From the NCBI RefSeq assembly GCF_024181725.1, contig NZ_CP028908.1, positions 868,001-932,000 on the forward strand: a stretch of DNA of 64,000 nt, given 5' to 3'. Below, in pieces: positions 1 to 64,000 of the stretch; positions within the stretch are counted from its first letter, which is position 1, and each line of letters begins with the position of its first letter. The notes beneath the pieces were generated by a model that did not search any database, had not been told where the DNA came from, and worked only from the letters and a program-made list of their open reading frames with translations. The position numbers were made by a program, and so were the translations under genes. Source of the DNA: Bradyrhizobium sp. WD16 (GTDB lineage Bacteria > Pseudomonadota > Alphaproteobacteria > Rhizobiales > Xanthobacteraceae).

Positions 1-604
1 CACTCAGGGGAATTACAGGAATACCGGCGCGCGCACCCATTTCGTCAATCGCCGATGCTTCGGAACGGACCATGCGAGATCTCCATGTCCCGGGCATCTC
101 TCTCCCATGTTGCAGTATTTTGGTTGATAGTGAGCCTGCATCGGTGAATTGTCGTGCCCAACTTGGCCGCATGGCTGCGGAAGCTGTAGGCGCGCATTCG
201 CACAAAATCTGCGCCGCGCGCCACGCGCAGATATGCAATCCCACGAATTGTGGTTGATTACGGTGATGTCTTGGGCAGTTGCCGACAATTATCAACCGAC
301 GCGAGATTGTCTATGATCGAATTAACTCACTTTGACCGGTCACTTTTGATCGTCGCCGCCGGTTCGAAATAGTCCCCTGTTTTGCGAAGGGCGGTGAGCG
401 GATTGGACTCGAACTTCGTCGGCGGCGATGCGGCAGCGCTCCATGTCGCCAAAACGGGCACGCAAAACCCACGATTCCAGTGTGGTCTTGGCTCGGAGTT
501 TCCTTTAGTGGACTCGCAGAGTCATTTCTCTTTGTTTACGGCCGGCCAGGTCGGAACCCATCGCCGCAACGGCGCCGCGCGCGGCGCGCCGGAGACGATC
601 GTCC
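1..604. other. Left-edge stretch without a recognisable gene
   Basis: I recognise no protein family, tRNA or rRNA here. The short open frames have no family-like content. Base composition is less GC-biased than the following gene until about position 540. The last part probably carries the promoter and ribosome binding site of the flippase gene that follows; a GGAG sits about ten bases before its TTG start. Confidence 0.5.
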
Positions 605-2281
605 TTGTCCCCTCTCCTTCCGCGAGCAAACGGCGGCGGCGGGCGCGCCCGCATTGTCGGGATCGCCACCGCCATCTGGGCCGCCTCGATCTTCCTCAGT
701 CGCCTGATCGGCCTCGTCCGTGAGCAGATCATCGGCCGGACCCTGGGTGCGAGCCGCCAGGCCGACCTCTATTTCGCCAGCTTCACCCTGCCCGACTTCC
801 TCAATTACCTGCTGGCCGCCGGCGCACTGTCGATCGTCTTCATCCCGATCTTCCTCGGTTATCTCGAGCGCGGCGACGACAAGCGCGGCTGGCACGCCTT
901 CAGCGTCATCGCCAATTTCCTGGTGCTGGCCGGCACCCTCGGCCTCGTCCTGCTGTTCTACTTCGCGCGGCCGCTGACCGCCCTGGTCGCGCCCGGCTAT
1001 ACCGATCCGGCCGATGTCGACACCCTGGTGCGGCTGACCCGGATCATCCTGCCGGCCCAAATCTTTCATCTGGTCGGCGGCCTGCTGTCGGCGGCGCTGC
1101 AGGCGAAGAACCGCCATCTGCTCCCGGCGCTGGCGCCGCTGGTCTATTCCGCCGGGATCATCGCCGGCGGCCTGATCGGCACCCAATATCCAGCGCTCGG
1201 CGCCGACGGCTTCGCCTGGGGCGTGCTCGCCGGCTCGATCGTCGGGCCGTTCGGCCTGCCGCTCGCCGGCTGCATCCGGTCGCACATGCGCTGGCTGCCG
1301 ATCTTCTCGTTCCGCGACGCGGACCTGCGGCGCTATCTCTTTCTGTCGGCGCCGATCATGATCGGCTTTTCGATCGTCGTGGTCGACGAATGGATCGTCA
1401 AGAACCAGGCGTCCTATCTCGGCGTCGGCGCCCTGTCCTACCTGCAATATGGCCGGACGCTGATGAAGGTGCCGATCGGCATCTTCGGCATGGCTGCCGG
1501 TGTCGCCGCCTATCCGACCATCAGCTCTCTCGTCGCCACCGGCCAGGTGAAGGAGGCTTACGACCTGCTGGCGCGGGCGATCCGTCTCGTGCTGACGCTC
1601 ACCTTCGCCGCCCAGATCTGCCTCACCGTCGCCGGCTTCGATGCCGTCTATCTGGTGTGGGGGCTGTTCGCCAACCGCTTCAGCGTCACGGACGCGCAGG
1701 CCACCGCGACCGTGCTCGGCTTTCTCTGCCTCGGGCTCGGCGGCTGGGCCACCCAGACGGTGATCAGCCGAGGCTTCTATGCGCTCGAGAGCACCTGGCT
1801 GCCCACTCTCGTCGGCACCATCATCGCCGTGCTGATGGTGCCGCTTTATGTCGCGCTGCGGATCGAGGCCGGCACCGCCGGGCTGGCGATCGCCAGCTCG
1901 CTGGCCATCATCGTTTATGTCGCCGTGCTCGGCTTTCTGCAGCGGCGACGCTTCGAACGCGAAGCCGCCGCCCGCGGCACCACGCTCGACCGCAGTTCCG
2001 CCCTGCTGCCGGCGACGCTCCGCCTCGCCGCCGCGGCCGCCATTGCCATCGGCGTCGGCCTCACCCTGCGCATCGGACTGGCGCATTGGCTGGGCGGCCA
2101 GCACGCGCTGGTCGTCATCCTGCGCGCCGCGCTGCTGTGCAGCGTCAGCGTCGGCCTTTACGCGGTGCTGGCCTATCTGTTCGGCGTCGCCGACGTCACC
2201 GAGGTGGCCCGCCTCGTCAGGCGACGGCTCGCCGGCCGCGCCGCCCCGTCCGACCGAGGAGGCTCGCCCGACGGCGGCTGA
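605..2281 (+). CDS. murJ: MurJ/MviN-type lipid II flippase
   Basis: The product is a polytopic inner-membrane protein of 558 residues, the usual MurJ size, with about 14 hydrophobic segments. MurJ-family proteins flip lipid-linked peptidoglycan precursor to the periplasmic face. The N-terminal stretch with SRLIGLVREQIIG is the classic MviN/MurJ opening, and a PIGIFGMAAGVAAYP segment lies mid-protein as in the family. The start is a TTG; no ATG lies in frame nearby and the family N-terminus begins about 17 residues downstream, so the exact start is uncertain. It stands alone before the sulfur genes with no overlap to them. A polysaccharide-unit flippase of the same superfamily is a less likely alternative. 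Confidence 0.88.
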   Translation: MSPLLPRANGGGGRARIVGIATAIWAASIFLSRLIGLVREQIIGRTLGASRQADLYFASFTLPDFLNYLLAAGALSIVFIPIFLGYLERGDDKRGWHAFSVIANFLVLAGTLGLVLLFYFARPLTALVAPGYTDPADVDTLVRLTRIILPAQIFHLVGGLLSAALQAKNRHLLPALAPLVYSAGIIAGGLIGTQYPALGADGFAWGVLAGSIVGPFGLPLAGCIRSHMRWLPIFSFRDADLRRYLFLSAPIMIGFSIVVVDEWIVKNQASYLGVGALSYLQYGRTLMKVPIGIFGMAAGVAAYPTISSLVATGQVKEAYDLLARAIRLVLTLTFAAQICLTVAGFDAVYLVWGLFANRFSVTDAQATATVLGFLCLGLGGWATQTVISRGFYALESTWLPTLVGTIIAVLMVPLYVALRIEAGTAGLAIASSLAIIVYVAVLGFLQRRRFEREAAARGTTLDRSSALLPATLRLAAAAAIAIGVGLTLRIGLAHWLGGQHALVVILRAALLCSVSVGLYAVLAYLFGVADVTEVARLVRRRLAGRAAPSDRGGSPDGG

Positions 2282-2614
2282 TCTTGCTTGCAACGGGCCT
2301 ATCGATCCATGGCCGCCTTGGCCTCGCCGTCGGGCAGCAGCCGCATCAGATCCTCAAGCCTCACGAGATTGCCCTCACGAGATCGCGCTCCGGCCTGTCG
2401 GCCGCGCCGGGATCCGCGGAGCACGGAATCCTGACAGATCGCGGTCTCTGCCGCAGTGCATCTCTTCCACCAAATCGAGATCGACGCACGATTTGATCTC
2501 TCAAGACCGAGACGGATGCTTCGTCTGTTTCGAATGCTGAAACCAGCGATATCGCCGCTTCAAACCGATCTTCGATCGCGATAACGATCGTGCACCCCAG
2601 CAGGATCCTCGCGA
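2282..2614. other. Intergenic, no gene recognised
   Basis: This is the gap between the flippase and the first monooxygenase. An 11-bp direct repeat (ATCTCGTGAGG, twice, 3 bp apart) lies near 2365-2390. The minus strand could encode a short peptide ending at about 2299, but no family match is evident. Just before the next gene an AGGA sits about nine bases from the ATG. Confidence 0.4.
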
Positions 2615-3955
2615 ATGTCGAACCGTCAACTCCACCTGAACGTCAATCTGCTGCATTCCGGCGTCTACCCGTCGGCATGGCGTCTGCCCGAAAGCGATCC
2701 GAAAGCCTTCTTCGACCTCGGACACTTCGTGCGGGTGGCCAAGATCGCCGAGCGCGGCAAGCTCGACGCCATCTTCCTGGCCGACACGCCGGCGATCACC
2801 GACCGGATCGACTACCGGCCGTTCTTCTCGCTGGAGCCGACGATCATTCTCGCCAGCGTTGCCGCAGCGACGAGCCATGTCGGACTGATCGGCACGGTGT
2901 CGACCAGCTTCAACGAGCCCTTCAACATCGCGCGGCGCTTTGCCAGCCTCGATCACGCCAGCGGCGGACGGGCCGGCTGGAATGCCGTCACCACGGCCGA
3001 TGCGGCGTCGAGCCGCAATTTCGGGCTCGACGGCCCGCTCGACCACAAGGCGCGTTACGACCGGGCCAAGGAATTCACCGAGGTCGTCAAGGCCCTGTGG
3101 GACAGCTGGGAAGACGATGCCTTCGTCGGCGACAAGGCGAGTGGGCGCTTCGTCGACACTTCGAAGGTGCACCCGATCAACCATCGCGGGCCGCACTACA
3201 CCGTGGCCGGTCCGCTCAACGTGCCGCGCTCGCCACAGGGCCGCCCGATCACCGTTCAGGCCGGCGGCTCGGACGACGGCCGCGATCTCGCCGCCGCCCA
3301 CGCCGACGCGGTCTTCACCCTGGCGCAGAGCATCGAGGAAGGCGCGGCCTATGCGCGCGATCTGCGCGCCCGTGCCGCCGCCTATGGCCGCCCCGGCGAT
3401 TCGATCGTCATCCTGCCGGGGCTTGCCACCGTGATCGGCAGCAGCGAAGCCGAAGCGAAGCGCCGCCAGGACGAATTGTGGAGTCGAGTGCCGGTCGAAT
3501 ACAGCCTGTCGCGTCTCGCCGGAACGCTGCACATCGATCCGGCGCAGCTCGACCTCGACAAGCCGCTGCCCGATCCGCTGCCGCTGCCGATCAACGCCAA
3601 CCATACCATGTTCAGCGGCACGCTCGCGCTTGCCCGGCGCGGCAATCTCACGGTGCGCGAGCTGCTGCGCGCGCTCGGCGGCGGCGTCGGCCACCGCATC
3701 ATCGTCGGCACTCCCGAGCAGATCGCCGACGATATCGCGGCATGGTTCAACGCCGGCGCCGCCGACGGCTTCAACCTGATGCCCGATGTGCTGCCCACCG
3801 GACTGGAGACCTTCGTCGACACCGTCGTGCCGATCCTGCAGAAGCGTGGCCTGTTCCGGCACGAGTATGCCGGCACGACGCTGCGCGACCACTTCGGCCT
3901 GCCACGACCGCCGAGCCGCTATGCCACGCCGGCGCGCAGCGTCGCCCGCGCCTGA
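2615..3955 (+). CDS. NtaA/SnaA/DszA-type FMN-dependent monooxygenase
   Basis: This is a class C flavin monooxygenase of the bacterial luciferase (LLM) fold, 446 residues, typical for NtaA/DszA relatives. Such enzymes use FMNH2 from a separate reductase to cleave C-S or C-N bonds. Family hallmarks visible are GRAGWNAVTT near residue 125, the KALWDSWEDDA segment near 165, a HRGPHYTVAGPLNVPRSPQG block near 195 and the end motif TTLRDHFGLPRP. It resembles the frameshifted gene at 10172 closely enough to be its paralogue. The sulfone monooxygenase and sulfonate-type transporter nearby suggest an organosulfur substrate; that is inference. Confidence 0.85.
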   Translation: MSNRQLHLNVNLLHSGVYPSAWRLPESDPKAFFDLGHFVRVAKIAERGKLDAIFLADTPAITDRIDYRPFFSLEPTIILASVAAATSHVGLIGTVSTSFNEPFNIARRFASLDHASGGRAGWNAVTTADAASSRNFGLDGPLDHKARYDRAKEFTEVVKALWDSWEDDAFVGDKASGRFVDTSKVHPINHRGPHYTVAGPLNVPRSPQGRPITVQAGGSDDGRDLAAAHADAVFTLAQSIEEGAAYARDLRARAAAYGRPGDSIVILPGLATVIGSSEAEAKRRQDELWSRVPVEYSLSRLAGTLHIDPAQLDLDKPLPDPLPLPINANHTMFSGTLALARRGNLTVRELLRALGGGVGHRIIVGTPEQIADDIAAWFNAGAADGFNLMPDVLPTGLETFVDTVVPILQKRGLFRHEYAGTTLRDHFGLPRPPSRYATPARSVARA

Positions 3956-4000
3956 GCTCTCGACGACAACCCCTCAACGACGACGAACCCGCAAAAACGA

Positions 4001-4034
4001 CTGCGGCGACGCGGCCCCCATCGCGTCGCCGCAG
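4001..4034 (-). terminator. Strong hairpin terminator between convergent genes
   Basis: A perfect 13-bp stem (CTGCGGCGACGCG with its complement) encloses an 8-nt loop. Read on the minus strand it is followed by TCGTTTTTG, so it fits an intrinsic terminator for the sulfone monooxygenase. The stem could also stop readthrough from the plus-strand gene ending at 3955. Confidence 0.8.
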
Positions 4035-4058
4035 ATGCCGCGAACGAGGTGCGGCCGA

Positions 4059-5120
4059 TCAGCCCGTGGCCATCAGCCCCCTCGCCCCCCTGACTCGCGG
4101 CATGACTTCGGCGGCGAAGCGCTGCATCTCGCGCTCGAACGGCTGGAACTGGAGCATGAAGAGCTCGATCCCCGCCGCATGAAACGCCTTGATCCGCCCC
4201 GCCACGTCGTCATAGCTGCCGACGAGGCCCGCCGCGGTCCCGCCATTGCTCCCCACCCGCGGCGATTTCCGCATCGTCTGCATCATCACCACCTTTGGAT
4301 CGGTGTTCTGCTGCTGCACCGCGCGCATCGGCGCATCCTTTGCGGCGAGCGCAAGCAGGTGCTGATAGGCGGCCTGCGCCTCGGCGTCGGTGTCGCGGGC
4401 GATGACGAAAGCCGCCAGCCCGAAGCGCAGCGGCGGACCGTGCCGACGCCGCGCCGCGACGTCGGCGATCAGAGCGCGGACGTCCTCGAGCGGCTGGCCG
4501 TTGATGAACCAGACGTCGCCGTGGGCGGCAACGAGATCGCGCGCCGGCGCCGATTCTCCGCCGACATAGATCGGCGGCCGCGCACGGTATTGATCCTGCG
4601 GCCGCAGAACATAGTCGCGGATGTCGAAGTGCGCGCCCTTGTGGGTCACGCGCTCGCCGCGCAACAGGCGCTCGACCACCGAAATCCATTCAGTGCCGTA
4701 GGCATAGCGCTCGTCGTGCTCGGGAAAGCCGATCCCGGCCCGCTCCAGCTCCGGCCGGTTCCAGGCGTTGATCAGATTGACCGCGAAGCGGCCCCGACTG
4801 ATATTCTCGATCTGCAGCGCCATCTTGGCGAGCACCACCGGATGCTGCAGGTAAGGCTTGATCGCCGCGATGATCTCGATCCGGCTGGTCAGGGCAGCAA
4901 GGGCCGCTGCCGCCGTCCAGGCTTCGAGCTGGTCGAGATCCTCCTGGTGCGGGTTCATCGTGTGCTGCGCCACCAGCGTCGAATCGAATCCGAGCGCCTC
5001 GGCCTCGAGCACCAGCTGCCGATTGCGCTCCCATGACGCGTCGAAGGGCTCGTCGGGATCGTGATGCGAGGCGCGCGGCCCATGAACCGGCGCCCAGACG
5101 CCGAAACGAAGCGAAGACAT
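4059..5120 (-). CDS. sfnG: SfnG-type dimethylsulfone monooxygenase
   Basis: The protein is an FMNH2-dependent LLM-class monooxygenase of 353 residues, close to SfnG length. SfnG oxidises dimethylsulfone to methanesulfinate, which feeds sulfonate desulfurisation. The N-terminal FGVWAPVHGPRASHHDP, the LVAQHTMNPHQEDLDQLEAWTA block near residue 50 and the GRFAVNLINAWNRPE stretch near 110 are characteristic of the SfnG/SsuD branch. A GGAGAAGGG ribosome site lies just upstream of the ATG. It is transcribed away from the ABC permease gene, and the intergenic region holds a small dyad. Another LLM sulfonate monooxygenase is possible, but SfnG fits best. Confidence 0.82.
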   Translation of the reverse strand: MSSLRFGVWAPVHGPRASHHDPDEPFDASWERNRQLVLEAEALGFDSTLVAQHTMNPHQEDLDQLEAWTAAAALAALTSRIEIIAAIKPYLQHPVVLAKMALQIENISRGRFAVNLINAWNRPELERAGIGFPEHDERYAYGTEWISVVERLLRGERVTHKGAHFDIRDYVLRPQDQYRARPPIYVGGESAPARDLVAAHGDVWFINGQPLEDVRALIADVAARRRHGPPLRFGLAAFVIARDTDAEAQAAYQHLLALAAKDAPMRAVQQQNTDPKVVMMQTMRKSPRVGSNGGTAAGLVGSYDDVAGRIKAFHAAGIELFMLQFQPFEREMQRFAAEVMPRVRGARGLMATG

Positions 5121-5311
5121 CGAATACCCTTCTCCAGGAGCGAGGCGCAGCGGTCGACCTCATGCGTGCGCGACGAGGCGATGTTGTCGCCAAACTCACG
5201 TCCGGATCAAGCTGGTCGAAACGACATCGCGCGCGATTCCAGGCATTTAGATTTTCCTGTCACGCCGCGCGTCGCCGCGAGATCATAACACTCCGCCACG
5301 ACGAACAATTG

Positions 5312-5327
5312 AAATAGCGGACTATTT
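5312..5327. promoter_or_regulatory. Small inverted repeat between divergent sulfur genes
   Basis: AAATAG and CTATTT flank four bases (CGGA) in an AT-rich patch of the divergent intergenic region between sfnG and the ABC permease. Further partial symmetry (ACGACGAACAA on the left, TTGTCGT on the right) extends it. It is a candidate operator or promoter core; no regulator can be assigned. Confidence 0.3.
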
Positions 5328-5495
5328 GTCGTTGCGGAAAATCGTGGGACATTTCGCTCGCATGCAACCATCTGACCGCGCGCGATGCGAACTGCATCAC
5401 TGCGACGGCTGCGGACCCGGACCACGCGTCTCGTGGCCCACGACTTTGGATCGTCACTCGCCCCTCGATACCAGCAACGCTTGAGCAACCTCGCA

Positions 5496-6371
5496 GTGAG
5501 CAGTCTTCGACAGCTTGTCGCCCTCGATGCGACAGAAACCGACAGTGCCGCCATCGGCGCGCGCTCTGCCGCGCCGGTTCGGCATCGCGGAGCCGCGCCG
5601 CTCGGCGCCCGCGGCCTCTTCATTCTGTCGTGGGTGTCGCCGATCGCGCTCGTGGTCGCCTGGGAGTTCGGCGCCCGCGCCGGCTGGCTGTCGCCGCAGG
5701 TCCTGCCGGCCCCCAGCAAGGTGCTGGCGACGGCGTTCAAGCTCACCGCCGGCGGCAGCCTGCTGACCGATCTCGGCACCAGCCTGTTGCGGGCGGTTGC
5801 GGGCTTTGTCGTCGGCGGCGCCTGCGCATTCGCGCTCGGCACGCTGGTCGGCTTCTCCCGCCTGGCAGAAGCGGCGATCGATCGCAGCGTCCAGATGGTC
5901 AGGGCCATACCGTTCCTGGCGCTGCTGCCCCTCGTCATCGTCTGGCTCGGCGTCGGCGAGGCCGAGAAGGTCTTCCTGGTGGCGCTCGGGGTTGCCTTCC
6001 CGATCTACATCAACACCGTGCTGGGCATCCGCCAGGTCGATCCCAAGCTGCTCGAACTTGCGCAAGTGCAGCACCTCGGCCCCATCGAGACCATCCGCCG
6101 CGTCATTCTGCCTGGCGCGCTGCCGTCGATCCTGACCGGCATCCGCTACGCGCTGGCCACCGCCTGGCTGGCCCTGGTGGTGGCCGAAACCATCGGCGCC
6201 CAGTCGGGCCTCGGCTTCCTCGCCATGGACGCGCGGGAGTTCCTGCGCACCGACGTCATCGTCCTGACGATCGTGATCTACGCCCTGATCGGCGTCGCGG
6301 CCGACTCCATCGCCCGCCTGCTGGAGCGCCGCCTGCTGGCCTGGCATCCGAATTACGGGGCGGCCCGATGA
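5496..6371 (+). CDS. ABC transporter permease, SsuC-like (sulfonate/nitrate/taurine type)
   Basis: This is the inner-membrane permease of an importer of the nitrate/sulfonate/taurine class. About six hydrophobic segments are visible. The EAA-type cytoplasmic loop (ELAQVQHLGPIETIRRVILP, about residue 180) is the contact site for the ATPase. I chose the GTG at 5496; the frame opens earlier with an ATG at 5385, but the extra residues are Arg/Thr-rich and unlike family N-termini. Its stop overlaps the ATPase start in an ATGA. The substrate is probably a sulfonate or similar organosulfur anion, judged from the neighbours. Confidence 0.82.
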   Translation: MSSLRQLVALDATETDSAAIGARSAAPVRHRGAAPLGARGLFILSWVSPIALVVAWEFGARAGWLSPQVLPAPSKVLATAFKLTAGGSLLTDLGTSLLRAVAGFVVGGACAFALGTLVGFSRLAEAAIDRSVQMVRAIPFLALLPLVIVWLGVGEAEKVFLVALGVAFPIYINTVLGIRQVDPKLLELAQVQHLGPIETIRRVILPGALPSILTGIRYALATAWLALVVAETIGAQSGLGFLAMDAREFLRTDVIVLTIVIYALIGVAADSIARLLERRLLAWHPNYGAAR

Positions 6372-7084
6372 CGCTGCATGTCGTTCCGCCATCGACGGCA
6401 CCTGCGGTCAGCGTCAGCCGCCTGCGGCGGCGTTATGGCGATCGCGTGGTGATCGACGGCCTTGACCTTTCGATCGCGCGCGGCGAATTCGTCGCCCTGC
6501 TCGGCGAGAGCGGCTGCGGCAAGACCACGCTGCTGCGCGCGCTGGCCGGCCTCGATCCGATCCAGGGCGGCCGGATCGCGGCACCGCGGCGGCCTGCCGT
6601 GGTGTTTCAGGAGCACCGGCTGCTGCCGTGGGACACGTTGTGGCGCAATGTCGCCCTCGGCCTGAGTGGCGACGATATCCGCGGCCGCGCCGCCGCGGCG
6701 CTCGCCGAGGTCGGGCTGGGCGAGCGGCTCGACGACTGGCCGCGCAATCTCTCGGGCGGGCAGGCCCAGCGCGTCGCGCTGGCCCGCGCCCTGGTGCAGC
6801 AGCCCGAACTGCTGCTGCTCGACGAGCCTTTTGCCGCGCTCGACGCCCTGACGCGGATCCGCATGCACGGCCTGGTGCGCGAACTGGTCGCCCGCCATCG
6901 CCCCGGTGTCCTGCTCGTCACCCACGATGTCGACGAGGCCATTGCGCTGGCCGACCGCATCCTGGTGATGCGCGATGGCGCGATCGCCTTCGAACACCGT
7001 CCCGGCATCGTCAATGCCAGCGCCGCCGCGACCCGCGCCGAGCTTCTTGTCGAGCTCGGCGTCGCGGCACGCCGATCAGCCTGA
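6368..7084 (+). CDS. ABC transporter ATPase, SsuB-like
   Basis: The 238-residue ATP-binding subunit partners the permease just upstream (ATGA overlap) and the binding protein just downstream. Walker A (GESGCGKTT), the Q-loop (FQEHRLLPWDTLW), the signature LSGGQAQR, Walker B (LLLLDEPFAALD) and the switch histidine (LLVTHDVDEA) are all intact. The short QEHRLLPW Q-loop is typical of the sulfonate/taurine/nitrate branch. Expression is presumably coupled to the permease through the overlap. Confidence 0.88.
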   Translation: MTLHVVPPSTAPAVSVSRLRRRYGDRVVIDGLDLSIARGEFVALLGESGCGKTTLLRALAGLDPIQGGRIAAPRRPAVVFQEHRLLPWDTLWRNVALGLSGDDIRGRAAAALAEVGLGERLDDWPRNLSGGQAQRVALARALVQQPELLLLDEPFAALDALTRIRMHGLVRELVARHRPGVLLVTHDVDEAIALADRILVMRDGAIAFEHRPGIVNASAAATRAELLVELGVAARRSA

Positions 7085-7103
7085 TCGTCACAAGGACCTG
7101 AAG

Positions 7104-8108
7104 ATGACAGAGACGATTTCTCCCCGCCCGCCCGCGTCGCTGAGCCGTCGCCGCCTGCTGCGCGCGGCCGCCGGCCTCGGTGCGGCGGCGCTCGGCGCCG
7201 GATCCGGTGCCGCCGCGGGGCGCACCACCGACAAGGTGCGCCTGACCTGGGGGCTCAGCGGTCTCAACCTGATCGCCAAGGAGCGCGGTGGTCTCGAAAA
7301 GGCATTGGCGGCCGACGGCATCAAGGTGGAATGGCTCGGCCCGTTTCCGAACCATGCGCCGACGCTGCAGGCGGTGACCGGCGGCAGCGCCGACTTCAGC
7401 TTCGGCGGCAGCACCACACCTGCCCTCGCCGCGATCATCGCCGGCTCGCCGCTGGTCTTCACCCAGTTCGTCGTCTACGAGCCGCGCACCACGGCGATCA
7501 TCGCCCGGGACGATTCCGGCATCAACCGGATCGAGGATCTGGCCGGCAAATCGGTGGCCGTGAACCGGTCGGGGCTTGGTGAATTCCTCCTGGTGGCGGC
7601 GCTGGAGAAGCACAAGATCGACCGCTCGGCGGTGAAATTCGTCTATCTCAATCCGCCCGACGCCGCACCCGCGCTCGCCTCCGGCAAGGTCGATGCATGG
7701 TCGATGTGGAGCCCCGGGGTCGACATCGCCCGCCTCGAATACAAGGCGCACGATCTGTTCCTGGAGGAGCGCGATCTGGATTTTCAGATCGACTACACCT
7801 CCTATCTGACCACCCGGAAATTCGCCACCGAGAATCCGGATCTGGTCAAGGCGGTCAACGCCGCCTTCCGGGCCGAGGGCCAATGGATCTCGGACAACGG
7901 CAAGGACGCCGAATACATCGCCCAGAAGGCGGCGAAATACAGCGACGCGGTGCGCGACCGTTTCATCGCCCTGAAGCGGAGCTACCGCTACTTCGCGGTG
8001 GATGACAGCACCTTCGTGATTGATTTGCAGCGGGCGGCCGACTGGCTGGTGGCCCGCAAGGTGCTGCCCGAGCCGGTCAAGATCACGGACCATCTCGCCA
8101 GACTCTGA
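7104..8108 (+). CDS. ABC substrate-binding protein, SsuA/aliphatic sulfonate type
   Basis: This periplasmic solute-binding protein of 334 residues completes the importer. The N-terminus has a Tat-like signal (SRRRLLRAAAGLGAAALGA), so export through the twin-arginine system is plausible. The mature part has the two-lobed sulfonate/nitrate-binding architecture, with the GGSADFSFGGSTTPALAA segment near residue 95 and FATENPDLVKAVNAAF near 245. AAGGA lies seven bases before the ATG. The gene order permease-ATPase-binding protein differs from the usual ssuACB order. Confidence 0.85.
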   Translation: MTETISPRPPASLSRRRLLRAAAGLGAAALGAGSGAAAGRTTDKVRLTWGLSGLNLIAKERGGLEKALAADGIKVEWLGPFPNHAPTLQAVTGGSADFSFGGSTTPALAAIIAGSPLVFTQFVVYEPRTTAIIARDDSGINRIEDLAGKSVAVNRSGLGEFLLVAALEKHKIDRSAVKFVYLNPPDAAPALASGKVDAWSMWSPGVDIARLEYKAHDLFLEERDLDFQIDYTSYLTTRKFATENPDLVKAVNAAFRAEGQWISDNGKDAEYIAQKAAKYSDAVRDRFIALKRSYRYFAVDDSTFVIDLQRAADWLVARKVLPEPVKITDHLARL

Positions 8109-8155
8109 CCGCCAGCCGCCGGTGACCGCGGCCACACTTCGTTCCACATGCAGGC

Positions 8156-9391
8156 ATGCCCATGAACAAGCCGATCTCGTCTCAATCCCTCCGCCTCTCC
8201 GATCCGATCGACGCCCAATCGGCCGAGCTGAAGGCGCTGTTCGACCAGATCGCCGCCGGCGCCCTCGAGCGCGAGCGCGAACGCGTCCTCCCCTTCGAAG
8301 CCATCGACCTGATCCGCCAGTCGCGGCTCGGAGCGCTGCGCATCGCCAAGGCGGACGGCGGCGGCGGCAGCACCATCCGCGACCTGATCGAGATCGTGAT
8401 CCATCTCGCCGCGGCCGACGCCAATGTCGCGCACATCCTGCGCAACCATTTTGCCGTCGTCGAGCAGCAGGTTCGCCGTCCGCGCAACGACCAGGCCCGC
8501 GAATGGCAGAAGGCGGTGGTCAACGGCGCGATCATCGGCCTCGCCACCACGGAACTCGCCAGCCCGCGCGTCGGCAACGTCACCCCCGACACCTTGCTGA
8601 CGCCCGACCGCGACGGCTATGTCCTCAACGGCACCAAGTATTACAGCACGGGAACGCTGTTCGCCGACTACGTGCTGGTTCGCGCCGCCGACCCCACCGG
8701 CGCCACGGCCGCGGCCGTGATTCCAGTGAACCGCCCCGGCGTCGAACTCGTCGACGACTGGGACGGCATGGGCCAGCGCCTGACGGCGAGCGGCACCACC
8801 CATTTCCGCAATGTGCGGGTCGCGCGCGACGAGGTCGCCTTCGATTCCCCGGAGGTCGGCTACGGCGTTCCCTATGCCAACACCTATGCGCAGCTGTTCG
8901 TCACCGCGGTCAATGCCGGCATCCTGCGCGCCATTCATCGCGATGCCGTGGCGCTGGTCCGCAGCCGGCCGCGCACCTTCTATTATGCGCCCGCCGAGCG
9001 CGCCGCCGACGATCCGCTGCTGCAGCAGACGGTCGGCCAGATCTCCAGCGAGGCCTTCGCCGCCGAGGCCGTGGTGCTGGCAGCGGCGACTGCCCTCGAT
9101 GTCTCCAGCGCCGCCGCCGAGGCGCGCGATGCCACGGCGCCGGACGCCGCCCATCGAGCCGCCCTCCTCGCCGCCAAGGCAAAGATCGTGGTCGACGAAT
9201 TCGCCCTGCGCGCCGGCAGCCAGCTCTTCGATGTCGGCGGCGCCTCCAACACCAAGCGCAGCCACAATCTCGACCGTCACTGGCGCAACGCCCGCACGCT
9301 GTCGTCGCACAATCCGACCACCCTCAAGGCGCGATCGATCGGCGACCACGAGATCAACGGCACGCCGCTGCCGGCCAAGGGCTTTTTCTGA
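8156..9391 (+). CDS. DszC-like acyl-CoA-dehydrogenase-fold monooxygenase
   Basis: The 411-residue protein belongs to the acyl-CoA dehydrogenase superfamily, in the branch containing DszC and SfnB rather than fatty-acid dehydrogenases. These two-component enzymes use reduced flavin and O2 to oxidise sulfur compounds. Visible features are the central beta-domain (ATTELASPRVG, then YVLNGTKYYSTGTLFADY near residue 155) and the C-terminal helical region with DVGGASNTKRSHNLDRHWRNARTLSSHNP, the flavin-site block of DszC. The following reductase-like gene could supply reduced flavin. The substrate is unknown. Confidence 0.82.
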   Translation: MPMNKPISSQSLRLSDPIDAQSAELKALFDQIAAGALERERERVLPFEAIDLIRQSRLGALRIAKADGGGGSTIRDLIEIVIHLAAADANVAHILRNHFAVVEQQVRRPRNDQAREWQKAVVNGAIIGLATTELASPRVGNVTPDTLLTPDRDGYVLNGTKYYSTGTLFADYVLVRAADPTGATAAAVIPVNRPGVELVDDWDGMGQRLTASGTTHFRNVRVARDEVAFDSPEVGYGVPYANTYAQLFVTAVNAGILRAIHRDAVALVRSRPRTFYYAPAERAADDPLLQQTVGQISSEAFAAEAVVLAAATALDVSSAAAEARDATAPDAAHRAALLAAKAKIVVDEFALRAGSQLFDVGGASNTKRSHNLDRHWRNARTLSSHNPTTLKARSIGDHEINGTPLPAKGFF

Positions 9392-9488
9392 ACCCAATCG
9401 GAGCCAGAGCAAGACAGCGGATTGCGCGGGGGCCTTTCCACCATCCGACCCAACCTTCGGACACGGACTACGCCAAAGGAGAAACGCC

Positions 9489-10118
9489 ATGCCAGACCAT
9501 GAGGTGTCAGCGTCACTCCAAGCTTCGGCCGCCACGTCCGGCGCCGAGGCCTCGACCGGCGACCTTGCCTATCGGGCACTGCTGCAGCGCCTCGCCGGCA
9601 TCGTCGCCATCGTCACCGCCGGTCGCGGCGAGGCGATTTCCGGCGCGGCCGTCACGTCACTGTCGTCGCTGGGATCCGATCCGCCGCGGCTGCTGCTCAG
9701 CCTTGGCCGGACCTCGCCGTCGCTTGCCCTCATCGCCGACCAGCGCCAGTTCGCAATCAGCATCCTCGGTGCCGGCCAGGACGACACCGCCGATCGCTTC
9801 GCCCCTGACGCCGGCGACGGCCTCCCGTTCGACGGCCTCGCCTGGCATCGGGGCGCCTCGGGAGTTCCGCTGCTCGACAATGCCGCTGCCACGGTCGAAT
9901 GCGAAGTCGACACCATCGACATCCGCTATGCCCGTGCCGTCCTGATCGGCCGCCCGGTTGCGATATCGCTCTCCGGCGATATCTCGGCGCTGGCCTATTG
10001 GAACGGCGACTATGTGCGCCTGATGCACGACCACGATCTCGATCGTCTCGCCGAGGTCAGCCTGCCGCCCCGAAACACGACAGCCCGCCCGACGGCCGCG
10101 ATCCCGCATCGCCCCTGA
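9489..10118 (+). CDS. Flavin reductase-like protein
   Basis: The 209-residue protein has a flavin reductase-like FMN-binding domain from about residue 28 to 180. The GAAVTSLSSLGSDPPRLLLSLGRTSPS block and the VPLLDNAAATVECEV segment are the family's conserved features. Such proteins reduce FMN with NAD(P)H and pass it to two-component monooxygenases, of which at least five lie nearby. An AAAGGAG ribosome site precedes the ATG. It sits between the DszC-like and NtaA-like genes in one direction, so it probably serves them; this is inference. Confidence 0.82.
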   Translation: MPDHEVSASLQASAATSGAEASTGDLAYRALLQRLAGIVAIVTAGRGEAISGAAVTSLSSLGSDPPRLLLSLGRTSPSLALIADQRQFAISILGAGQDDTADRFAPDAGDGLPFDGLAWHRGASGVPLLDNAAATVECEVDTIDIRYARAVLIGRPVAISLSGDISALAYWNGDYVRLMHDHDLDRLAEVSLPPRNTTARPTAAIPHRP

Positions 10119-10171
10119 TCCATGCCCTTCAGCTTTCCTCCCGTCATCGAACCCGGACAGCGAGACCGACC

Positions 10172-11531
10172 ATGAGCCAACGCCGACAACTCATCCTCAA
10201 TCTCTTCATCTACCCCGGCGGTCATCACGAGGCGGCATGGCGCTACGGCGGATCGCGTTATCAGGACGTGCTCGACATCTCTTTCTATCAGGATCTGGCG
10301 AAGCGGGCCGAGGCGGGCCGAGGCGGCCAAGCTCGACGCGGTGTTCTTCGCCGACGGGCCGGCCCTTGCCGACAACGTTCGTTTTGCCCAGCGCTTCCGG
10401 CTCGAACCGCTGACCTGGCTGTCGGCGATGGCGGCGGCGACGAGCCGCATCGGACTGATCGGCACCGCCTCGACGAGCTACATGGAGCCGTACAATCTGG
10501 CGCGGTTCTACGCCTCGCTCGACCACATCAGCCGTGGCCGCGCCGGCTGGAACATCGTCACCACCAGCGCGCCCCAGGCGGCGCAGAATTTCGGACTGCC
10601 GGAACATCCGCCTCACGCCGAGCGCTATGCGCGGGCGCGGGAGTTCGTCGACGTGGTGACGCGGCTGTGGGACAGCTGGGAGGACGAGGCCCTGGTCAAT
10701 GATCCGGCGACGGGCATCTTCGCCGACACCGACCGAATCCATGCCATCGATCATGTCGGGCAATATTTCCGCGTGCGCGGGCCGCTCAACATTCCCCGGC
10801 CGCCGCAGGGCCGGCCGGTCTATGTCCAGGCCGGCTCCTCCGACGACGGCCGCGCCTTCGCTGCCCAGGTCGCCGAAGCGATCTTCACCGCACATCAGAC
10901 CGTCGACAGCGCGAGAGCGTTCTACGCCGACATCAAGCGCCGGGCCGGCGGCTTCGGGCGCGATCCGGATCACGTCAAGATTCTGCCCGGCATCAGCCCC
11001 TTCATCGGCAGCACCCAGGCGGAAGCCGATCGCCTGCAGGAGGAATTCGACGAGCTGATCCAGCCCGAATATTCGCTGGCCCAGCTCCGCCAGCTCACCG
11101 GCCTCGACCTCGCCGGACATGACCTCGACGGTCCCTTCCCGCGCCATCTCGTCGATGCCAGCCATCCGCGCGGCGTGGCGAGCCGGTTCCAGCTGGTGCT
11201 CGACATCGTCGATCGCGAGCAGCCGACCATCCGCCAGCTGGTGCAGCGGCTTGCCGGCGCCCGCGGCCATTGGGTGATCGCCGGCCCGCCGGAGAAAATC
11301 GCCGATGCGATCCAGGCCTGGTTCGAAGGCGGCGCCGCCGACGGCTTCAACGTCATGCCGCCGTGGCTGCCGGGCGGAGTCGACGCCTTCATCGATCAGG
11401 TGCTGCCGATCCTGCGCCGGCGCGGCCTGTTCCGGCACGACTACAGCGGCACCACGCTGCGCGATCACTACGGCCTGCCGAAGCCGCCAAACCTGTTTGC
11501 CGGCGCGACGCAGGCGCGAATCTCCGCGTAA
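10172..11531 (+). pseudogene. NtaA/DszA-type FMN monooxygenase interrupted by a frameshift
   Basis: The N-terminal 50 residues (start MSQRRQLILNLFIYPGGHHEAAW) and the rest of the protein (from FFADGPALADNVRF on) lie in different frames. The break is a perfect tandem duplication of ten bases, CGGGCCGAGG, at 10304-10323. With one copy the frame is continuous and reads AKRAEAAKLDAVFFADG, as in the paralogue at 2615. The remaining sequence is fully intact with GRAGWNIVTT, the WDSWEDEA segment and the end motif TTLRDHYGLPKPP, so the lesion is recent, an assembly error, or a reversible switch. Intact, it would encode about 450 residues. Confidence 0.82.
10304..10323 (+). repeat. Tandem 10-bp duplication causing a frameshift
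   Basis: CGGGCCGAGG occurs twice in direct succession and is followed by CGGCC. The extra copy adds ten bases and shifts the reading frame by one in the monooxygenase gene around it. Confidence 0.9.
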
Positions 11532-11577
11532 CGGCGACAACCTTGCTTCACCTCGTCACAGGATCGAGATCGTCGCG

Positions 11578-12393
11578 ATGAAGACGTTTACGCTATTCCT
11601 CTCCGCCATCGTGGCGCTGTCCATCGGCAATCTGCCGCTCGTCCGCGCCCAGCAGCCGGACAAGCCCGAACTCAAGGTCGGCTTCGTGCCGGGACCCTAT
11701 ATCGACGGCTTCAAGGCGGGCGTCGCCCCGGAGCTGAAGAAGAGGGGCTATCAGATCCGCTACGTCGAGTTCAGCACGGGGCTCGAAGCCAACACCGCGG
11801 TGTTTCGCAACGACATCGATGCCAATGTCATGCAGCACACGGTGTTCCTGAATTCCTTCAACGAACGCCACAACACCGACCTCGTCGGCATCGTCCATGT
11901 GCCGACCCCGCCGATGGGGCTCTATTCCAAGAAGCACGCACTCGGCACGCCGATCAGGCCGGGCTCGATCGTGGCGGTGCCCAACGACCCGGTCAATCTG
12001 CAGCGCGCGCTGTGGATCCTGCGCGATCTCGGTCTGATCGAGATCCGCGACAGCAAGCCGATCGACGTGACCGAACTCGACGTCGTCAAGAATCCCGGCG
12101 GCATCAAGATCGTGCCGCTCGAGGCGGCGCAGGCGCCGCGGGCGCTGGACGATGTCGACTATGCCGCGGTCCAGGGCAATTTCGCGATCTACAGCGGCTT
12201 GAAGCTGACCAACGCCTTCGCCCTGGAGAAAATGACGACCCCCTATGTCAATGTCGTCGCGGTGCGGCGTGGCAACACCGACACGGGATGGGCGAGGGAT
12301 ATCGCCACCGCCTACAGGTCCGACACCTTCAAGACCGCGATCCGGGCGGATCGCTTCTACGACGGCTTCACCCTGCCGGACTATTTCAGGTAG
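11578..12393 (+). CDS. NlpA/MetQ-family ABC substrate-binding protein
   Basis: The 271-residue exported binding protein starts with a Sec signal peptide (about residues 1-24, ending LVRAQQ) and no lipobox cysteine. The fold is the NlpA/MetQ type: FRNDIDANVMQHTVFLNSFNE near residue 80 corresponds to the family's conserved FQHxPYL region, followed by GSIVAVPNDPVNLQRALWIL near 130. MetQ-type proteins deliver methionine or related compounds to a MetNI transporter, which is not in this window. It follows the frameshifted monooxygenase by 46 bases and probably belongs to the same transcript. Confidence 0.78.
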   Translation: MKTFTLFLSAIVALSIGNLPLVRAQQPDKPELKVGFVPGPYIDGFKAGVAPELKKRGYQIRYVEFSTGLEANTAVFRNDIDANVMQHTVFLNSFNERHNTDLVGIVHVPTPPMGLYSKKHALGTPIRPGSIVAVPNDPVNLQRALWILRDLGLIEIRDSKPIDVTELDVVKNPGGIKIVPLEAAQAPRALDDVDYAAVQGNFAIYSGLKLTNAFALEKMTTPYVNVVAVRRGNTDTGWARDIATAYRSDTFKTAIRADRFYDGFTLPDYFR

Positions 12394-12403
12394 CGGACCG
12401 CAT

Positions 12404-12426
12404 CGGCCGGCGTCATTCGCCGGCCG
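12404..12426. terminator. Hairpin between convergent genes
   Basis: A perfect 9-bp GC stem (CGGCCGGCG with its complement) encloses a 5-nt loop. It lies between the plus-strand binding protein and the minus-strand monooxygenase, whose stop codon falls inside the hairpin. No T-run follows on either strand, so bidirectional termination is only plausible. Confidence 0.45.
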
Positions 12427-13822
12427 CGACGCTTTCTCTCGCCGCCGGCTCGCCGGCGTCGTCGATCTTCACCTGACGCCCGCGATGGCTCGGCGCCAGA
12501 CGCGGCCCGCGCCCGAACAGCTTGTCGCGGAAGGTCCCGGCGGCATAATCGCGCTTGTAGCGGCCACGCCGCTGCAGCTCGGGAACCAGCAGCTCGACGA
12601 CGTCCTTGAACGTTTCCGGCATCACCACCGAGCCGAGATTGAACCCGTCGCTGCCGGTCTCGTCCATCCACGCCTCCAGTTCGTCGGCAACGGCTGCGGG
12701 CGAGCCGACCGTGACCGGACCACGACCGCCGATCCCGACCCAGTCGGCGAGCTCGCGAATCGTCCAGGTGCGGGCCGGATCGGCCGTGCTGAAGGTCTCA
12801 ACCGCCGACTGGCCGGCATTGGTCTTGACGTGACGCAGCGGCTCGTCGAGCTCGTATTTGCCGAGATCGATCCCGGTCCAGCCCGACAGCAGCGTCAAGG
12901 CCGCGTCCCGGTTCACGTGACGGCGATAGTCGCGGTGCTTCTCCTCGGCCTCCGCATCGGTGCGGCCGAGCACCACGGTGTGCATGTTGAAGACCTTGAC
13001 GTCGTCGGCGGCGCGCCCCTGCGCCACCGCGCTGGCGCGGACGGAATCGACATAAGTCTTGAGAATGGCCGTGGTCGGCGCCCCGATGAACACAGCCTCG
13101 GCATGCCGGGCGGCGAATTGGCGCCCGCGCCCCGACCCGCCGGCCTGATAGAGCACCGGCGTGCGCTGGGGCGAGGGTTCGCACAGATGGACGCCATCGA
13201 CGTGAAAATGCGGTCCGCGATGACGGATGGCATGGACCTTGTCCGGATCGGCGAAGACGCCGCGCGACCTGTCGCGCAGCACCGCATCGTCCTCCCAGCT
13301 TGCTTCCCACAGCTTGTAACAGACATCGAGATAGTCGTCGGCGTAGGCGTAACGATCGTCATGCGCGGCCAGCGCATCCTGGCCGACCGACCGCGCGCCG
13401 CTGTCGAGATAGGAGGTGACGATGTTCCAGCCGATCCGGCCCTCGGTCAGATGATCGAGCGTCGAAATGCGGCGGGCGAAGGTGTAGGGATGCTCGTAGG
13501 AGACCGAAGACGTGACGCCGAAGCCGAGATGGCGCGTTACCAGCGCCATGGCCGTGACCAGCTGCAGCGGATCGTTGACCGGCACTTGGGCGGCATGGCG
13601 GATGGCGAAGTCGCGATCGCCGTGAAAGACGTCGTAGACGCCGATCACGTCGGCGATGAACATGCCGTCGAACAACCCGCGCTCGAGCAGCTGGGCAAGC
13701 TCGGTCCAGTAGGTCAGGCGCCGGTAGTCGGCCGTATGGTCCCGCGGATGAGTCCACAGGCCGGGGGCGACATGCCCGACCGTGTTCATGATGAAGGCGT
13801 TGAGGCGGATGTCCTTGGTCAT
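12413..13822 (-). CDS. DszA/NtaA-type FMN-dependent monooxygenase
   Basis: The 469-residue LLM-class monooxygenase is the third NtaA/DszA relative here, and the one most like DszA (dibenzothiophene sulfone monooxygenase). Marks include the N-terminal LNAFIMNTVGHVAPGLWTHP, the GRIGWNIVTSYLDSGAR block near residue 130, KLWEASWEDDA near 170, PVLYQAGGSGRGRQFAARHAE near 225 and DGFNLG near the C-terminus. It heads or shares an operon with the flavoprotein, DUF3088 and acyl-CoA-dehydrogenase-like genes upstream on the same strand, with a gap of only three bases. FMNH2 must come from a separate reductase. Confidence 0.86.
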   Translation of the reverse strand: MTKDIRLNAFIMNTVGHVAPGLWTHPRDHTADYRRLTYWTELAQLLERGLFDGMFIADVIGVYDVFHGDRDFAIRHAAQVPVNDPLQLVTAMALVTRHLGFGVTSSVSYEHPYTFARRISTLDHLTEGRIGWNIVTSYLDSGARSVGQDALAAHDDRYAYADDYLDVCYKLWEASWEDDAVLRDRSRGVFADPDKVHAIRHRGPHFHVDGVHLCEPSPQRTPVLYQAGGSGRGRQFAARHAEAVFIGAPTTAILKTYVDSVRASAVAQGRAADDVKVFNMHTVVLGRTDAEAEEKHRDYRRHVNRDAALTLLSGWTGIDLGKYELDEPLRHVKTNAGQSAVETFSTADPARTWTIRELADWVGIGGRGPVTVGSPAAVADELEAWMDETGSDGFNLGSVVMPETFKDVVELLVPELQRRGRYKRDYAAGTFRDKLFGRGPRLAPSHRGRQVKIDDAGEPAARESVAAGE

Positions 13823-13825
13823 GGG

Positions 13826-15268
13826 TTATGCCGACGCCACGTGGGCCACGGCCGGCCGCCAGACGGCATCTGCGTAGAGATCGGGGCTGAAGTCGTCGGC
13901 GATGGGTCCGTTGATGCGCGCCTCATGGACGGCAAGATCGGCGAAGAACAGGTCGTGGCTGATCCGCGCCACGACGCCCGGGATATCGCGCCTGAAGCTC
14001 GGCACGTCGCCCACCGGCAGGCCGAAGCTGACGAAGGCGCCCGGGTTGAAGACATGGATGTTCTTCAGATAGGGGGCCCGGCCCGGCTGCTTTTCGAGAT
14101 ATTCGTGGCCGGCGCCGAGATAGGGATAGGCGCCCAGCGCTTCGTCGCGCTGGTCCGGCGGCGGCAGAAAGCGGTCGCGCCAGAGCAGGATGTCGCCGGC
14201 GACGTCGCGCAGCTCGTCGCGCGCCGCAACGTCGGTCACATAGCCGGTGCCGGCGATGACGAAATCGAAGCCGAGGCGCTCCGACGCCGTCGCGATGATC
14301 GCCTTGCCGCCCTGGTGGCGGACATCGCGCCAGGACGCGCCGAGATGCAGATGAAAATTGGCAAACCTGGTGACGCGACTGATGGAGTCCGGCGGTGGGG
14401 TCGATCCGGCCTGACGGAAGCGCCGGGCCTGCTGCCATTTGGCCGCATCCGGCAGCGCGTAGTAGTTGTCGTAGGCGCCGGGATAGCCGCGGACGCGCAT
14501 GACCGGTAACGACGCCAGCGCGGTGCGCCGGGCAAACAGGTGAACGTCGGCGGCGCCGGATTCGAGGGCGACCGCTGCGGCGTCGAACGCCGAGGCGGCG
14601 CTGCCGAGCACGGCCACCGACTTGCCGCGCAGCGCCGCGAAATCGACCGGATCGGAGGTGTGGGCATAGAGATCGGCCGGCAGATTGTCGCGCAACAGCA
14701 CCGGAATGTTCGGCGCACCGCTGCCGTCGACGCCGTTGGCGAGGATGAGCTTTCGCGCCGTCTCCACCGTGTCGCCGGCGGGACCCGACAGGTGAAGCCG
14801 CAGATGATCGGCCGCAGGCTCCACCCGCTTCAGACGGGTACCGAAACGCACCGGCACGTCGACAGTGCTGCGGAACCAGTTGAGATAGGCCGCCCAGTCG
14901 GTGCGCGCGATGCGGTCGATCGCGGCATAGGCACTGGCGCCGTGACGGGATTCGTACCAGGCCTGGAAGCTCAGGCCGGGCAGGCCAAGGTCCGGTCCCA
15001 CCAGATTTTTCGGTGTCCGCAGCTTGTGCATGCGGGCGCGCGACAGCCAGACGCCGGCTTCGGTCTCCTCAGAAGCCCGCTCCAGCACGGTGACCTCGCC
15101 GATTCCCGCCCGCCGCAGCGCGAACGCGAAGGTGGTCCCCGACTGGCCGCCGCCGATGATGGCGACGTTGTGGTCGATGCCGGTCTGGCGCGGGACCCAG
15201 TTGTCGGGCGCCGGCCCGATCAGGCGCAGGGTTTCGCGGGCGGTGAAATCGGGATCTGTCGTCGACAT
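13826..15268 (-). CDS. FAD/NAD(P)-binding monooxygenase, FMO-like
   Basis: The 480-residue flavoprotein has a first Rossmann motif (VAIIGGGQSGTTFAFALRRAG) near residue 35 for FAD. A second nucleotide-binding region (VAVLGSAASAFDAAAVALE, near 220) is typical of class B flavin monooxygenases, and FVIAGTGYVTD near 335 matches the ATG-type motif of that class. Class B enzymes carry out S- or N-oxygenation or Baeyer-Villiger reactions with NADPH and O2. Here it is sandwiched between desulfurisation-type genes, so oxidation of an organosulfur intermediate is plausible. The exact substrate cannot be read from the sequence. Confidence 0.75.
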   Translation of the reverse strand: MSTTDPDFTARETLRLIGPAPDNWVPRQTGIDHNVAIIGGGQSGTTFAFALRRAGIGEVTVLERASEETEAGVWLSRARMHKLRTPKNLVGPDLGLPGLSFQAWYESRHGASAYAAIDRIARTDWAAYLNWFRSTVDVPVRFGTRLKRVEPAADHLRLHLSGPAGDTVETARKLILANGVDGSGAPNIPVLLRDNLPADLYAHTSDPVDFAALRGKSVAVLGSAASAFDAAAVALESGAADVHLFARRTALASLPVMRVRGYPGAYDNYYALPDAAKWQQARRFRQAGSTPPPDSISRVTRFANFHLHLGASWRDVRHQGGKAIIATASERLGFDFVIAGTGYVTDVAARDELRDVAGDILLWRDRFLPPPDQRDEALGAYPYLGAGHEYLEKQPGRAPYLKNIHVFNPGAFVSFGLPVGDVPSFRRDIPGVVARISHDLFFADLAVHEARINGPIADDFSPDLYADAVWRPAVAHVASA

Positions 15269-15280
15269 GGGATCAGGGCA

Positions 15281-15628
15281 TCAATCGTGAAGTTGCGGGA
15301 AGTCGTAGCGCTCCGCCAGAATCGCGAGAATGCGATCCGTCGCATCGAGATAGCGATGGCCATTGGCGATCTTGGCGTCCGCCGGCACCGGCACGGTATC
15401 GGCGAACACCAGGACCGGCAGCGACTGGTGCTGCTCACCGAGCAGTTCGACCAGCACCCGGCGGGGCTTCGGGAACGGCAGGCGGAAGACATCGAGCTGG
15501 GTCGCGAGGCCCGGAAAGGACTTCAGCAACCCCTCGATCGTGTTGCAGTGCGGACAGACGAAGAACCGGCCGGGCCGCGATGGATCCTCGAAGCCCGGAC
15601 TGAGCAGATAGAGACGGGCGCGACTCAT
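15281..15628 (-). CDS. DUF3088-type thioredoxin-fold small protein
   Basis: The 115-residue protein matches the DUF3088 pattern: LYLLSPGFEDPSRPGRFFVCPHCNTIEGLL at the start, followed by a short alpha/beta domain. CPHC near residue 26 looks like a thioredoxin-type CxxC pair, so a redox or glutaredoxin-like role is possible. Its start overlaps the stop of the acyl-CoA-dehydrogenase-like gene by four bases (ATGA), implying translational coupling. The family has no established function that I know of. Confidence 0.7.
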   Translation of the reverse strand: MSRARLYLLSPGFEDPSRPGRFFVCPHCNTIEGLLKSFPGLATQLDVFRLPFPKPRRVLVELLGEQHQSLPVLVFADTVPVPADAKIANGHRYLDATDRILAILAERYDFPQLHD

Positions 15629-16827
15629 TGAACCTCGCCGAGAACACCGAGATAGGACTTGCCGATCAGGTCATAGGCCACGTCCGAGGTCGGCGGATGG
15701 AACGGTCCGGATCGCACGTCGCGATAGAGCCGCTCCAGCTCGTTCTTCCTGTACAGCGATCCGGCCCCGGCGATCTTGGTGGCGAGATCGACCACGCGCC
15801 GCGCGCCGTCGACGCTATGCTGCTTCGCCGCCACCAGCTTGGCCGGCCACAGCTCGCCGTGGTCGACGCCATCCGCCCACTCCCGCGAGATGCGGTCGAG
15901 CAGCGCCCAGATGCTGTCGAGCTCGATGGCCGCCTCGGCGACGTCGCGCTGGGTATAGGGATGATGGGCGTAGGTCTTGCCGCCCAGCGCCGCCGAGACC
16001 CGACGGCCGGCGCTCTCCAGCGCCAGATCGAACGCCCGCTTGGCGAGCCCGTAATAAACCGCGCTGATGCCCGGAATGGCGGAGCCGAAGATCGCGCCGA
16101 TGAAGGGATCGGACGGCGGGCCCGCCGGCAGCACCCGGGCGACGTGAGGCGCCAGGCCGACCACGCCCTCGAGCACGGTGTCGTCGCTGCGCGTCGCCCG
16201 CACGCCGAGCGTATCCCAGGTCTGCTCCGTCCGATGGCCCGCATCCTGGCGGCGGATGAAGGCGTGAACGATCTTCGGATGCGCCGGATCGGAATTGTCC
16301 AGCGCATGCAGCCCGAGCCAGTCCCATACCGGGGACAGCGAGGTAAAGATCTTGCGGCCGGTGAAACGATAGCCGCCGTCGCCGAGCGGTTCGGCCACCA
16401 CCGCCGAACTGGCAAGACCGAGGTCGTTGCCGATCTCACCATGCCCGGCCGCGAAGATCTTGCCGGCGACCGCTTCGCGCAACAGCCACTCCAACGAGGG
16501 ATCTCCGCTGCGCCACAGATGCGCCGCGGCACCCGTCCAGTATAGATGCATGTTGATGGCGAGCGCCGTCGACGGCGCATGATAGGCGAGCCGGGCCTGC
16601 TCGGCGACGAGTTCGGGTATCGACAGGCCGAGGCCGCCGAACTCCTCGGGCACGGCCAGCACCAGATAGCGCGCCGCGCGCAGATCCTCGAGATCCTCGT
16701 AGAAGAAGCGGTTGTCGCGGTCGTCGCCCGCCGCACGAGCGGCAATCTTCCGCAGCAAGTCGTCATCGAGGAGGTGCGGGCGCGAAACCGAACTTTGCTC
16801 AGGCCTGGGACGCAGAATCTGATTCAT
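15625..16827 (-). CDS. Acyl-CoA-dehydrogenase-family protein, probable flavin-dependent monooxygenase
   Basis: The 400-residue protein has the acyl-CoA dehydrogenase fold: VPEEFGGLGLSIPELVAEQARL near residue 60, the central FTGRKIFTSLSPVWDWLGLHAL segment near 155, and the helical C-terminal domain with VVDLATKIAGAGSLYRKNELERLYRDVRSG. The PPTSDVAYDLIGKSYLG ending fits the branch used by two-component sulfur monooxygenases rather than beta-oxidation enzymes. I chose the ATG at 16827, which has GGAG seven bases upstream; an open frame extends to 16884 without family-like residues. It is the first gene of a four-gene minus-strand operon ending with the DszA-like gene. Confidence 0.78.
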   Translation of the reverse strand: MNQILRPRPEQSSVSRPHLLDDDLLRKIAARAAGDDRDNRFFYEDLEDLRAARYLVLAVPEEFGGLGLSIPELVAEQARLAYHAPSTALAINMHLYWTGAAAHLWRSGDPSLEWLLREAVAGKIFAAGHGEIGNDLGLASSAVVAEPLGDGGYRFTGRKIFTSLSPVWDWLGLHALDNSDPAHPKIVHAFIRRQDAGHRTEQTWDTLGVRATRSDDTVLEGVVGLAPHVARVLPAGPPSDPFIGAIFGSAIPGISAVYYGLAKRAFDLALESAGRRVSAALGGKTYAHHPYTQRDVAEAAIELDSIWALLDRISREWADGVDHGELWPAKLVAAKQHSVDGARRVVDLATKIAGAGSLYRKNELERLYRDVRSGPFHPPTSDVAYDLIGKSYLGVLGEVQ

Positions 16828-17170
16828 CGACGGGCTCCGGCGTGAAGTGAACGAAACGATCATCCGCGTGCGCGAGCCGCGCATCGCGCTGCCGGTCGCG
16901 CTCTAAATCCTATGAGCGCCAGTGGTTGAGTCAATGAAACGAAACACGCGTTGTTTTCATCGCGAGACAATGAAGACAGCGCGATTGAGGCATCCGGAAG
17001 ATGATCGTTGCGACGGCGTCAATTGCATTTCGCGCGCGCAACGACACGAGCCCTGCGCGGAGCCAAATCCTCGCCTCGCGCCTGGAGCGACTCCATTCTC
17101 CAATTCCGTCGTTCCGGAGAACGGAGCTTTCGTATCGACGACAATTCCGAAATTGCCATCGGCCCCTCCT

Positions 17171-17188
17171 TGCCGACAAATGTCGGCA
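17171..17188. promoter_or_regulatory. Perfect palindrome upstream of the second sulfonate-type ABC operon
   Basis: TGCCGACA and TGTCGGCA flank two bases (AA). The site is 57 bases before the binding-protein ATG, in the 417-base divergent region between two sulfur operons (16828-17244). It is a candidate operator or mRNA hairpin. Nothing else in that intergenic region was recognised. Confidence 0.4.
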
Positions 17189-17244
17189 CGCAGCTCCGCG
17201 CGGAAAGACCAGCCGGCGGCGATCATGCCCTTCAGGAGTTCCTC

Positions 17245-18252
17245 ATGTCCGCCCGGCGCCTGCCCGTTCTGCTCTCGATGCTCGCGCTGCTGTCGGCGCC
17301 GCTGACCTCAGGCGCCCGCGCCGAAGGACGGCTGCGGATCGTCGAGCAGTTCGGCACCGTCTATCTGCCGCTGCATGTCATGCGCGACCAGAAGCTGATC
17401 GAGAAACACGGCAAGGCGGCGGGCGTCGACATCGCGGTGGAATGGATCAAGCTCAGCGGCGGCGCGGCGATCAATGACGCGCTGCTGTCGGGCGCCGTGG
17501 ACGTCGGCGGCGCCGGTGCCGGTCCGGTGATCGTGTTGTGGGACCGCACCAGGGGCAGCAGCGACGTCAAGATCGTCGCCGCGCTCGGCGAGCAGCCGAA
17601 CTACCTGATCACCAGCAACCCCGATGTCAAGACGCTGAAGGACTTCACCAAGACCGACAAGATCGCGCTGCCGGCCGTGGTGGTATCGCAGCAGTCGCGC
17701 CTGTTGCAGATCGCCGCCGAGAAGGAATTCGGCGAAGGCAAGTACAACGCGCTCGACGACATCACCGTCAGCCTGCCGCATCCGGACGCAACCACCGCCC
17801 TGCTGTCGGGGTCCGGCGCCATTACCGCCCATTTCTCCAACCCGCCATTCCAGGAGCAGGCGCTGCAGAACCCGAAGGTGCACAAGGTGCTCAGCTCCTA
17901 TGACATCATGGGCGGCCGCATCACCCCGACACTGCTTTACGCCACCACCAGGTTCCGCAGCGAAAATCCCAAGACCTACAGGGCCCTGTTCGACGCATTG
18001 ACCGAAGCGTCGGACTGGATCGCCACCCACAAGGCCGAAGCGGCCGCGACCTATATCAGGGTGGAGCAGTCCAAGCTCGATCCGGCCTTCATCCGCTCCG
18101 TGATCGATAACCCCGACGTGTCCTTCACCACGACGCCTCAGGGCACTTTCAAATATGCGAGCTTCCTCGCCAGGATCGGCGCGATCAGGAACAAGCCGGC
18201 GAGCTGGAAGGACTACACGTTCGAAGAACTGCATGGGCGGCCGGGAAGCTGA
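17245..18252 (+). CDS. ABC substrate-binding protein, sulfonate/nitrate/taurine type
   Basis: The 335-residue periplasmic binding protein has a Sec signal peptide (MSARRLPVLLSMLALLSAPL, cleavage near residue 26). VGGAGAGPVIVLWDRTRG near residue 90 and NPPFQEQALQNPKVHKVLSSYDI near 210 fit the aliphatic sulfonate/nitrate binding family. A CAGGAG ribosome site precedes the ATG by about six bases. It begins a second complete importer (binding protein, ATPase, permease) diverging from the four-gene monooxygenase operon, so the two probably act on the same compounds. Confidence 0.84.
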   Translation: MSARRLPVLLSMLALLSAPLTSGARAEGRLRIVEQFGTVYLPLHVMRDQKLIEKHGKAAGVDIAVEWIKLSGGAAINDALLSGAVDVGGAGAGPVIVLWDRTRGSSDVKIVAALGEQPNYLITSNPDVKTLKDFTKTDKIALPAVVVSQQSRLLQIAAEKEFGEGKYNALDDITVSLPHPDATTALLSGSGAITAHFSNPPFQEQALQNPKVHKVLSSYDIMGGRITPTLLYATTRFRSENPKTYRALFDALTEASDWIATHKAEAAATYIRVEQSKLDPAFIRSVIDNPDVSFTTTPQGTFKYASFLARIGAIRNKPASWKDYTFEELHGRPGS

Positions 18253-18273
18253 CAGCGAAGATCGGCAGCAGCC

Positions 18274-19053
18274 ATGAGACATCCGGTTCTCCTCGAAGCC
18301 GTGCGGCTGACGCTCGATTACGACGGCGAGCGCGGGCCGGTGCGGGCCGTCGACCACGTCGGATTCCAGGTCGGTCGGGGCGAGCGTCTGGTGCTGCTCG
18401 GACCGTCCGGCTGCGGCAAGTCGTCGATCCTCAAGGCGATCGCCGGTTTCATCCGGCCGAGCGAGGGCGCGGTGCTGCTCGACGGCCGCGAGATTACCGC
18501 GCCGGGGCCCAACCGCATCGTCGTCTTCCAGGAATTCGATCAGTTGCTGCCGTGGAAGACGGTGCGCGACAATGTCGCCTTTCCGCTCAAGGTGGCGCGC
18601 GGGCTGGCCACGAAGGCGGCGCGGCAGGCCGCCGAAGCGGCGCTTGCCGAGGTCGGACTGAGCCACGTTCTCGACGCCTATCCACACATGCTCTCCGGGG
18701 GCATGAAGCAGCGCGCGGCGATCGCCCGCGCGCTGGCTGCCGAGCCCGAAATCCTGCTGATGGACGAGCCGTTCGCGGCGCTCGACGCCCTCACCCGTCG
18801 TCATTTGCAGGATGACCTGATGCGGCTCGCCGAGCAGCGCCGCTTCACCCTCGTCTTCGTCACCCATGCCATCGACGAGGCCGTCCTGATCGGCACGCGG
18901 CTGCATCTGCTCAGTCCGCATCCGGGCCGCACCGTCGCCAGTTTCGACACCGCGGAACCGGACTTCAGCCGGCCCGACAGTCCCCGCTTCCAGGCCGCGG
19001 TGCGCGATATCCACGGCCTCTTGTTCGACCGGGTGCACGGAGCGGCAGCATGA
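18274..19053 (+). CDS. ABC transporter ATPase, SsuB/TauB-like
   Basis: The 259-residue ATPase has Walker A (GPSGCGKSS), a Q-loop (FQEFDQLLPWKTV), signature LSGGMKQR, Walker B (ILLMDEPFAALD) and switch histidine (LVFVTHAIDEA). The DQLLPWKTV Q-loop is typical of the taurine/sulfonate/nitrate subgroup. It lies 21 bases after the binding-protein gene and overlaps the permease start by four bases, so all three are one operon. Confidence 0.88.
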   Translation: MRHPVLLEAVRLTLDYDGERGPVRAVDHVGFQVGRGERLVLLGPSGCGKSSILKAIAGFIRPSEGAVLLDGREITAPGPNRIVVFQEFDQLLPWKTVRDNVAFPLKVARGLATKAARQAAEAALAEVGLSHVLDAYPHMLSGGMKQRAAIARALAAEPEILLMDEPFAALDALTRRHLQDDLMRLAEQRRFTLVFVTHAIDEAVLIGTRLHLLSPHPGRTVASFDTAEPDFSRPDSPRFQAAVRDIHGLLFDRVHGAAA

Positions 19054-19901
19054 CGGAACAAGTCGAACTCTCTCGGCGCCAGGCCGTGGGCCTGCGGGCG
19101 CGGCCGGTCGGCGCGCGGCGCAGCGCAGCGTTGCTGAGAACCCCGCTCGGCCGCCGCGTCGTCGTGCTGGCGGCGCTTGCGGCGATCTGGCAGGCCGCCG
19201 CCATTCTCGCCGACAATCCGATGCTGCTGCCGAGCTTCACCCAGACGGCGGACGCGCTGTGGGACGCGCTCGCCCATGAGAATCTCGCCCAATCGGCTGC
19301 GGCCTCCATCCTGGTCCTGCTCAAGGGCTATGGTCTTGCCGTGGCGATCGCCGCCGTGCTGGTCTCGTTCGCCACCGTCAGTCCGCTGCTGCGCGAGGCG
19401 CTGCTGACGCTGACCGCCATGTTCAATCCGCTGCCGGCCATCGCGCTGTTGCCGCTGGCGATGCTGTGGTTCGGCCTCGGCGAGAACAGCCTGATCTTCG
19501 TCCTGGTGCATTCGGTGCTGTGGCCCTTCGCCCTTGCCACATTCACCGGCTTCCAGGCCGTGCCCGACGCTCACCGCCTGGTCGGGCGCAATTACGGCCT
19601 GCGCGGAGCGCGCTACATCGCCTACATCCTGGTGCCCTCGGCTCTGCCCTCGGTGATCTCGGGGCTGAAGATCGGATGGGCGTTCGCCTGGCGCACGCTC
19701 ATCGCCGCCGAACTGGTGTTCGGGGTCAGCGCCAGCCGCGGCGGCCTCGGCTGGTTCATCTTCCGCAACCGCAACGAACTGTTCACCGACAAGGTGTTCG
19801 CCGGCCTCGTCACCGTGATCATGATCGGGCTTGTGGTCGAGTTCGGCCTGTTCCGCGCCCTCGAGGCGGCGACAGTGCGGCGCTGGGGCATGCAGCGGTA
19901 G
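19050..19901 (+). CDS. ABC transporter permease, SsuC/TauC-like
   Basis: The 283-residue inner-membrane permease has about six membrane segments. The EAA-type loop is GRNYGLRGARYIAYILVPSA near residue 180, followed by LPSVISGLKIGWAFAWRTLIAAEL, a near-universal SsuC/TauC block. Its ATG overlaps the ATPase stop. It closes the second importer; no desulfonating enzyme follows directly on the same strand. Confidence 0.86.
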   Translation: MTEQVELSRRQAVGLRARPVGARRSAALLRTPLGRRVVVLAALAAIWQAAAILADNPMLLPSFTQTADALWDALAHENLAQSAAASILVLLKGYGLAVAIAAVLVSFATVSPLLREALLTLTAMFNPLPAIALLPLAMLWFGLGENSLIFVLVHSVLWPFALATFTGFQAVPDAHRLVGRNYGLRGARYIAYILVPSALPSVISGLKIGWAFAWRTLIAAELVFGVSASRGGLGWFIFRNRNELFTDKVFAGLVTVIMIGLVVEFGLFRALEAATVRRWGMQR

Positions 19902-19957
19902 TCGGCCCCTGCAGCCGCGGCCGCCGCCTGTCACGGCGACGACCTTCATCAACCTCG

Positions 19958-20365
19958 TCAAGCCGCCGCCAGTCCCTGGGCGTCGAACACGCCTTCGAAC
20001 AGCACCGTCGACAGGTAGCGCTCGCCGGAATCCGGCAGCACCAGCACGATGGTCTTGCCGGCATTCTCCGGCCGCTGCGCCAGCCGGGCGGCGACGGCCG
20101 CCGCAGCGCCGCCCGAGATCCCCGACAGGATGCCTTCTTCACTCGCCAGCCGCCGCGCGAAGGCAATCGCCTCATCGTTCGACACCTGCTCGACGGCGTC
20201 GATCAGCGACAGATCGAGCACCTCGGGCACGAAGCCGGCGCCAATGCCCTGGATCTTGTGCGGCCCCGGCTTGAGCGGCTCACCGCTGATGCCGAACCGC
20301 TCGGCGAGAACGGCGAGATCCGCCGCCGTCGCCGCCCGACCGTCGACAAAGACGAGCTCGGCCAT
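19958..20365 (-). pseudogene. C-terminal fragment of cysteine synthase (CysK-type)
   Basis: About 100 residues from [20 protein letters not shown] to the end match the C-terminal third of O-acetylserine sulfhydrylase: [15 protein letters not shown] and [16 protein letters not shown] are family signatures. The N-terminal two thirds, with the PLP-binding lysine and the substrate loop, are missing. In their place are about 30 unrelated residues ([20 protein letters not shown]). It cannot be an active synthase on its own. The ATG at 20365 follows the metQ stop by a few bases. It is probably a remnant, though a captured domain with another role is conceivable. Confidence 0.72.
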
Positions 20366-20370
20366 TCGTA

Positions 20371-21153
20371 TCACCAGGTGGTGAGGATCGTGCCGTTGAA
20401 GCGCTGATCGGTGAACGCCTTTACCTCCGGCGAACGGTAGATCTCGACGAACCGCTTCAGCGTCGGATTGTCCTTATTCCTGACGCGGACGGCGAAAACC
20501 AGATTCCAGTTCGTGTCGGCGCTCTCGAGCAGCAGCGCCTTCTTGGGATCGAGACCGGCGCCGAGGGCGTAATTCAGATTGACCGCGGAGAAGTCGAGAT
20601 CGTCGAGCGAGCGCGGCAGCTGCGCGGCGTCGAGTTCGAGCACCTTCAGATGCTTCGGATTTTCGGCGATGTCGGCGATGGTCGCCTTGATGCCGATCCC
20701 AGGCTTCAGCTTGATGAGCCCGGCCTTCTCGAACAGTTGCAGGGCCCGGGCGCCGTTCGACGGATCGTTCGGGATGCCCGCCCTGGCGCCGTCCTTGATC
20801 TGGTCGAGGCTCGTAACCTTGCTGGAATAGAGGCCGATCGGAACGATGATGCTCTTGGCGATCGAGACGATGTCATAGCCGCGCTGCGCCACCTGATTGT
20901 CGAGATAGGGCTGATGCTGGAAATTATTGATGTCGAGTTCGTCCTGCGCCAGCGCCGCGTTCGGCACCGTGTAATCAGTGAATTCGGTGATCTTCAGTTC
21001 GATCCCCTCCTTCGCCGCGAGCTGCCCGGCATAGCGCAGGATCTCGGCATAGGGACCGGCGGTGGTCCCGATGCGGATCACCTTGGTGTCCGCCGCGGTT
21101 GCGCCGGCGGCGAAGCCGAGCGTCAGGACAACAGAAAGAAGCGTCCGGATCAT
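20371..21153 (-). CDS. metQ: MetQ/NlpA-family methionine-type substrate-binding protein
   Basis: The 260-residue protein has a Sec signal peptide (about residues 1-20) without a lipobox. It carries MetQ hallmarks: [17 protein letters not shown] near residue 26, the [17 protein letters not shown] block near 70, and [25 protein letters not shown] near 130. MetQ delivers methionine or methionine sulfoxide to MetNI, not encoded here. The gene is close to full family length. A CTAG hairpin array begins only 37 bases upstream of its ATG, so its promoter lies within or has been displaced by the array. Confidence 0.85.
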
Positions 21154-21189
21154 GCAAAACGTCCTTGCGCGTTGAGTGGGAGCAAGCGG

Positions 21190-21518
21190 CTCGTGTCCCG
21201 TCTCCGAATTACCGCTTCGTTTGCCTCACCCTCGCACGGTCATTCGGAGACATCAGGACACTAGCAAAATCAAAGTGCTAGTGTGGTGGATCTGACGCTC
21301 GTTTCAGTATTGCAGCGAGTTCTTCGAACGAGCGTCAGATCCAAAACCACACTAGAATCATAATGATGCTAGTGTCCCCTTGTTTCCAACGTTCGTATGA
21401 GCGCCTGCTGCAATGGGATACGAACGTTGGAAACAGGACACTAGTGTGGCTTATGTCTCGCAATTGCCTACAGCGGCTTGCCGCAATGGGCATAGGCAAT
21501 TGCGAGACGCCACACTAG
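21190..21518 (+). repeat. Modular CTAG-bounded hairpin array, locus 1
   Basis: Four palindromic modules of 75-78 bases stand head to tail. U1 is 21190-21264, U2 21278-21355, U3 21369-21444 and U4 21441-21518. Each is bounded by CTAG (the left end of U1 has decayed to CTCG). Outer arms are of two classes: TGTGG/CCACA in U2 and U4, TGTCC/GGACA in U1 and U3. Inner stems of about 15-18 bp differ between modules, with loops of about 19-23 nt. U1 is followed by a 13-nt tail CAAAATCAAAGTG and U2 by a 13-nt tail AATCATAATGATG. U3 and U4 share one CTAG. The loops of U3 and U4 share the core GCAATGGG. Confidence 0.92.
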
Positions 21519-22636
21519 CGAGCGCGCACGACCTGCGCCGAGCGCGCGTCGCGGGCGGGAATTCCAAATTCGCTTTTGGCAATCGTTCCGAACAACCGTA
21601 CGCGCCGCGCCCGCCGAAGTTGGAAATTGCGCAATGCCTCGCGCGCCAGCTCCGGCGTCGAGGCTGGCTGCTCGGCGCCATCCGCCGGGCGGAGGCCGGC
21701 CGCCTCGAGACCGACGATCAGGCGCTCGGTGCGCAGATGCGCGGCGCTGCTGTCGACATGATAATAAGTATCGAGCATGTGCTCCGGGGCGAAATAGGAA
21801 TCCTCGACCTCGCCGACGACGGCAAGGCCATGGCGTTCGAACAACGCCCGCGCTTCCTGCGCCAGCGGCAATCGGCCTTCTTTCAGGTCGTAGCAGTCGC
21901 GTCCCGCCACCGCCGGCCAGGCCAGATAGACGCGGACATGGCGGTGGGCCTGCAACTCCGCCAATTGCCGCACGGCCCATTCGACCTGCGGGACGATCCG
22001 GCCGGAAGCGGCGATGTAGGCGGCGCAGGAAATCCCCTCGACGCTCGATCGCCGGCGGCTGTCGTCCTTCCAGTCGCCCAGCGGCCATTTGCTCATCTGC
22101 ATGTCGATGCGCGCGTAGTGGCTTTCGGCGAGATCATTCCGCAGGAACAGGCGGATGGCATCCGACAGATTGTGCAGCGAGGCGTGGGCGACGATGAAAG
22201 CGAGCCGGTCCGGCCATGGCAGGCTGGCATAATAGGCCGCGTATTCGTCGGGGGTGTTGTCGACGAAGTCCTGCGGCATGTCGTCCCGGGTGTAATAGAC
22301 CCATTCCAGGGGCAGGATCAGCGTATCGCCGTCCCTTGCGTATTTAAGCAGGCGATGGATCTTCATCTCGAGCGGAATGCTGCCGTTGTCGGCGACGTCG
22401 ATCACCGGCGTGCGGAACGCCTGTTCGATCAGCCCCGGCTCGATGCCGAACATCGAGCTCGATCCGGCGTCGACGACGATGCGCGGCGCCGGAATCTGCT
22501 CGAACAGGAATTGCGAGTAGCTGTAAGGCACCCGCCTGTTCGCGGTGGTGACCGCGTCATAGGTCGCAACCATCGCGCCGGCGCTCAGCGCCGCGCCGCC
22601 AACCGCCGAGAGGAGAAACAGCGCCAGTTTCCGCAT
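21515..22636 (-). CDS. Membrane-anchored MBOAT partner protein (AlgJ/AlgX-like role), C-terminus ended by a repeat
   Basis: The 373-residue protein has one N-terminal membrane segment or signal anchor (MRKLALFLLSAVGGAALSAG) and a periplasmic domain with RIVVDAGSSSMFGIEPGLIE near residue 52, which looks like a GDS/SGNH-hydrolase-type serine block. HVDSSAAHLRTERLI lies near the C-terminus. It directly follows the MBOAT gene, with two bases between the MBOAT stop and its ATG. Such pairs O-acylate exopolysaccharide, the MBOAT moving the acyl group across the membrane and the partner transferring it. Its stop codon is formed by the CTA of the hairpin array boundary, so the native C-terminus may be altered. 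Family identity is tentative. Confidence 0.65.
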   Translation of the reverse strand: MRKLALFLLSAVGGAALSAGAMVATYDAVTTANRRVPYSYSQFLFEQIPAPRIVVDAGSSSMFGIEPGLIEQAFRTPVIDVADNGSIPLEMKIHRLLKYARDGDTLILPLEWVYYTRDDMPQDFVDNTPDEYAAYYASLPWPDRLAFIVAHASLHNLSDAIRLFLRNDLAESHYARIDMQMSKWPLGDWKDDSRRRSSVEGISCAAYIAASGRIVPQVEWAVRQLAELQAHRHVRVYLAWPAVAGRDCYDLKEGRLPLAQEARALFERHGLAVVGEVEDSYFAPEHMLDTYYHVDSSAAHLRTERLIVGLEAAGLRPADGAEQPASTPELAREALRNFQLRRARRVRLFGTIAKSEFGIPARDARSAQVVRAR

Positions 22637-22638
22637 GG

Positions 22639-24051
22639 TCAGAAGCTGTAATAGATGAAGGGCGACGGCCGCGAAATATTGGTCGCAACCATGGCGACCA
22701 GAATGGCCGCGCCAGCGAGCCCGCCGGCGACACCGACCCTCCTCCCCAAAGTCCCCGCTGCGAGAGACTGGCTGTTGGGACAGCACCAGACGAGCAGCGC
22801 GCCGACGATCAACAGCGGCCAGACCTGGAGAATCCGGATGGTGAAGCCCGGGTGGGGATGAGCCATCGTCGCCAACAGGCGGTTGGCTGCGGCAAAATCC
22901 GGCGCCCTGAAATAGACCCAGCTCAGATTGACAAACAGAAAGGTCACGACGATGCCGGCCCAGTTCGGCATGCGGTGGCCGGCCGAGGACCAGGCCCGCT
23001 GGCAGCAGCACGCCAGACCGTGCAGCGCGCCCCAGGCGACAAAGGTCCATGCCGCGCCGTGCCACAAGCCGCCGAGCAGAAACGTCACGAACAGGTTGCG
23101 ATAGATTTTCGCCGTTGGCACCCGGCTGCCGCCCATGGGAATATAGAGATAATCGCGCAGCCAGCGCGACAGGGTCATGTGCCAGCGGCGCCAGAAATCC
23201 TGGATCGAGACCGCCTTGTAGGGCGAATTGAAATTGAGCGGCAGCCGCACCCCGAACAGCAGCGACACGCCGATCGCCATGTCGGCATAGCCGGAAAAAT
23301 CGAAATAGATCTGGAAGGTGTAGGCAAGGCTGACCAGCCAGGCATCGACAAAGTGCAGCGACGCCACGTCGCCGTAACCGAGATCGGCGAAGACCGCCAG
23401 CTGATCGGCGATCAGCAGCTTCTTGAGCAGACCGATCGAGAACATGAAGGCGCCCTCGACCAGCATCGATGCATAGCCCGCGGAGCCGAAGGAGAACGTC
23501 TCACCGCGGCGCAGCTGCGCGAATTGCGGCATGACCTCTCGCCAATGGATGATCGGACCCGCGACGATGTCCGGAAAATAGCTGGCGAACAGTCCGTAGC
23601 CGGCAATATCCCGCTGCTGCAGGCCCTTGCCGTAGAGATCGACCAGAAAGGCGATCTGGGTGAATGTGTAGAACGAAATTCCGACCGGCAGGGCAATCTC
23701 GACGGCCGGCGGCGTCACCCCGACCAGAGGCAGATTGGAGAGGATGAATCCGGCGTATTTGAAGACACCGAGCAGGGCGAGATCGACCACGATCGCCGCC
23801 ACCAACACCGCCTTGCGATGTCCATCGGACAGGTGCGCGCCGCTGAGCGCACGGCCGATGGCATAATTGAACAGCACGGAGCCGACCAGCACGGGCGCGT
23901 GCTCGAGATCGCCCCAGCAGTAGAACACCGCCGATGCGACCAGGAGCATCGGCACCAGCAGCGAGCGCATCCCCACCGCCAGCGCGGCGTGAAAAGCCAG
24001 CAAACTGACCGGCAGGAACCACAGGAAGAAGTCTCTGGTCACGAACAGCAT
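22639..24051 (-). CDS. MBOAT-family O-acyltransferase (AlgI/DltB type)
   Basis: The 470-residue polytopic protein of about 10-12 membrane segments opens with MLFVTRDFFLWFLPVSLLAF. MBOAT features are PVGISFYTFTQIAFLVDLY near residue 130, FQIYFDFSGYADMAIG near 245, the QDFWRRWHMTLSRWLRDYLYIPMGGSR block near 285, and the active-site histidine in LLGGLWHGAAWTF near 330. I chose the ATG at 24051; an ATG seven codons earlier is possible. AlgI-type proteins move acetyl groups to periplasmic acetyltransferases that modify exopolysaccharide. No polysaccharide polymerase gene is nearby. Confidence 0.87.
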   Translation of the reverse strand: MLFVTRDFFLWFLPVSLLAFHAALAVGMRSLLVPMLLVASAVFYCWGDLEHAPVLVGSVLFNYAIGRALSGAHLSDGHRKAVLVAAIVVDLALLGVFKYAGFILSNLPLVGVTPPAVEIALPVGISFYTFTQIAFLVDLYGKGLQQRDIAGYGLFASYFPDIVAGPIIHWREVMPQFAQLRRGETFSFGSAGYASMLVEGAFMFSIGLLKKLLIADQLAVFADLGYGDVASLHFVDAWLVSLAYTFQIYFDFSGYADMAIGVSLLFGVRLPLNFNSPYKAVSIQDFWRRWHMTLSRWLRDYLYIPMGGSRVPTAKIYRNLFVTFLLGGLWHGAAWTFVAWGALHGLACCCQRAWSSAGHRMPNWAGIVVTFLFVNLSWVYFRAPDFAAANRLLATMAHPHPGFTIRILQVWPLLIVGALLVWCCPNSQSLAAGTLGRRVGVAGGLAGAAILVAMVATNISRPSPFIYYSF

Positions 24052-24269
24052 GCCGGAGGTCCGCGGATGCACGAAGGCAGGGGTGAAGCGTGGACCTTAT
24101 CGCCCAGCGCAGCCGTCCGTCCATGATCGTCGCCGCGCGGCTGGTATTCGGAACCGCTTGAGTTGTGACAAATAATTTACTCTCCTCGGGCCGCGCTGCT
24201 TCTCGCTCCGGCCTCAGGTGGACGTGGACGCGGGCTGCAACGTCGACGGACCGAAGTACCGCGCCGCTT

Positions 24270-26565
24270 TCAGAAGGTCGCCGCCAGCGTCAGGCGAAAG
24301 CTGCGCGGCTCGACCGGATGCAGGACGTAATCCATGACGCCGGTCTGGCACACCGCCGCCGGCACGCTCGGTGTGGGAAAGCAGCGGGCAAACAGGCTGT
24401 CGGTCTTCAGCAGCGAACCATAGGCGTAGGTGATCTGGTTGGCGCCGGCATCGAGCAGGTTGAGAACGTCCAACTGGATGCGCCAGCCGCGCGGGTCGCG
24501 CCAGCCGACGCGGGCATTGACCAGACTGACCGCCGGCGAGCGGAAGGCATTATCCTCGGTGAGCGCGGTCGGACCGAGATGGCGCCAGCGCAAGGTGCCG
24601 AACCAGCCGGTGGCTTCGCCGAGGGTCAGGCCGGCGCTCGCCACCATCGCCGGCGCGTTGGGAATGTAGTTGCCCGGCGCGTTGCCGATCTGCGCCTCGG
24701 GGTTGCCGGCGAGCGCGGCATAGAGCGCCGCCTGCTCGGCATCGTCGCCGAGGAAGCGCGCATGGGTCAGGGCGAGAGCGGCATCGACGGTTACCCAGCT
24801 CCGCGGCTTGTACTTCGCCGTCCATTCGATGCCGTAGCGGCGGCTCGGCCGGCTCGCCGAGGTATCGCCCGCGTCGCCGTTGAAGACGATTTCCGAGGCC
24901 TGCTGCAACACGAACAGGCTGAGCGAGGTGTCGAGACCGGGCAGGAAGCGGCTGCGCACGCCGATCTCGGCGCCCTTGGTCCGCACCAGCAGCGGCGAAG
25001 GCGATACGCTCACCGCCGGATCCGCCGGATCGACGCTGGCGGTGGCGCCGCGGGCATCGTTGCTGTGCATGCCCATGCCGGCGCCGAAGAACAATTCGGT
25101 GGCGTGGAACGGGCCGATCACCATGGTGAATTTCGGGCTGCCGATGGCCGCCCGGACGTTGCCCGAATTGGTGCTGTTCAACAGCGAATCCACCCGCGCG
25201 GCATAGGCATCGCCGCGCCAGCCCAGCGTGGTGCGCAGCCAGTCGGTCCAGCCGACGCTCGACTGGACGTAGAGGCTGGCGCTGCCCTCCCCCACCCGAT
25301 CGCTCCGGATCGATGTGAGCGGCGCGCGCCGCACCGTGTTCGAAAGCTGCAGGTCGATATCGTCGTAGCGGCTCTGCAGGCCGATGGTCGTCTGCATCGG
25401 CCGGCCGGCGAGGCTGCCATCGAGGCTGCGCGCCAGATTGGCTCCCATCATCAGCCGGTCGTCACGCTGGTGAAACTGATCGCCATTGACGGGATCGGAG
25501 AGATAGTAGGTGAAGTTGTTGTAGAGATCGAGCGTGCTGCGCACGGCGTAGAGATTGGCCTTCCACGACCCGGCGTCGTCGGTCGAGGCCATCCGCGCCG
25601 AGAAGGCGAAGCGATCGGTGTTGCCGCCATCGCTCGGATCCTCGGTGCCGAAGCGCGACAGCAGCCCCCCCGGTCAGCGCCCGCTGCGGCACCTGGTCGG
25701 TCGAGGTCCAGCGATTGGAATAGGCCATGCCGGTGACGGTGAAACCGTCCTGCGCCGTGCCCTGGCTGTAGCGCAGCAGGGCGTTGAGCTTCTTCATGTC
25801 GTCCGGATTGGTCCAGGGACCATCGTAGCGGCCGGCCTCGCCGGCGGCGAGCAGGCTGCCGTCGCCGAGCGGCACCGCGCCCATGGCGAACAGGCGCCGA
25901 TAGCCGAAGCTGCCGACGGACAGAGAAGCGATATTGTGCACGAGGCGGTCGACGAGGCTGATGCGCAGGTCGCCGGCCGAGGCGAAATCGCCGACGTCGG
26001 CGAAATAGGGCCCCTTGCGGACATCCAGCGCCGCCACCGTTTCCGGCATCAGCCAGTTGAGATCGGCATAGCCCTGGCCGTGGGCATGGGTGCGCATGTT
26101 GACCGGGACATCGTCGACCGAAATCGCGAGGTCGGTGCCATGGTCGAGATTGTAGCCGCGCAGAAAATACTGGTTGGCTTTGCCCTCGCCGCTATGCTGG
26201 GTGACGATCAGCCCCGGCGCCGCCTCGAGCAGTTCGCCGGGCCGCGCCACCGGCCGCGCATCGAGTTCCTGGCCGCTGACGGTGATCTCGCTCGCCATTT
26301 GCGCCGGCGCCCGCTGTCCGCCGGCGACGACGGGAGCATCCGCCGACACTGTCGGCGGTGATGTCCGGCGCGGCGTCGCAAGCGACCGGCGCTCGGGCTG
26401 GAGAACCCGGACCGGCAGCCGCTTCTTCGGCGCGGCCTGCTGCTGCACCACGATCGGCGGCAGTGCCTCGGGCACGGACTGGGCGAGAGCGATCGCCGGC
26501 CAGCCGCCGACGCAGGCCAACGCCGCCCCGCAGCGAAGGGCGCATCGAAAATCCGACAGCCTCAT
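24270..26565 (-). pseudogene. TonB-dependent outer-membrane receptor, split by a C7/G7 homopolymer frameshift
   Basis: This is one gene in two frames. The first part (25.7-26.6 kb) has a signal peptide, a proline-rich segment, and a plug domain with ITVSGQELDARPVARPGELL, LRGYNLDHGTDLAISVDDVP and RKGPYFADVGDFASAGD. The second part is the beta-barrel, ending in the aromatic C-terminus TLAATF. The frame breaks at a run of seven G on the coding strand (C at 25665-25671); six would restore RALTGGLLSRFGTEDP. Intact it would have about 764 residues. Its ATG overlaps the hypF stop by one base, so it is translationally tied to hydrogenase maturation. Import of nickel chelates is a reasonable inference. 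The lesion could be an error, a mutation or slipped-strand phase variation. Confidence 0.82.
25665..25671 (-). repeat. C7 homopolymer at the frameshift point
   Basis: Seven consecutive C bases on the plus strand (G on the coding strand) lie exactly where the receptor frame changes. Removing or adding one base would switch the full-length receptor on or off. Confidence 0.85.
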
Positions 26566-28895
26566 CAGCTGCCCCGCAGCGCTGCGGCGACCGCCGCCTG
26601 GCCGAGCGCGATGCCGCCGTCATTGGCCGGGACTTGCCGAGGCGTAAGCACATCGAGGCCCCGATCGCGCAGGGCCTGCGCCACGCCTTCGAACAGGATA
26701 CGATTCTGGAAAACGCCGCCGGACAGCACGACGGTCGGCAGGTGCCGCGCCCGGGCGAGCCCGCAGGCCGTCTGCGCGACGGCCGCAACGACACCGCGAT
26801 GCAGCCGCGCCGCGATGCGCCCCGGCGCCGTCCCGCGCCCGACGTCGTCGAGCAATGCCGCCCACAGCGGCGCCCAGCCGATCCGCGGCGGCTCGCCGAC
26901 CAGCAGTTCGTGGGGATAGGCGCCGTCCTCGCCCGCCATTTCAGGCTCGGCCAGAGCCTCGAGCTCGATCGCCGCCTGGCCCTCATAGGACACGCCCTCG
27001 GGCCGAATGCCGAGGATGGCGGCGGCGGCGTCGAACAGGCGCCCCGCCGAACTGGCCGGCGGCGCATTGAGGCCGCTCTCCAGCATGCGCAGCAGCACCG
27101 GCGGCTGGCGGCCGCGGACGAGGCGGACGATGGCGAGATCGGCGAAACGCCGCTCGACGCTGTCCCAGCCGACGAACTGATGGAGATGGGCGAAGGCGTT
27201 GCGCCAGGGCTCGCGCATAGCGCGATGGCCGCCGAGCAGTGGCACGGCCGTGAAGGCCGCGAGCCGCTCGGCGGCGCGATAATCGGCGCACAGGAATTCG
27301 CCGCCCCATAATTCGCCGCGCTCGCCCATGCCGAGACCGTCGAGCACGATGCCGAGCACCGGCGGCGCCGCCGGCGAAACGCCGTGCTCGGCCAGCACCG
27401 CCACGACATGGGCGTGGTGATGCCGGACCCGCTGCACGGCGGCGCCGCACTCGGCGGCAAGCCGCTCGCCCCATTGGCTCGACAGGTAATCGGGGTGCTG
27501 GTCGATCGCCACCACCCCGGGCGCGAAGGCGAACAGCCGCCGGTAGAGCGCGAGCATGGCGCGATAGTCGTCGTGGGCCGCCGTCTCCGCCAGATCGCCG
27601 ATGTGCTGGGACAGGACCGCGCGGCGGCCCTGCAGCAGGCAAAAGGTGCTCTTGAGCTCGGCGCCCATGGCGAGGATGCGCGGCGCGGTGTCGAACGCCT
27701 TGGCCAGCACCAGCGGCGCGGGCGCGTGGCCGCGAGCGCGGCGCAGGACGACGGGGGTCTGATCGGCAACGCGCCAGACGCTGTCGTCGAGACGGTTGAC
27801 GATGTCGCGGTCATGCATCAGCCAGACGTCGGCGATGCCGGCGAGCCGCTCGAGCGCCTCCGCGTTGTCGATCACCTGCGGCTCGTCGCTGGCGTTGCCG
27901 GAGGTCAGGACGAACGGCACAGACAGCTCGCGGGCCAGCAGATGATGCAGCGGCGTAGAGGGCAGCATGAAGCCGACGGTGCCCTGCCCTGGTGCCACCT
28001 CGGGCGCCAGCGGCGCGCTGTCGGTCCGACGCCGCAGCACCACCACCGGCGCCGCCGCGCTTGCCAGCAGATCGGCTTCCGTCGCGCCGACCTCGGCATA
28101 GGCCGTGACCATGGCGAGGTCGCGCGCCATCAGCGCCAGCGGCTTGTGAAAGCGGTGCTTGCGCTGGCGCAGCCGCGCCACTGCATCGGGATGAGCGGCA
28201 TCGCAGGCGAGATGAAAGCCGCCGATGCCCTTGATGGCGACGATCTGCCCGGCCCTGATGCGCCCGGCCGCGGCGGCAATGGCATCGCGGCCCGCCTCGA
28301 CCTCGATCTGGCGGCCGTCCGCATCGCTCAACCACAGCCGCGGCCCGCAAACCGGGCAGGCGTTCGGCTCGGCGTGAAAGCGGCGATCGGCCGGATCGTC
28401 ATATTCGGCGCGGCAGGCCGCGCACATCGCAAACGCCGCCATCGAGGTGGCGCCGCGGTCGTAGGGAATGGCGCGGATGATCGACAGCCGCGGCCCGCAA
28501 TGGGTGCAGTTGGTGAAGGGATAACGGTAGCGGCGATCGGCCGGATCGAGCACTTCGGCGAGACATTCGGGGCAGGTCGCGGCGTCGGGCACGATTCCGG
28601 TGGCGATCGCGCCGCCTTCGCTGGCGGCGATACGGAAGTCCGCCGGCACGAGCCCCGACAACGGCCGGCGCTCGATCGCCTCGACGCGCGCCAGCGGCGG
28701 CGCCTCGCGCTTCAGCGCCGCCTCGAAACCGGCGAGTTGCGCGGCGGTGCCCCAGGCGCGGATCAGGACGCCTTCACCGTCATTGAGCGCCTCGCCGGTC
28801 AGCCCGGTCCTCCGCGCCAGCCGCCAGACAAACGGCCGGAAGCCGACGCCCTGGACGAGGCCGCGGACACGGAACGCGACCGCCTCGATCGCCAT
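26565..28895 (-). CDS. hypF: Carbamoyltransferase HypF
   Basis: HypF makes the carbamoyl group that becomes the CN ligands of the [NiFe] active site. The 776 residues show every domain: N-terminal acylphosphatase (VRGLVQGVGFRPFVWRLA), two zinc-finger pairs (CPECL, CTHCG, CAACR, CPVCG), a YrdC-like domain (GQIVAIKGIGGFHLACDA near residue 190) and the Kae1-like transferase domain with VRHHHAHVVAVLAEHG near 465. It is full length. The ATG overlaps the hupV stop by one base, and the stop overlaps the receptor ATG by one base. hypF is separated from the rest of hyp by the regulatory genes. Confidence 0.96.
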   Translation of the reverse strand: MAIEAVAFRVRGLVQGVGFRPFVWRLARRTGLTGEALNDGEGVLIRAWGTAAQLAGFEAALKREAPPLARVEAIERRPLSGLVPADFRIAASEGGAIATGIVPDAATCPECLAEVLDPADRRYRYPFTNCTHCGPRLSIIRAIPYDRGATSMAAFAMCAACRAEYDDPADRRFHAEPNACPVCGPRLWLSDADGRQIEVEAGRDAIAAAAGRIRAGQIVAIKGIGGFHLACDAAHPDAVARLRQRKHRFHKPLALMARDLAMVTAYAEVGATEADLLASAAAPVVVLRRRTDSAPLAPEVAPGQGTVGFMLPSTPLHHLLARELSVPFVLTSGNASDEPQVIDNAEALERLAGIADVWLMHDRDIVNRLDDSVWRVADQTPVVLRRARGHAPAPLVLAKAFDTAPRILAMGAELKSTFCLLQGRRAVLSQHIGDLAETAAHDDYRAMLALYRRLFAFAPGVVAIDQHPDYLSSQWGERLAAECGAAVQRVRHHHAHVVAVLAEHGVSPAAPPVLGIVLDGLGMGERGELWGGEFLCADYRAAERLAAFTAVPLLGGHRAMREPWRNAFAHLHQFVGWDSVERRFADLAIVRLVRGRQPPVLLRMLESGLNAPPASSAGRLFDAAAAILGIRPEGVSYEGQAAIELEALAEPEMAGEDGAYPHELLVGEPPRIGWAPLWAALLDDVGRGTAPGRIAARLHRGVVAAVAQTACGLARARHLPTVVLSGGVFQNRILFEGVAQALRDRGLDVLTPRQVPANDGGIALGQAAVAAALRGS

Positions 28896-30346
28896 CAATG
28901 CACCGTGCAGACCATGCAGGGGTCGAACGAGCGCACGACGTGCTGCACCGATACCGGCTCGACTTCGTCCTTCCGCACCGGCGCGCCGACCAGCGCCTGC
29001 TCGCAGACGCCCGGCGTGCCGCCACCGTCGCGCGGCGAGAAGTTCCAGGTGGTGGGCGCGATGATCTGGTAGTTGCTGATCCGCCCGTTCCGCACCTCGA
29101 GCCAGTGGCCGAGAGAGCCGCGCGCCGCCTCGATCAGCCCCTCGCTCTCGCCGTCGCTGGGCATCGGCCCGTCGACATAGAAAGGCTCGTTCGGCCGGAT
29201 CGCACGGACCCATTGCTCCATCAAGAGCACGAGGCGCGCAATCTCGATGGCGCGGGCGATGACGCGGTTGCGCGCATTGCCGCCGCCCCGCGCCACCAGA
29301 TCGACCAGCAAGGGATGACCATCGACCACCTGTCGCGCCAGCGCGCCGACCTCGACCACCGCGCCGTCGAGCCGCGGCGCCTTGCACCAGGTATAGCCGC
29401 CGGGCGCATCCGGCTCAGGCAGCGTCAGGCCGTGGGAAGGATGGGCCGGCGCCGCGGGGCGCACGAGCCAGGACGAGGTATGATCCTCGGCGATCTCGGC
29501 GCTGTGGAAGGCGCGGGCCCGGCCAGGCTCGACGACGCCGCGTTTGAAGGCGTGACCGCCTTTGAAGCCGTAGGCGCCATAGCTCAGATAGCGACCGCTG
29601 CCGGCACCGAGCTGGTCCAGCCCCATGGCGCGGGAGATGGTGAGAAAATGGCGGAAATCGCCTTGGGTCGGCGGCGCCGCGGCAACCCAGGCCTCGAGCG
29701 CATCGGCACTGGCGATGGCGACGACGCGCTCCAGCGTATCGGCGAACAGCTCGGTCTGAAGAAAGCGGCGCAGCCCGCCGATCATGGCGTAGAGCCGCAT
29801 CTGCTCGGCGGCACCGATGGCGCGCGTGGTACCGCCGGGCTGCAGGCCGAGGGTGTGAGGCCAGCGCCCCGCCAGCATGCCCATGAGATGAAGGAATTCC
29901 GCCCGTGCCGGCAGCAGCGCCCGGCTCGCCTCGCCCTCGACCGCCTTGAACCGCGCCTGCGCCGGCGCGAACCAGCTCTCGCCGGCATACACCGGCCGGG
30001 CGAAGTCCGGCATGAAGAACAGATAGAAGTGGGTCAGATGATCGGCGGCATTCTCGGCGGCGAGGACGATGTTCTGCGCCAGTGCGCCGTTGTCGGGAAC
30101 GGCGAGGCCCTGCAAGGCGAGCAGCGCCTGGGCGGCGGCCATCGACTGCGAGACCGAGCAGATGCCGCAGATCCGCGGCGTATAGACCAGGGCGTCAAGC
30201 GGATCCTTGCCGGTCAGGATCTGCTCGAAGCCGCGATAGAGCGGCGAGTTGACGAAGGCGGCGCGCACTTCGCCGGCCTCGATCTCCAGCCTGATCTCCA
30301 GATCGCCTTCGACGCGATTGAACGGGCCGACGATACGACGGCTCAT
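28895..30346 (-). CDS. hupV: H2-sensing regulatory hydrogenase large subunit HupV
   Basis: The 483-residue [NiFe]-hydrogenase large subunit keeps both cysteine pairs: RICGIC at residues 58-63 and DPCMVC near the end. It terminates right after the histidine of the CTVH ending, without the cleavable C-terminal peptide of catalytic subunits. That is the hallmark of HupV/HoxC sensors, which need no HupD processing. With HupU it detects H2 and controls the HupT kinase. It overlaps hupU by four bases and hypF by one. Confidence 0.95.
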   Translation of the reverse strand: MSRRIVGPFNRVEGDLEIRLEIEAGEVRAAFVNSPLYRGFEQILTGKDPLDALVYTPRICGICSVSQSMAAAQALLALQGLAVPDNGALAQNIVLAAENAADHLTHFYLFFMPDFARPVYAGESWFAPAQARFKAVEGEASRALLPARAEFLHLMGMLAGRWPHTLGLQPGGTTRAIGAAEQMRLYAMIGGLRRFLQTELFADTLERVVAIASADALEAWVAAAPPTQGDFRHFLTISRAMGLDQLGAGSGRYLSYGAYGFKGGHAFKRGVVEPGRARAFHSAEIAEDHTSSWLVRPAAPAHPSHGLTLPEPDAPGGYTWCKAPRLDGAVVEVGALARQVVDGHPLLVDLVARGGGNARNRVIARAIEIARLVLLMEQWVRAIRPNEPFYVDGPMPSDGESEGLIEAARGSLGHWLEVRNGRISNYQIIAPTTWNFSPRDGGGTPGVCEQALVGAPVRKDEVEPVSVQHVVRSFDPCMVCTVH

Positions 30347-31371
30347 GCCTTGGTCTTCCCCTGCCGTCCGACCGGAGGCACGACGATACGGTCGGCCACC
30401 GCGTTCTTGCGCAGGCGCTCGGGCGTCGCCGCCTTCGACAACGAGGCCAGCGCCACGAACCAGGCCTTCGGCATGTCGGTGGGCAGCCCGACCGGAATGC
30501 CGGCGCGCTTGGGCGTCTGCAGGTAGGGATGATCGAGCTCCTCGAAACCCGGCTCGGTGCAGCTGATGCAGGGATAGCCGCCGCGGGTGCAGGAGCCCTC
30601 GCCGTTCCACGGGCGGATGTTGCAATCGCCATGGACCTGGGTGCCCATGCAGCCGAGATGCTCCATCATGCAGCCGAGCTGACCGAGCTTCTGCGCGCTC
30701 GCCTTGAACTCGTAGAATTCGTTACGCGAGCAGCCGTGATGGACGAGATGGTCGGCGTAGAAGCGCGGCCGGCCGAAACGGTCGAGATCCGCCGGCGTCA
30801 TGGCCCCCAGGCCGAGTTGCAGGAAGGTTTCGACCACCCAGCCCGGATGGACCGGACAGCCGGAAATGTTGACGACCGGCAGCCCCGATGCCGAGCGGAA
30901 CGCCGGCCCGAGCAGGCCGCCGCCCTCGCGCCCATCGTAAGCGAGACCGCAGGCCTCGGACGGATTGTCCCCCGCCGCCGTGATGCCGCCATAGGCCGCG
31001 CAGGTGCCGATGGCGACGACATGGCGAGCGCGCCGCGCCAGTTCGTCGATCAGGTCCATCATCGGCCGGCCGCTGCCCGACAGCATGTGGAATTTCCCGG
31101 TGCCGCGTGGGCCGCGGATCACCGAACCTTCGAGGCAGAGTATGTCGAGCGGAATTTCGCCCGCTGCGATCCGCACCAGCAGCGCATGAAATTCGCTTCC
31201 CGTGGCTTCGCTGAGCGAGGGGTGCCAGAGGAGGTCGATGCCGGCGAGGTCGAGGGCGGTGACGAGATCCGGCGCTTCGGCGCCGATCAGCGACAACGTG
31301 CAGCCGCCGCAGCCGCCGGACTGCAACCACAGCAGGTTGAGGCGGCGTCGCTCATTGTCCGGAGGCAGCAT
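30343..31371 (-). CDS. hupU: H2-sensing regulatory hydrogenase small subunit HupU
   Basis: The 342-residue iron-sulfur small subunit begins at MLPPDNERRRLNLLWLQSGG and lacks the Tat signal peptide found in hupS, as expected for a cytoplasmic sensor. Cluster ligands are visible: SGGCGGCTLS near the start, ISGCPVHPGW mid-protein, GCSRNEFYEF, and CTRGGYPCISCTEPGF near residue 275. The upstream open frame to 31464 is not family-like, so the ATG at 31371 is preferred. It overlaps hupT by about 20 bases and hupV by four. Confidence 0.94.
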   Translation of the reverse strand: MLPPDNERRRLNLLWLQSGGCGGCTLSLIGAEAPDLVTALDLAGIDLLWHPSLSEATGSEFHALLVRIAAGEIPLDILCLEGSVIRGPRGTGKFHMLSGSGRPMMDLIDELARRARHVVAIGTCAAYGGITAAGDNPSEACGLAYDGREGGGLLGPAFRSASGLPVVNISGCPVHPGWVVETFLQLGLGAMTPADLDRFGRPRFYADHLVHHGCSRNEFYEFKASAQKLGQLGCMMEHLGCMGTQVHGDCNIRPWNGEGSCTRGGYPCISCTEPGFEELDHPYLQTPKRAGIPVGLPTDMPKAWFVALASLSKAATPERLRKNAVADRIVVPPVGRQGKTKA

Positions 31372-32860
31372 GGGACGCCTCCCGCACCGGCAGCCGCAGG
31401 GTGAACACCGCCCCGCCATCCTCGTGATTGGCCCCATCGAGATGACCGCCGAGCTCTTCGGCAAGGCCGTAGCTGACGTAGAGCCCGAGCCCGGTGCCTT
31501 CGCCGATCGGCTTGGTGGTGAAGAACGGTTCGAACAGCCGCTTCATCGCCGTGGCCGAGAGGCCGGGCCCGTTGTCCCGCACCCGGACCACGATCCCGCC
31601 GTCCTCGTAGGCGCCGGTGACGATCAGCCTCGGATCGGGCCGATCCGCCATCACGTCGACGGCGTTCTGCACCAGATTGACCATGATCTGATGCACCGGC
31701 CCGCGCCGCCCCACGGTCTCGAGCTGCTCGGGGATGTCGAGCACCACCTCCGGCTTGACCCGCGTCGCCTTCACCACCCAGCTCACCGCCGTGCGCAACA
31801 CCCGGCTGAGATTGAAGGTCTCGAGCGGCTCGGCCTGGGTGCTGGAGAAACGGCGCAGGTCCTGGACGATTTCGCTGACCCGCTCCGCGCCTTCGAGAGT
31901 GCCGTCGACCAACGGACCGATGTCAGCGAGGATGCGGTCGATCTTCAGGCTCTTGCGCAGTTCGACGAGCTGCGCCGGCGTCTCGCCGCGATCGATCGCC
32001 TGGAGATATTCGGTGAGCCGGCCGCCATAGCGCTTGAGCGCATGCATGTTGCCGAACACGAAGCTGATCGGATTGTTGAGCTCATGGGCGACGCCGGCGA
32101 CGAGCCGGCCGAGCGCGGCCATCTTCTCGGAGAACACCAGTTGCTGCTGCGCCTGGCGCAGCTCCTGATGCGCGGCGGCAAGTTCAGTGAAGGCGCGGCG
32201 CAGTTCGCCGACCGGACGGCCGATCAGCACGAGACCGACGAAGCGCCCCTTGGAATCGACCCGCGACGAGCAGTTCATCGACAACAGGGTCGGCACGCCC
32301 GACCGGTCGATCAGCGAAATCTCGTCCTCGGTGATGCTGCCGCCGCCGTGCAGGCGGTTGCGCAGGTTGTCGAACAGCGCATGCTGGGCCTGCGGCAGCA
32401 GGGCTTCCAGCGGCTCGCCGAGCAGCGACTTGCCGAAGCGGCCGGTGAGGCGTTCGAGCGCCTGGTTGACGGTTTCGATCCGTCCCGCCTTGTCGCAGAC
32501 GATCAGCACGTCGGTCATGGCGCCGAGCACGCTGTCGATGAACTGGTGGGCCTCCTCGAGCTCGGCGTTCTTTCGTTCGAGTTCGACCTGAGACTGGACG
32601 AGTTCCGAATAGAACTGATCCATCTTGCGGATCACTTCGATCCAGGCATCTTCCGAGGCCGGCGGCGACGCCGCGACATCGGCCACGCCGGCGAGCTCGA
32701 GCAGGCCCGAGCGCTGCGCGCCGTGCTCGTCGTCCGGCTTGAAGCTGGTGTCGAATTCACCCATCGGCAGGATCTTGGCCAGTTCTCTCAGGTCTCGGTT
32801 CGCTTCTCTAAGGTCGGATCGCTCAAGGCCGGTTTGACCCGGTCGCGGGCCGGCCGTCAA
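31352..32860 (-). CDS. hupT: Sensor histidine kinase HupT
   Basis: The cytoplasmic kinase has no membrane segments. It contains a coiled coil near residue 90-105, a PAS domain at about 108-215, the H-box VAGVAHELNNP (His259 in this numbering), the N-box NLVQNAVDVM, and G-boxes DNGPGL and GTGLGLYVSYG. HupT phosphorylates the HoxA/HupR regulator and is restrained or released by HupUV according to H2. The longest frame starts at a TTG at 32860, five bases from the hoxA stop; an ATG at 32764 (MGEFDTSF) is an equally plausible start. Confidence 0.9.
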   Translation of the reverse strand: MTAGPRPGQTGLERSDLREANRDLRELAKILPMGEFDTSFKPDDEHGAQRSGLLELAGVADVAASPPASEDAWIEVIRKMDQFYSELVQSQVELERKNAELEEAHQFIDSVLGAMTDVLIVCDKAGRIETVNQALERLTGRFGKSLLGEPLEALLPQAQHALFDNLRNRLHGGGSITEDEISLIDRSGVPTLLSMNCSSRVDSKGRFVGLVLIGRPVGELRRAFTELAAAHQELRQAQQQLVFSEKMAALGRLVAGVAHELNNPISFVFGNMHALKRYGGRLTEYLQAIDRGETPAQLVELRKSLKIDRILADIGPLVDGTLEGAERVSEIVQDLRRFSSTQAEPLETFNLSRVLRTAVSWVVKATRVKPEVVLDIPEQLETVGRRGPVHQIMVNLVQNAVDVMADRPDPRLIVTGAYEDGGIVVRVRDNGPGLSATAMKRLFEPFFTTKPIGEGTGLGLYVSYGLAEELGGHLDGANHEDGGAVFTLRLPVREASHAASGQ

Positions 32861-32864
32861 TCGC

Positions 32865-34373
<1,509 letters not shown>

Positions 34374-34405
34374 GGCTTTTTCCCCCCATGCGCGCGATAG
34401 GCCGT

Positions 34406-35455
34406 TCAACAGATCCTCGGCAGTTGCTCGCCGTTCAGCCAGTCGACGATCCGCGAGCCGCCGAACACCGTCCGCATCTGCACGAAGGCGTTCGGATCGC
34501 CGACGACCTCGCCGATGACCGCTGAACCCAAACCTAGCGGATGGGCGCGCATCACCGCAAGCAGCCGCGCGGCGACGTCGGGCGGACAGATCGCGATCAG
34601 CTTGCCCTCGTTGGCGATATAGAGCGGATCGAGCCCGAGCAGCTCGCAGGCCGCGCGCACGCCCTCGTTCACCGGGATCGCCGCCTCTTCCAGCCGCATG
34701 CCGACCCGCGACTGCTGCGCGATCTCGTTCAAGGTGGTGGCGAGGCCGCCGCGCGTCGGATCGCGCAGCACACGGATTTCCGGAACGGCTTCCACCATGG
34801 ATGCGACCAGCCGATGCAGCGCCGCGCTGTCGGAGCAGATCTCCACCTCGAAGGCGAGGTTCTCGCGCTTCGACAGGATCGCCACGCCATGATCGCCGAT
34901 CGGGCCGCTGACCAGGATGACGTCGCCGGGGCGCGCCCGGTCGCCGGAAACCTCGACGCCATCGGGGACGACGCCGATGCCGGTGGTGGTGATGAAGACT
35001 CCATCGCCCTTGCCGCGTTCGACCACCTTGGTGTCGCCGGTCACGATCGGCACCCCGGCAGCAGATGCCGCGGCGGCCATCGAGACCACCACGCGCTCCA
35101 GCTCCGCCAGCGGGAAGCCCTGCTCCAGGATGAAGGCCGCCGACAGATAGAGCGGCCGCGCCCCGGCCATGGCGATGTCGTTGATGGTGCCGTGGACCGC
35201 GAGCGCGCCGATATCGCCCCCCGGGAAGAACAGCGGCGACACCACATGGGCGTCGGTGCTCATGACGAGGCGGCCTGCAGGCGGCTGGAAGCACGCGCCG
35301 TCATTGCCGGCGCGCAGCAGCGGATTGTCGAAATGCTTGAGGAACAGCGAGCGCACCAGCTCGGCGGTGGCGCGGCCGCCGCTGCCGTGGGTCATGTCGA
35401 CTGCACCCGTGAGCGGGGCACCGGCCGCGGAAAAACGGGCGTCGTGCGCGGTCAT
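34406..35455 (-). CDS. hypE: Hydrogenase maturation protein HypE
   Basis: HypE dehydrates the carbamoyl group on its C-terminal cysteine to a thiocyanate that becomes cyanide on the iron. The 349 residues have the PurM-like fold: DMTHGSGGRATAELV near residue 20, STDAHVVSPLFFPGGDIG near 65, and VSGPIGDHGVAILSKRE near 190. The essential ending PRIC is present. It overlaps hypD by four bases. Confidence 0.96.
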   Translation of the reverse strand: MTAHDARFSAAGAPLTGAVDMTHGSGGRATAELVRSLFLKHFDNPLLRAGNDGACFQPPAGRLVMSTDAHVVSPLFFPGGDIGALAVHGTINDIAMAGARPLYLSAAFILEQGFPLAELERVVVSMAAAASAAGVPIVTGDTKVVERGKGDGVFITTTGIGVVPDGVEVSGDRARPGDVILVSGPIGDHGVAILSKRENLAFEVEICSDSAALHRLVASMVEAVPEIRVLRDPTRGGLATTLNEIAQQSRVGMRLEEAAIPVNEGVRAACELLGLDPLYIANEGKLIAICPPDVAARLLAVMRAHPLGLGSAVIGEVVGDPNAFVQMRTVFGGSRIVDWLNGEQLPRIC

Positions 35456-36600
35456 GCGGCGGCCTCGCTGCCGGACGCAGGCTGCCGGAAGCGGCCATAG
35501 GTCCAATAGGCGGCGCAGGCGCCTTCCGACGACACCATGCAGGAGCCGATCGGATTGTCCGGCGTGCAGCCGTTGCCGAACAGCTTGCAATCGGTCGGCT
35601 TCTTGGCGCCGCGCAGGATCGAGGGGCATTCGCAGCTCTTCGGCTCGCGCGCCGTGCTCGGCGAGATCTCGAAGCGCCGCTCGGCGTCGAAGGCAGCGAA
35701 TTCCGCGCGGATGCGCAAGGCGCTGTCGGCGACCTCGCCGAGGCCGCGCCAGGCGAAGGAGGGGCGCAGCTCGAACACCTCGTCGACCACGCCTTGAGCC
35801 TTGCGGTTGCCCTCCCGCGTCACCACCCGCACGTACTGGTTCTCGACCTCGTGGCGCCCGTCGTTGAGCTGGCGGATCGCCATCAGCGTCGCCTGCATGA
35901 CGTCGAGCGGCTCGAAGCCGGCGATTACCACCGGACGGCGATACACCTTCGCAAACGGCTCGTACGGCGCGCTGCCGATCACCGAACTGACATGGGACGG
36001 ACCGAGGAAGGCGTCGATGGCGACGCGGGCGCTGTCGCGCACCTCGGGGCTCTCGACGATCTCCTTGATCGCCGCCGGGGTCAGCACATGGTTGCAGAAC
36101 ACCGAGAAATTCGTCAGCCCGCGGTCCGCGGCCGCCTTCAGGGCGATCGCGGTCGGCGGCGTCGTGGTCTCGAAGCCGATGGCGAACAGCACCACCTGCC
36201 GCGTCGGATTTTCGGCGGCGATGCGCAACGCATCCTGAGTCGAGTAGATCATGTGGACATCGGCGCCGTCGGCCTTGGCCTTCAACAGGCTGCGGCGGCC
36301 GGAGGCCGGCACCCGCATCATGTCGCCATAGGTGCACAGGATGACCTTGTGGCGTTCGGCGAGCTCCAGCGCATTGTCGATGCGGCCGATCGGCAGCACG
36401 CAGACCGGACAGCCCGGACCGTGGATGTAATGCACGTTGGACGGCATCAGGTCCTGGACGCCGTAGCGGAAGATCGCGTGGGTATGGCCGCCGCAGAATT
36501 CCATGATGTTGTAGCTGCGCCCGGGCGCAGCCTCGCGGCGGATGGCGCCGGCAAGGCCTTCGGCGAGATCGCGGGCGCGGAATTCGTCGACATATTTCAT
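35452..36600 (-). CDS. hypD: Hydrogenase maturation protein HypD
   Basis: HypD is the [4Fe-4S] scaffold on which Fe(CN)2CO is assembled with HypC. The 382-residue protein has the three conserved motifs: MEFCGGHTHAI near residue 35, GPGCPVC near 65, and the C-terminal cluster cysteines (CECPSILRG, CKLFGNGC, GSCMVSSEGAC). It overlaps hypE and hypC by four bases each, so hypC-D-E are translationally coupled. Confidence 0.96.
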   Translation of the reverse strand: MKYVDEFRARDLAEGLAGAIRREAAPGRSYNIMEFCGGHTHAIFRYGVQDLMPSNVHYIHGPGCPVCVLPIGRIDNALELAERHKVILCTYGDMMRVPASGRRSLLKAKADGADVHMIYSTQDALRIAAENPTRQVVLFAIGFETTTPPTAIALKAAADRGLTNFSVFCNHVLTPAAIKEIVESPEVRDSARVAIDAFLGPSHVSSVIGSAPYEPFAKVYRRPVVIAGFEPLDVMQATLMAIRQLNDGRHEVENQYVRVVTREGNRKAQGVVDEVFELRPSFAWRGLGEVADSALRIRAEFAAFDAERRFEISPSTAREPKSCECPSILRGAKKPTDCKLFGNGCTPDNPIGSCMVSSEGACAAYWTYGRFRQPASGSEAAA

Positions 36601-36851
36601 GCTGCGCTCTCCCCTGCCAGTTCGGCTTCCGGGCAGTCGCCGGCCGCGCGCATCATCGAAAGGGTGCGCTCGGCCTCCTCGGGCGAGAGCCGGTGCAGCG
36701 CGTAACCGACGTGCACCAGGACGAAATCGCCGATGGCGACCTCGTCGAGCAGGGCAATCGAGATCTCCTTCCTGACCGGGCCGAGCGCGACCACGGCGGC
36801 CTGGCGGGCCAGATCGAGGGAAATCACTTCGGCGGGAAGAGCAAGACACAT
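36597..36851 (-). CDS. hypC: Hydrogenase maturation chaperone HypC
   Basis: The 84-residue chaperone begins MCLALPAEV, with the Cys2 that binds the iron precursor after Met removal. The VGDFVLVHVGYAL-like segment (AIGDFVLVHVGYALH) is the family core. HypC complexes with HypD and with the large-subunit precursor. It lies four bases after hypB. The second HypC-family gene here is hupF. Confidence 0.95.
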   Translation of the reverse strand: MCLALPAEVISLDLARQAAVVALGPVRKEISIALLDEVAIGDFVLVHVGYALHRLSPEEAERTLSMMRAAGDCPEAELAGESAA

Positions 36852-36855
36852 GACG

Positions 36856-37842
36856 TCACGCTCCCGAGGTGGAGAGACGCGCGGGAAAGGCGACGGTACG
36901 GGCAGCCTTGAGCCAGCCGATCCAGGCGTCCATGCCCTCGCCGGTCCTGGCGGACACCTGCAGCAGCTTGAGGCGCGGATTGATCTTGCGGGCGTTGATG
37001 AGACACGCCTCGACGTCGAAGTCGAGGTGCGGCAGCAGGTCGAGCTTGGACAGGATCATCAGGTCGGCCGAGGCGAACATGTCGGGATACTTGAGCGGCT
37101 TGTCCTCGCCCTCGGTGACCGACAGCACGACGACACGATGCGCCTCGCCGAGATCGAAGGACGCCGGACAGACGAGATTGCCGACATTCTCGATGAACAG
37201 GACGGCGCCCTGTTCGGGCTGCAGCCGCGTCAGCGCCTGACCGACCATGTGGCCGTCGAGATGGCAACCCTTGCCGGTGTTCACCTGGATTGCCGGGGCG
37301 CCAGTGGCCCGGATCCGCGCCGCATCATTGGCGGTCTGCTGGTCGCCCTCGATCACCGCGACCGGCGCGACGCCGCGCAGCCGTTCGATGGTCGCGACCA
37401 GCAAGGTGGTCTTGCCCGAGCCGGGACTCGAAACGAGGTTGAGGGCAAGAATGCCGTGGTGGTCGAAGTGGCGGCGATTCTCCGCGGCATGGGCGTTGTT
37501 CTTGGCGAGGATATCCTGCTCGATCTGCACCATTCGCGTCTGCGACAGTCCCGGGGCGTGAGCCCGCGCCGGGCCGGCGCCGAAATCCATCACCGCCGCG
37601 CCCGCGCCGTCGATACCACCGTGGCCGTGGTCATGCGCGTGATGATCGTGATCGTGGCGATCATGGTGGTGGTGATCATGATCGTGGCGATGATCGCCAT
37701 GATGATGGTGGTGATGGTCATGGCCGTGATCGTGGTCGTGGTCATGACCATGACCATGATCGTGATCATGACCGCGAGGCTTCGCACCGCTGGCGCCCTC
37801 GATCGTCACCTCCCCCGTGCCGCAGCCGCACACCGTGCACAT
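36856..37842 (-). CDS. hypB: Nickel-handling GTPase HypB with long polyhistidine region
   Basis: HypB inserts nickel into the large subunit with HypA. The N-terminus has MCTVCGCG, the high-affinity nickel site. Residues 25-74 contain 29 histidines in HD/HG/HH repeats, a metal-storage segment as in rhizobial HypB. The GTPase domain follows, with P-loop [11 protein letters not shown] near residue 145 and [16 protein letters not shown] near 225. At 328 residues it is of the long, nickel-storing type. Its start overlaps the hypA stop by one base. Confidence 0.96.
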
Positions 37843-38183
37843 CAGTCGACCTCCAACTCCTTGACCCGGAATTCATCCCCCGAGGTCACCTGCAATTGAT
37901 GCCCGCCACAGAGCGGGCAGGCGTCGAAACGCTGCGCAATCGCAACGCTCTCGCCGCAAGGCATGCACCAGGCACGCGCGGCAGGGCTGTCGCATTCCAG
38001 CCGCGCGCCTTCGGCCAGCGTGCCCCTGGTGACGACATCGAACGAGAAGCGCAGCGCCTCGATCTCCACGTTGGCGAACGGCCCGACCTCGAGCCACACC
38101 GTGCGCACGCGGGCATAGTTCTGGACCCGCGCCTGATCCTCCAGGATGCCGACGATGCTCTCCGCCAGCGCCATTTCGTGCAT
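37842..38183 (-). CDS. hypA: Nickel metallochaperone HypA
   Basis: The 113-residue protein starts [14 protein letters not shown], with the nickel-binding His2. Its zinc site is CMPCGE and CPLCGG, about residues 73-94. It partners HypB in nickel delivery. The ATG overlaps the hupK stop (TGATG), so hup and hyp parts are joined without a gap and no separate hypA promoter space exists. Confidence 0.95.
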
Positions 38184-39349
38184 CAGGACACCTTGACAGT
38201 GTATTCGACGCAAGGGTCGAAAGCGGTGACGGTCATGTCGGCGAGGAGGCGAATGTCGGGGCGTTTCGACACCGCAATCGAGCCGAGTGCCCGGGCGGCG
38301 GCGCCCTCCGGATGGAAATTCCATTCGGTCGGCGCCAGCACAACATAGCCCACCAGGCGATCCTGCGCGATCTCGACATAATGGACCAGACGGCCGCGCG
38401 CCGCCTCGACCTGACCGATGCCGGAACCTTGGTCGAACCGGCTATCCGGCGCCGGCGCATCGCCGGTTTCGGCCGCAAGGGCCTCGAGCCGCGCCGGCAG
38501 CAGCGCCAGTTCGAGCAGCCGGGCGATCAGCCGCGCGCCGAGACCGAATCCGGCCTCGCTCATCTGCGCCCGCACCACCGGGTGATCGGCCTGCCGCGCC
38601 AGCGCCGTGCTCTCGCGCGGACGTCCCTGCCAGAGCGGACGGGCCACCAGCGCCGCGGCCTTGTCCCCCCGCAGCAGCGGCAGGACGCCTGCCAGGAAAT
38701 CGGCATCCTCGATCGACGGCAGCGCATCGAGCGGCACGGCACCGGCATCCATGGCGCCGGCGCGGAAGAGGCGCTGCAAGGCGCGGCGGGCCGGACCTTC
38801 GCCGGATCCGGCCCAGTCCGCCATCTCATCCGGCCGGCTGCGCAGCAGCCAATGGGCGATCGGCTCGCCGAGGATGGCGGTTTCGACCATGTCGCCGATC
38901 TCGGCGGCGGCGCCAGATGCCACCTCCCCATCGTCCGACGCGGCGGCGGCGAGAGCCAGCGCCTTGGGCGCCAGCGCACCGCGAATCCGGCGATCGAGCG
39001 CCATGATCCGGCGCAGGAAGCTCAAGTCAGGCTCCGAGCCGGCAAAGCGCGGCCAGTCCATGGCGATGCGCAGCAGATGCTCGCGCGCGGTTTCCGACAG
39101 CACGAGAACGTCGCGGAGCCGGCGCCGCGCCGCCGTGGCGGCAATGCCGAGCGCCTTCTCGCAGGCAGTGACGAAGGCTACGCCTTGCGCCATGCCGCAC
39201 ACGCCGAACAGCAGCGGCAACGATTGCAGCACTTCGGCGGGCGTTCGTCCGAGAAAATTGCGCGCGACCATGAGCGGGCGGCTGGAGCCGATGCGGGCCA
39301 GGGCGCGCGATCCGTCGAGCTCGATCTCCAGCCGGCCGGCGAGGGTCAT
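38183..39349 (-). CDS. hupK: Hydrogenase accessory protein HupK
   Basis: The 388-residue accessory protein is a degenerate relative of the large subunit. The N-terminal nickel motif survives only as FGVCGMAQG near residue 45 and the C-terminal one as TAFDPCVEYTVKVS, so it cannot hold a full NiFe site. APTEWNFHPEG near the C-terminus parallels APTTWNFSPRD of the true large subunits. HupK is thought to serve as a scaffold during active-site assembly. The start was set at the ATG at 39349; the frame upstream belongs to hupJ. Confidence 0.9.
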   Translation of the reverse strand: MTLAGRLEIELDGSRALARIGSSRPLMVARNFLGRTPAEVLQSLPLLFGVCGMAQGVAFVTACEKALGIAATAARRRLRDVLVLSETAREHLLRIAMDWPRFAGSEPDLSFLRRIMALDRRIRGALAPKALALAAAASDDGEVASGAAAEIGDMVETAILGEPIAHWLLRSRPDEMADWAGSGEGPARRALQRLFRAGAMDAGAVPLDALPSIEDADFLAGVLPLLRGDKAAALVARPLWQGRPRESTALARQADHPVVRAQMSEAGFGLGARLIARLLELALLPARLEALAAETGDAPAPDSRFDQGSGIGQVEAARGRLVHYVEIAQDRLVGYVVLAPTEWNFHPEGAAARALGSIAVSKRPDIRLLADMTVTAFDPCVEYTVKVS

Positions 39350-39921
39350 GACTGGCCGCCCCGGACCGACGCCGGACCGAACAGCAGTCCGCGGCGGCTC
39401 GGCGTCCCGGCCGTCGCTGCCGGCGCGACGACCGCGGCCTGCTCGGCCGCGACAGCCCCGCTCGCGCGCGCCTCGGCGTTGTCGCCGTGCTCCGCATCGA
39501 ACAGCGCATCGAGCGCCGCCGCCGCGGTCAGTTCGGCGGCGGCCTGATCCTCGAATTCGAGCACCGGCGAGAACAGCGAGCACATGCGATAGCGGCCGAT
39601 GTCCGCCAGCTCACCCATGATGAATTCGAAACGGCCGGCGGGAAACTGATGCAGGCTCTTGCCGCCGATGTCGATGCCGCGCCAGGCCTCGGCCGCTTCG
39701 GCACTCGCCGGCAGCAGCATCAGATTGATGAACCAGGGGGTGACCAGCGCCGCCAGCCAGCCGTCGTCACAGCCGCGCATGCCGATGCAGGCGACGCGGA
39801 GCCTGCCATTGAGGATCGGCACGTCCTGCATGCGGTCGCGGTACAGCGCCTCGAATGCCGCCTGCAGCTTCGCCGCGGCCGCCGCTTGCGCCGTCGCCGC
39901 TGCCGGTGAGACGTCAGTCAT
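39346..39921 (-). CDS. hupJ: [NiFe]-hydrogenase assembly chaperone HupJ/HybE
   Basis: The 191-residue protein matches the HybE/HupJ family: ALYRDRMQDVPILNGRLRV near residue 25, VTPWFINLMLLPAS near 60, and LHQFPAGRFEFIMGELADIGRYRMCSLFSPV near 90. HybE-type chaperones guard the small-subunit Tat signal until maturation is complete. The C-terminal 50 residues are Ala-rich and variable. The start at 39921 overlaps hupI by eight bases. Two in-frame ATGs lie a little upstream. Confidence 0.9.
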   Translation of the reverse strand: MTDVSPAAATAQAAAAAKLQAAFEALYRDRMQDVPILNGRLRVACIGMRGCDDGWLAALVTPWFINLMLLPASAEAAEAWRGIDIGGKSLHQFPAGRFEFIMGELADIGRYRMCSLFSPVLEFEDQAAAELTAAAALDALFDAEHGDNAEARASGAVAAEQAAVVAPAATAGTPSRRGLLFGPASVRGGQS

Positions 39922-40183
39922 GGGGGTGATGACGGGTTTGATCATCGGCGTGATCATGGCCATCGCCGTCGAGCAGGAGAAAGCCCGCCTTGGCGCCGTC
40001 GCAATTGGGGCAGGTCCAGTGATCCGGCAGGCTGGCGAAAGGCGTGCCCGGTGCGATCTGCCAGTAGTCGTCGCCTTCGGCGGGGTCGTAGACATACCAG
40101 CAGATCCGGCATTCGAGCCGGCTCTGCTCGGTCAGCTTGGCGTTGTCGCCACCAAACGATCCCGCGAAGAAATGATCGGTCAC
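39914..40183 (-). CDS. hupI: Rubredoxin HupI
   Basis: The 89-residue rubredoxin has iron ligands CRIC (25/28) and CPNC (58/61) around the typical WYVYDPAEGDDYWQIAPGT core. It may protect or repair the small subunit during maturation in air. It starts with GTG in a GTGA overlap with the hupH stop. The C-terminus has a short His/Asp-rich tail (GDGHDHADDQTRHHPHD), unusual for rubredoxin and partly dictated by its overlap with hupJ. Confidence 0.94.
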   Translation of the reverse strand: MTDHFFAGSFGGDNAKLTEQSRLECRICWYVYDPAEGDDYWQIAPGTPFASLPDHWTCPNCDGAKAGFLLLDGDGHDHADDQTRHHPHD

Positions 40184-41022
40184 TGATAGACCCTCAGGAT
40201 TTCGCCGAGCCGCTGGGCGCTGTCCTCGAGGTCCTCCGGCGCGGCGCAGGCGACGCTCGGCACCTCGGTGATCTCGATGGTGTTGAGGATGATGGCGTCG
40301 CGCGAGTTGAAGTAGCGCACCCACCAGCCGTGGCGCGTCGCGGTGGACGAGATCCGGCAATTGCCATAACCGCGCGACAGGATGGTCACGACGCCCGGCC
40401 CGAGACGGGCATCGAGGAAATCGACGTCTTCGTCGGACAGCGGCAGCAGGCTCAGATTGATGACGTGGGCGGCATCGCCCGAGGCCCGCGTCGCCAGGCG
40501 GTCGGCCATTTCGGTGACCAGCGCCGGCGCATTGTAGACCATCGAAGGCAGTTCGCCTTCGTGCGGCGTCAGCGCCGCCGACGTGCCGGTCATGGCCATC
40601 GCCAGCACGCTGGCGGGAAAGTCGCCGGTCTCGATGATGTCGCTGCCGAGGCGGCCGGCGGTATCGACCTCGTGCACGCGCCACACCCCGGCCAGCACCG
40701 ATTCCTGCGCCTGGATGGTGGCGCCGGCGACAATGCTGACCTCGCCTTCGCCGAGAATCTGGTCGACAAAGGCGCGGTTGGCGGCATCGAGCCCCGTCAG
40801 GTCGAAGCGCGCGGCGCGGCCCTCGTCGAGGGCGTCACGCACTTTCGCGAGCACGGCGAGGGCCGCAGTGACGTCCTCCACCTCCTCCGGCTCCGGCACC
40901 GCCGGCATGGAGTAGGTCCGCATGGACTTCGGCATTTCCATGTAGGCGAGCTCGGCGCCATCCTCATCCAGGGGCTGGCTGCCGGCGCCGACGACAGGAC
41001 CAAGGCTCGACGTCATTGCCAT
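40180..41022 (-). CDS. hupH: Hydrogenase maturation protein HupH/HyaF
   Basis: The 280-residue protein fits the HupH/HyaF family: YGNCRISSTATRHGWWVRYFNS near residue 215, NTIEITEVPSVACAAPEDL near 245, and EVSIVAGATIQAQESVLAGVW near 95. The family is implicated in small-subunit maturation and protection from oxygen. It overlaps hupG by ten bases and hupI by four. Confidence 0.93.
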   Translation of the reverse strand: MAMTSSLGPVVGAGSQPLDEDGAELAYMEMPKSMRTYSMPAVPEPEEVEDVTAALAVLAKVRDALDEGRAARFDLTGLDAANRAFVDQILGEGEVSIVAGATIQAQESVLAGVWRVHEVDTAGRLGSDIIETGDFPASVLAMAMTGTSAALTPHEGELPSMVYNAPALVTEMADRLATRASGDAAHVINLSLLPLSDEDVDFLDARLGPGVVTILSRGYGNCRISSTATRHGWWVRYFNSRDAIILNTIEITEVPSVACAAPEDLEDSAQRLGEILRVYQ

Positions 41023-41489
41023 TCTCCCGTGTCGATGCCGAGGTCGCGATTGAGCCGGCCAGTCGGCGCCGGGGCCGGAATGGCGCAGCCGTCCGGCAGG
41101 CGGAACGGCGGTGGATCGCTGACCTCGCGCTGCAGAAGGGCGGAAATCTCGGTCAGGTAGTCGCCCCAGTCGAGCAGGCGGGTGATGGCGCCGAGATAGC
41201 CGGCCCGGCGCATCAGCACGAAGGCCGGAAAGGCGTTGAAGAGGAAGCGACGCTGCAGCGACCGTTCGGCGGCCTTCGCCACCAGGGCGGGCGTGAAGCG
41301 GCCGCGGAAAGTCTTGGCGAGCTCAACCAGGATCACCGCGGCATCGGCGCTTTCCACCAGGCGGTCGGCGTCGCCGGCGAAGAACAGCAGCGAATGCTCG
41401 TTCGCTTCCAGGAAGGCATCGAGTGTGGCGTCGTCGACCACGGCAAAGCCGTGGCGTTCGACGAGAGCATCGATCAGGGACGTCGACAT
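41013..41489 (-). CDS. hupG: Hydrogenase maturation protein HupG/HyaE
   Basis: The 158-residue protein has a thioredoxin-like fold without a CxxC pair, as in HyaE/HupG. LLFFAGDADRLVESADAAVILVEL near residue 33 and FNAFPAFVLMRRAGYLGAI near 85 are family regions. HyaE/HupG act with HybE/HupJ on the Tat-exported small subunit. It lies 13 bases after hupF. Confidence 0.9.
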   Translation of the reverse strand: MSTSLIDALVERHGFAVVDDATLDAFLEANEHSLLFFAGDADRLVESADAAVILVELAKTFRGRFTPALVAKAAERSLQRRFLFNAFPAFVLMRRAGYLGAITRLLDWGDYLTEISALLQREVSDPPPFRLPDGCAIPAPAPTGRLNRDLGIDTGEWQ

Positions 41490-41502
41490 CGGACGATGAT
41501 CC

Positions 41503-41829
41503 TCATGAGGCGGTCGGGAGGCTGGTTTTCAGATGAGCCGGCAGTTCCGGCTCGCGGTCGGCGAGATCGGGAAAGAGGTGGTCGAAATCCGCAGGAGAGG
41601 CGCCCGCGCCGTCGACGGCGAGTTGCAGCGCCGAGAGCGCGCGAGCGACGAGCTCGGCCTGCTCGGGCGAGATCACCTCGCGTGCGGCATCGATGAAGAC
41701 CAGCACGAAGGTGCCTGGCGGCTGGTCGCCGACGATCCGCATATCGATCTCGCGGCGCGCGCCCATGCCCTCACACACGGCGTAGCCGGAACTTGCGGCG
41801 ACGACCCGCATGGGTACACCAATGCACAT
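41503..41829 (-). CDS. hupF: HypC-family chaperone HupF
   Basis: The 108-residue protein is a HypC paralogue: MCIGVPMRVV at the start with the functional Cys2, and PGTFVLVFIDAAREVISPEQAELV mid-protein. Compared with hypC it has an extra C-terminal 25 residues, typical of HupF. It is thought to stabilise the large subunit when oxygen is present. Its start overlaps the hupD stop by one base. Confidence 0.93.
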   Translation of the reverse strand: MCIGVPMRVVAASSGYAVCEGMGARREIDMRIVGDQPPGTFVLVFIDAAREVISPEQAELVARALSALQLAVDGAGASPADFDHLFPDLADREPELPAHLKTSLPTAS

Positions 41830-42488
41830 CAGGCGTCCTCCGGCCGCGCGTCGGCATCCGCCGCATCAGGCGCGGTCCAGGCCAGCACGCGGGCATCGCC
41901 GCTGCGGCAGGCTTCTTCATCCGACGGGCGCTCGTCCTCGTAGCGCGACATCACCATGTGGCGGCAGGCCAGCGTCTCGGCGTCGTCGCGCGGGACCTCG
42001 CGCAGACGCGCCGTGACGCCGAAGCGGGCGAGATAGTCGAGGGCATGGCTGATGGCGGGAGCGATGCGGTCCTTGGTCGCCTCGCGCAACGAGCCGCCGA
42101 AATCCTCGAGCTCGACCGGCTGGACCCCGACCAGCAGCAGATGGCCGGGGCCGCCGCCGAGCAGCTCGGCGGTGGCGAGCACTTCCTGGAAGCCGGTCTG
42201 GTGCAGGCTGATCTTCTTGGCGCCGAGAAACTTCGGCACTTCGTCATCCTCGACGAGCTTGATGGTGCCGGGCGGCAGGCCATAGTCGACCGCGTCGAAC
42301 ACCACGAGGATGTCGGCGTTGCGCACGTGGTCGACGAGATAGAGGCCCTGGGTGCCTCCATCCATCAGGCGGACATTGTCGGGCAGGTCATAGTCGCGGT
42401 GCAGCGCCTCGACGGCGCGGACACCGAAGCCCTCGTCGGCCCACAGCAGATTGCCGATCCCGAGGACCAGTACCCTTGGCGATCCCAT
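41829..42488 (-). CDS. hupD: Hydrogenase maturation protease HupD
   Basis: The nickel-dependent endopeptidase removes the C-terminal peptide of HupL after nickel insertion. Metal-ligand regions are all visible: GNLLWADEGFG near residue 12, FDAVDYG near 65, and SLHQTGFQEVL near 95. At 219 residues it has a C-terminal extension of about 20 residues compared with typical HupD. It is first in its transcription unit, 53 bases downstream of a sigma-54 promoter, and is separated from hupC by a terminator. Confidence 0.94.
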   Translation of the reverse strand: MGSPRVLVLGIGNLLWADEGFGVRAVEALHRDYDLPDNVRLMDGGTQGLYLVDHVRNADILVVFDAVDYGLPPGTIKLVEDDEVPKFLGAKKISLHQTGFQEVLATAELLGGGPGHLLLVGVQPVELEDFGGSLREATKDRIAPAISHALDYLARFGVTARLREVPRDDAETLACRHMVMSRYEDERPSDEEACRSGDARVLAWTAPDAADADARPEDA

Positions 42489-42540
42489 CGCACACCCTTC
42501 TCTTTCACGGGACGCGTGAGTGTTGCGTGACAAAAGCATT

Positions 42541-42556
42541 AGCAAGGGGCGGGCCA
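42541..42556 (-). promoter_or_regulatory. Sigma-54 (-24/-12) promoter before hupD
   Basis: On the minus strand the sequence reads TGGCCCGCCCCTTGCT, with TGG and TTGC at exact -24/-12 spacing (consensus TGGCACG-N4-TTGCW). It lies 53 bases before the hupD ATG. HoxA, encoded downstream in the same unit, is the likely activator. Confidence 0.75.
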
Positions 42557-42760
42557 GATCCCGGTATGCATTCAAGTGCAAGGGGTTAGGAGGATCGACC
42601 GGGGGGCTCGACGCGACCTGATGGACGCTATGCTTCCAATCCGAGCGACGCCGTGGAAAGCCTACTTCCATGGCGATGCACTTGATCCGGTGGGGGTGGC
42701 GTCCGTCCTCCCGACGGCAAGCCACTGTGGTCAGGCACTGGCCATGCGAATGCGCCGCCC

Positions 42761-42797
42761 CAAAAACAAAGACGGGATGCGCGGCAGCGCACCCCGT
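42761..42797 (-). terminator. Intrinsic terminator after hupC
   Basis: On the minus strand a 10-bp stem (CGGGGTGCGC pairing with GCGCATCCCG, one G-U pair) has a 4-nt loop and is followed by TCTTTGTTTTTGG. It closes the hupSLEC transcript and makes the hupD promoter necessary. Confidence 0.75.
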
Positions 42798-42836
42798 CAG
42801 GTCGACGATCGGACGGCAGCAGGCGAAAGCTCGCCT

Positions 42837-43553
42837 TCAATCGTCGGCGGGCCGGTCGTCCCTGAATTGCCGCCAGCCCGAGATCATGGTGCTGACGATG
42901 CTCTGGCGGGACATCACGTCCTCGCGGACGGCGGCATAGACGTGAACCAGCACGAAGCACACGATCGCCCACATGCCGATGTGATGCCAGGTGTGGACGT
43001 TCTGGCTGTTGCCGAACAGCGGAATGACCCAGCTCGAGAACAGCCGATACTGCCACGACCCCATGCCTTCGCCTTCGCCATAGAGCGCGAAGCCGGACAC
43101 CATCATGAAGATGATGCCCCAGAGGAAGGCGACATGCATGGTCAGGGTCGCGAGCGGGTTATGGCCTTCGTACTTCTTCGGCTCGCGGGCAATGAAGAAA
43201 TACCATCTGATCTCGTGCAGCACATCGCGCCACCAGGCGCGGCTGGTCACCGGCGGAATGAACATCTGCCGGGCATGGGAATTGCCGGCGAAGGCCCAAT
43301 AGATCCGCAGGGCGAAGCCGACGATGAGGATGTAACCGGCGGCGAAATGGGTGAAGCGGATATAGCCCATCAGGAAGTGGCTGCTCGCCTCCCCCGACAG
43401 GGTGGGCGGCGGCGAGCCGATGAAATAGCCGCTCACCGCCAGCACCACGATGGCGAGGGCATTGACCCAATGCCACAGCCGCAGCGGCGCCTCGTAGACG
43501 TAAATCGCCTGCTGCAAGGCGGGCTTGGCCACGCTCTGTAAAGGACTCTGCAT
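42837..43553 (-). CDS. hupC: Ni/Fe-hydrogenase b-type cytochrome HupC
   Basis: The 238-residue diheme cytochrome b of four membrane segments anchors the uptake hydrogenase and passes electrons to quinone. Heme-ligand regions include APLRLWHWVNALAIVVLAVSG near residue 22, FTHFAAGYILIVGFALRIYW near 67, and VHTWHHIGMWAIVCFVLVHVYAAVRED near 185. It follows hupE by 15 bases and ends just before an intrinsic terminator. Confidence 0.95.
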   Translation of the reverse strand: MQSPLQSVAKPALQQAIYVYEAPLRLWHWVNALAIVVLAVSGYFIGSPPPTLSGEASSHFLMGYIRFTHFAAGYILIVGFALRIYWAFAGNSHARQMFIPPVTSRAWWRDVLHEIRWYFFIAREPKKYEGHNPLATLTMHVAFLWGIIFMMVSGFALYGEGEGMGSWQYRLFSSWVIPLFGNSQNVHTWHHIGMWAIVCFVLVHVYAAVREDVMSRQSIVSTMISGWRQFRDDRPADD

Positions 43554-43568
43554 CGCTGCGGCCCTCCC

Positions 43569-44147
43569 CTACTGCGCCGCGATCAGATAGGCGCCCGCGG
43601 CGGCGATGGCGCCGCCGAGCAACCGCGACAGGCCGCTCTGCGCCATGATGATCCGGCCGAAGACCATGCCGGCGACATGCAGGCCGGCGGTGGTCAGGGC
43701 GAAGCCGGCCATGTAGGCGGCGATGGCGCCGCTCGCCTCGGTGCCGTGGGCATGGCCGTGAAACACCGCAAACAGCGCCACCAGCGCCATGCCTGCCGCG
43801 GTCGGCAGCTCGAGGCGGGTAAGGATCAGCAGTCCCAGCACCAGCACCGAGGCCGCGATGGCCACGTCCACCATCGGCAGCGCGATGCCGGCATGGCCGA
43901 GCGCGGCTCCCGCCAGCATGGCGAGCACGAAGGTCAGCGGCGCGAGGAATGCCCGCGGGCCGCCGACCAGCGCCGACCAGATGCCGATCGCCAGCATGGC
44001 GAGGGCATGATCGGCGCCGCCGAGCGGATGCATCAGCCCGGCGACGAAGCCGTGGCTGTGGGGGCCGTCACCGGTATGGGCGAGGGCCGGGCTCGCCGCC
44101 ACCAGCACCATGGCGACGGCGAGCGGAGCGTAAGACAGCTTCTTCAT
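43569..44147 (-). CDS. hupE: HupE/UreJ-family nickel permease
   Basis: The 192-residue protein has a signal peptide (ending SPALAHTG) and about six membrane segments. HPLGGADHALAMLAIGIW near residue 40 is the HX5DH nickel motif, and FAVFHGHAHGTEASG near 125 is the second conserved block. HupE-type permeases take up Ni2+ for hydrogenase. Its place between hupL and hupC is less usual than after hupD. It would be the inner-membrane counterpart of the putative outer-membrane receptor at 24270. Confidence 0.92.
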   Translation of the reverse strand: MKKLSYAPLAVAMVLVAASPALAHTGDGPHSHGFVAGLMHPLGGADHALAMLAIGIWSALVGGPRAFLAPLTFVLAMLAGAALGHAGIALPMVDVAIAASVLVLGLLILTRLELPTAAGMALVALFAVFHGHAHGTEASGAIAAYMAGFALTTAGLHVAGMVFGRIIMAQSGLSRLLGGAIAAAGAYLIAAQ

Positions 44148-44161
44148 GATTTCATCCTCCC

Positions 44162-45955
44162 TCAGCGCACCGTGACCTTCGCCAATTCCTGGCCGTCCTC
44201 GCTCATGACATGGGTCGAGCAGGCAAGGCAGGGGTCGAAGCTGTGGATCGTTCGCAGGATCTCCACCGGCTCGTCGGCACGCTCGACCTTGGTGTTCATC
44301 AGCGAGGCCTCGAAGGCGCCGATATTGCCCTCGTTGTCACGCGGCGAACCGTTCCAGGTAGTCGGCACCACGCACTGGTAGTTGTCGATCTTGCCGTCCT
44401 TGATCTTGAGCCAGTGCGCCAGGGCGCCGCGCGGCGCCTCGGTGAAGCCGACCCCCTTGACCTCGCTCGGCCAGGTCTTCGGATCCCAGCGCTCGACATT
44501 GGCGGTGGAGCTGTCGCCGGCCTTGATGTTGGCGATCAGCTTGTCCATGAAGTAGCGCATCTTGTAGGCGGCCCACTGGCCCTCGAGCGCGCGCGCCGCG
44601 GTGCGGCCGAGCGTCGAGAACAGCGCCGTGACCGGCACGTCGAGCGTCTTGAGGACGAGGTTGATCTGCTCGGTGATTTCCTTGTTGCCCGAGGCATAGC
44701 CGACGACGTAACGGGCGAGCGGGCCGACCTCCATGGCATGGCCCTTCCAGCGCGGCGCCTTGATCCAGGAATACTTGCCGCTCTCGTCGAGCTGCTGGAT
44801 GTTGGTCTTGGTGCCCTTGGTGGCCGCGCCGAGCTGGAACTTGGGCTGGGTGATGCCGTCCCAGGGGTGCAGCCCCTTCTTCTCGTCGGGGTAGGTGTAC
44901 CAGGAATGCGGCACGAACTCCTGGATCTGGTTGGGATCGCGCAGATCGACCGGGTGCACCTCCTTGAGGTTGCCGTTGATGATGGCGCCCGACGGCATCA
45001 TCAGGTTGGCCGGCGTATAATCGTTGGCGTGATCGGGAATGTCGCCATAGGCGAGCACGTTCTTGCCCGAGATGCCGCCGCCATAGAGCCAGCCCTTGTA
45101 CAGCGCGCCGACCGACAGGATATCGGTGATGTAGACGTTGTCGATGAATTCGATGGTCTGGTCGATGATCGACTTGACGAGATTGAGGCGCTCCATGTTG
45201 ATGGCGCCGACCGCGCCCTCGCCGTCGAGATTGATGGCGCAAGGCACGCCGCCGACCAGCCAGTTCGGATGCGGATCCTTGCCGCCGAACACGGTGCGGA
45301 TCTTGACGAGGTGCCCCTGGAAGTCGAGCGCTTCCAGGTAGTGGGTCACGGCCATCAGGTTGGCTTCGGGCGGCAGGATATAGGCCGGATTGTCCCAATA
45401 GCCGTTGCGGAACGGACCGAGCTGGCCGCTCTCGACGAACTTCTTCAGGCGGTTCTGGACGTCGCGGAAATAGCCCGGCGACGACTTCGGATGACGCGGC
45501 GAACTCGCCTTCTGCAATTCGCTGGTCGCCTTCGGATCGGCCTTGAGCGCATGGACCGGATTGACCCAGTCGAGCGCGTGCAGGTGATAGAAGTGCACGA
45601 GGTGATCGTGGACCTGCAGACAGAGCTGCATGATGTTCCGGATCGAGTTGGCATTCTCCGGAATCTTGATGTTGAGGGAGTCCTCCACCGCGCGGACCGA
45701 GGTCAGCGCGTGGGTGCCGGTGCACACCCCGCAGATGCGCTGGGTGAAGGCCCAGGCATCGCGCGGGTCGCGGCCCTTGAGGATCACCTCGAGGCCGCGC
45801 CACATGGTGCCGGTGGACACCGCATTGGTGATGATGTTGTCGGCGCTGACATTGACCTCGCAGCGCATGTGACCCTCGATCCGGGTGACCGGATCGACAA
45901 CCACGCGCTTGCCGGTGGTGTCGAGCGTAAAGCCGTTGGGCGTCTGGATGGTCAT
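44162..45955 (-). CDS. hupL: Uptake [NiFe]-hydrogenase large subunit HupL
   Basis: The 597-residue catalytic subunit has NiFe ligands Cys75/Cys78 (RICGVC) and Cys576/Cys579 (DPCLAC). The C-terminus continues past His582 with a 15-residue peptide ([15 protein letters not shown]) that HupD removes. With HupS it oxidises H2 on the periplasmic side and feeds electrons through HupC. Its start directly abuts the hupS stop. All expected motifs are present, including [13 protein letters not shown] at residue 18. Confidence 0.97.
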
Positions 45956-47038
45956 TTACGAATTCCCCCCGTTGGTCGGAGCCTTGTCGCGGGCGCGCTT
46001 GATGGCGCTGACGGCGGCATGAGCGGCGACGGCGGCGCCGACGGTCCCCACCGCGACGGCGCCGATCCTGTCGGCATTGGCCTCAATGCCGAACTGGTTG
46101 ATGTCGGTCAGGCGATTGTAGAACGAGCCGTTGTCCCAGAAGCCGTCCTCGGAACAACCGATGCAGCCATGGCCGGCCTGGATCGGGAAGGACACGCCGG
46201 AATTCCAGCGCACCGTCGAGCAGGCGTTGTAGGTGGTCGGCCCCTTGCAGCCCATCTTGTAGAGACAGTGGCCCTTGCGCGCCCCGTCGTCGTCCCAGGA
46301 CTCGACGAACTGGCCGGCATCGAAATGCGGCCGGCGATAGCACTTGTCGTGGATGCGCTGGGAATAGAACATCTTCGGCCGCCCCTGACGATCGAGCTCG
46401 GGAATGCGGTCGAAGGTCAGCATGTAGGTGATGACGGCTGTCATCACCTCGGGAATCGGCGGACAGCCCGGCACCTTGATGATCGGCTTGTCCTTGATCA
46501 CCTTGTGGATCGGCACCGCCTGGGTCGGGTTCGGCCGCGCCGCCTGGACGCAGCCCCAGGACGCGCAGGAGCCCCAGGAGATGATCGCCTTGCAGTCCTT
46601 GGCGGCACGCTGCAGCTGGTCGAGATAGGGCTTGCCGCCGATGATGCAGTACATCCCATCCTCGTTGAGCGGCGGATTGCCCTCGCAGGCCAGGATGTAG
46701 TTGCCCTTGTACTTGGCGATGATCTCATCGACGATCGCTTCAGCCGCATTGCCCGCCGCCGCCATGATGGTGTCGTCGTAATCGAGCGAGATCATCGACA
46801 GGATGACGTCAGAGGCGAGCGGATGCGCCGAGCGGATGAAGGCCTCCGAACAGCAGGTACATTCGAGGCCGTGCAGCCACAGCACCGGCGTGCGCGGCTT
46901 GGTCTCCAGCGCCTGCGCCATGGTCGGCGCGAATTCCGGCGCGAGGCCGAGCGAGGCCGCGGTCAACGAACAGAATTTCAGGAAACTTCGGCGCGAAATG
47001 CCCTGGCGCCTGAGCACGTCATAGAATGTCTCGGTCAT
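45956..47038 (-). CDS. hupS: Uptake [NiFe]-hydrogenase small subunit HupS
   Basis: The 360-residue iron-sulfur subunit has an N-terminal Tat signal ([18 protein letters not shown]) that carries the folded HupSL pair to the periplasm. Cluster ligands are visible: [11 protein letters not shown] near residue 58, [24 protein letters not shown], then the distal and medial sites around [26 protein letters not shown] and [13 protein letters not shown]. The C-terminal hydrophobic stretch ([17 protein letters not shown]) is the membrane anchor. The ATG follows a GGGGGAGGA ribosome site and lies 66 bases downstream of a sigma-54 promoter. Confidence 0.97.
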
Positions 47039-47103
47039 CGCCGGCGGTCCTCCCCCATAACGAACGCCGCATGGTTGCGGCAGTGGTTCGAAGGAGAAAT
47101 GAT

Positions 47104-47119
47104 AGCAAGTTCCGCGCCA
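47104..47119 (-). promoter_or_regulatory. Sigma-54 (-24/-12) promoter before hupS
   Basis: On the minus strand the sequence reads TGGCGCGGAACTTGCT, with TGGC and TTGC at exact -24/-12 spacing. It lies 66 bases before the hupS ATG. The next 60 bases upstream are AT-richer (around TAAGTTGTTGACATCAA) and could hold HoxA or IHF sites; no clear consensus was confirmed. Confidence 0.8.
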
Positions 47120-47564
47120 CTTCGATTGGGCGTTTGATGTCAACAACTTAGACTTATTTTGCGGCGCAGCGACGCGGATAGCCCCTGAACGATCCTGCCA
47201 CCCAGTGGAAAGCTGCTTACCGGGAACGCGCGGCGGAGTTTCGGTTCAGCGGCCAATGCATCGCCCGCGACCGTCACCTCGCACGCGGGCGGCGGCCGCC
47301 TCGCTCGCGGTGGTCCGCAACGATGGAATTGAAAGAACGACGGCGCACCGCCTGCCCGATTGCAGCCGCGCGGAATCCTGAGCGGCACCCCACCATCTAC
47401 GCCTGCCGTCGATGAATTGAGACGGCGGATCGTCCTGCCGACATCTTCGAACGGCCCGTTCATCGTCCGAAACATTTCTCAATAAGGCGAATTGCAATCG
47501 CCATCATTTGGCCGGGGCCACACCGATATCTCGAACCACTCTCGAACAGTGGGCCTCCAGCTTG
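47120..47564. other. Divergent intergenic region between hupS and bamA
   Basis: Upstream sequence of hupS occupies the left part. The remainder is GC-rich without a recognisable gene. Promoter elements for the plus-strand bamA paralogue must lie toward the right end but are not obvious. Confidence 0.4.
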
Positions 47565-49988
47565 ATGAACGCCAGTCCCCGCCAGCCGGGCCGATCGAAG
47601 TCGGTCTCGCTCAGCCGTCTTCGCACCACATCGCTCGCGGCCCTGCTGCTGCTGCCCTTGTCCGCGCCCGCGGCGGCCCAGACCGCCTCGTCGATCGTGG
47701 TCGAGGGCAACCGGCGCGTCGAGGCGGACACCATCCGCTCCTATTTCAAGCCGGGTCCCGGCGGCCGGCTGGACAGCGGCCGCATCGATGACGCGCTCAA
47801 GGCGCTGTACGAGACCGGCCTGTTCCAGGACGTGAAGATCAATAACGTCGGCGGCCGGATCGTCGTCGCCGTGGTCGAAAACCAGGTGATCGGCCGTGTC
47901 GCCTTCGAGGGCAACAAGAAGATCAAGGACGACCAGCTTTCGGCCGAGATCCAGTCCAAGCCGCGCGGCACCTTCTCGCGGCCGATGGTGCAGGCGGATG
48001 CCCAGCGCATCGCCGAGATCTACCGTCGCTCGGGCCGCTATGACGTCCGCGTCGTGCCGCAGGTCATCGAGCAGCCGAACAATCGCGTCGATCTCGTCTT
48101 CGAGGTCACCGAGGGCAGCAAGACCGGCGTCAAGACCATCAACTTCGTCGGCAACAACGCGTATTCGTCCTATCGCCTCAAGGACGTGATCAAGACCCAC
48201 GAATCGAACCTGCTCAGCTTCCTCGCCTCCGGCGACATCTACGATCCGGACCGGGTCGAGGCCGATCGCGACCTGATTCGGCGCTTCTACCTCAAGAACG
48301 GCTATGCCGACGTGCAGGTGGTGGCGGCGCTCACGGAATATGACCCCCAGGGCAAGGGCTTCATCGTCACCTTCCAGATCGACGAGGGTCAGCAATATCG
48401 CGTCGGCTCGGTGAGCTTCCACTCGAGCATCCGCTCGCTCGAGGGCAATTCGCTGGCCAGCCTGTCGCGGGTCAGCGTCGGCTCGCTCTACAACGCCGAG
48501 GCGGTCGAGAAGTCGGTCGAGGAGATGCAGATCGAGACCTCGCGCCGCGGCTTCGCCTTCGCCATGGTGCGGCCGAGCGGCGAGCGCAATTTCGAGAATC
48601 GCACCGTCGCCATCGTCTTCAACGTCGACGAGGGTCCGCGCAACTATATCGAGCGCATCAATATCCGCGGCAACACCCGGACCCGCGACTACGTCATCCG
48701 GCGCGAGTTCGACCTCTCCGAGGGCGACGCCTACAACCGCGCCCTGGTCGACCGCGCCGAGCGGCGGCTGAAAAATCTCGACTATTTCAAGACCGTGAAG
48801 ATCTCGACCGAGCCGGGCTCATCCAGCGACCGCGTCGTTGTCGATGTCGACCTCGAAGAGAAGTCGACCGGCGAGTTCTCGGTGTCGGGCGGCTACTCGA
48901 CCTCCGACGGCTTCCTCGGCGAAGTCAGCGTTTCCGAGCGCAACCTGCTCGGCCGCGGCCTCTACGCCAAGGCGGCGGTGTCCTACGGCCAGTATTCCCG
49001 GGGTGTTTCGCTCTCCGTCGTCGAACCCTACCTGCTCGGCTACCGGGTCGCGCTGGGCACCGATCTCTTCTACAACAAGCAGGATCAGAACTCCTACCGC
49101 TCCTACTCGGTGGAATCCTACGGCTTCAACACGCGGCTCGGCTTCGCCCTGCGCGAGGACCTGACGCTGCAGCTGCGCTATTCGCTGTCGGCGCAGAAAA
49201 TCGGACTGACCTCCGCCTACGACAACTGCAACAACAACGCGGCCAACACCTCGCTCGCCTACAATCCGACGCCCGGTTGCTACGACGACGGCGAAGCCTC
49301 GCTGCCGGTTCGGATCGAGCTCGACAAGGGGCGCGCGATCACCTCGGCGGTCGGCTACACCCTGACCTTCAACACCCTCGACAACAACAAGAACCCGACT
49401 TCCGGCCTGCTGGTCGATTTCCGGCAGGACTTCGCCGGCGTCGGCGGCGATGTCAGCTACCTCAAATCGACCGGCGACGTGAAGTACTTCCAGCCGCTGG
49501 TGGCCGACATCGTCGGCCTGATCCATCTGCAAGGCGGCATTCTCAACAAGCTCGGCAGCGACGACCTGCGCATGCTCGACCATTTCCAGATGGGCCCGCA
49601 GCTCGTCCGCGGCTTCGCCAGCAACGGCATCGGCCCGCGCGACATCACCTCCGGCACCACCAACGACGCCCTCGGCGGCACGAAATACTGGGGCGCGTCG
49701 GCCGAACTGCAGATGCCGTTCTGGTTCCTGCCGAAAGAAGTGGGCCTGAAGGGCGCCGTCTACGCCGACGCCGGCTCGCTGTGGGGCTACGAGGGGCCGA
49801 CCTCCTGGGCGAAGACGCTCGAGACGATGACCTATAGCGACGACAACACCGTTCGCTCCTCGGTCGGCGTCGGCCTGATCTGGGCGTCGCCGTTCGGTCC
49901 GCTGCGCTTCGACTACGCCGTGCCCGTCACCAAGAGCTCTCATGACGTCGTCCAGCAATTCCGCTTCGGCGGCGGCACATCGTTCTGA
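47565..49988 (+). CDS. bamA: BamA-family outer-membrane assembly protein (orphan paralogue)
   Basis: The 807-residue protein has a signal peptide (ending SAPAAAQT) and five POTRA domains from about residue 37 to 385, starting ASSIVVEGNRRVEADTIRSY. A C-terminal 16-strand barrel domain ends in QFRFGGGTSF, with aromatic final residue. The loop-6 VRGF motif is present (PQLVRGFASNGIGPRD). BamA inserts outer-membrane proteins. The canonical alphaproteobacterial bamA sits between rseP and lpxD; this copy has neither, so it is probably a second paralogue. It is followed by an efflux operon on the same strand after a hairpin. Confidence 0.88.
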   Translation: MNASPRQPGRSKSVSLSRLRTTSLAALLLLPLSAPAAAQTASSIVVEGNRRVEADTIRSYFKPGPGGRLDSGRIDDALKALYETGLFQDVKINNVGGRIVVAVVENQVIGRVAFEGNKKIKDDQLSAEIQSKPRGTFSRPMVQADAQRIAEIYRRSGRYDVRVVPQVIEQPNNRVDLVFEVTEGSKTGVKTINFVGNNAYSSYRLKDVIKTHESNLLSFLASGDIYDPDRVEADRDLIRRFYLKNGYADVQVVAALTEYDPQGKGFIVTFQIDEGQQYRVGSVSFHSSIRSLEGNSLASLSRVSVGSLYNAEAVEKSVEEMQIETSRRGFAFAMVRPSGERNFENRTVAIVFNVDEGPRNYIERINIRGNTRTRDYVIRREFDLSEGDAYNRALVDRAERRLKNLDYFKTVKISTEPGSSSDRVVVDVDLEEKSTGEFSVSGGYSTSDGFLGEVSVSERNLLGRGLYAKAAVSYGQYSRGVSLSVVEPYLLGYRVALGTDLFYNKQDQNSYRSYSVESYGFNTRLGFALREDLTLQLRYSLSAQKIGLTSAYDNCNNNAANTSLAYNPTPGCYDDGEASLPVRIELDKGRAITSAVGYTLTFNTLDNNKNPTSGLLVDFRQDFAGVGGDVSYLKSTGDVKYFQPLVADIVGLIHLQGGILNKLGSDDLRMLDHFQMGPQLVRGFASNGIGPRDITSGTTNDALGGTKYWGASAELQMPFWFLPKEVGLKGAVYADAGSLWGYEGPTSWAKTLETMTYSDDNTVRSSVGVGLIWASPFGPLRFDYAVPVTKSSHDVVQQFRFGGGTSF

Positions 49989-50153
49989 AACGCCGGCGCG
50001 CATTCTCGAAACGATCGACCCGGCACAGAAACAAGATTCTACAACTCTTCTCAGGTGTGACGCCGGCGGACCACATTTCGGCAAGACACGCCACCTAAAT
50101 ATCGATCGGCCTGAGCAAACAACCCGGCTTCCCCCGCCGCGCTCCGGTCGTCT

Positions 50154-50186
50154 CCCTCGGGTGGTGAGCCAAGCGCCACCCGAGGG
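50154..50186 (+). terminator. Hairpin downstream of the bamA paralogue
   Basis: A perfect 11-bp stem (CCCTCGGGTGG with its complement) encloses an 11-nt loop and is followed by CACTCTTTC. The T-run is weak, so termination is likely but not certain. The rest of the gap (49989-50225) holds a tandem CCCCTTCGAAGC motif near 50200 and no recognised gene. Confidence 0.6.
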
Positions 50187-50225
50187 CACTCTTTCAGCCC
50201 CTTCGAAGCCGGCCCCTTCGAAGCG

Positions 50226-50405
50226 ATGGCGCTCACCAGCCACACGTTGAAGCAGACGAAACATCTGGAAACCTATCTGTTGCTGAAGCGCGGTCCGGGC
50301 ACCGCTATCGAGGATCGTCATCCGACGGTTCTCATCTTCAGCGGCGAACAGCGACCGGCGAATGCTTCCTCACAGCCGCCGATCGAAGGCGGTATTGCGA
50401 TTTGA
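50226..50405 (+). CDS. Possible 59-residue small protein coupled to the efflux operon
   Basis: An ATG frame encodes 59 residues (MALTSHTLKQTKHLETYLLL...EGGIAI), and its TGA overlaps the next ATG by one base (TGATG), as in translational coupling. I recognise no family. No clear ribosome site precedes it. It may be a leader peptide or chance. Confidence 0.25.
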   Translation: MALTSHTLKQTKHLETYLLLKRGPGTAIEDRHPTVLIFSGEQRPANASSQPPIEGGIAI

Positions 50406-51979
50406 TGTCATTCCGGTGCTTTCGCGTCCCTGCCCGACCAGCTGCGGATCATGGCCACGCCCGAACCGCCGGCGGCAAGGGCCGGACCGCGAGCCGCCGC
50501 CGGCATGCCGGACTGGGCCTTGCAGGCGGCCTCGCGCTGCTTCTGGCCGGTTGCGCGGTCGGCCCGGATTATGTCGGGCCGCCGTCGCCGTCGTTGCCCT
50601 CGCGCTGGCGGAATGCGCCCGCCGCACCGTCGGCCGATCATGCCGCCCTGACACGCTGGTGGCGCCGGCTCGGCGATCCGCTGCTCGGCCGGTTGATCGA
50701 GGAAGCGGTCGAGGCCAATCCCGACGTCGCCAACGCCAAGGCGCGAATCCGCGAGGCCCGGGCGACGCTCGCCCAGACCGCCGCCAGCCTTTTTCCTTCG
50801 ATCGAGGGGACGGGATCTGCAACCCACAACAAGGCCAGCAGCGGCGCGTCAGTCGATTCGATCGGCACCGACGTCGCGCCTTACGGCCTGTACCAGGCCG
50901 GATTCGACGCCAGCTGGGAACTGGATCTGTTCGGCGGCAATCATCGCGGCCTCGAGGCGGCGCTGCGCGGTGAACAGTCCGCCGAGGACGACCTGAGCAG
51001 CACACTGCTGACGCTGATCGGCGACGTCGCCTCCTACTACATCGAGGCCCGCGGCTATCAGGCCCGGATCGCGCTGGCGAATCGGACCTCCAGTTCGCAG
51101 CGCGATACCGAACGCCTGACCCGATCCAAGTTCAACGCCGGCAGCGCCACCGCGGTCGACGTCGCCAAGGCGACCGCCCAGGCCGCCAGCACCGAAGCCA
51201 ACGTGCCGACCTATGAAGCGGCGCGGGCGGCCGATATTCATCGGCTCGGCATCCTGCTCGGGCGTGCACCCGGCGCGCTGGCGACGACGATGACCGGAGC
51301 CGCGCCCCTCCCCGACCCGCGCCTGCCGCTGCCCGCCGGCATTCCCGCGGACCTGCTGCGCAACCGGCCCGACGTTGCCAGCGCCGAACGCAAGCTCGCC
51401 CAGGCCACGGCGAAAATCGGTCAGGCCGAAGCCGATCGCTACCCCAGCGTAAGCCTCACGGGATCGGTCGCCACCTCCGCCCTGCGGCTCGGCGACCTCG
51501 CCAAATATTCCAGCGTCAGCTGGTCGATCGGACCTTCCGTCACCGTCCCGGTGTTCGACGCCGGCAAGCGCTATGCCGCGGTCAAGATCGCCGAGGCGCA
51601 GCGCGACCAATCCTTCGCGACCTTCCAGTCGACGCTGCTGACGGCGCTGGAGGACGTCGAGAATGCGCTGGTGTCGCTCTCGACCGAGCGGGTTCGCATC
51701 CGCAAGCTGTCGGAAGCGGCGACGAATTATCGGGAAGCCGCGCGGCTGTCCCGCGCGCTCTATGAAAACGGCTCATCCAGCTTCATCGACGTGCTCGACG
51801 CCGAACGCTCGCTGTACTCTGCCGAGGATTCCCTGCTGCAGAGCCGGACTTCGATGGCGAAGGACTATGTCGCGCTGGCAAAAGCGCTCGGCGGCGGCTG
51901 GGACGGCGCAATTGATGCCGGCCAGCCGCTGATCGCCGATCGCGATACCGGCCCCCACCCGCGGAAGCCTCTCCGGTGA
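50405..51979 (+). CDS. NodT/OprM-family outer-membrane efflux lipoprotein
   Basis: The 524-residue TolC-like channel of the NodT/OprM type has a lipobox (ALLLAGC) near residue 50, followed by AVGPDYVGPP, the standard lipoprotein start of the family. Two outer-membrane-factor repeats are present, each ending in family motifs (FDASWELDLFGGNHRGLEAA and SWSIGPSVTVPVFDAGKRYA). The N-terminal extension before the lipobox is long, so the true start could be internal. The stop overlaps the adaptor start by four bases. It would form the outer part of a MacAB-type tripartite pump. Confidence 0.9.
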   Translation: MSFRCFRVPARPAADHGHARTAGGKGRTASRRRHAGLGLAGGLALLLAGCAVGPDYVGPPSPSLPSRWRNAPAAPSADHAALTRWWRRLGDPLLGRLIEEAVEANPDVANAKARIREARATLAQTAASLFPSIEGTGSATHNKASSGASVDSIGTDVAPYGLYQAGFDASWELDLFGGNHRGLEAALRGEQSAEDDLSSTLLTLIGDVASYYIEARGYQARIALANRTSSSQRDTERLTRSKFNAGSATAVDVAKATAQAASTEANVPTYEAARAADIHRLGILLGRAPGALATTMTGAAPLPDPRLPLPAGIPADLLRNRPDVASAERKLAQATAKIGQAEADRYPSVSLTGSVATSALRLGDLAKYSSVSWSIGPSVTVPVFDAGKRYAAVKIAEAQRDQSFATFQSTLLTALEDVENALVSLSTERVRIRKLSEAATNYREAARLSRALYENGSSSFIDVLDAERSLYSAEDSLLQSRTSMAKDYVALAKALGGGWDGAIDAGQPLIADRDTGPHPRKPLR

Positions 51980-53214
51980 TCTCCTCGTTGTCCCGCAGCA
52001 CCCGCATCATCATCGCCGCCGCCGCGGCGCTCGCCATTGTTGCCGGCGGTGCCGTCACGCTGGCTCACGTCGCTGCGCCACGCGACCAGGGTTCGCTCAT
52101 GAGCGTCCCGGTCACCATCGGCGACCTCCGGGAAGAGGTTCTCGCCAACGGCACGCTGAAGCCGTTGCGGCTGACGGCCGTCGGCGCCCAGGTCTCCGGC
52201 CGCATCATCGCCCTGAAGGTCGCGGTCGGCGACCAGGTCAAGTCGGGAGATCTGATCGCCCAGATCGATCCCGTCACCAAACAGAATGATCTTCGCACCG
52301 CCCAGGCCTCACTGGAGAACTATCGGGCCCAGAAGCAGGAAAAGGAAGCGACCCTGGCGCTGGCCGAGGCCAACTTCGCCCGTGCGCAGGCGACTTTCGC
52401 CCAGCGCGCCACCTCCCGCAGCGACTACGATTCGACCGAAGCCACCATGCGCCAGACCCGGGCGCAGATCGCCTCGCTCACCGCGCAGATCACCGCCGCC
52501 GAAGTCAATGTGGAGACCGCCAAGGTCAATCTCGACTACACACGGATCACCGCGCCGACCGACGGCACCGTGCTCGCCGTGGTCGCGCAGGAAGGCCAGA
52601 CGGTCAATGCGGTTCAATCGGCCCCGACCATCGTCGTGCTCGGCCGGCTCGACACCATGACGGTCCGCGCCGAGATCTCCGAGTCCGATATCGTCAAGGT
52701 CAAACCCGGGCAGCGACTCTATTTCACCATCCTCGGCGATCAGGACCACCGCTACGAAGCGGAGCTGGAGCAGATCGAGCCGGCTCCGGAATCGATCAAG
52801 ACCGACTCGAGCTTCACCTCGACCTCGACGACGGCGTCGACCTCGTCGTCATCGTCAAGCTCCTCCAGTTCCGCGATCTACTATATCGGCGTCTTCAGGG
52901 TGCCCAACCCCGCGCGGCGGCTGCGAACCTACATGACCGCGGAAGTCCATATCGTGGTCGGCGAGGCCAAGGGCATCAGGCTCGTCCCCGCCCTCGCGGT
53001 GTCGCGCCAGGCCGACGGGCGCCAGACGGTGCGCGTGCTCGATGCGTCCGGCGCGGTCAAGGAACGCACCGTCATCACCGGCCTGAACGACCGCACCACG
53101 ATCGAGATCACCTCGGGGCTCGAGGCCGGCGAGAAGGTCGTGACCGGTCAGGTTGCGAGCAACCAGCCGGCATCGCGCGGCTTCGGCCCTGGCCCGGGCC
53201 CGGGAGGCCCGTGA
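51976..53214 (+). CDS. macA: MacA-type periplasmic adaptor (HlyD family)
   Basis: The 412-residue membrane-fusion protein has an N-terminal membrane segment (IIIAAAAALAIVAGGAVTL). The lipoyl half-motifs are VGAQVSGRIIALKVAVGDQVKSGDLIAQID and YTRITAPTDGTVLAV, with a coiled-coil hairpin between residues 100 and 190. A serine/threonine-rich stretch at about residues 275-300 (STSTTASTSSSSSSSSSS) interrupts the beta-barrel region. The C-terminus is Gly/Pro-rich. It overlaps the outer-membrane factor and lies one base before macB. Confidence 0.88.
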   Translation: MISSLSRSTRIIIAAAAALAIVAGGAVTLAHVAAPRDQGSLMSVPVTIGDLREEVLANGTLKPLRLTAVGAQVSGRIIALKVAVGDQVKSGDLIAQIDPVTKQNDLRTAQASLENYRAQKQEKEATLALAEANFARAQATFAQRATSRSDYDSTEATMRQTRAQIASLTAQITAAEVNVETAKVNLDYTRITAPTDGTVLAVVAQEGQTVNAVQSAPTIVVLGRLDTMTVRAEISESDIVKVKPGQRLYFTILGDQDHRYEAELEQIEPAPESIKTDSSFTSTSTTASTSSSSSSSSSSAIYYIGVFRVPNPARRLRTYMTAEVHIVVGEAKGIRLVPALAVSRQADGRQTVRVLDASGAVKERTVITGLNDRTTIEITSGLEAGEKVVTGQVASNQPASRGFGPGPGPGGP

Positions 53215-53215
53215 G

Positions 53216-55171
53216 ATGACGGAGCCGATCATTGCGCTGCGCGGCGTCCGGCGGGAATTCGTCGCCGGCGAGAGCACCGTGGTGGCGCTCGAGGGCATCG
53301 ATCTCGCGATCCGCCCCGGCGAAATGGTGGCGATCATGGGGTCGTCGGGCTCCGGCAAGTCGACGCTGCTCAACATCCTCGGCTGCCTCGACCGGCCGAG
53401 CTCCGGGAGCTATCGGGTTGCCGGGCGCGAGACTGCCGCACTCGATGCCGATGCGCTCGCCGCGCTGCGGCGCGAGCATTTCGGCTTCATCTTCCAGCGC
53501 TATCATCTGCTGCCGGAGCTCACAGCCGCCGGCAACGTCGAGATACCCGCGATCTATGCCGGCCGGCCCAGCCGCGAGCGCAGCGCGCGGGCGAAGGCCC
53601 TGCTCGCCCGCCTCGGCATGGACGCACGCGGCGGCCACCGTCCCAACCAGCTCTCGGGCGGCCAGCAGCAGCGCGTTTCGATCGCGCGGGCGCTGATCAA
53701 CGGCGCCGAAGCGATCCTGGCCGACGAGCCCACCGGCGCGCTCGACCGCCGCAGCGGCGAAGAGGTGCTGCGCATCCTCGACGAGTTGCACGCCGAGGGC
53801 CGGACTATCATCATTGTCACCCATGACCCCGAAGTCGCGGCCCGGGCCGAACGCATCATCGAACTGAGCGACGGCGCCATCGTCGCCGATCGCCGGACCG
53901 GACGCCCGGCGGCGATCGCGACGCCGCCCACCCGGCCGCAAGCCGGCACGGAAGGACGATGGAGCGCCTATCTCGGCCGGCTGCGCGAGGCCTCGCGCAT
54001 GGCCCTGCTGTCGATGGCGGCGCATCGGCTGCGCAGCTTCCTGACGATGCTCGGCATCATCATCGGCATCGCCGCGGTATCGTCGGTGGTCGCGCTCGGC
54101 AACGCTTCGCAACGCAAGGTGCTGTCGGACATCGCCAACCTCGGCACCAACACAATCGAGGTCTTTCCCGGCAAGGACTTCGGCGATGCGAGGGCGGGCA
54201 AGATCAAGACGCTGGTGCTCGACGACGCCCGGGCCCTGGAGCGGCAGAGCTTCATCGCCGGGGTCACGCCGACAGTGTCGACCAGCACGACGTTGCGCTA
54301 TGCCGCGAGCGAATCCAACGCGCTGGTCAACGGCGTCGGCGAGCAGTATTTCGCCGTCAAAGGCGCCAAGCTGGCGCTTGGCCGGCTGTTCGACGATACG
54401 GCCGTGCGCGACATCGATCGTCAGGTCGTGATCGACGACAATACGCGGCAGACCTTCTTCGCCAACGACCCGACAGGCGGCGTCGGACGGGTGATCTGGG
54501 TTGGACGGGTGCCCTGCCGCGTCGTCGGCGTCATCGCCCAGCAGCAAGGCGGCTTCGGCTCCAGCCAGAACCTCTCGGTCTATCTGCCCTACACCACCGT
54601 CCAGGCCCAATTCATCGGCGACCATTCGCTGCGCAGCGTACTGCTTCGGGTCAGGGACGAGGTCGCCACTTCGCTCGCCGAACAGGCGGTGACCACGCTC
54701 TTGACGAGGCGCCACAACACCAAGGATTTCGTCGTCCTCAACACCGACGACATCCGCCGCACCATCACCAGCACCACCCAGACCCTCGCCTTCCTGGTGG
54801 CTGCGATCGCCGTCATCTCGCTCGTGGTCGGCGGCATCGGCGTGATGAACATCATGCTGGTGTCGGTCTCCGAGCGGATCGGCGAGATCGGCGTGCGCAT
54901 GGCGGTCGGGGCGCGACGCGGCGACATCCTGCAGCAGTTCCTGATCGAGGCGACGCTGATCTCGTCGGTCGGCGGCATCGCCGGGATCGTCATCGCCATG
55001 CTGCTCGGTCTCGGCCTTAATCTGGCGATCCCGAGTTTCGGCGTCACCTATTCGAGCTTGTCGATTGCCGCCGCCGTCGCCACGTCCACGACGATCGGCA
55101 TCGTCTTCGGCTATTTCCCGGCGCGCCGCGCCTCGTTCCTCGATCCGGTGGTGGCGCTGAGCCGCGACTGA
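53216..55171 (+). CDS. macB: MacB-type ABC transporter, fused ATPase and permease
   Basis: The 651-residue protein, the MacB length, has an N-terminal ATPase (Walker [10 protein letters not shown], signature LSGGQQQR, Walker [13 protein letters not shown], then VTHDPEVA). This is followed by a membrane segment near residue 285 ([18 protein letters not shown]), a large periplasmic domain, and three C-terminal membrane segments with [31 protein letters not shown]. The MacB end block is [19 protein letters not shown]. With MacA and the outer channel it forms a mechanotransmission pump for peptides or macrolide-like compounds. Confidence 0.92.
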
Positions 55172-55319
55172 AGCGTCGTTGGCGTGTGGTGGTGGATGCG
55201 GGCGCACGCGCACGCATGACACTTGGACAAGGCTCTTGAACACGGCTCTTGAGCGCGGCTCTCGGGCAATTCGTGGGCGCGGCGCGCGAGACGAATGTCA
55301 GCTCCCCACCGGCAGGAGT

Positions 55320-55473
55320 CTCGCCGACATATTCGACCAGCGGATCGTTCAGCAGCAGCCTGATGGATTTATCGAAGTAGTCACGGTCCGCCGGGTCGAC
55401 CTTTGCGGCAATCTTGAGCGGAATGCCCGATCGCCTGGCAATGTCGATCGCGCGGTCGGGGCGCTTTCAGGGG
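55320..55473 (-). pseudogene. Glycosyltransferase family 4 remnant
   Basis: About 50 residues on the minus strand read PDRAIDIARRSGIPLKIAAK and continue to DPLVEYVGE, which is the conserved nucleotide-sugar side of GT4 glycosyltransferases. One T missing on the plus strand within GCGCTTTCAGG shifts the preceding SPEKR residues into another frame. Nothing recognisable of the gene remains on either side, and the hairpin array follows within 80 bases. It is a decayed fragment. Confidence 0.7.
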
Positions 55474-55552
55474 ACTCGATCAGGTGCGAAGCACGTCGCG
55501 GCCCATATACCAAGGGGGGAACGGCATGAAGCTCCTCGGCGGGATTGCAGCG

Positions 55553-55958
55553 CTAGTGTCCTGTTTCCAACGTTCGTATCCCATTGCAGCAGGCGCTCAT
55601 ACGAACGTTGGAAACAAGGGGACACTAGACTAGTGTGGCGTCTCGCAATTGCCTATGCCCTTTGCGGCAATCCTCTCATAGGCAATTGCGAGACATAAGC
55701 CACACTAGCTTTTTGATTTTGCTAGTGTCCCGATGTCTCCGAATTACCGTGCGAGGGTGAGGCAAATGAAGCGGTAATTCGGAGACAGGACACTAGCATC
55801 ATCATGATTCTAGTGTGGTTTTGGATCTGACGCTCGTTCGAAGAACTCGCTGCAATACTGAAACGAGCGTCAGATCCACCACACTAGTGTGGCGTCTCGC
55901 AATTGCCTATGCCCTTCGCGGCAAGCCCCTGGCAATTGCGAGACATAGGCCGCACTAG
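55553..55958 (-). repeat. Modular CTAG-bounded hairpin array, locus 2
   Basis: Five modules lie inverted relative to locus 1: U3' 55553-55628, U4' 55630-55708, U1' 55722-55796, U2' 55810-55887 and U4'' 55884-55958. U3' and U2' are exact reverse complements of U3 (76 bases) and U2 (78 bases) of locus 1. U1' differs from U1 at about five positions, and the U4 copies differ mainly in the loop. Read on the minus strand the order is U4''-U2-tail2-U1-tail1-U4-U3. U1 is again followed by a CAAAATCAAA-type 13-nt tail and U2 by an AATCAT-ATGATG-type 13-nt tail. U2' and U4'' share one CTAG. Confidence 0.93.
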
Positions 55959-56027
55959 CTTCCTGACGCGCGCCGGTACGCGCCACGCACGGGCCGATCG
56001 GATCGCGTCGATTGCATAAGGAAGTTC

Positions 56028-56057
56028 GGGGCGGCGACTGGAGGTGGCCGCCGCCCC
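56028..56057 (-). terminator. GC hairpin downstream of gfa
   Basis: A perfect 9-bp stem (GGGGCGGCG with its complement) and 12-nt loop lie just past the gfa stop. No T-run follows on the minus strand, so it may act as an mRNA 3'-end stabiliser or Rho-assisted terminator. Confidence 0.45.
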
Positions 56058-56066
56058 TTCGGCCGA

Positions 56067-56630
56067 TCAGGCTGCTTTCGATTTCGCGACGTGGGTCGCG
56101 ATCGCGTCCATCAGCGCCGGCGACAGGCAGTCATAGGGCTCGAGCCCCAGTTCCTTCAGGCGAGCCCTGATTCCGGCCATATCCGCCGGATTGACACCGG
56201 ACTCGATCACCGACGAGACGAAGGCGGCGAAGCCGGGGGCGGCCGAACCGGTCTCGACGAACAGTTCCGGGTGGATGAAATCCAGGCCGTAGAACGGGTG
56301 GGACTTGTTTTCGATCCGGCCGTACATGTGCGTGCCGCAGACGCTGCAGGCATGGCGCTGGATCGCGGCGGACGGGTCGACAATCTTCAGCTTGTCGCCG
56401 TTCTCCACCACCTTGACGCTGTCGCGCGGCACCACCGCGACGACCGAGAAGGTCGCGCCTTCCGGCTTCCAGCACTTGGTGCAGCCGCAGGCGTGGTTAT
56501 GGGCGACGTCGCCGGTGATCTGGACCTTCACCGGCCTGTCCTTGCATTTGCAGACCAGCGTGCCGCCGGCAAAGCTGCCGGTGCCCTTGCGTACGCCACT
56601 ATCGACCGACGGATGAATATGAACAGTCAT
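56067..56630 (-). CDS. gfa: Glutathione-dependent formaldehyde-activating enzyme Gfa
   Basis: The 187-residue zinc protein of the Gfa family promotes formation of S-hydroxymethylglutathione from formaldehyde and glutathione. Zinc-ligand clusters are [10 protein letters not shown] near residue 29, [14 protein letters not shown] near 48, and [13 protein letters not shown] near 95; [14 protein letters not shown] near 112 is also conserved. The ATG at 56630 gives the normal length; the frame extends upstream without family residues. It lies downstream of the formaldehyde dehydrogenase gene in the methanol cluster. Confidence 0.93.
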
Positions 56631-56781
56631 GGGCCGTTTCCTCCTGGGGTTGACGTTGTTGTCCTGCGAGTGCCGGAGCGCGATAGCTTCGAGATCAGTC
56701 GCCATCGCGCTCCAGCCTGTTGATCGGGCATGATCTGATCGGAAGACAGCTAACTCGCTGTTCCGGATCATGCTCCAGCGG

Positions 56782-57891
56782 TCAGAAGACGACGACGGAG
56801 CGGATCGACTTGCCCTCGTGCATCAGGTCGAAGCCCTTGTTGATCTCCTCGAGCTTGAGGATGTGGGTGATCATCGGGTCGATCTCGATCTTGCCGTTCA
56901 TGTACCAGTCGACGATCTTGGGCACGTCGGTCCGGCCGCGGGCGCCGCCGAACGCCGTGCCCTTCCACACCCGCCCGGTGACCAGCTGGAACGGCCGTGT
57001 CGAGATTTCCTTGCCGGCCTCGGCGACGCCGATGACGACCGACGTGCCCCAGCCGCGGTGGCAGGCCTCCAGCGCCTGGCGCATCACCGTGGTGTTGCCG
57101 GTGCAGTCGAAGGTGAAGTCGGCGCCGCCGTCGGTCAGCGCCACGAGGTGCTGGACGATGTCGGTGTCGATCTTCTTGGGGTTGACGAAATGGGTCATGC
57201 CGAAGCGGCGGCCCCATTCCTCCTTGTCGTCATTAAGGTCGACGCCGATGATCTTGTCGGCCCCGACCATCCGCGCGCCCTGGAGGACGTTGAGGCCGAT
57301 GCCGCCGAGGCCGAACACCACCACGTTGGCGCCCGGCCAGACCTTGGCGGTATTGACCACGGCGCCGACGCCGGTGGTGACGCCGCAGCCGATATAGCAG
57401 GCCTTGTCGAACGGCGCGTCCTCGCGGATCTTGGCCACCGCGATTTCCGGCAGCACGGTGTGATTGGCGAAGGTCGAGCAGCCCATGTAGTGGTAGATCG
57501 GCTTGCCCTTGTAGCTGAAGCGCGAGGTGCCGTCGGGCATGACGCCCTTGCCCTGGGTGGCGCGGATCGAGGTGCACAGATTGGTCATGCGGCTAAGGCA
57601 GCTTTTGCACTGCCGGCATTCCGGCGTGTAGAGCGGAATGACGTGGTCGCCCGGCTTGACCGAGGTGACCCCGGCGCCGACCTCGCGGACGATGCCGGCG
57701 CCCTCATGGCCGAGAATGGACGGGAAGATGCCTTCGCTGTCGAGGCCGTCCAGGGTGTAGGCGTCGGTGTGGCAGATGCCGGTGGCCATGATCTCGACCA
57801 GGACTTCGCCGGCCTTGGGCCCCTCCAGGTCGACCTCGACGATCTCGAGCGGTTTCTTCGCCTCGAAGGCGACGGCGGCGCGGGTCTTCAT
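56782..57891 (-). CDS. S-(hydroxymethyl)glutathione dehydrogenase, class III alcohol dehydrogenase
   Basis: The 369-residue zinc alcohol dehydrogenase oxidises S-hydroxymethylglutathione to S-formylglutathione with NAD+. Catalytic zinc region [21 protein letters not shown] and the structural zinc lobe [15 protein letters not shown] are intact. The nucleotide motif is [17 protein letters not shown] near residue 195. [18 protein letters not shown] near 108 is specific to class III enzymes. Known names are adhC, frmA, adhI or flhA. It follows the cytochrome gene and precedes gfa, linking methanol oxidation to formate production; the S-formylglutathione hydrolase is not in the window. Confidence 0.95.
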
Positions 57892-58084
57892 CCTAAACTC
57901 CAGTTTTGCATTTCAACTATCGTTTGCCAGTTCGACTCTCGAACGAGGGGGGAGAAACCAAGGGGTGAGAATCGCCGGTCCGTTTTAGGGCCTTTTTCGC
58001 CGCGCGTGAATCGGAGCGACGGCTCCGACTTCCTGATTGGCGCTAGTTCCTCGAGCGAAGCGCGTCCGCTTCGCGTGACGACGT

Positions 58085-58606
58085 TCAATGCCCCATGCAG
58101 CTCGTTTCCGCCTTGGTATAGGCCTCCGGTTTGTCTTCGTGCTTGGCCGGGCGGACGCGGCCGACCGCGTCATTGGCCCGGGCCCGCAGGTAGATGTAGA
58201 TGTCGTCCAGATAGCAGACCACGTTCGCATTTTCGCCGAATGCCGGCATGACGTTTTCCTGGGACGACGACACGTTCTTGCGGCCGGTGGCGACGACGTT
58301 GAGGAAGTCGCCGTAACTGAGATTGTTGAGCGAGTCTTTCAAGGCCGGAGCGTAGGTCGAGCCCATGCCGTCCGGGCCGTGACAGACGTGGCATTCGGAG
58401 TGATAGCGGCGATAGCCGGAATAGGTGTACCAGTCGACGGTGCCGTCAGCAGCCACGTTGAAGGTCGGATCGCCATCCTTCGCGAAGTATTTTCCGTCTT
58501 CCGACTTCACGGCTTTCGGATCACCGCTGCCGTCGGCATGAGCAATCCCTCCGAACGCCACGACAGCAATCACTGCACCCAAGAAAATGGCTCGCACGCG
58601 CTTCAT
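58085..58606 (-). CDS. c-type cytochrome, methanol metabolism-related
   Basis: The 173-residue periplasmic cytochrome has a signal peptide (ending GGIAHADG) and one heme site, CHVCH, near residue 72 in YRRYHSECHVCHGPDGMGS. Two more cysteines occur (VVCYLDDIYIYLRAR and TSCMGH). The YSGYRRYHSECHVCHGPDG pattern and its placement after xoxF match the methanol-metabolism cytochrome family that accepts electrons from lanthanide methanol dehydrogenase. A very strong hairpin separates it from xoxF. Confidence 0.88.
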   Translation of the reverse strand: MKRVRAIFLGAVIAVVAFGGIAHADGSGDPKAVKSEDGKYFAKDGDPTFNVAADGTVDWYTYSGYRRYHSECHVCHGPDGMGSTYAPALKDSLNNLSYGDFLNVVATGRKNVSSSQENVMPAFGENANVVCYLDDIYIYLRARANDAVGRVRPAKHEDKPEAYTKAETSCMGH

Positions 58607-58671
58607 CCCCGATGTTTGTATTCGGTTTTCTTGACGCCCGGCTTGAAAGGACGAGCCTGGCGCATTCGTGA

Positions 58672-58705
58672 ATGTCCCGGCGCGAAGGTTTTCGCGCCGG
58701 GACAT
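58672..58705 (-). terminator. 15-bp perfect hairpin between xoxF and its cytochrome gene
   Basis: ATGTCCCGGCGCGAA pairs perfectly with its complement around a 4-nt loop, starting eight bases after the xoxF stop. No T-run follows on the minus strand. It probably stabilises the xoxF mRNA 3' end or attenuates transcription into the cytochrome gene. Confidence 0.65.
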
Positions 58706-58712
58706 GTCGTTG

Positions 58713-60521
58713 TCAGCTTCGCGGCAGCGTGAACACGGTGAGCGTACCACCGAGCGCGGTGTAGCTGCTCAGGGCGGCATAGCCGCCGACCGCGCCCAGA
58801 CCCGCCGTCGGATCGGTCAGCCCCGCAGCGAGGCCGATGCCGGCCCAGCCGCCGACGCCGGACAGAACCGCCACGTACTGCTGGCCGCCATGTTCATAGG
58901 TCGTGACGTTGCCGATGATGCCCGACGGGGTCTTGAACTTGTACAGTTCCTTGCCCGTCTTGGCGTCGACCGCCTTCAGGTAGCCCTCGAGCGTGCCGTA
59001 GAACACCACGCCACCGGCGGTGGCGAGCGCACCCGACCACACCGAGAACTGCTCCTTGTTCGACCACACGATCTTGCCGGTCTTGCCGTCCCAGGCGATG
59101 AAGTTGCCCATGTTGGTTTCGCCGGCAGGCGGATACATCGAGAGCGTGGCGCCGACATAGGGCTGGCCCGCGCTGTAGCTCACCTTGAACGGCTCGTAGT
59201 CCATGCAGACGTGGTTGGTCGGCACGTAGAACAGCTGCGTCTCCGGCGAATAGGCCGCCGGCTGCTCGTCCTTGGAGCCGAGCGCCGCCGGGCAGATGCC
59301 CTTGACGTTGTGATCCTCGCCGGCCTTGTCGGTCGAGTACTGGTCGACGACCTTCGGCCGGCCGTAGGTCGGCGAGCTCTTGTTCATGTCGACGCCGGTC
59401 GTCCAGTTGACCTTCGGATCGTACTTCTCGGCGACCAGCAGTTCGCCGTTGGTGCGGTCGAGGGTATAGCCGAGACCGTTGCGGTCGAAATGGGTCAACA
59501 GCTTGCGCGGCGTGCCGTTGATCGTCTGATCGGTGAGGATCATCTCGTTGACGCCGTCATAGTCCCATTCGTCATGGGGGGTCATCTGGTAGACCCACTT
59601 GGCGACGCCGGTGTCAGGATCACGGGCGAAGATGGTCATCGACCACTTGTTGTCACCCGGACGCTGCTTCGGATTCCAGGTCGAGGGGTTGCCCGAACCG
59701 TAATAGACGAGGTTCAGAGCCGGATCGTAGGACAGCCAGCCCCAGGTGCAGCCGCCGCCGATCTTCCACTGATCGCCCTGCCAGGTCTTCAGGCTCGAGT
59801 CCTTGCCGACCGGCTTGCCGAGCACAGTGGTCTTTTCCGGATCGAGCTTGATCTGGTCGTCCGGGCCTTCGGAGAAGGCGCGCCAGGCCTGCTTGCCGGT
59901 CTTGAGGTCGTAGGCGGTGACGTGGCACTGCACGCCGAACTCGCCGCCGGAGATGCCGACCAGGACCTTGTCCTTGACCACCAGCGGCGCCGAGGTGCCG
60001 GTCCCGCCCTTGCTGGGATCGCCGTTCTTGGTGCTCCAGGCCACCTTGCCGGTCTTGGCGTCGAGCGCCACCAGCGTGGTGTCGGCCTGGTGCAGGATGA
60101 TCAGGCCGTCGCCATAGGCGAGGCCGCGGTTGACGGTGTCGCAGCACATCACCGGAATGACGTTGGGATCCTGCTTGGGCTCGTAGTGCCAGATGATCTT
60201 GTTCTCGTTCTTGAGGTCGAGAGCATAGACCTTGTTGGGGAACGGCGTGTGGACGTACATCACGTCGCCGATGATCAGCGGGCCGCCTTCGTGGCCGCGC
60301 AACACGCCGGTCGAGAAGGTCCAGGCCACCTGGAGCTTGCCGACATTGGCGGGCGTGATCTGCTTGAGCTTCGAGTAGCGCGTATTGGCGTAATCGCCGG
60401 CCGGCATGACCCAACCCTTCGGGTCCTGCGACATCTTATTCAGCTCGTCGTTGGCACGAGCCGCGCCTGCGGCCATCAAGGCCGTGACGCTCAGGCAAGT
60501 CATCAGCATCACCTTGCGCAT
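58713..60521 (-). CDS. xoxF: Lanthanide-dependent methanol dehydrogenase XoxF
   Basis: The 602-residue periplasmic PQQ dehydrogenase has a signal peptide (cleavage near residue 23) and eight-bladed propeller. The adjacent-cysteine disulfide CC at 126-127 is present. The active-site segment [11 protein letters not shown] carries Asp320 and, two residues later, Asp322; this extra Asp distinguishes XoxF from calcium MxaF, which has Ala there, and coordinates the rare-earth ion. It oxidises methanol to formaldehyde. AAGGA lies upstream of the ATG. Downstream genes handle electrons (cytochrome) and formaldehyde (dehydrogenase, Gfa). Confidence 0.96.
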
Positions 60522-61084
60522 AGCGAATCCTTCCCGAGTTTTTTCTCTGTCTGGCTGTCAACCATCGAATTGTCGCTGGGCTACCCCGGTCCAGCGTCAG
60601 CTCTTGTGCGGGAGAATTGTTGCGACCGCCGGTCACGGCTTTTTGGCGCCGGATCACCTGGTCTGGGTCTCCCTCAACAGTCGGTAGACTTGGGACGTTG
60701 TCCCCCGCAGATCCCTCCTCCCGATTGCACTCTCTGGGTCACCGCCCGAGACGACCCACGTGTTCCATTTTGATCTGGAATCCCTAACCGGTCCGGCGCC
60801 GGGAGACTTGCCCAAGAGGGAAACCGACTTGTTCCTGAGCGAAACGAGACTGACTTTTTATTCCGCAGCTTCACCCGGCAGTATTTCCGGGTTGATTTCG
60901 CACCTGCGATAGCGCGTGTGCCGATGCACAACTCCACCGGTTTCCGGCAACGAAGGTTCCGCTTGACGGAAGGCGAACTAAATTGGAGGATTTAACAAAG
61001 AAGGTACCGGAGGAACGCTGCTCGACACACCCCTTGGGCTCCAGCGACCCGCATTGAACTGTAGGCAAGCGCCACCTTGCCACC

Positions 61085-61181
61085 GGTGTCGTTCCAATAC
61101 CGGTGTCTCCCAAAATTGGCGTCTCTCCAACACCGTTGTCTTTGCGATGGTCTCTCAGCGCCCGTTTCGCGCGGTGGTGTC
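61085..61181 (+). repeat. Iterated GGTGTC-like motif at 16-17-bp spacing
   Basis: GGTGTC (61085), GGTGTC (61102), GGCGTC (61118) and GTTGTC (61135) recur at 17, 16 and 17 bp. Further copies are GGTCTC (61149) and GGTGTC (61176). The last is about 100 bp before the AraC-type start. It may be a multi-site regulator platform; coincidence cannot be excluded. Confidence 0.4.
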
Positions 61182-61209
61182 TCCGCAAGTGGTATCGCAA
61201 CACTGGTTG

Positions 61210-61224
61210 TATCGGTAACCGATA
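61210..61224. promoter_or_regulatory. Perfect dyad upstream of the AraC regulator
   Basis: TATCGGT and ACCGATA flank one base, giving a perfect 7-bp inverted repeat 57 bases before the regulator ATG. It is a candidate operator, possibly autoregulatory. Confidence 0.4.
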
Positions 61225-61281
61225 TCGCGCCTCGCGGCGGATAGCTGGGTTTCGGTCTCGCGTCACTCATGTGGTTGGTTC

Positions 61282-62292
61282 ATGTCCAATAGCCTTCGTT
61301 CGCTGAGCACCACTGGATTGACGCCCAAGACGCAGGTTCAGTACTGGACCGATGCGCTGACCGAGCTTTGCGGGAAATTCGACGTTGATCCCCTGGGAGC
61401 GTCCTCACTCGAGGGCCACATCAACTACACGACGGTGTCGCGGCTGAAGCTCTGCCAGATCGAGGCCAGCCAGCACCGCATTGCCCTTCCCAACTCGCGG
61501 GTCAGGAAGGCGGAGCATCCCTTCGTCAAGGTCCTGTTCCAGACCTACGGAATATCCCATTTCGAGCAGGATGGGCGCCGCATCGAGCTCATGCCCGGCG
61601 ATTGTCTCGCCTATGACGTTTCCGGCCCCCATACGATCATCAGCCCGTCGCTGACGCGGCACGAGGTCGTCATCGTGCCGACGGAATTGCTCGAGGAGCG
61701 CGGCTTCCATTCGGCGAAGATGCCGGTGTGCAAGGTCTCGGCCCGGACCGGCACCGGCCGGATCGTCCATGACTTTGTCCACGCGGCCTTCGGCGAAGCG
61801 CCAAGACTGTCGCCGTCCACCGCGACCAGCCTCGCCGACACCCTGATCGATCTACTGCTCCTGCCTCTTCGCGAGGTCGGGACGATGTCCGATCGCAGCG
61901 GTCCAGCCGCCCTGTATCTCAAGGCCCAGGCGTTCATCCGCGACCACCTGCGCGACCCGGAGCTGAGCATCGAGCAGATTTCGGCCGCGCTGGGCTGCAG
62001 CAAGCGCTATCTGCACATGATCTTCAGCGACCGCGGCATGACCGTCAGCGACTATATCTGGCAGGCACGGCTGCAGAACTGCCGTCAGGAGCTTGAGGAC
62101 GCCCAGGGCAAGACCATCACCGACGTCGCGTTCTCGTGGGGCTTTTCCAGCTCGTCGCACTTCAGCCGCGTCTTCCGGCGGTACTTCGGCGTCTCGCCGT
62201 CGTCCATCCTCAAGGTGCAGCACCAGCATCATCTCGCCCCGGATGCCTTGATGAAGCAATCGGTCCGGACCTTCAGGTTTCCCAGCGCATAG
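61282..62292 (+). CDS. AraC-family transcriptional regulator
   Basis: The 336-residue regulator has an N-terminal AraC-binding-like sensor domain (to about residue 190; GDCLAYDVSGPHTII near 110) and a C-terminal double helix-turn-helix: LSIEQISAALGCSKRYLHMIF and ITDVAFSWGFSSSSHFSRVFRRYFGVSP. The RYFGVSPS ending is the family signature. It diverges from xoxF across a 760-base region, so control of methanol oxidation is possible; the aromatic hydroxylase genes downstream are the other candidate targets. Confidence 0.9.
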   Translation: MSNSLRSLSTTGLTPKTQVQYWTDALTELCGKFDVDPLGASSLEGHINYTTVSRLKLCQIEASQHRIALPNSRVRKAEHPFVKVLFQTYGISHFEQDGRRIELMPGDCLAYDVSGPHTIISPSLTRHEVVIVPTELLEERGFHSAKMPVCKVSARTGTGRIVHDFVHAAFGEAPRLSPSTATSLADTLIDLLLLPLREVGTMSDRSGPAALYLKAQAFIRDHLRDPELSIEQISAALGCSKRYLHMIFSDRGMTVSDYIWQARLQNCRQELEDAQGKTITDVAFSWGFSSSSHFSRVFRRYFGVSPSSILKVQHQHHLAPDALMKQSVRTFRFPSA

Positions 62293-62405
62293 TTTGGGCG
62301 CGGCGCGCTTCTGGCCGCCACGCTGCCCGGCCGATGTCCGTCCGACATCCTCGATGCGGGCGTTCGTCGACAGGCGCGAAGATCGTCGCGTGATGCGACC
62401 GACGA

Positions 62406-62900
62406 TCAACCTGGCTCGCCCCTTGCCACGTCTCGCAACGGCGCTCTACTGAGTTCGTTGGCCGCAGCGATCGTCTTCCGCAGAAGCCGCAGGAACTGCT
62501 CTGCTTCCTTTTCGGTCAGGCCGCGCAGCATGATCCGCTGCGCGGCCTCGACCGCCGGCACTATCCTGCGAAGAGTTCGCCCGCCCTCAACGGTGAGCCG
62601 CAATTCGCGGGCGCGCCTGTCCCGGCTGCTCGGGTGGCGGACCATCAAGCCCTTCTGCACCAAGCGGTCGACGACCCCGGTAATCGTCGTTCGATCATAG
62701 GCAATCAATCCGGCCAGCGTCACTTGATCAATTCCCGGGCTCGCGCCGACGGCCGAGAGAGCCGCGTATTGCACGGGGGTGAGGTCAAATCCTGCCTCCT
62801 CGACCTCGTTGACGAACACAGCCACCGCGATCTGCTGAAAGCGGCGCGCCAGATGGCCGGGCATCTCATTGTTGTCTCTTACCACACCGCTATCTTTCAC
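62406..62900 (-). CDS. MarR-family regulator, MobR-like
   Basis: The winged-helix repressor of about 164 residues carries FDLTPVQYAALSAVGASPGIDQVTLAGLIAYDRTTITGVVDRL, then the wing SSRDRRARELRLTVEGG. I chose the GTG at 62900 because GAGGAG sits six bases upstream; an ATG at 62948 lies inside the presumed operator. It diverges from a MobA-like 3-hydroxybenzoate hydroxylase gene, exactly as MobR does from mobA in Comamonas, so ligand-relieved repression of that gene is the likely role. Confidence 0.85.
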   Translation of the reverse strand: MKDSGVVRDNNEMPGHLARRFQQIAVAVFVNEVEEAGFDLTPVQYAALSAVGASPGIDQVTLAGLIAYDRTTITGVVDRLVQKGLMVRHPSSRDRRARELRLTVEGGRTLRRIVPAVEAAQRIMLRGLTEKEAEQFLRLLRKTIAAANELSRAPLRDVARGEPG

Positions 62901-62941
62901 CGCGCCCTCCTCAACAATCGGGTTGACTAGTATACTGATGA

Positions 62942-62953
62942 TCAGCATGCTGA
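62942..62953. promoter_or_regulatory. Palindromic operator candidate between marR and mobA-like genes
   Basis: TCAGCATGCTGA is a perfect 12-bp palindrome. On the minus strand TATACT follows it, a good -10 element for the regulator, so a bound MarR dimer would cover the divergent promoters. Confidence 0.5.
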
Positions 62954-63011
62954 GTAAATACCCGGGAGCGCGATCGCTCCGCCCCCGGACAGTCCGGCAC
63001 GGAGGCGTCTG

Positions 63012-64000
63012 ATGCAGTTCCACCTCAACGGCTTCGAGCCGGGCGATCCGGAAATCGTCGATCCGACCGAGCGGCATTCGCCGCCGGGGGCATCCGGCAC
63101 CGTTCCGGAAGAGGTCGATGTCCTGATCGTCGGTTGCGGGCCGGCGGGTTTGACCCTGGCGGCGCAGCTTGCTGCCTTCCCTGACATCAAGACCTGCATC
63201 GTGGACCAGAAGGCTGGCCGATTGCTCCGCGGCCAGGCCGACGGCATCGCCTGCCGCACGATGGAGATGTTCCACGCCTTCGACTTCAGCGAGCGCGTGC
63301 TGAAGGAGGCCTATTGGGTCAACGAGACGACGTTCTGGAAACCGGACGACACCTCCTGTGAGAAGATCGTCCGCAGCGGCAGGGTCCAGGACGTCGAGGA
63401 CGGGCTCTCGGAATTCCCGCACGTCATTTTGAATCAGGCCCGGGTGCATGACTTCTTCCTCGACCACATGCGCAGATCGGCGGCCAAACTCGAGCCGTAC
63501 TATGCACGGCGCGCGCTCGAGGTTCGGGCCGACGCGACCGCGGCCGGTGCCGACGGCTCCTCCCGCCCGGTGACCGTCAGGCTCGAGCGCCTCGACCCCT
63601 CGCACGAGGGACAGATCGAGACAGTCCGGGCCCGCTTCGTCATCGGCTGCGACGGCGCCCGCAGCACTGTACGCAAATCCATCGGGCGCGTTCTCCACGG
63701 CGATTCCGCCAACCATGCCTGGGGAGTGATGGACGTCCTGGCTGTCACCGATTTTCCGGACATTCGCCTGAAATCGCTGATCCAATCCTCGACCGAGGGC
63801 AGCATCATCGTCATCCCGAGGGAAGGCGGCTATCTTGTTCGGCTATATGTTGAACTCGCTGCTCTCGACGTGGGCGAGAGGGTCTCCAGCCGCAACGTCA
63901 CTGTCGATGATCTGATCGCGAAGGCGCAGCGAATTCTCAACCCGTATACGCTCGAGGTGAAAGACATCGCATGGTGGTCCGTTTACGAGATCGGCCAGCG
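63012..64000 (+). CDS. MobA-like FAD aromatic hydroxylase, cut by window end
   Basis: The first 329 residues of a group A flavin monooxygenase are present; the frame runs off the window. It begins MQFHLNGFEPGDPEI, the opening of 3-hydroxybenzoate 4-monooxygenase. The FAD motif is VDVLIVGCGPAGLTLAAQLA near residue 36 and the second flavin motif is FVIGCDGARSTVRKSIG near 215. These enzymes hydroxylate phenolic rings with NADPH and O2; phenol 2-monooxygenase is the main alternative. The full family length is about 640 residues. Control by the divergent MarR gene is likely. Confidence 0.85.
   Translation, partial: MQFHLNGFEPGDPEIVDPTERHSPPGASGTVPEEVDVLIVGCGPAGLTLAAQLAAFPDIKTCIVDQKAGRLLRGQADGIACRTMEMFHAFDFSERVLKEAYWVNETTFWKPDDTSCEKIVRSGRVQDVEDGLSEFPHVILNQARVHDFFLDHMRRSAAKLEPYYARRALEVRADATAAGADGSSRPVTVRLERLDPSHEGQIETVRARFVIGCDGARSTVRKSIGRVLHGDSANHAWGVMDVLAVTDFPDIRLKSLIQSSTEGSIIVIPREGGYLVRLYVELAALDVGERVSSRNVTVDDLIAKAQRILNPYTLEVKDIAWWSVYEIGQ

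Follow-up and report, generated by a model that had tools for sequence, protein, structure and literature searches.

The window analyzed here, a stretch of 64,000 nt of Bradyrhizobium sp. WD16 (NZ_CP028908.1), contains two arrays of long palindromes, array 1 at 21190-21518 and array 2 at 55553-55958, both lying between predicted reading frames or at frame ends (Table 1). The modules are imperfect palindromes, 75-79 nt long in the window, with ends of the form CTAGTGTSS / SSACACTAG, and they fall into four stem types, here named A, C, B, and D (U1, U2, U3, and U4, respectively, in a preliminary description made from the sequence of the window). Two outer ends of the window arrays are degenerate. 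Each window module is asymmetric, with a long arm that carries 3-4 extra nt just inside the tip and a short arm without them. Locus 1 has the order A-CAAAATCAAAGTG-C-AATCATAATGATG-B-D, and locus 2, with five palindromes, reads D-C-AATCATGATGATG-A-CAAAATCAAAAAG-D-B on the minus strand; the spacers in both arrays are 13 nt long. Re-reading of the sequence confirmed the module order and the spacer length given in the preliminary description, together with its statement that U2 and U3 are base-identical between the loci: the two B copies are identical over 76 nt and so are the C copies, the single mismatch of a 100-nt match falling in the spacer. Of the 18 CTAG sites in the window, 3 are located outside the two arrays. 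At 21515-21518, the outer CTAG of the element provides the TAG stop of the adjoining open frame.

Table 1. Positions of the palindromes, spacers, and dimers of the two arrays in the window.
Feature	Position	Strand	Remarks
Locus 1, palindrome A, left half of host AD dimer	21190-21264	+	Outer end CTCG
Locus 1, spacer of AD dimer	21265-21277	+	CAAAATCAAAGTG
Locus 1, complete inserted BC dimer	21278-21444	-	Covariance model R1, 170.5 bits (the sequence itself is among the 31 used to build R1)
Locus 1, C of BC dimer	21278-21355	-
Locus 1, spacer of BC dimer	21356-21368	-
Locus 1, B of BC dimer	21369-21444	-
Locus 1, palindrome D, right half of host AD dimer	21441-21518	-	CTAG at 21441-21444 in common with B
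Locus 2, palindrome B (U3), left half of host BC dimer	55553-55628	+	Short arm 5'
Locus 2, extra single A at the B-D insertion junction	55629-55629	.	Between two CTAGs
Locus 2, palindrome D (U4), first half of inserted AD dimer	55630-55708	+
Locus 2, whole inserted AD dimer	55630-55796	-	Covariance model R1, 128.8 bits
Locus 2, 13-nt spacer of AD dimer	55709-55721	-	CAAAATCAAAAAG on minus strand
Locus 2, palindrome A (U1), second half of inserted AD dimer	55722-55796	-
Locus 2, 13-nt spacer of host BC dimer	55797-55809	-	AATCATGATGATG on minus strand
Locus 2, palindrome C (U2), right half of host BC dimer	55810-55887	-
Locus 2, degenerate D without partner	55884-55958	+	CTAG in common with C; outer end GCACTAG

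The exact pattern CTAGTGTSSN{25,60}SSACACTAG was found at 558 places in the 5.945-Mb single-contig genome and a control pattern at 0, which is far beyond chance. The arrangement of the palindromes was analyzed in 58 loci plus the window, namely 19 stretches of the first 458 kb, the 23 best matches to the window array, and 16 surroundings of IS630 elements, a sample in which window-like arrays and IS630 surroundings are over-represented. Loci within or beside those used (L001, L003, L006, L016, L018, L021, L027, L034, L044, L047, L072, L083, and L085) were left out, as was a locus with a Y1 gene and a broken palindrome (L031); about 17 of the first places listed among the 558 (17 clusters below 728 kb) lie outside this sample. 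De-duplication of the arrays by sequence gave 104 arrays with 305 hairpins, 21 of them single.

In this sample, 90 of the 94 spacer-joined pairs in opposite orientation, with the long arms inward, combine A with D or B with C. Because the partners are fixed, the 13-nt "tails" are best described as spacers belonging to both hairpins. More specifically, the mobile unit, as judged from sequence, is a heterodimer of about 163 bp made of two palindromes and the 13-nt spacer, either A-CAAAATCAAAGTG-D or B-CATCATTATGATT-C. This dimer is non-coding, too small to encode a transposase, and present in many dispersed copies. The preliminary description had taken a hairpin with its own tail as the unit and had allowed free adjacency. 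Tails are indeed associated non-randomly, random association not being seen in the genome sample, but each tail is a spacer common to two hairpins and free adjacency is not supported. A further 30 spacer-joined pairs of the sample have both members in the same orientation, which is what insertion beside a spacer would leave.

A grammar of nested dimers, in which whole dimers are removed and their CTAGs merged, explains 220 of the 284 hairpins of multi-hairpin arrays, compared with 17.1 +/- 5.6 when labels are shuffled over the same connectors (maximum 38 in 2000 shuffles). Full reduction was obtained for 25 of the 40 arrays of at least 4 hairpins, against 0.12 expected; overall, reduction was complete for 41 of 83 multi-hairpin arrays and left remnants in the other 42, some of which ISs have split. 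A dimer was interrupted by a two-hairpin block in 21 instances (19 of the blocks canonical dimers) and by one hairpin in a single instance, a D-D arrangement that is ambiguous. The host dimer of a nested insertion is otherwise intact and is split at one CTAG, where duplication of TA and duplication of CTAG are indistinguishable. Read in this way, locus 1 consists of an AD dimer interrupted by a BC dimer at the inner CTAG before D. In locus 2 the host is a BC dimer, an AD dimer having entered at the CTAG that follows B (plus the extra A), and a partnerless D comes next. Most junctions of the genome sample have one common CTAG, unlike the B-D junction of locus 2. A single long ancestral element, from which both loci would derive by deletion, is not needed, the order following from insertion of a dimer at a CTAG inside or beside another.

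The proposal of independent mobile modules, each one hairpin plus its own 13-nt tail and joining freely, agrees with the appearance of the two window loci taken alone. The fixed partners on either side of the spacers, the predominance of two-hairpin blocks among the insertions, and the presence of the two-hairpin layout elsewhere in Alphaproteobacteria (71 of the 71 dimers with both sides parsed) speak against it; it is largely refuted, and we give it almost no credence. What stands of the preliminary description is that the parts are mobile, that they were recently copied, many palindrome copies in the genome sample being identical, and that their arrangement follows a grammar.

Identical copies in such numbers would also suit a shuffled order that arose without transposition, through homologous recombination or gene conversion among the copies, and the few mixed pairs found in the sampled stretches (B-D 3, C-A 1) point the same way. 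However, the junctions lie on CTAG, removal of one dimer restores another, and IS630 copies occupy the same CTAGs, and we regard this explanation as very unlikely. With respect to the insertion sites, 40 of 154 outer CTAGs end an open frame of at least 150 codons with TAG, compared with 29 of 308 for the two remaining frames, an excess that includes eight equal-length rows resembling copies of one IS flank. Such an excess is consistent with an element that enters CTAGs already present where genes end; new stops created within genes would look the same.

The junctions number 259 in forward and 265 in reverse orientation. Within the first 458 kb, the dimers of the sampled stretches are balanced in orientation (AD 15 vs 11, BC 10 vs 6), and no replication-strand bias was seen there. 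This balance of the dimers is one of the points that weigh against REP/BIME elements moved by a RAYT (TnpA_REP, a Y1 single-strand transposase), an explanation brought up by the likeness of the dimers to REP families of the GTAG and CGTC types, which the accessible text describes as multicopy palindromes that often build head-to-head dimers (PMC3733652). The ends found here are CTAG and not GTAG or CGTC, and the palindromes measure about 75 nt and not 20-40. The dimers have no linked RAYT, and the sole Y1_Tnp match of the genome is flanked by a different repeat; movement by a RAYT thus appears hardly tenable. This RAYT-like Y1 match (L031, G000 C1 54293-57613) has its own TTAAGTGCACTGTCACC-type repeat on its flanks, and a nearby palindrome A is broken off beside such a repeat. 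Br-REP1 and Br-REP2, multicopy intergenic palindromes of Bradyrhizobium and Rhodopseudomonas, resemble the dimers in being of this kind and in this host, but they are set apart by their published consensus sequences, taken unaligned from the accessible text, which have no CTAG ends (PMC5082802).

Two other candidates were rejected. Mixing of stems as a way to avoid long palindromes finds no echo in arm identity, which is 10.62/16 within dimers and 10.60 between them. An autonomous version of the element between a D ending at 122448 and an A at ~123730 turned out to be an IS3-like element (by eye), which lies inside the spacer region of an AD dimer (L058, G000 C1 ~122448-123729).

A hairpin scan of 60 genomes, own genome included, detected the palindromes in 12 of the 36 that belong to the same family and in 0 of the 24 outside it. 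A GTDB scan for one strict dimer junction returned at least 120 stretches; the dimers of other genomes considered here come from the 80 listed, of which 13 are from one bin and are not independent. The titles of 74 of these 80 stretches carry what we take to be alphaproteobacterial names, and 6, from three bins, are titled Proteobacteria only. In 398 genomes of the phylum the strict pattern was found in Bradyrhizobium sp. WD16 only. With a covariance model derived from 31 dimers, the element was detected in 16 of the 289 genomes searched within the class, own genome included. On the basis of these matches, the dimer element is widespread but patchy across the class, as mobile elements are. The window BC dimer can be aligned end to end with 30 dimers of other genomes, and elsewhere in Alphaproteobacteria the two-hairpin element has other stem sequences. 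In 9 records of Roseibium/Labrenzia plasmids a dimer is located where an SDR gene ends, and an Ochrobactrum plasmid carries a decayed dimer; a plasmid search with the window array and a phage search with a Nitrobacter dimer returned no match. Several single observations accompany this survey: two IMG/VR contigs have the strict dimer junction (L240 and L241), an outer CTAG of the element is the TAG stop of the adjoining SDR gene at 1164-1167 of L242, and short-loop two-hairpin versions of 117-131 nt occur (L256-L261; G653 and G849).

The design of the dimer is conserved. Among the stretches listed, 82 matches were found, and the long arms point inward in 71 of the 71 dimers parsed on both sides; among the remaining 11, of which 7 are cut by the end of the stretch, 10 show the same inward orientation and one contains a symmetric hairpin. 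For the spacer, the consensus CAAcTtTaTGATT was obtained. The stems show strong covariation, with 25 of 52 pairs and 170 cells changed on both sides, a level reached by 0 of 500 shuffles, and 95.7% of stem cells pair, compared with 85.1% in shuffles and 25-39% in slid controls. Covariation of this strength, together with the position of both window loci between predicted reading frames or at their ends, would be expected of a structured RNA, in which the palindromes are kept for transcript folding (as terminators, mRNA stabilisers, or small RNAs) and their spread is secondary. RNA covariation usually passes through G-U pairs, which are however rare here, at 11 of 2016 stem cells with a parser that allowed at most 2 non-Watson-Crick per 12 pairs and therefore disfavours G-U-rich stems, and at 26 G-U vs 1517 Watson-Crick pairs in the alignment. 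This rarity argues for upkeep of the stems at the DNA rather than the RNA level. Moreover, an Rfam search of 21000-21700 (locus 1) gave microRNA-like matches far below threshold, the best being MIR840 with 31 bits vs 150, and spread and nesting are those of a transposon, making a structured RNA an unlikely explanation.

The genome carries one IS630-family element in 9 near-identical copies of ~1.18 kb (NF033545, 254 bits with a cut-off of 100; DDE_3). CTAG is present on both sides of 9 of the 9 copies, and 6 of the 9 are located in or beside palindrome arrays. In a set of ten comparisons, the right end of this local element agrees with the D arm at 13/19 (p 7.5e-5), with an A-arm variant at 13/19 (p 1.5e-4), and with the commoner A form at 12/19 (p 8.4e-4), and the left end reaches 12/19 with the D arm (p 7.5e-4). 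The agreement between the two ends of the element is 11/19, about the level of their resemblance to the A and D arms. The match to the class-wide dimer-arm profile is weaker (left end p 0.02, right end p 5.6e-4). Two transposase queries found no IS630 with B- or C-like arms in this genome.

Relatives of this element were found at E <= 1e-60 in 25 of 198 family genomes (own included). A set of 29 IS630 loci, in which three pairs are copies within one genome, was searched for ends, and CTAG was found at both ends in 21 and at one in 3, while 5 yielded either no ends or ends that are not at CTAG. Five distinct elements (L222, L226, L228, L229, and L092) match the class-wide dimer-arm profile with both ends at p <= 3.5e-5, the floor of this comparison being 5e-6; for GTGG-type IS630 ends p was 0.0024 or worse. 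Among 48 IS ends scored, the 19 (15 distinct) that passed the core score are all in register with the outer arms of the dimers; the ends of the local IS630 fall below this score. The inner dimer arms all (142 of 142) deviate from this register by 2-5 nt, and the outer arms stand at offset 0 in 142 of 142, which is partly built in, as the profile was made from those arms. No IS end starting with TGTGG was found in the IS630 loci searched, leaving the GG-type end without an autonomous counterpart. Co-occurrence of the palindromes with this IS630 clade is imperfect: the IS630 query returned nothing at E <= 0.001 in 5 of the 11 other palindrome-bearing genomes and short fragments only in a sixth, and one genome (G026) has 9 IS630 relatives and no palindrome in the hairpin scan.

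Taken together, these sequence comparisons make it likely, in our judgment, that both loci consist of nested copies of a non-autonomous MITE of the IS630 / Tc1-mariner type that moves as a dimer, the mobiliser probably being an IS630-type transposase. The element of about 163 bp is composed of CTAG, a palindrome ending in TGTCC, the 13-nt spacer, a palindrome ending in TGTGG, and CTAG, and the outer, short arm of each palindrome would be the working terminal repeat. The inner, long arm, which has 2-5 extra nt between tip and core and is out of the IS630 register, is probably no end, and the two palindromes would therefore travel together. We propose that, with the outer arms in register and the inner arms shifted, the outer ends alone are functional and the two palindromes move as a unit. 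We infer that the enzyme, an IS630-family transposase supplied in trans, would excise the element at its outer ends and insert it at the TA of a CTAG, so that CTAG would flank it on both sides. Since CTAG is scarce in this GC-rich genome and each intact element supplies four, new copies would land in or beside old ones, giving rise to shuffled arrays.

Several known systems can be compared with this element. The IS630 of Shigella sonnei, reportedly studied by Tenzen and Ohtsubo in 1991, is said to prefer TA within CTAG, in which it is like the dimers; it differs in being autonomous. CTAG is also given as the IS630 target in the accessible text on IS630, which contains no such miniature dimers (PMC6811581). 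RUP of Streptococcus pneumoniae, a MITE proposed to move with IS630-Spn1, is likewise small, with IS630-like ends and a TA target, but in the portion of the review available it is one 107-bp unit, whereas the element described here has two palindromes, out-of-register inner ends, and CTAG nesting (PMC2229807). No description of a CTAG two-hairpin dimer was recognised in the accessible parts of the literature covered, from which subscription papers are largely absent.

The dimers of the other genomes listed have a further feature, GANTC, which 55 of 71 carry at one fixed position of hairpin 1 and 6 of 71 carry in hairpin 2, compared with shuffle expectations of 7.5% and 9.2%, respectively. In seven IS630 elements with similar ends GANTC is present in one end only; L225 and L234 have none, and none was found in the A-D arms of the own genome. 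GANTC is the CcrM site, and control of the element by CcrM methylation is a speculative idea. The name CIR reportedly stands for the Caulobacter CcrM-associated intergenic repeats of Chen and Shapiro (2003). According to the part of a review available, CIR consist of two inverted repeats forming two arms with a linker, have 5'-TA-3' termini, a length of ~110 bp, and GANTC, and occur in Caulobacter, Brucella, and other alphaproteobacteria, with more information needed on their mobility (PMC2229807). Compared by these descriptions only, the dimers are similar in their two palindromes with a spacer, their CTAG (TA) termini, their alphaproteobacterial hosts, and a length that the short versions bring close to that of CIR; the GANTC of hairpin 1 may be a further resemblance. 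They differ in their usual length, in the IS630 link proposed here, in the position of GANTC, which is in the stem near the tip and not at the terminal loop as in CIR, and in the arms without GANTC of the own genome. We regard the dimers as an IS630-type MITE variant, perhaps in one superfamily with CIR. A class-wide two-palindrome family, possibly including CIR, in which a register lock (inner ends 2-5 nt off register) would leave the outer pair alone visible to an IS630 transposase and a GANTC in one end would tie jumping to the cell cycle, is a tentative idea that we consider rather doubtful.

If this idea is true, upkeep of the palindromes at the DNA level would let the stems follow a changing transposase specificity. 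The reading as nested IS630-type dimers, for its part, makes the odd shuffled array legible as a record of insertions and proposes a testable mobiliser for two-armed repeats that are widespread in Alphaproteobacteria. The suggested design rule is that outer ends in register and inner ends shifted make a four-repeat element move as one.

Other IS630-like elements of the genome were also observed. One (by eye), with its transposase in two reading frames and ends AGCAGACTCCG / AGCAGGCTCCG, is located at a CTAG directly beside the first IS630 copy (L063 8217-9274, G000 C1 ~277816-278873). Another IS630-related element, with ends TCGCCCGATTCATTCAG / TCGCTCGCTTCAAATAA, is represented by ten copies (L080-L089), which lie at CTAG, several of them beside palindromes.
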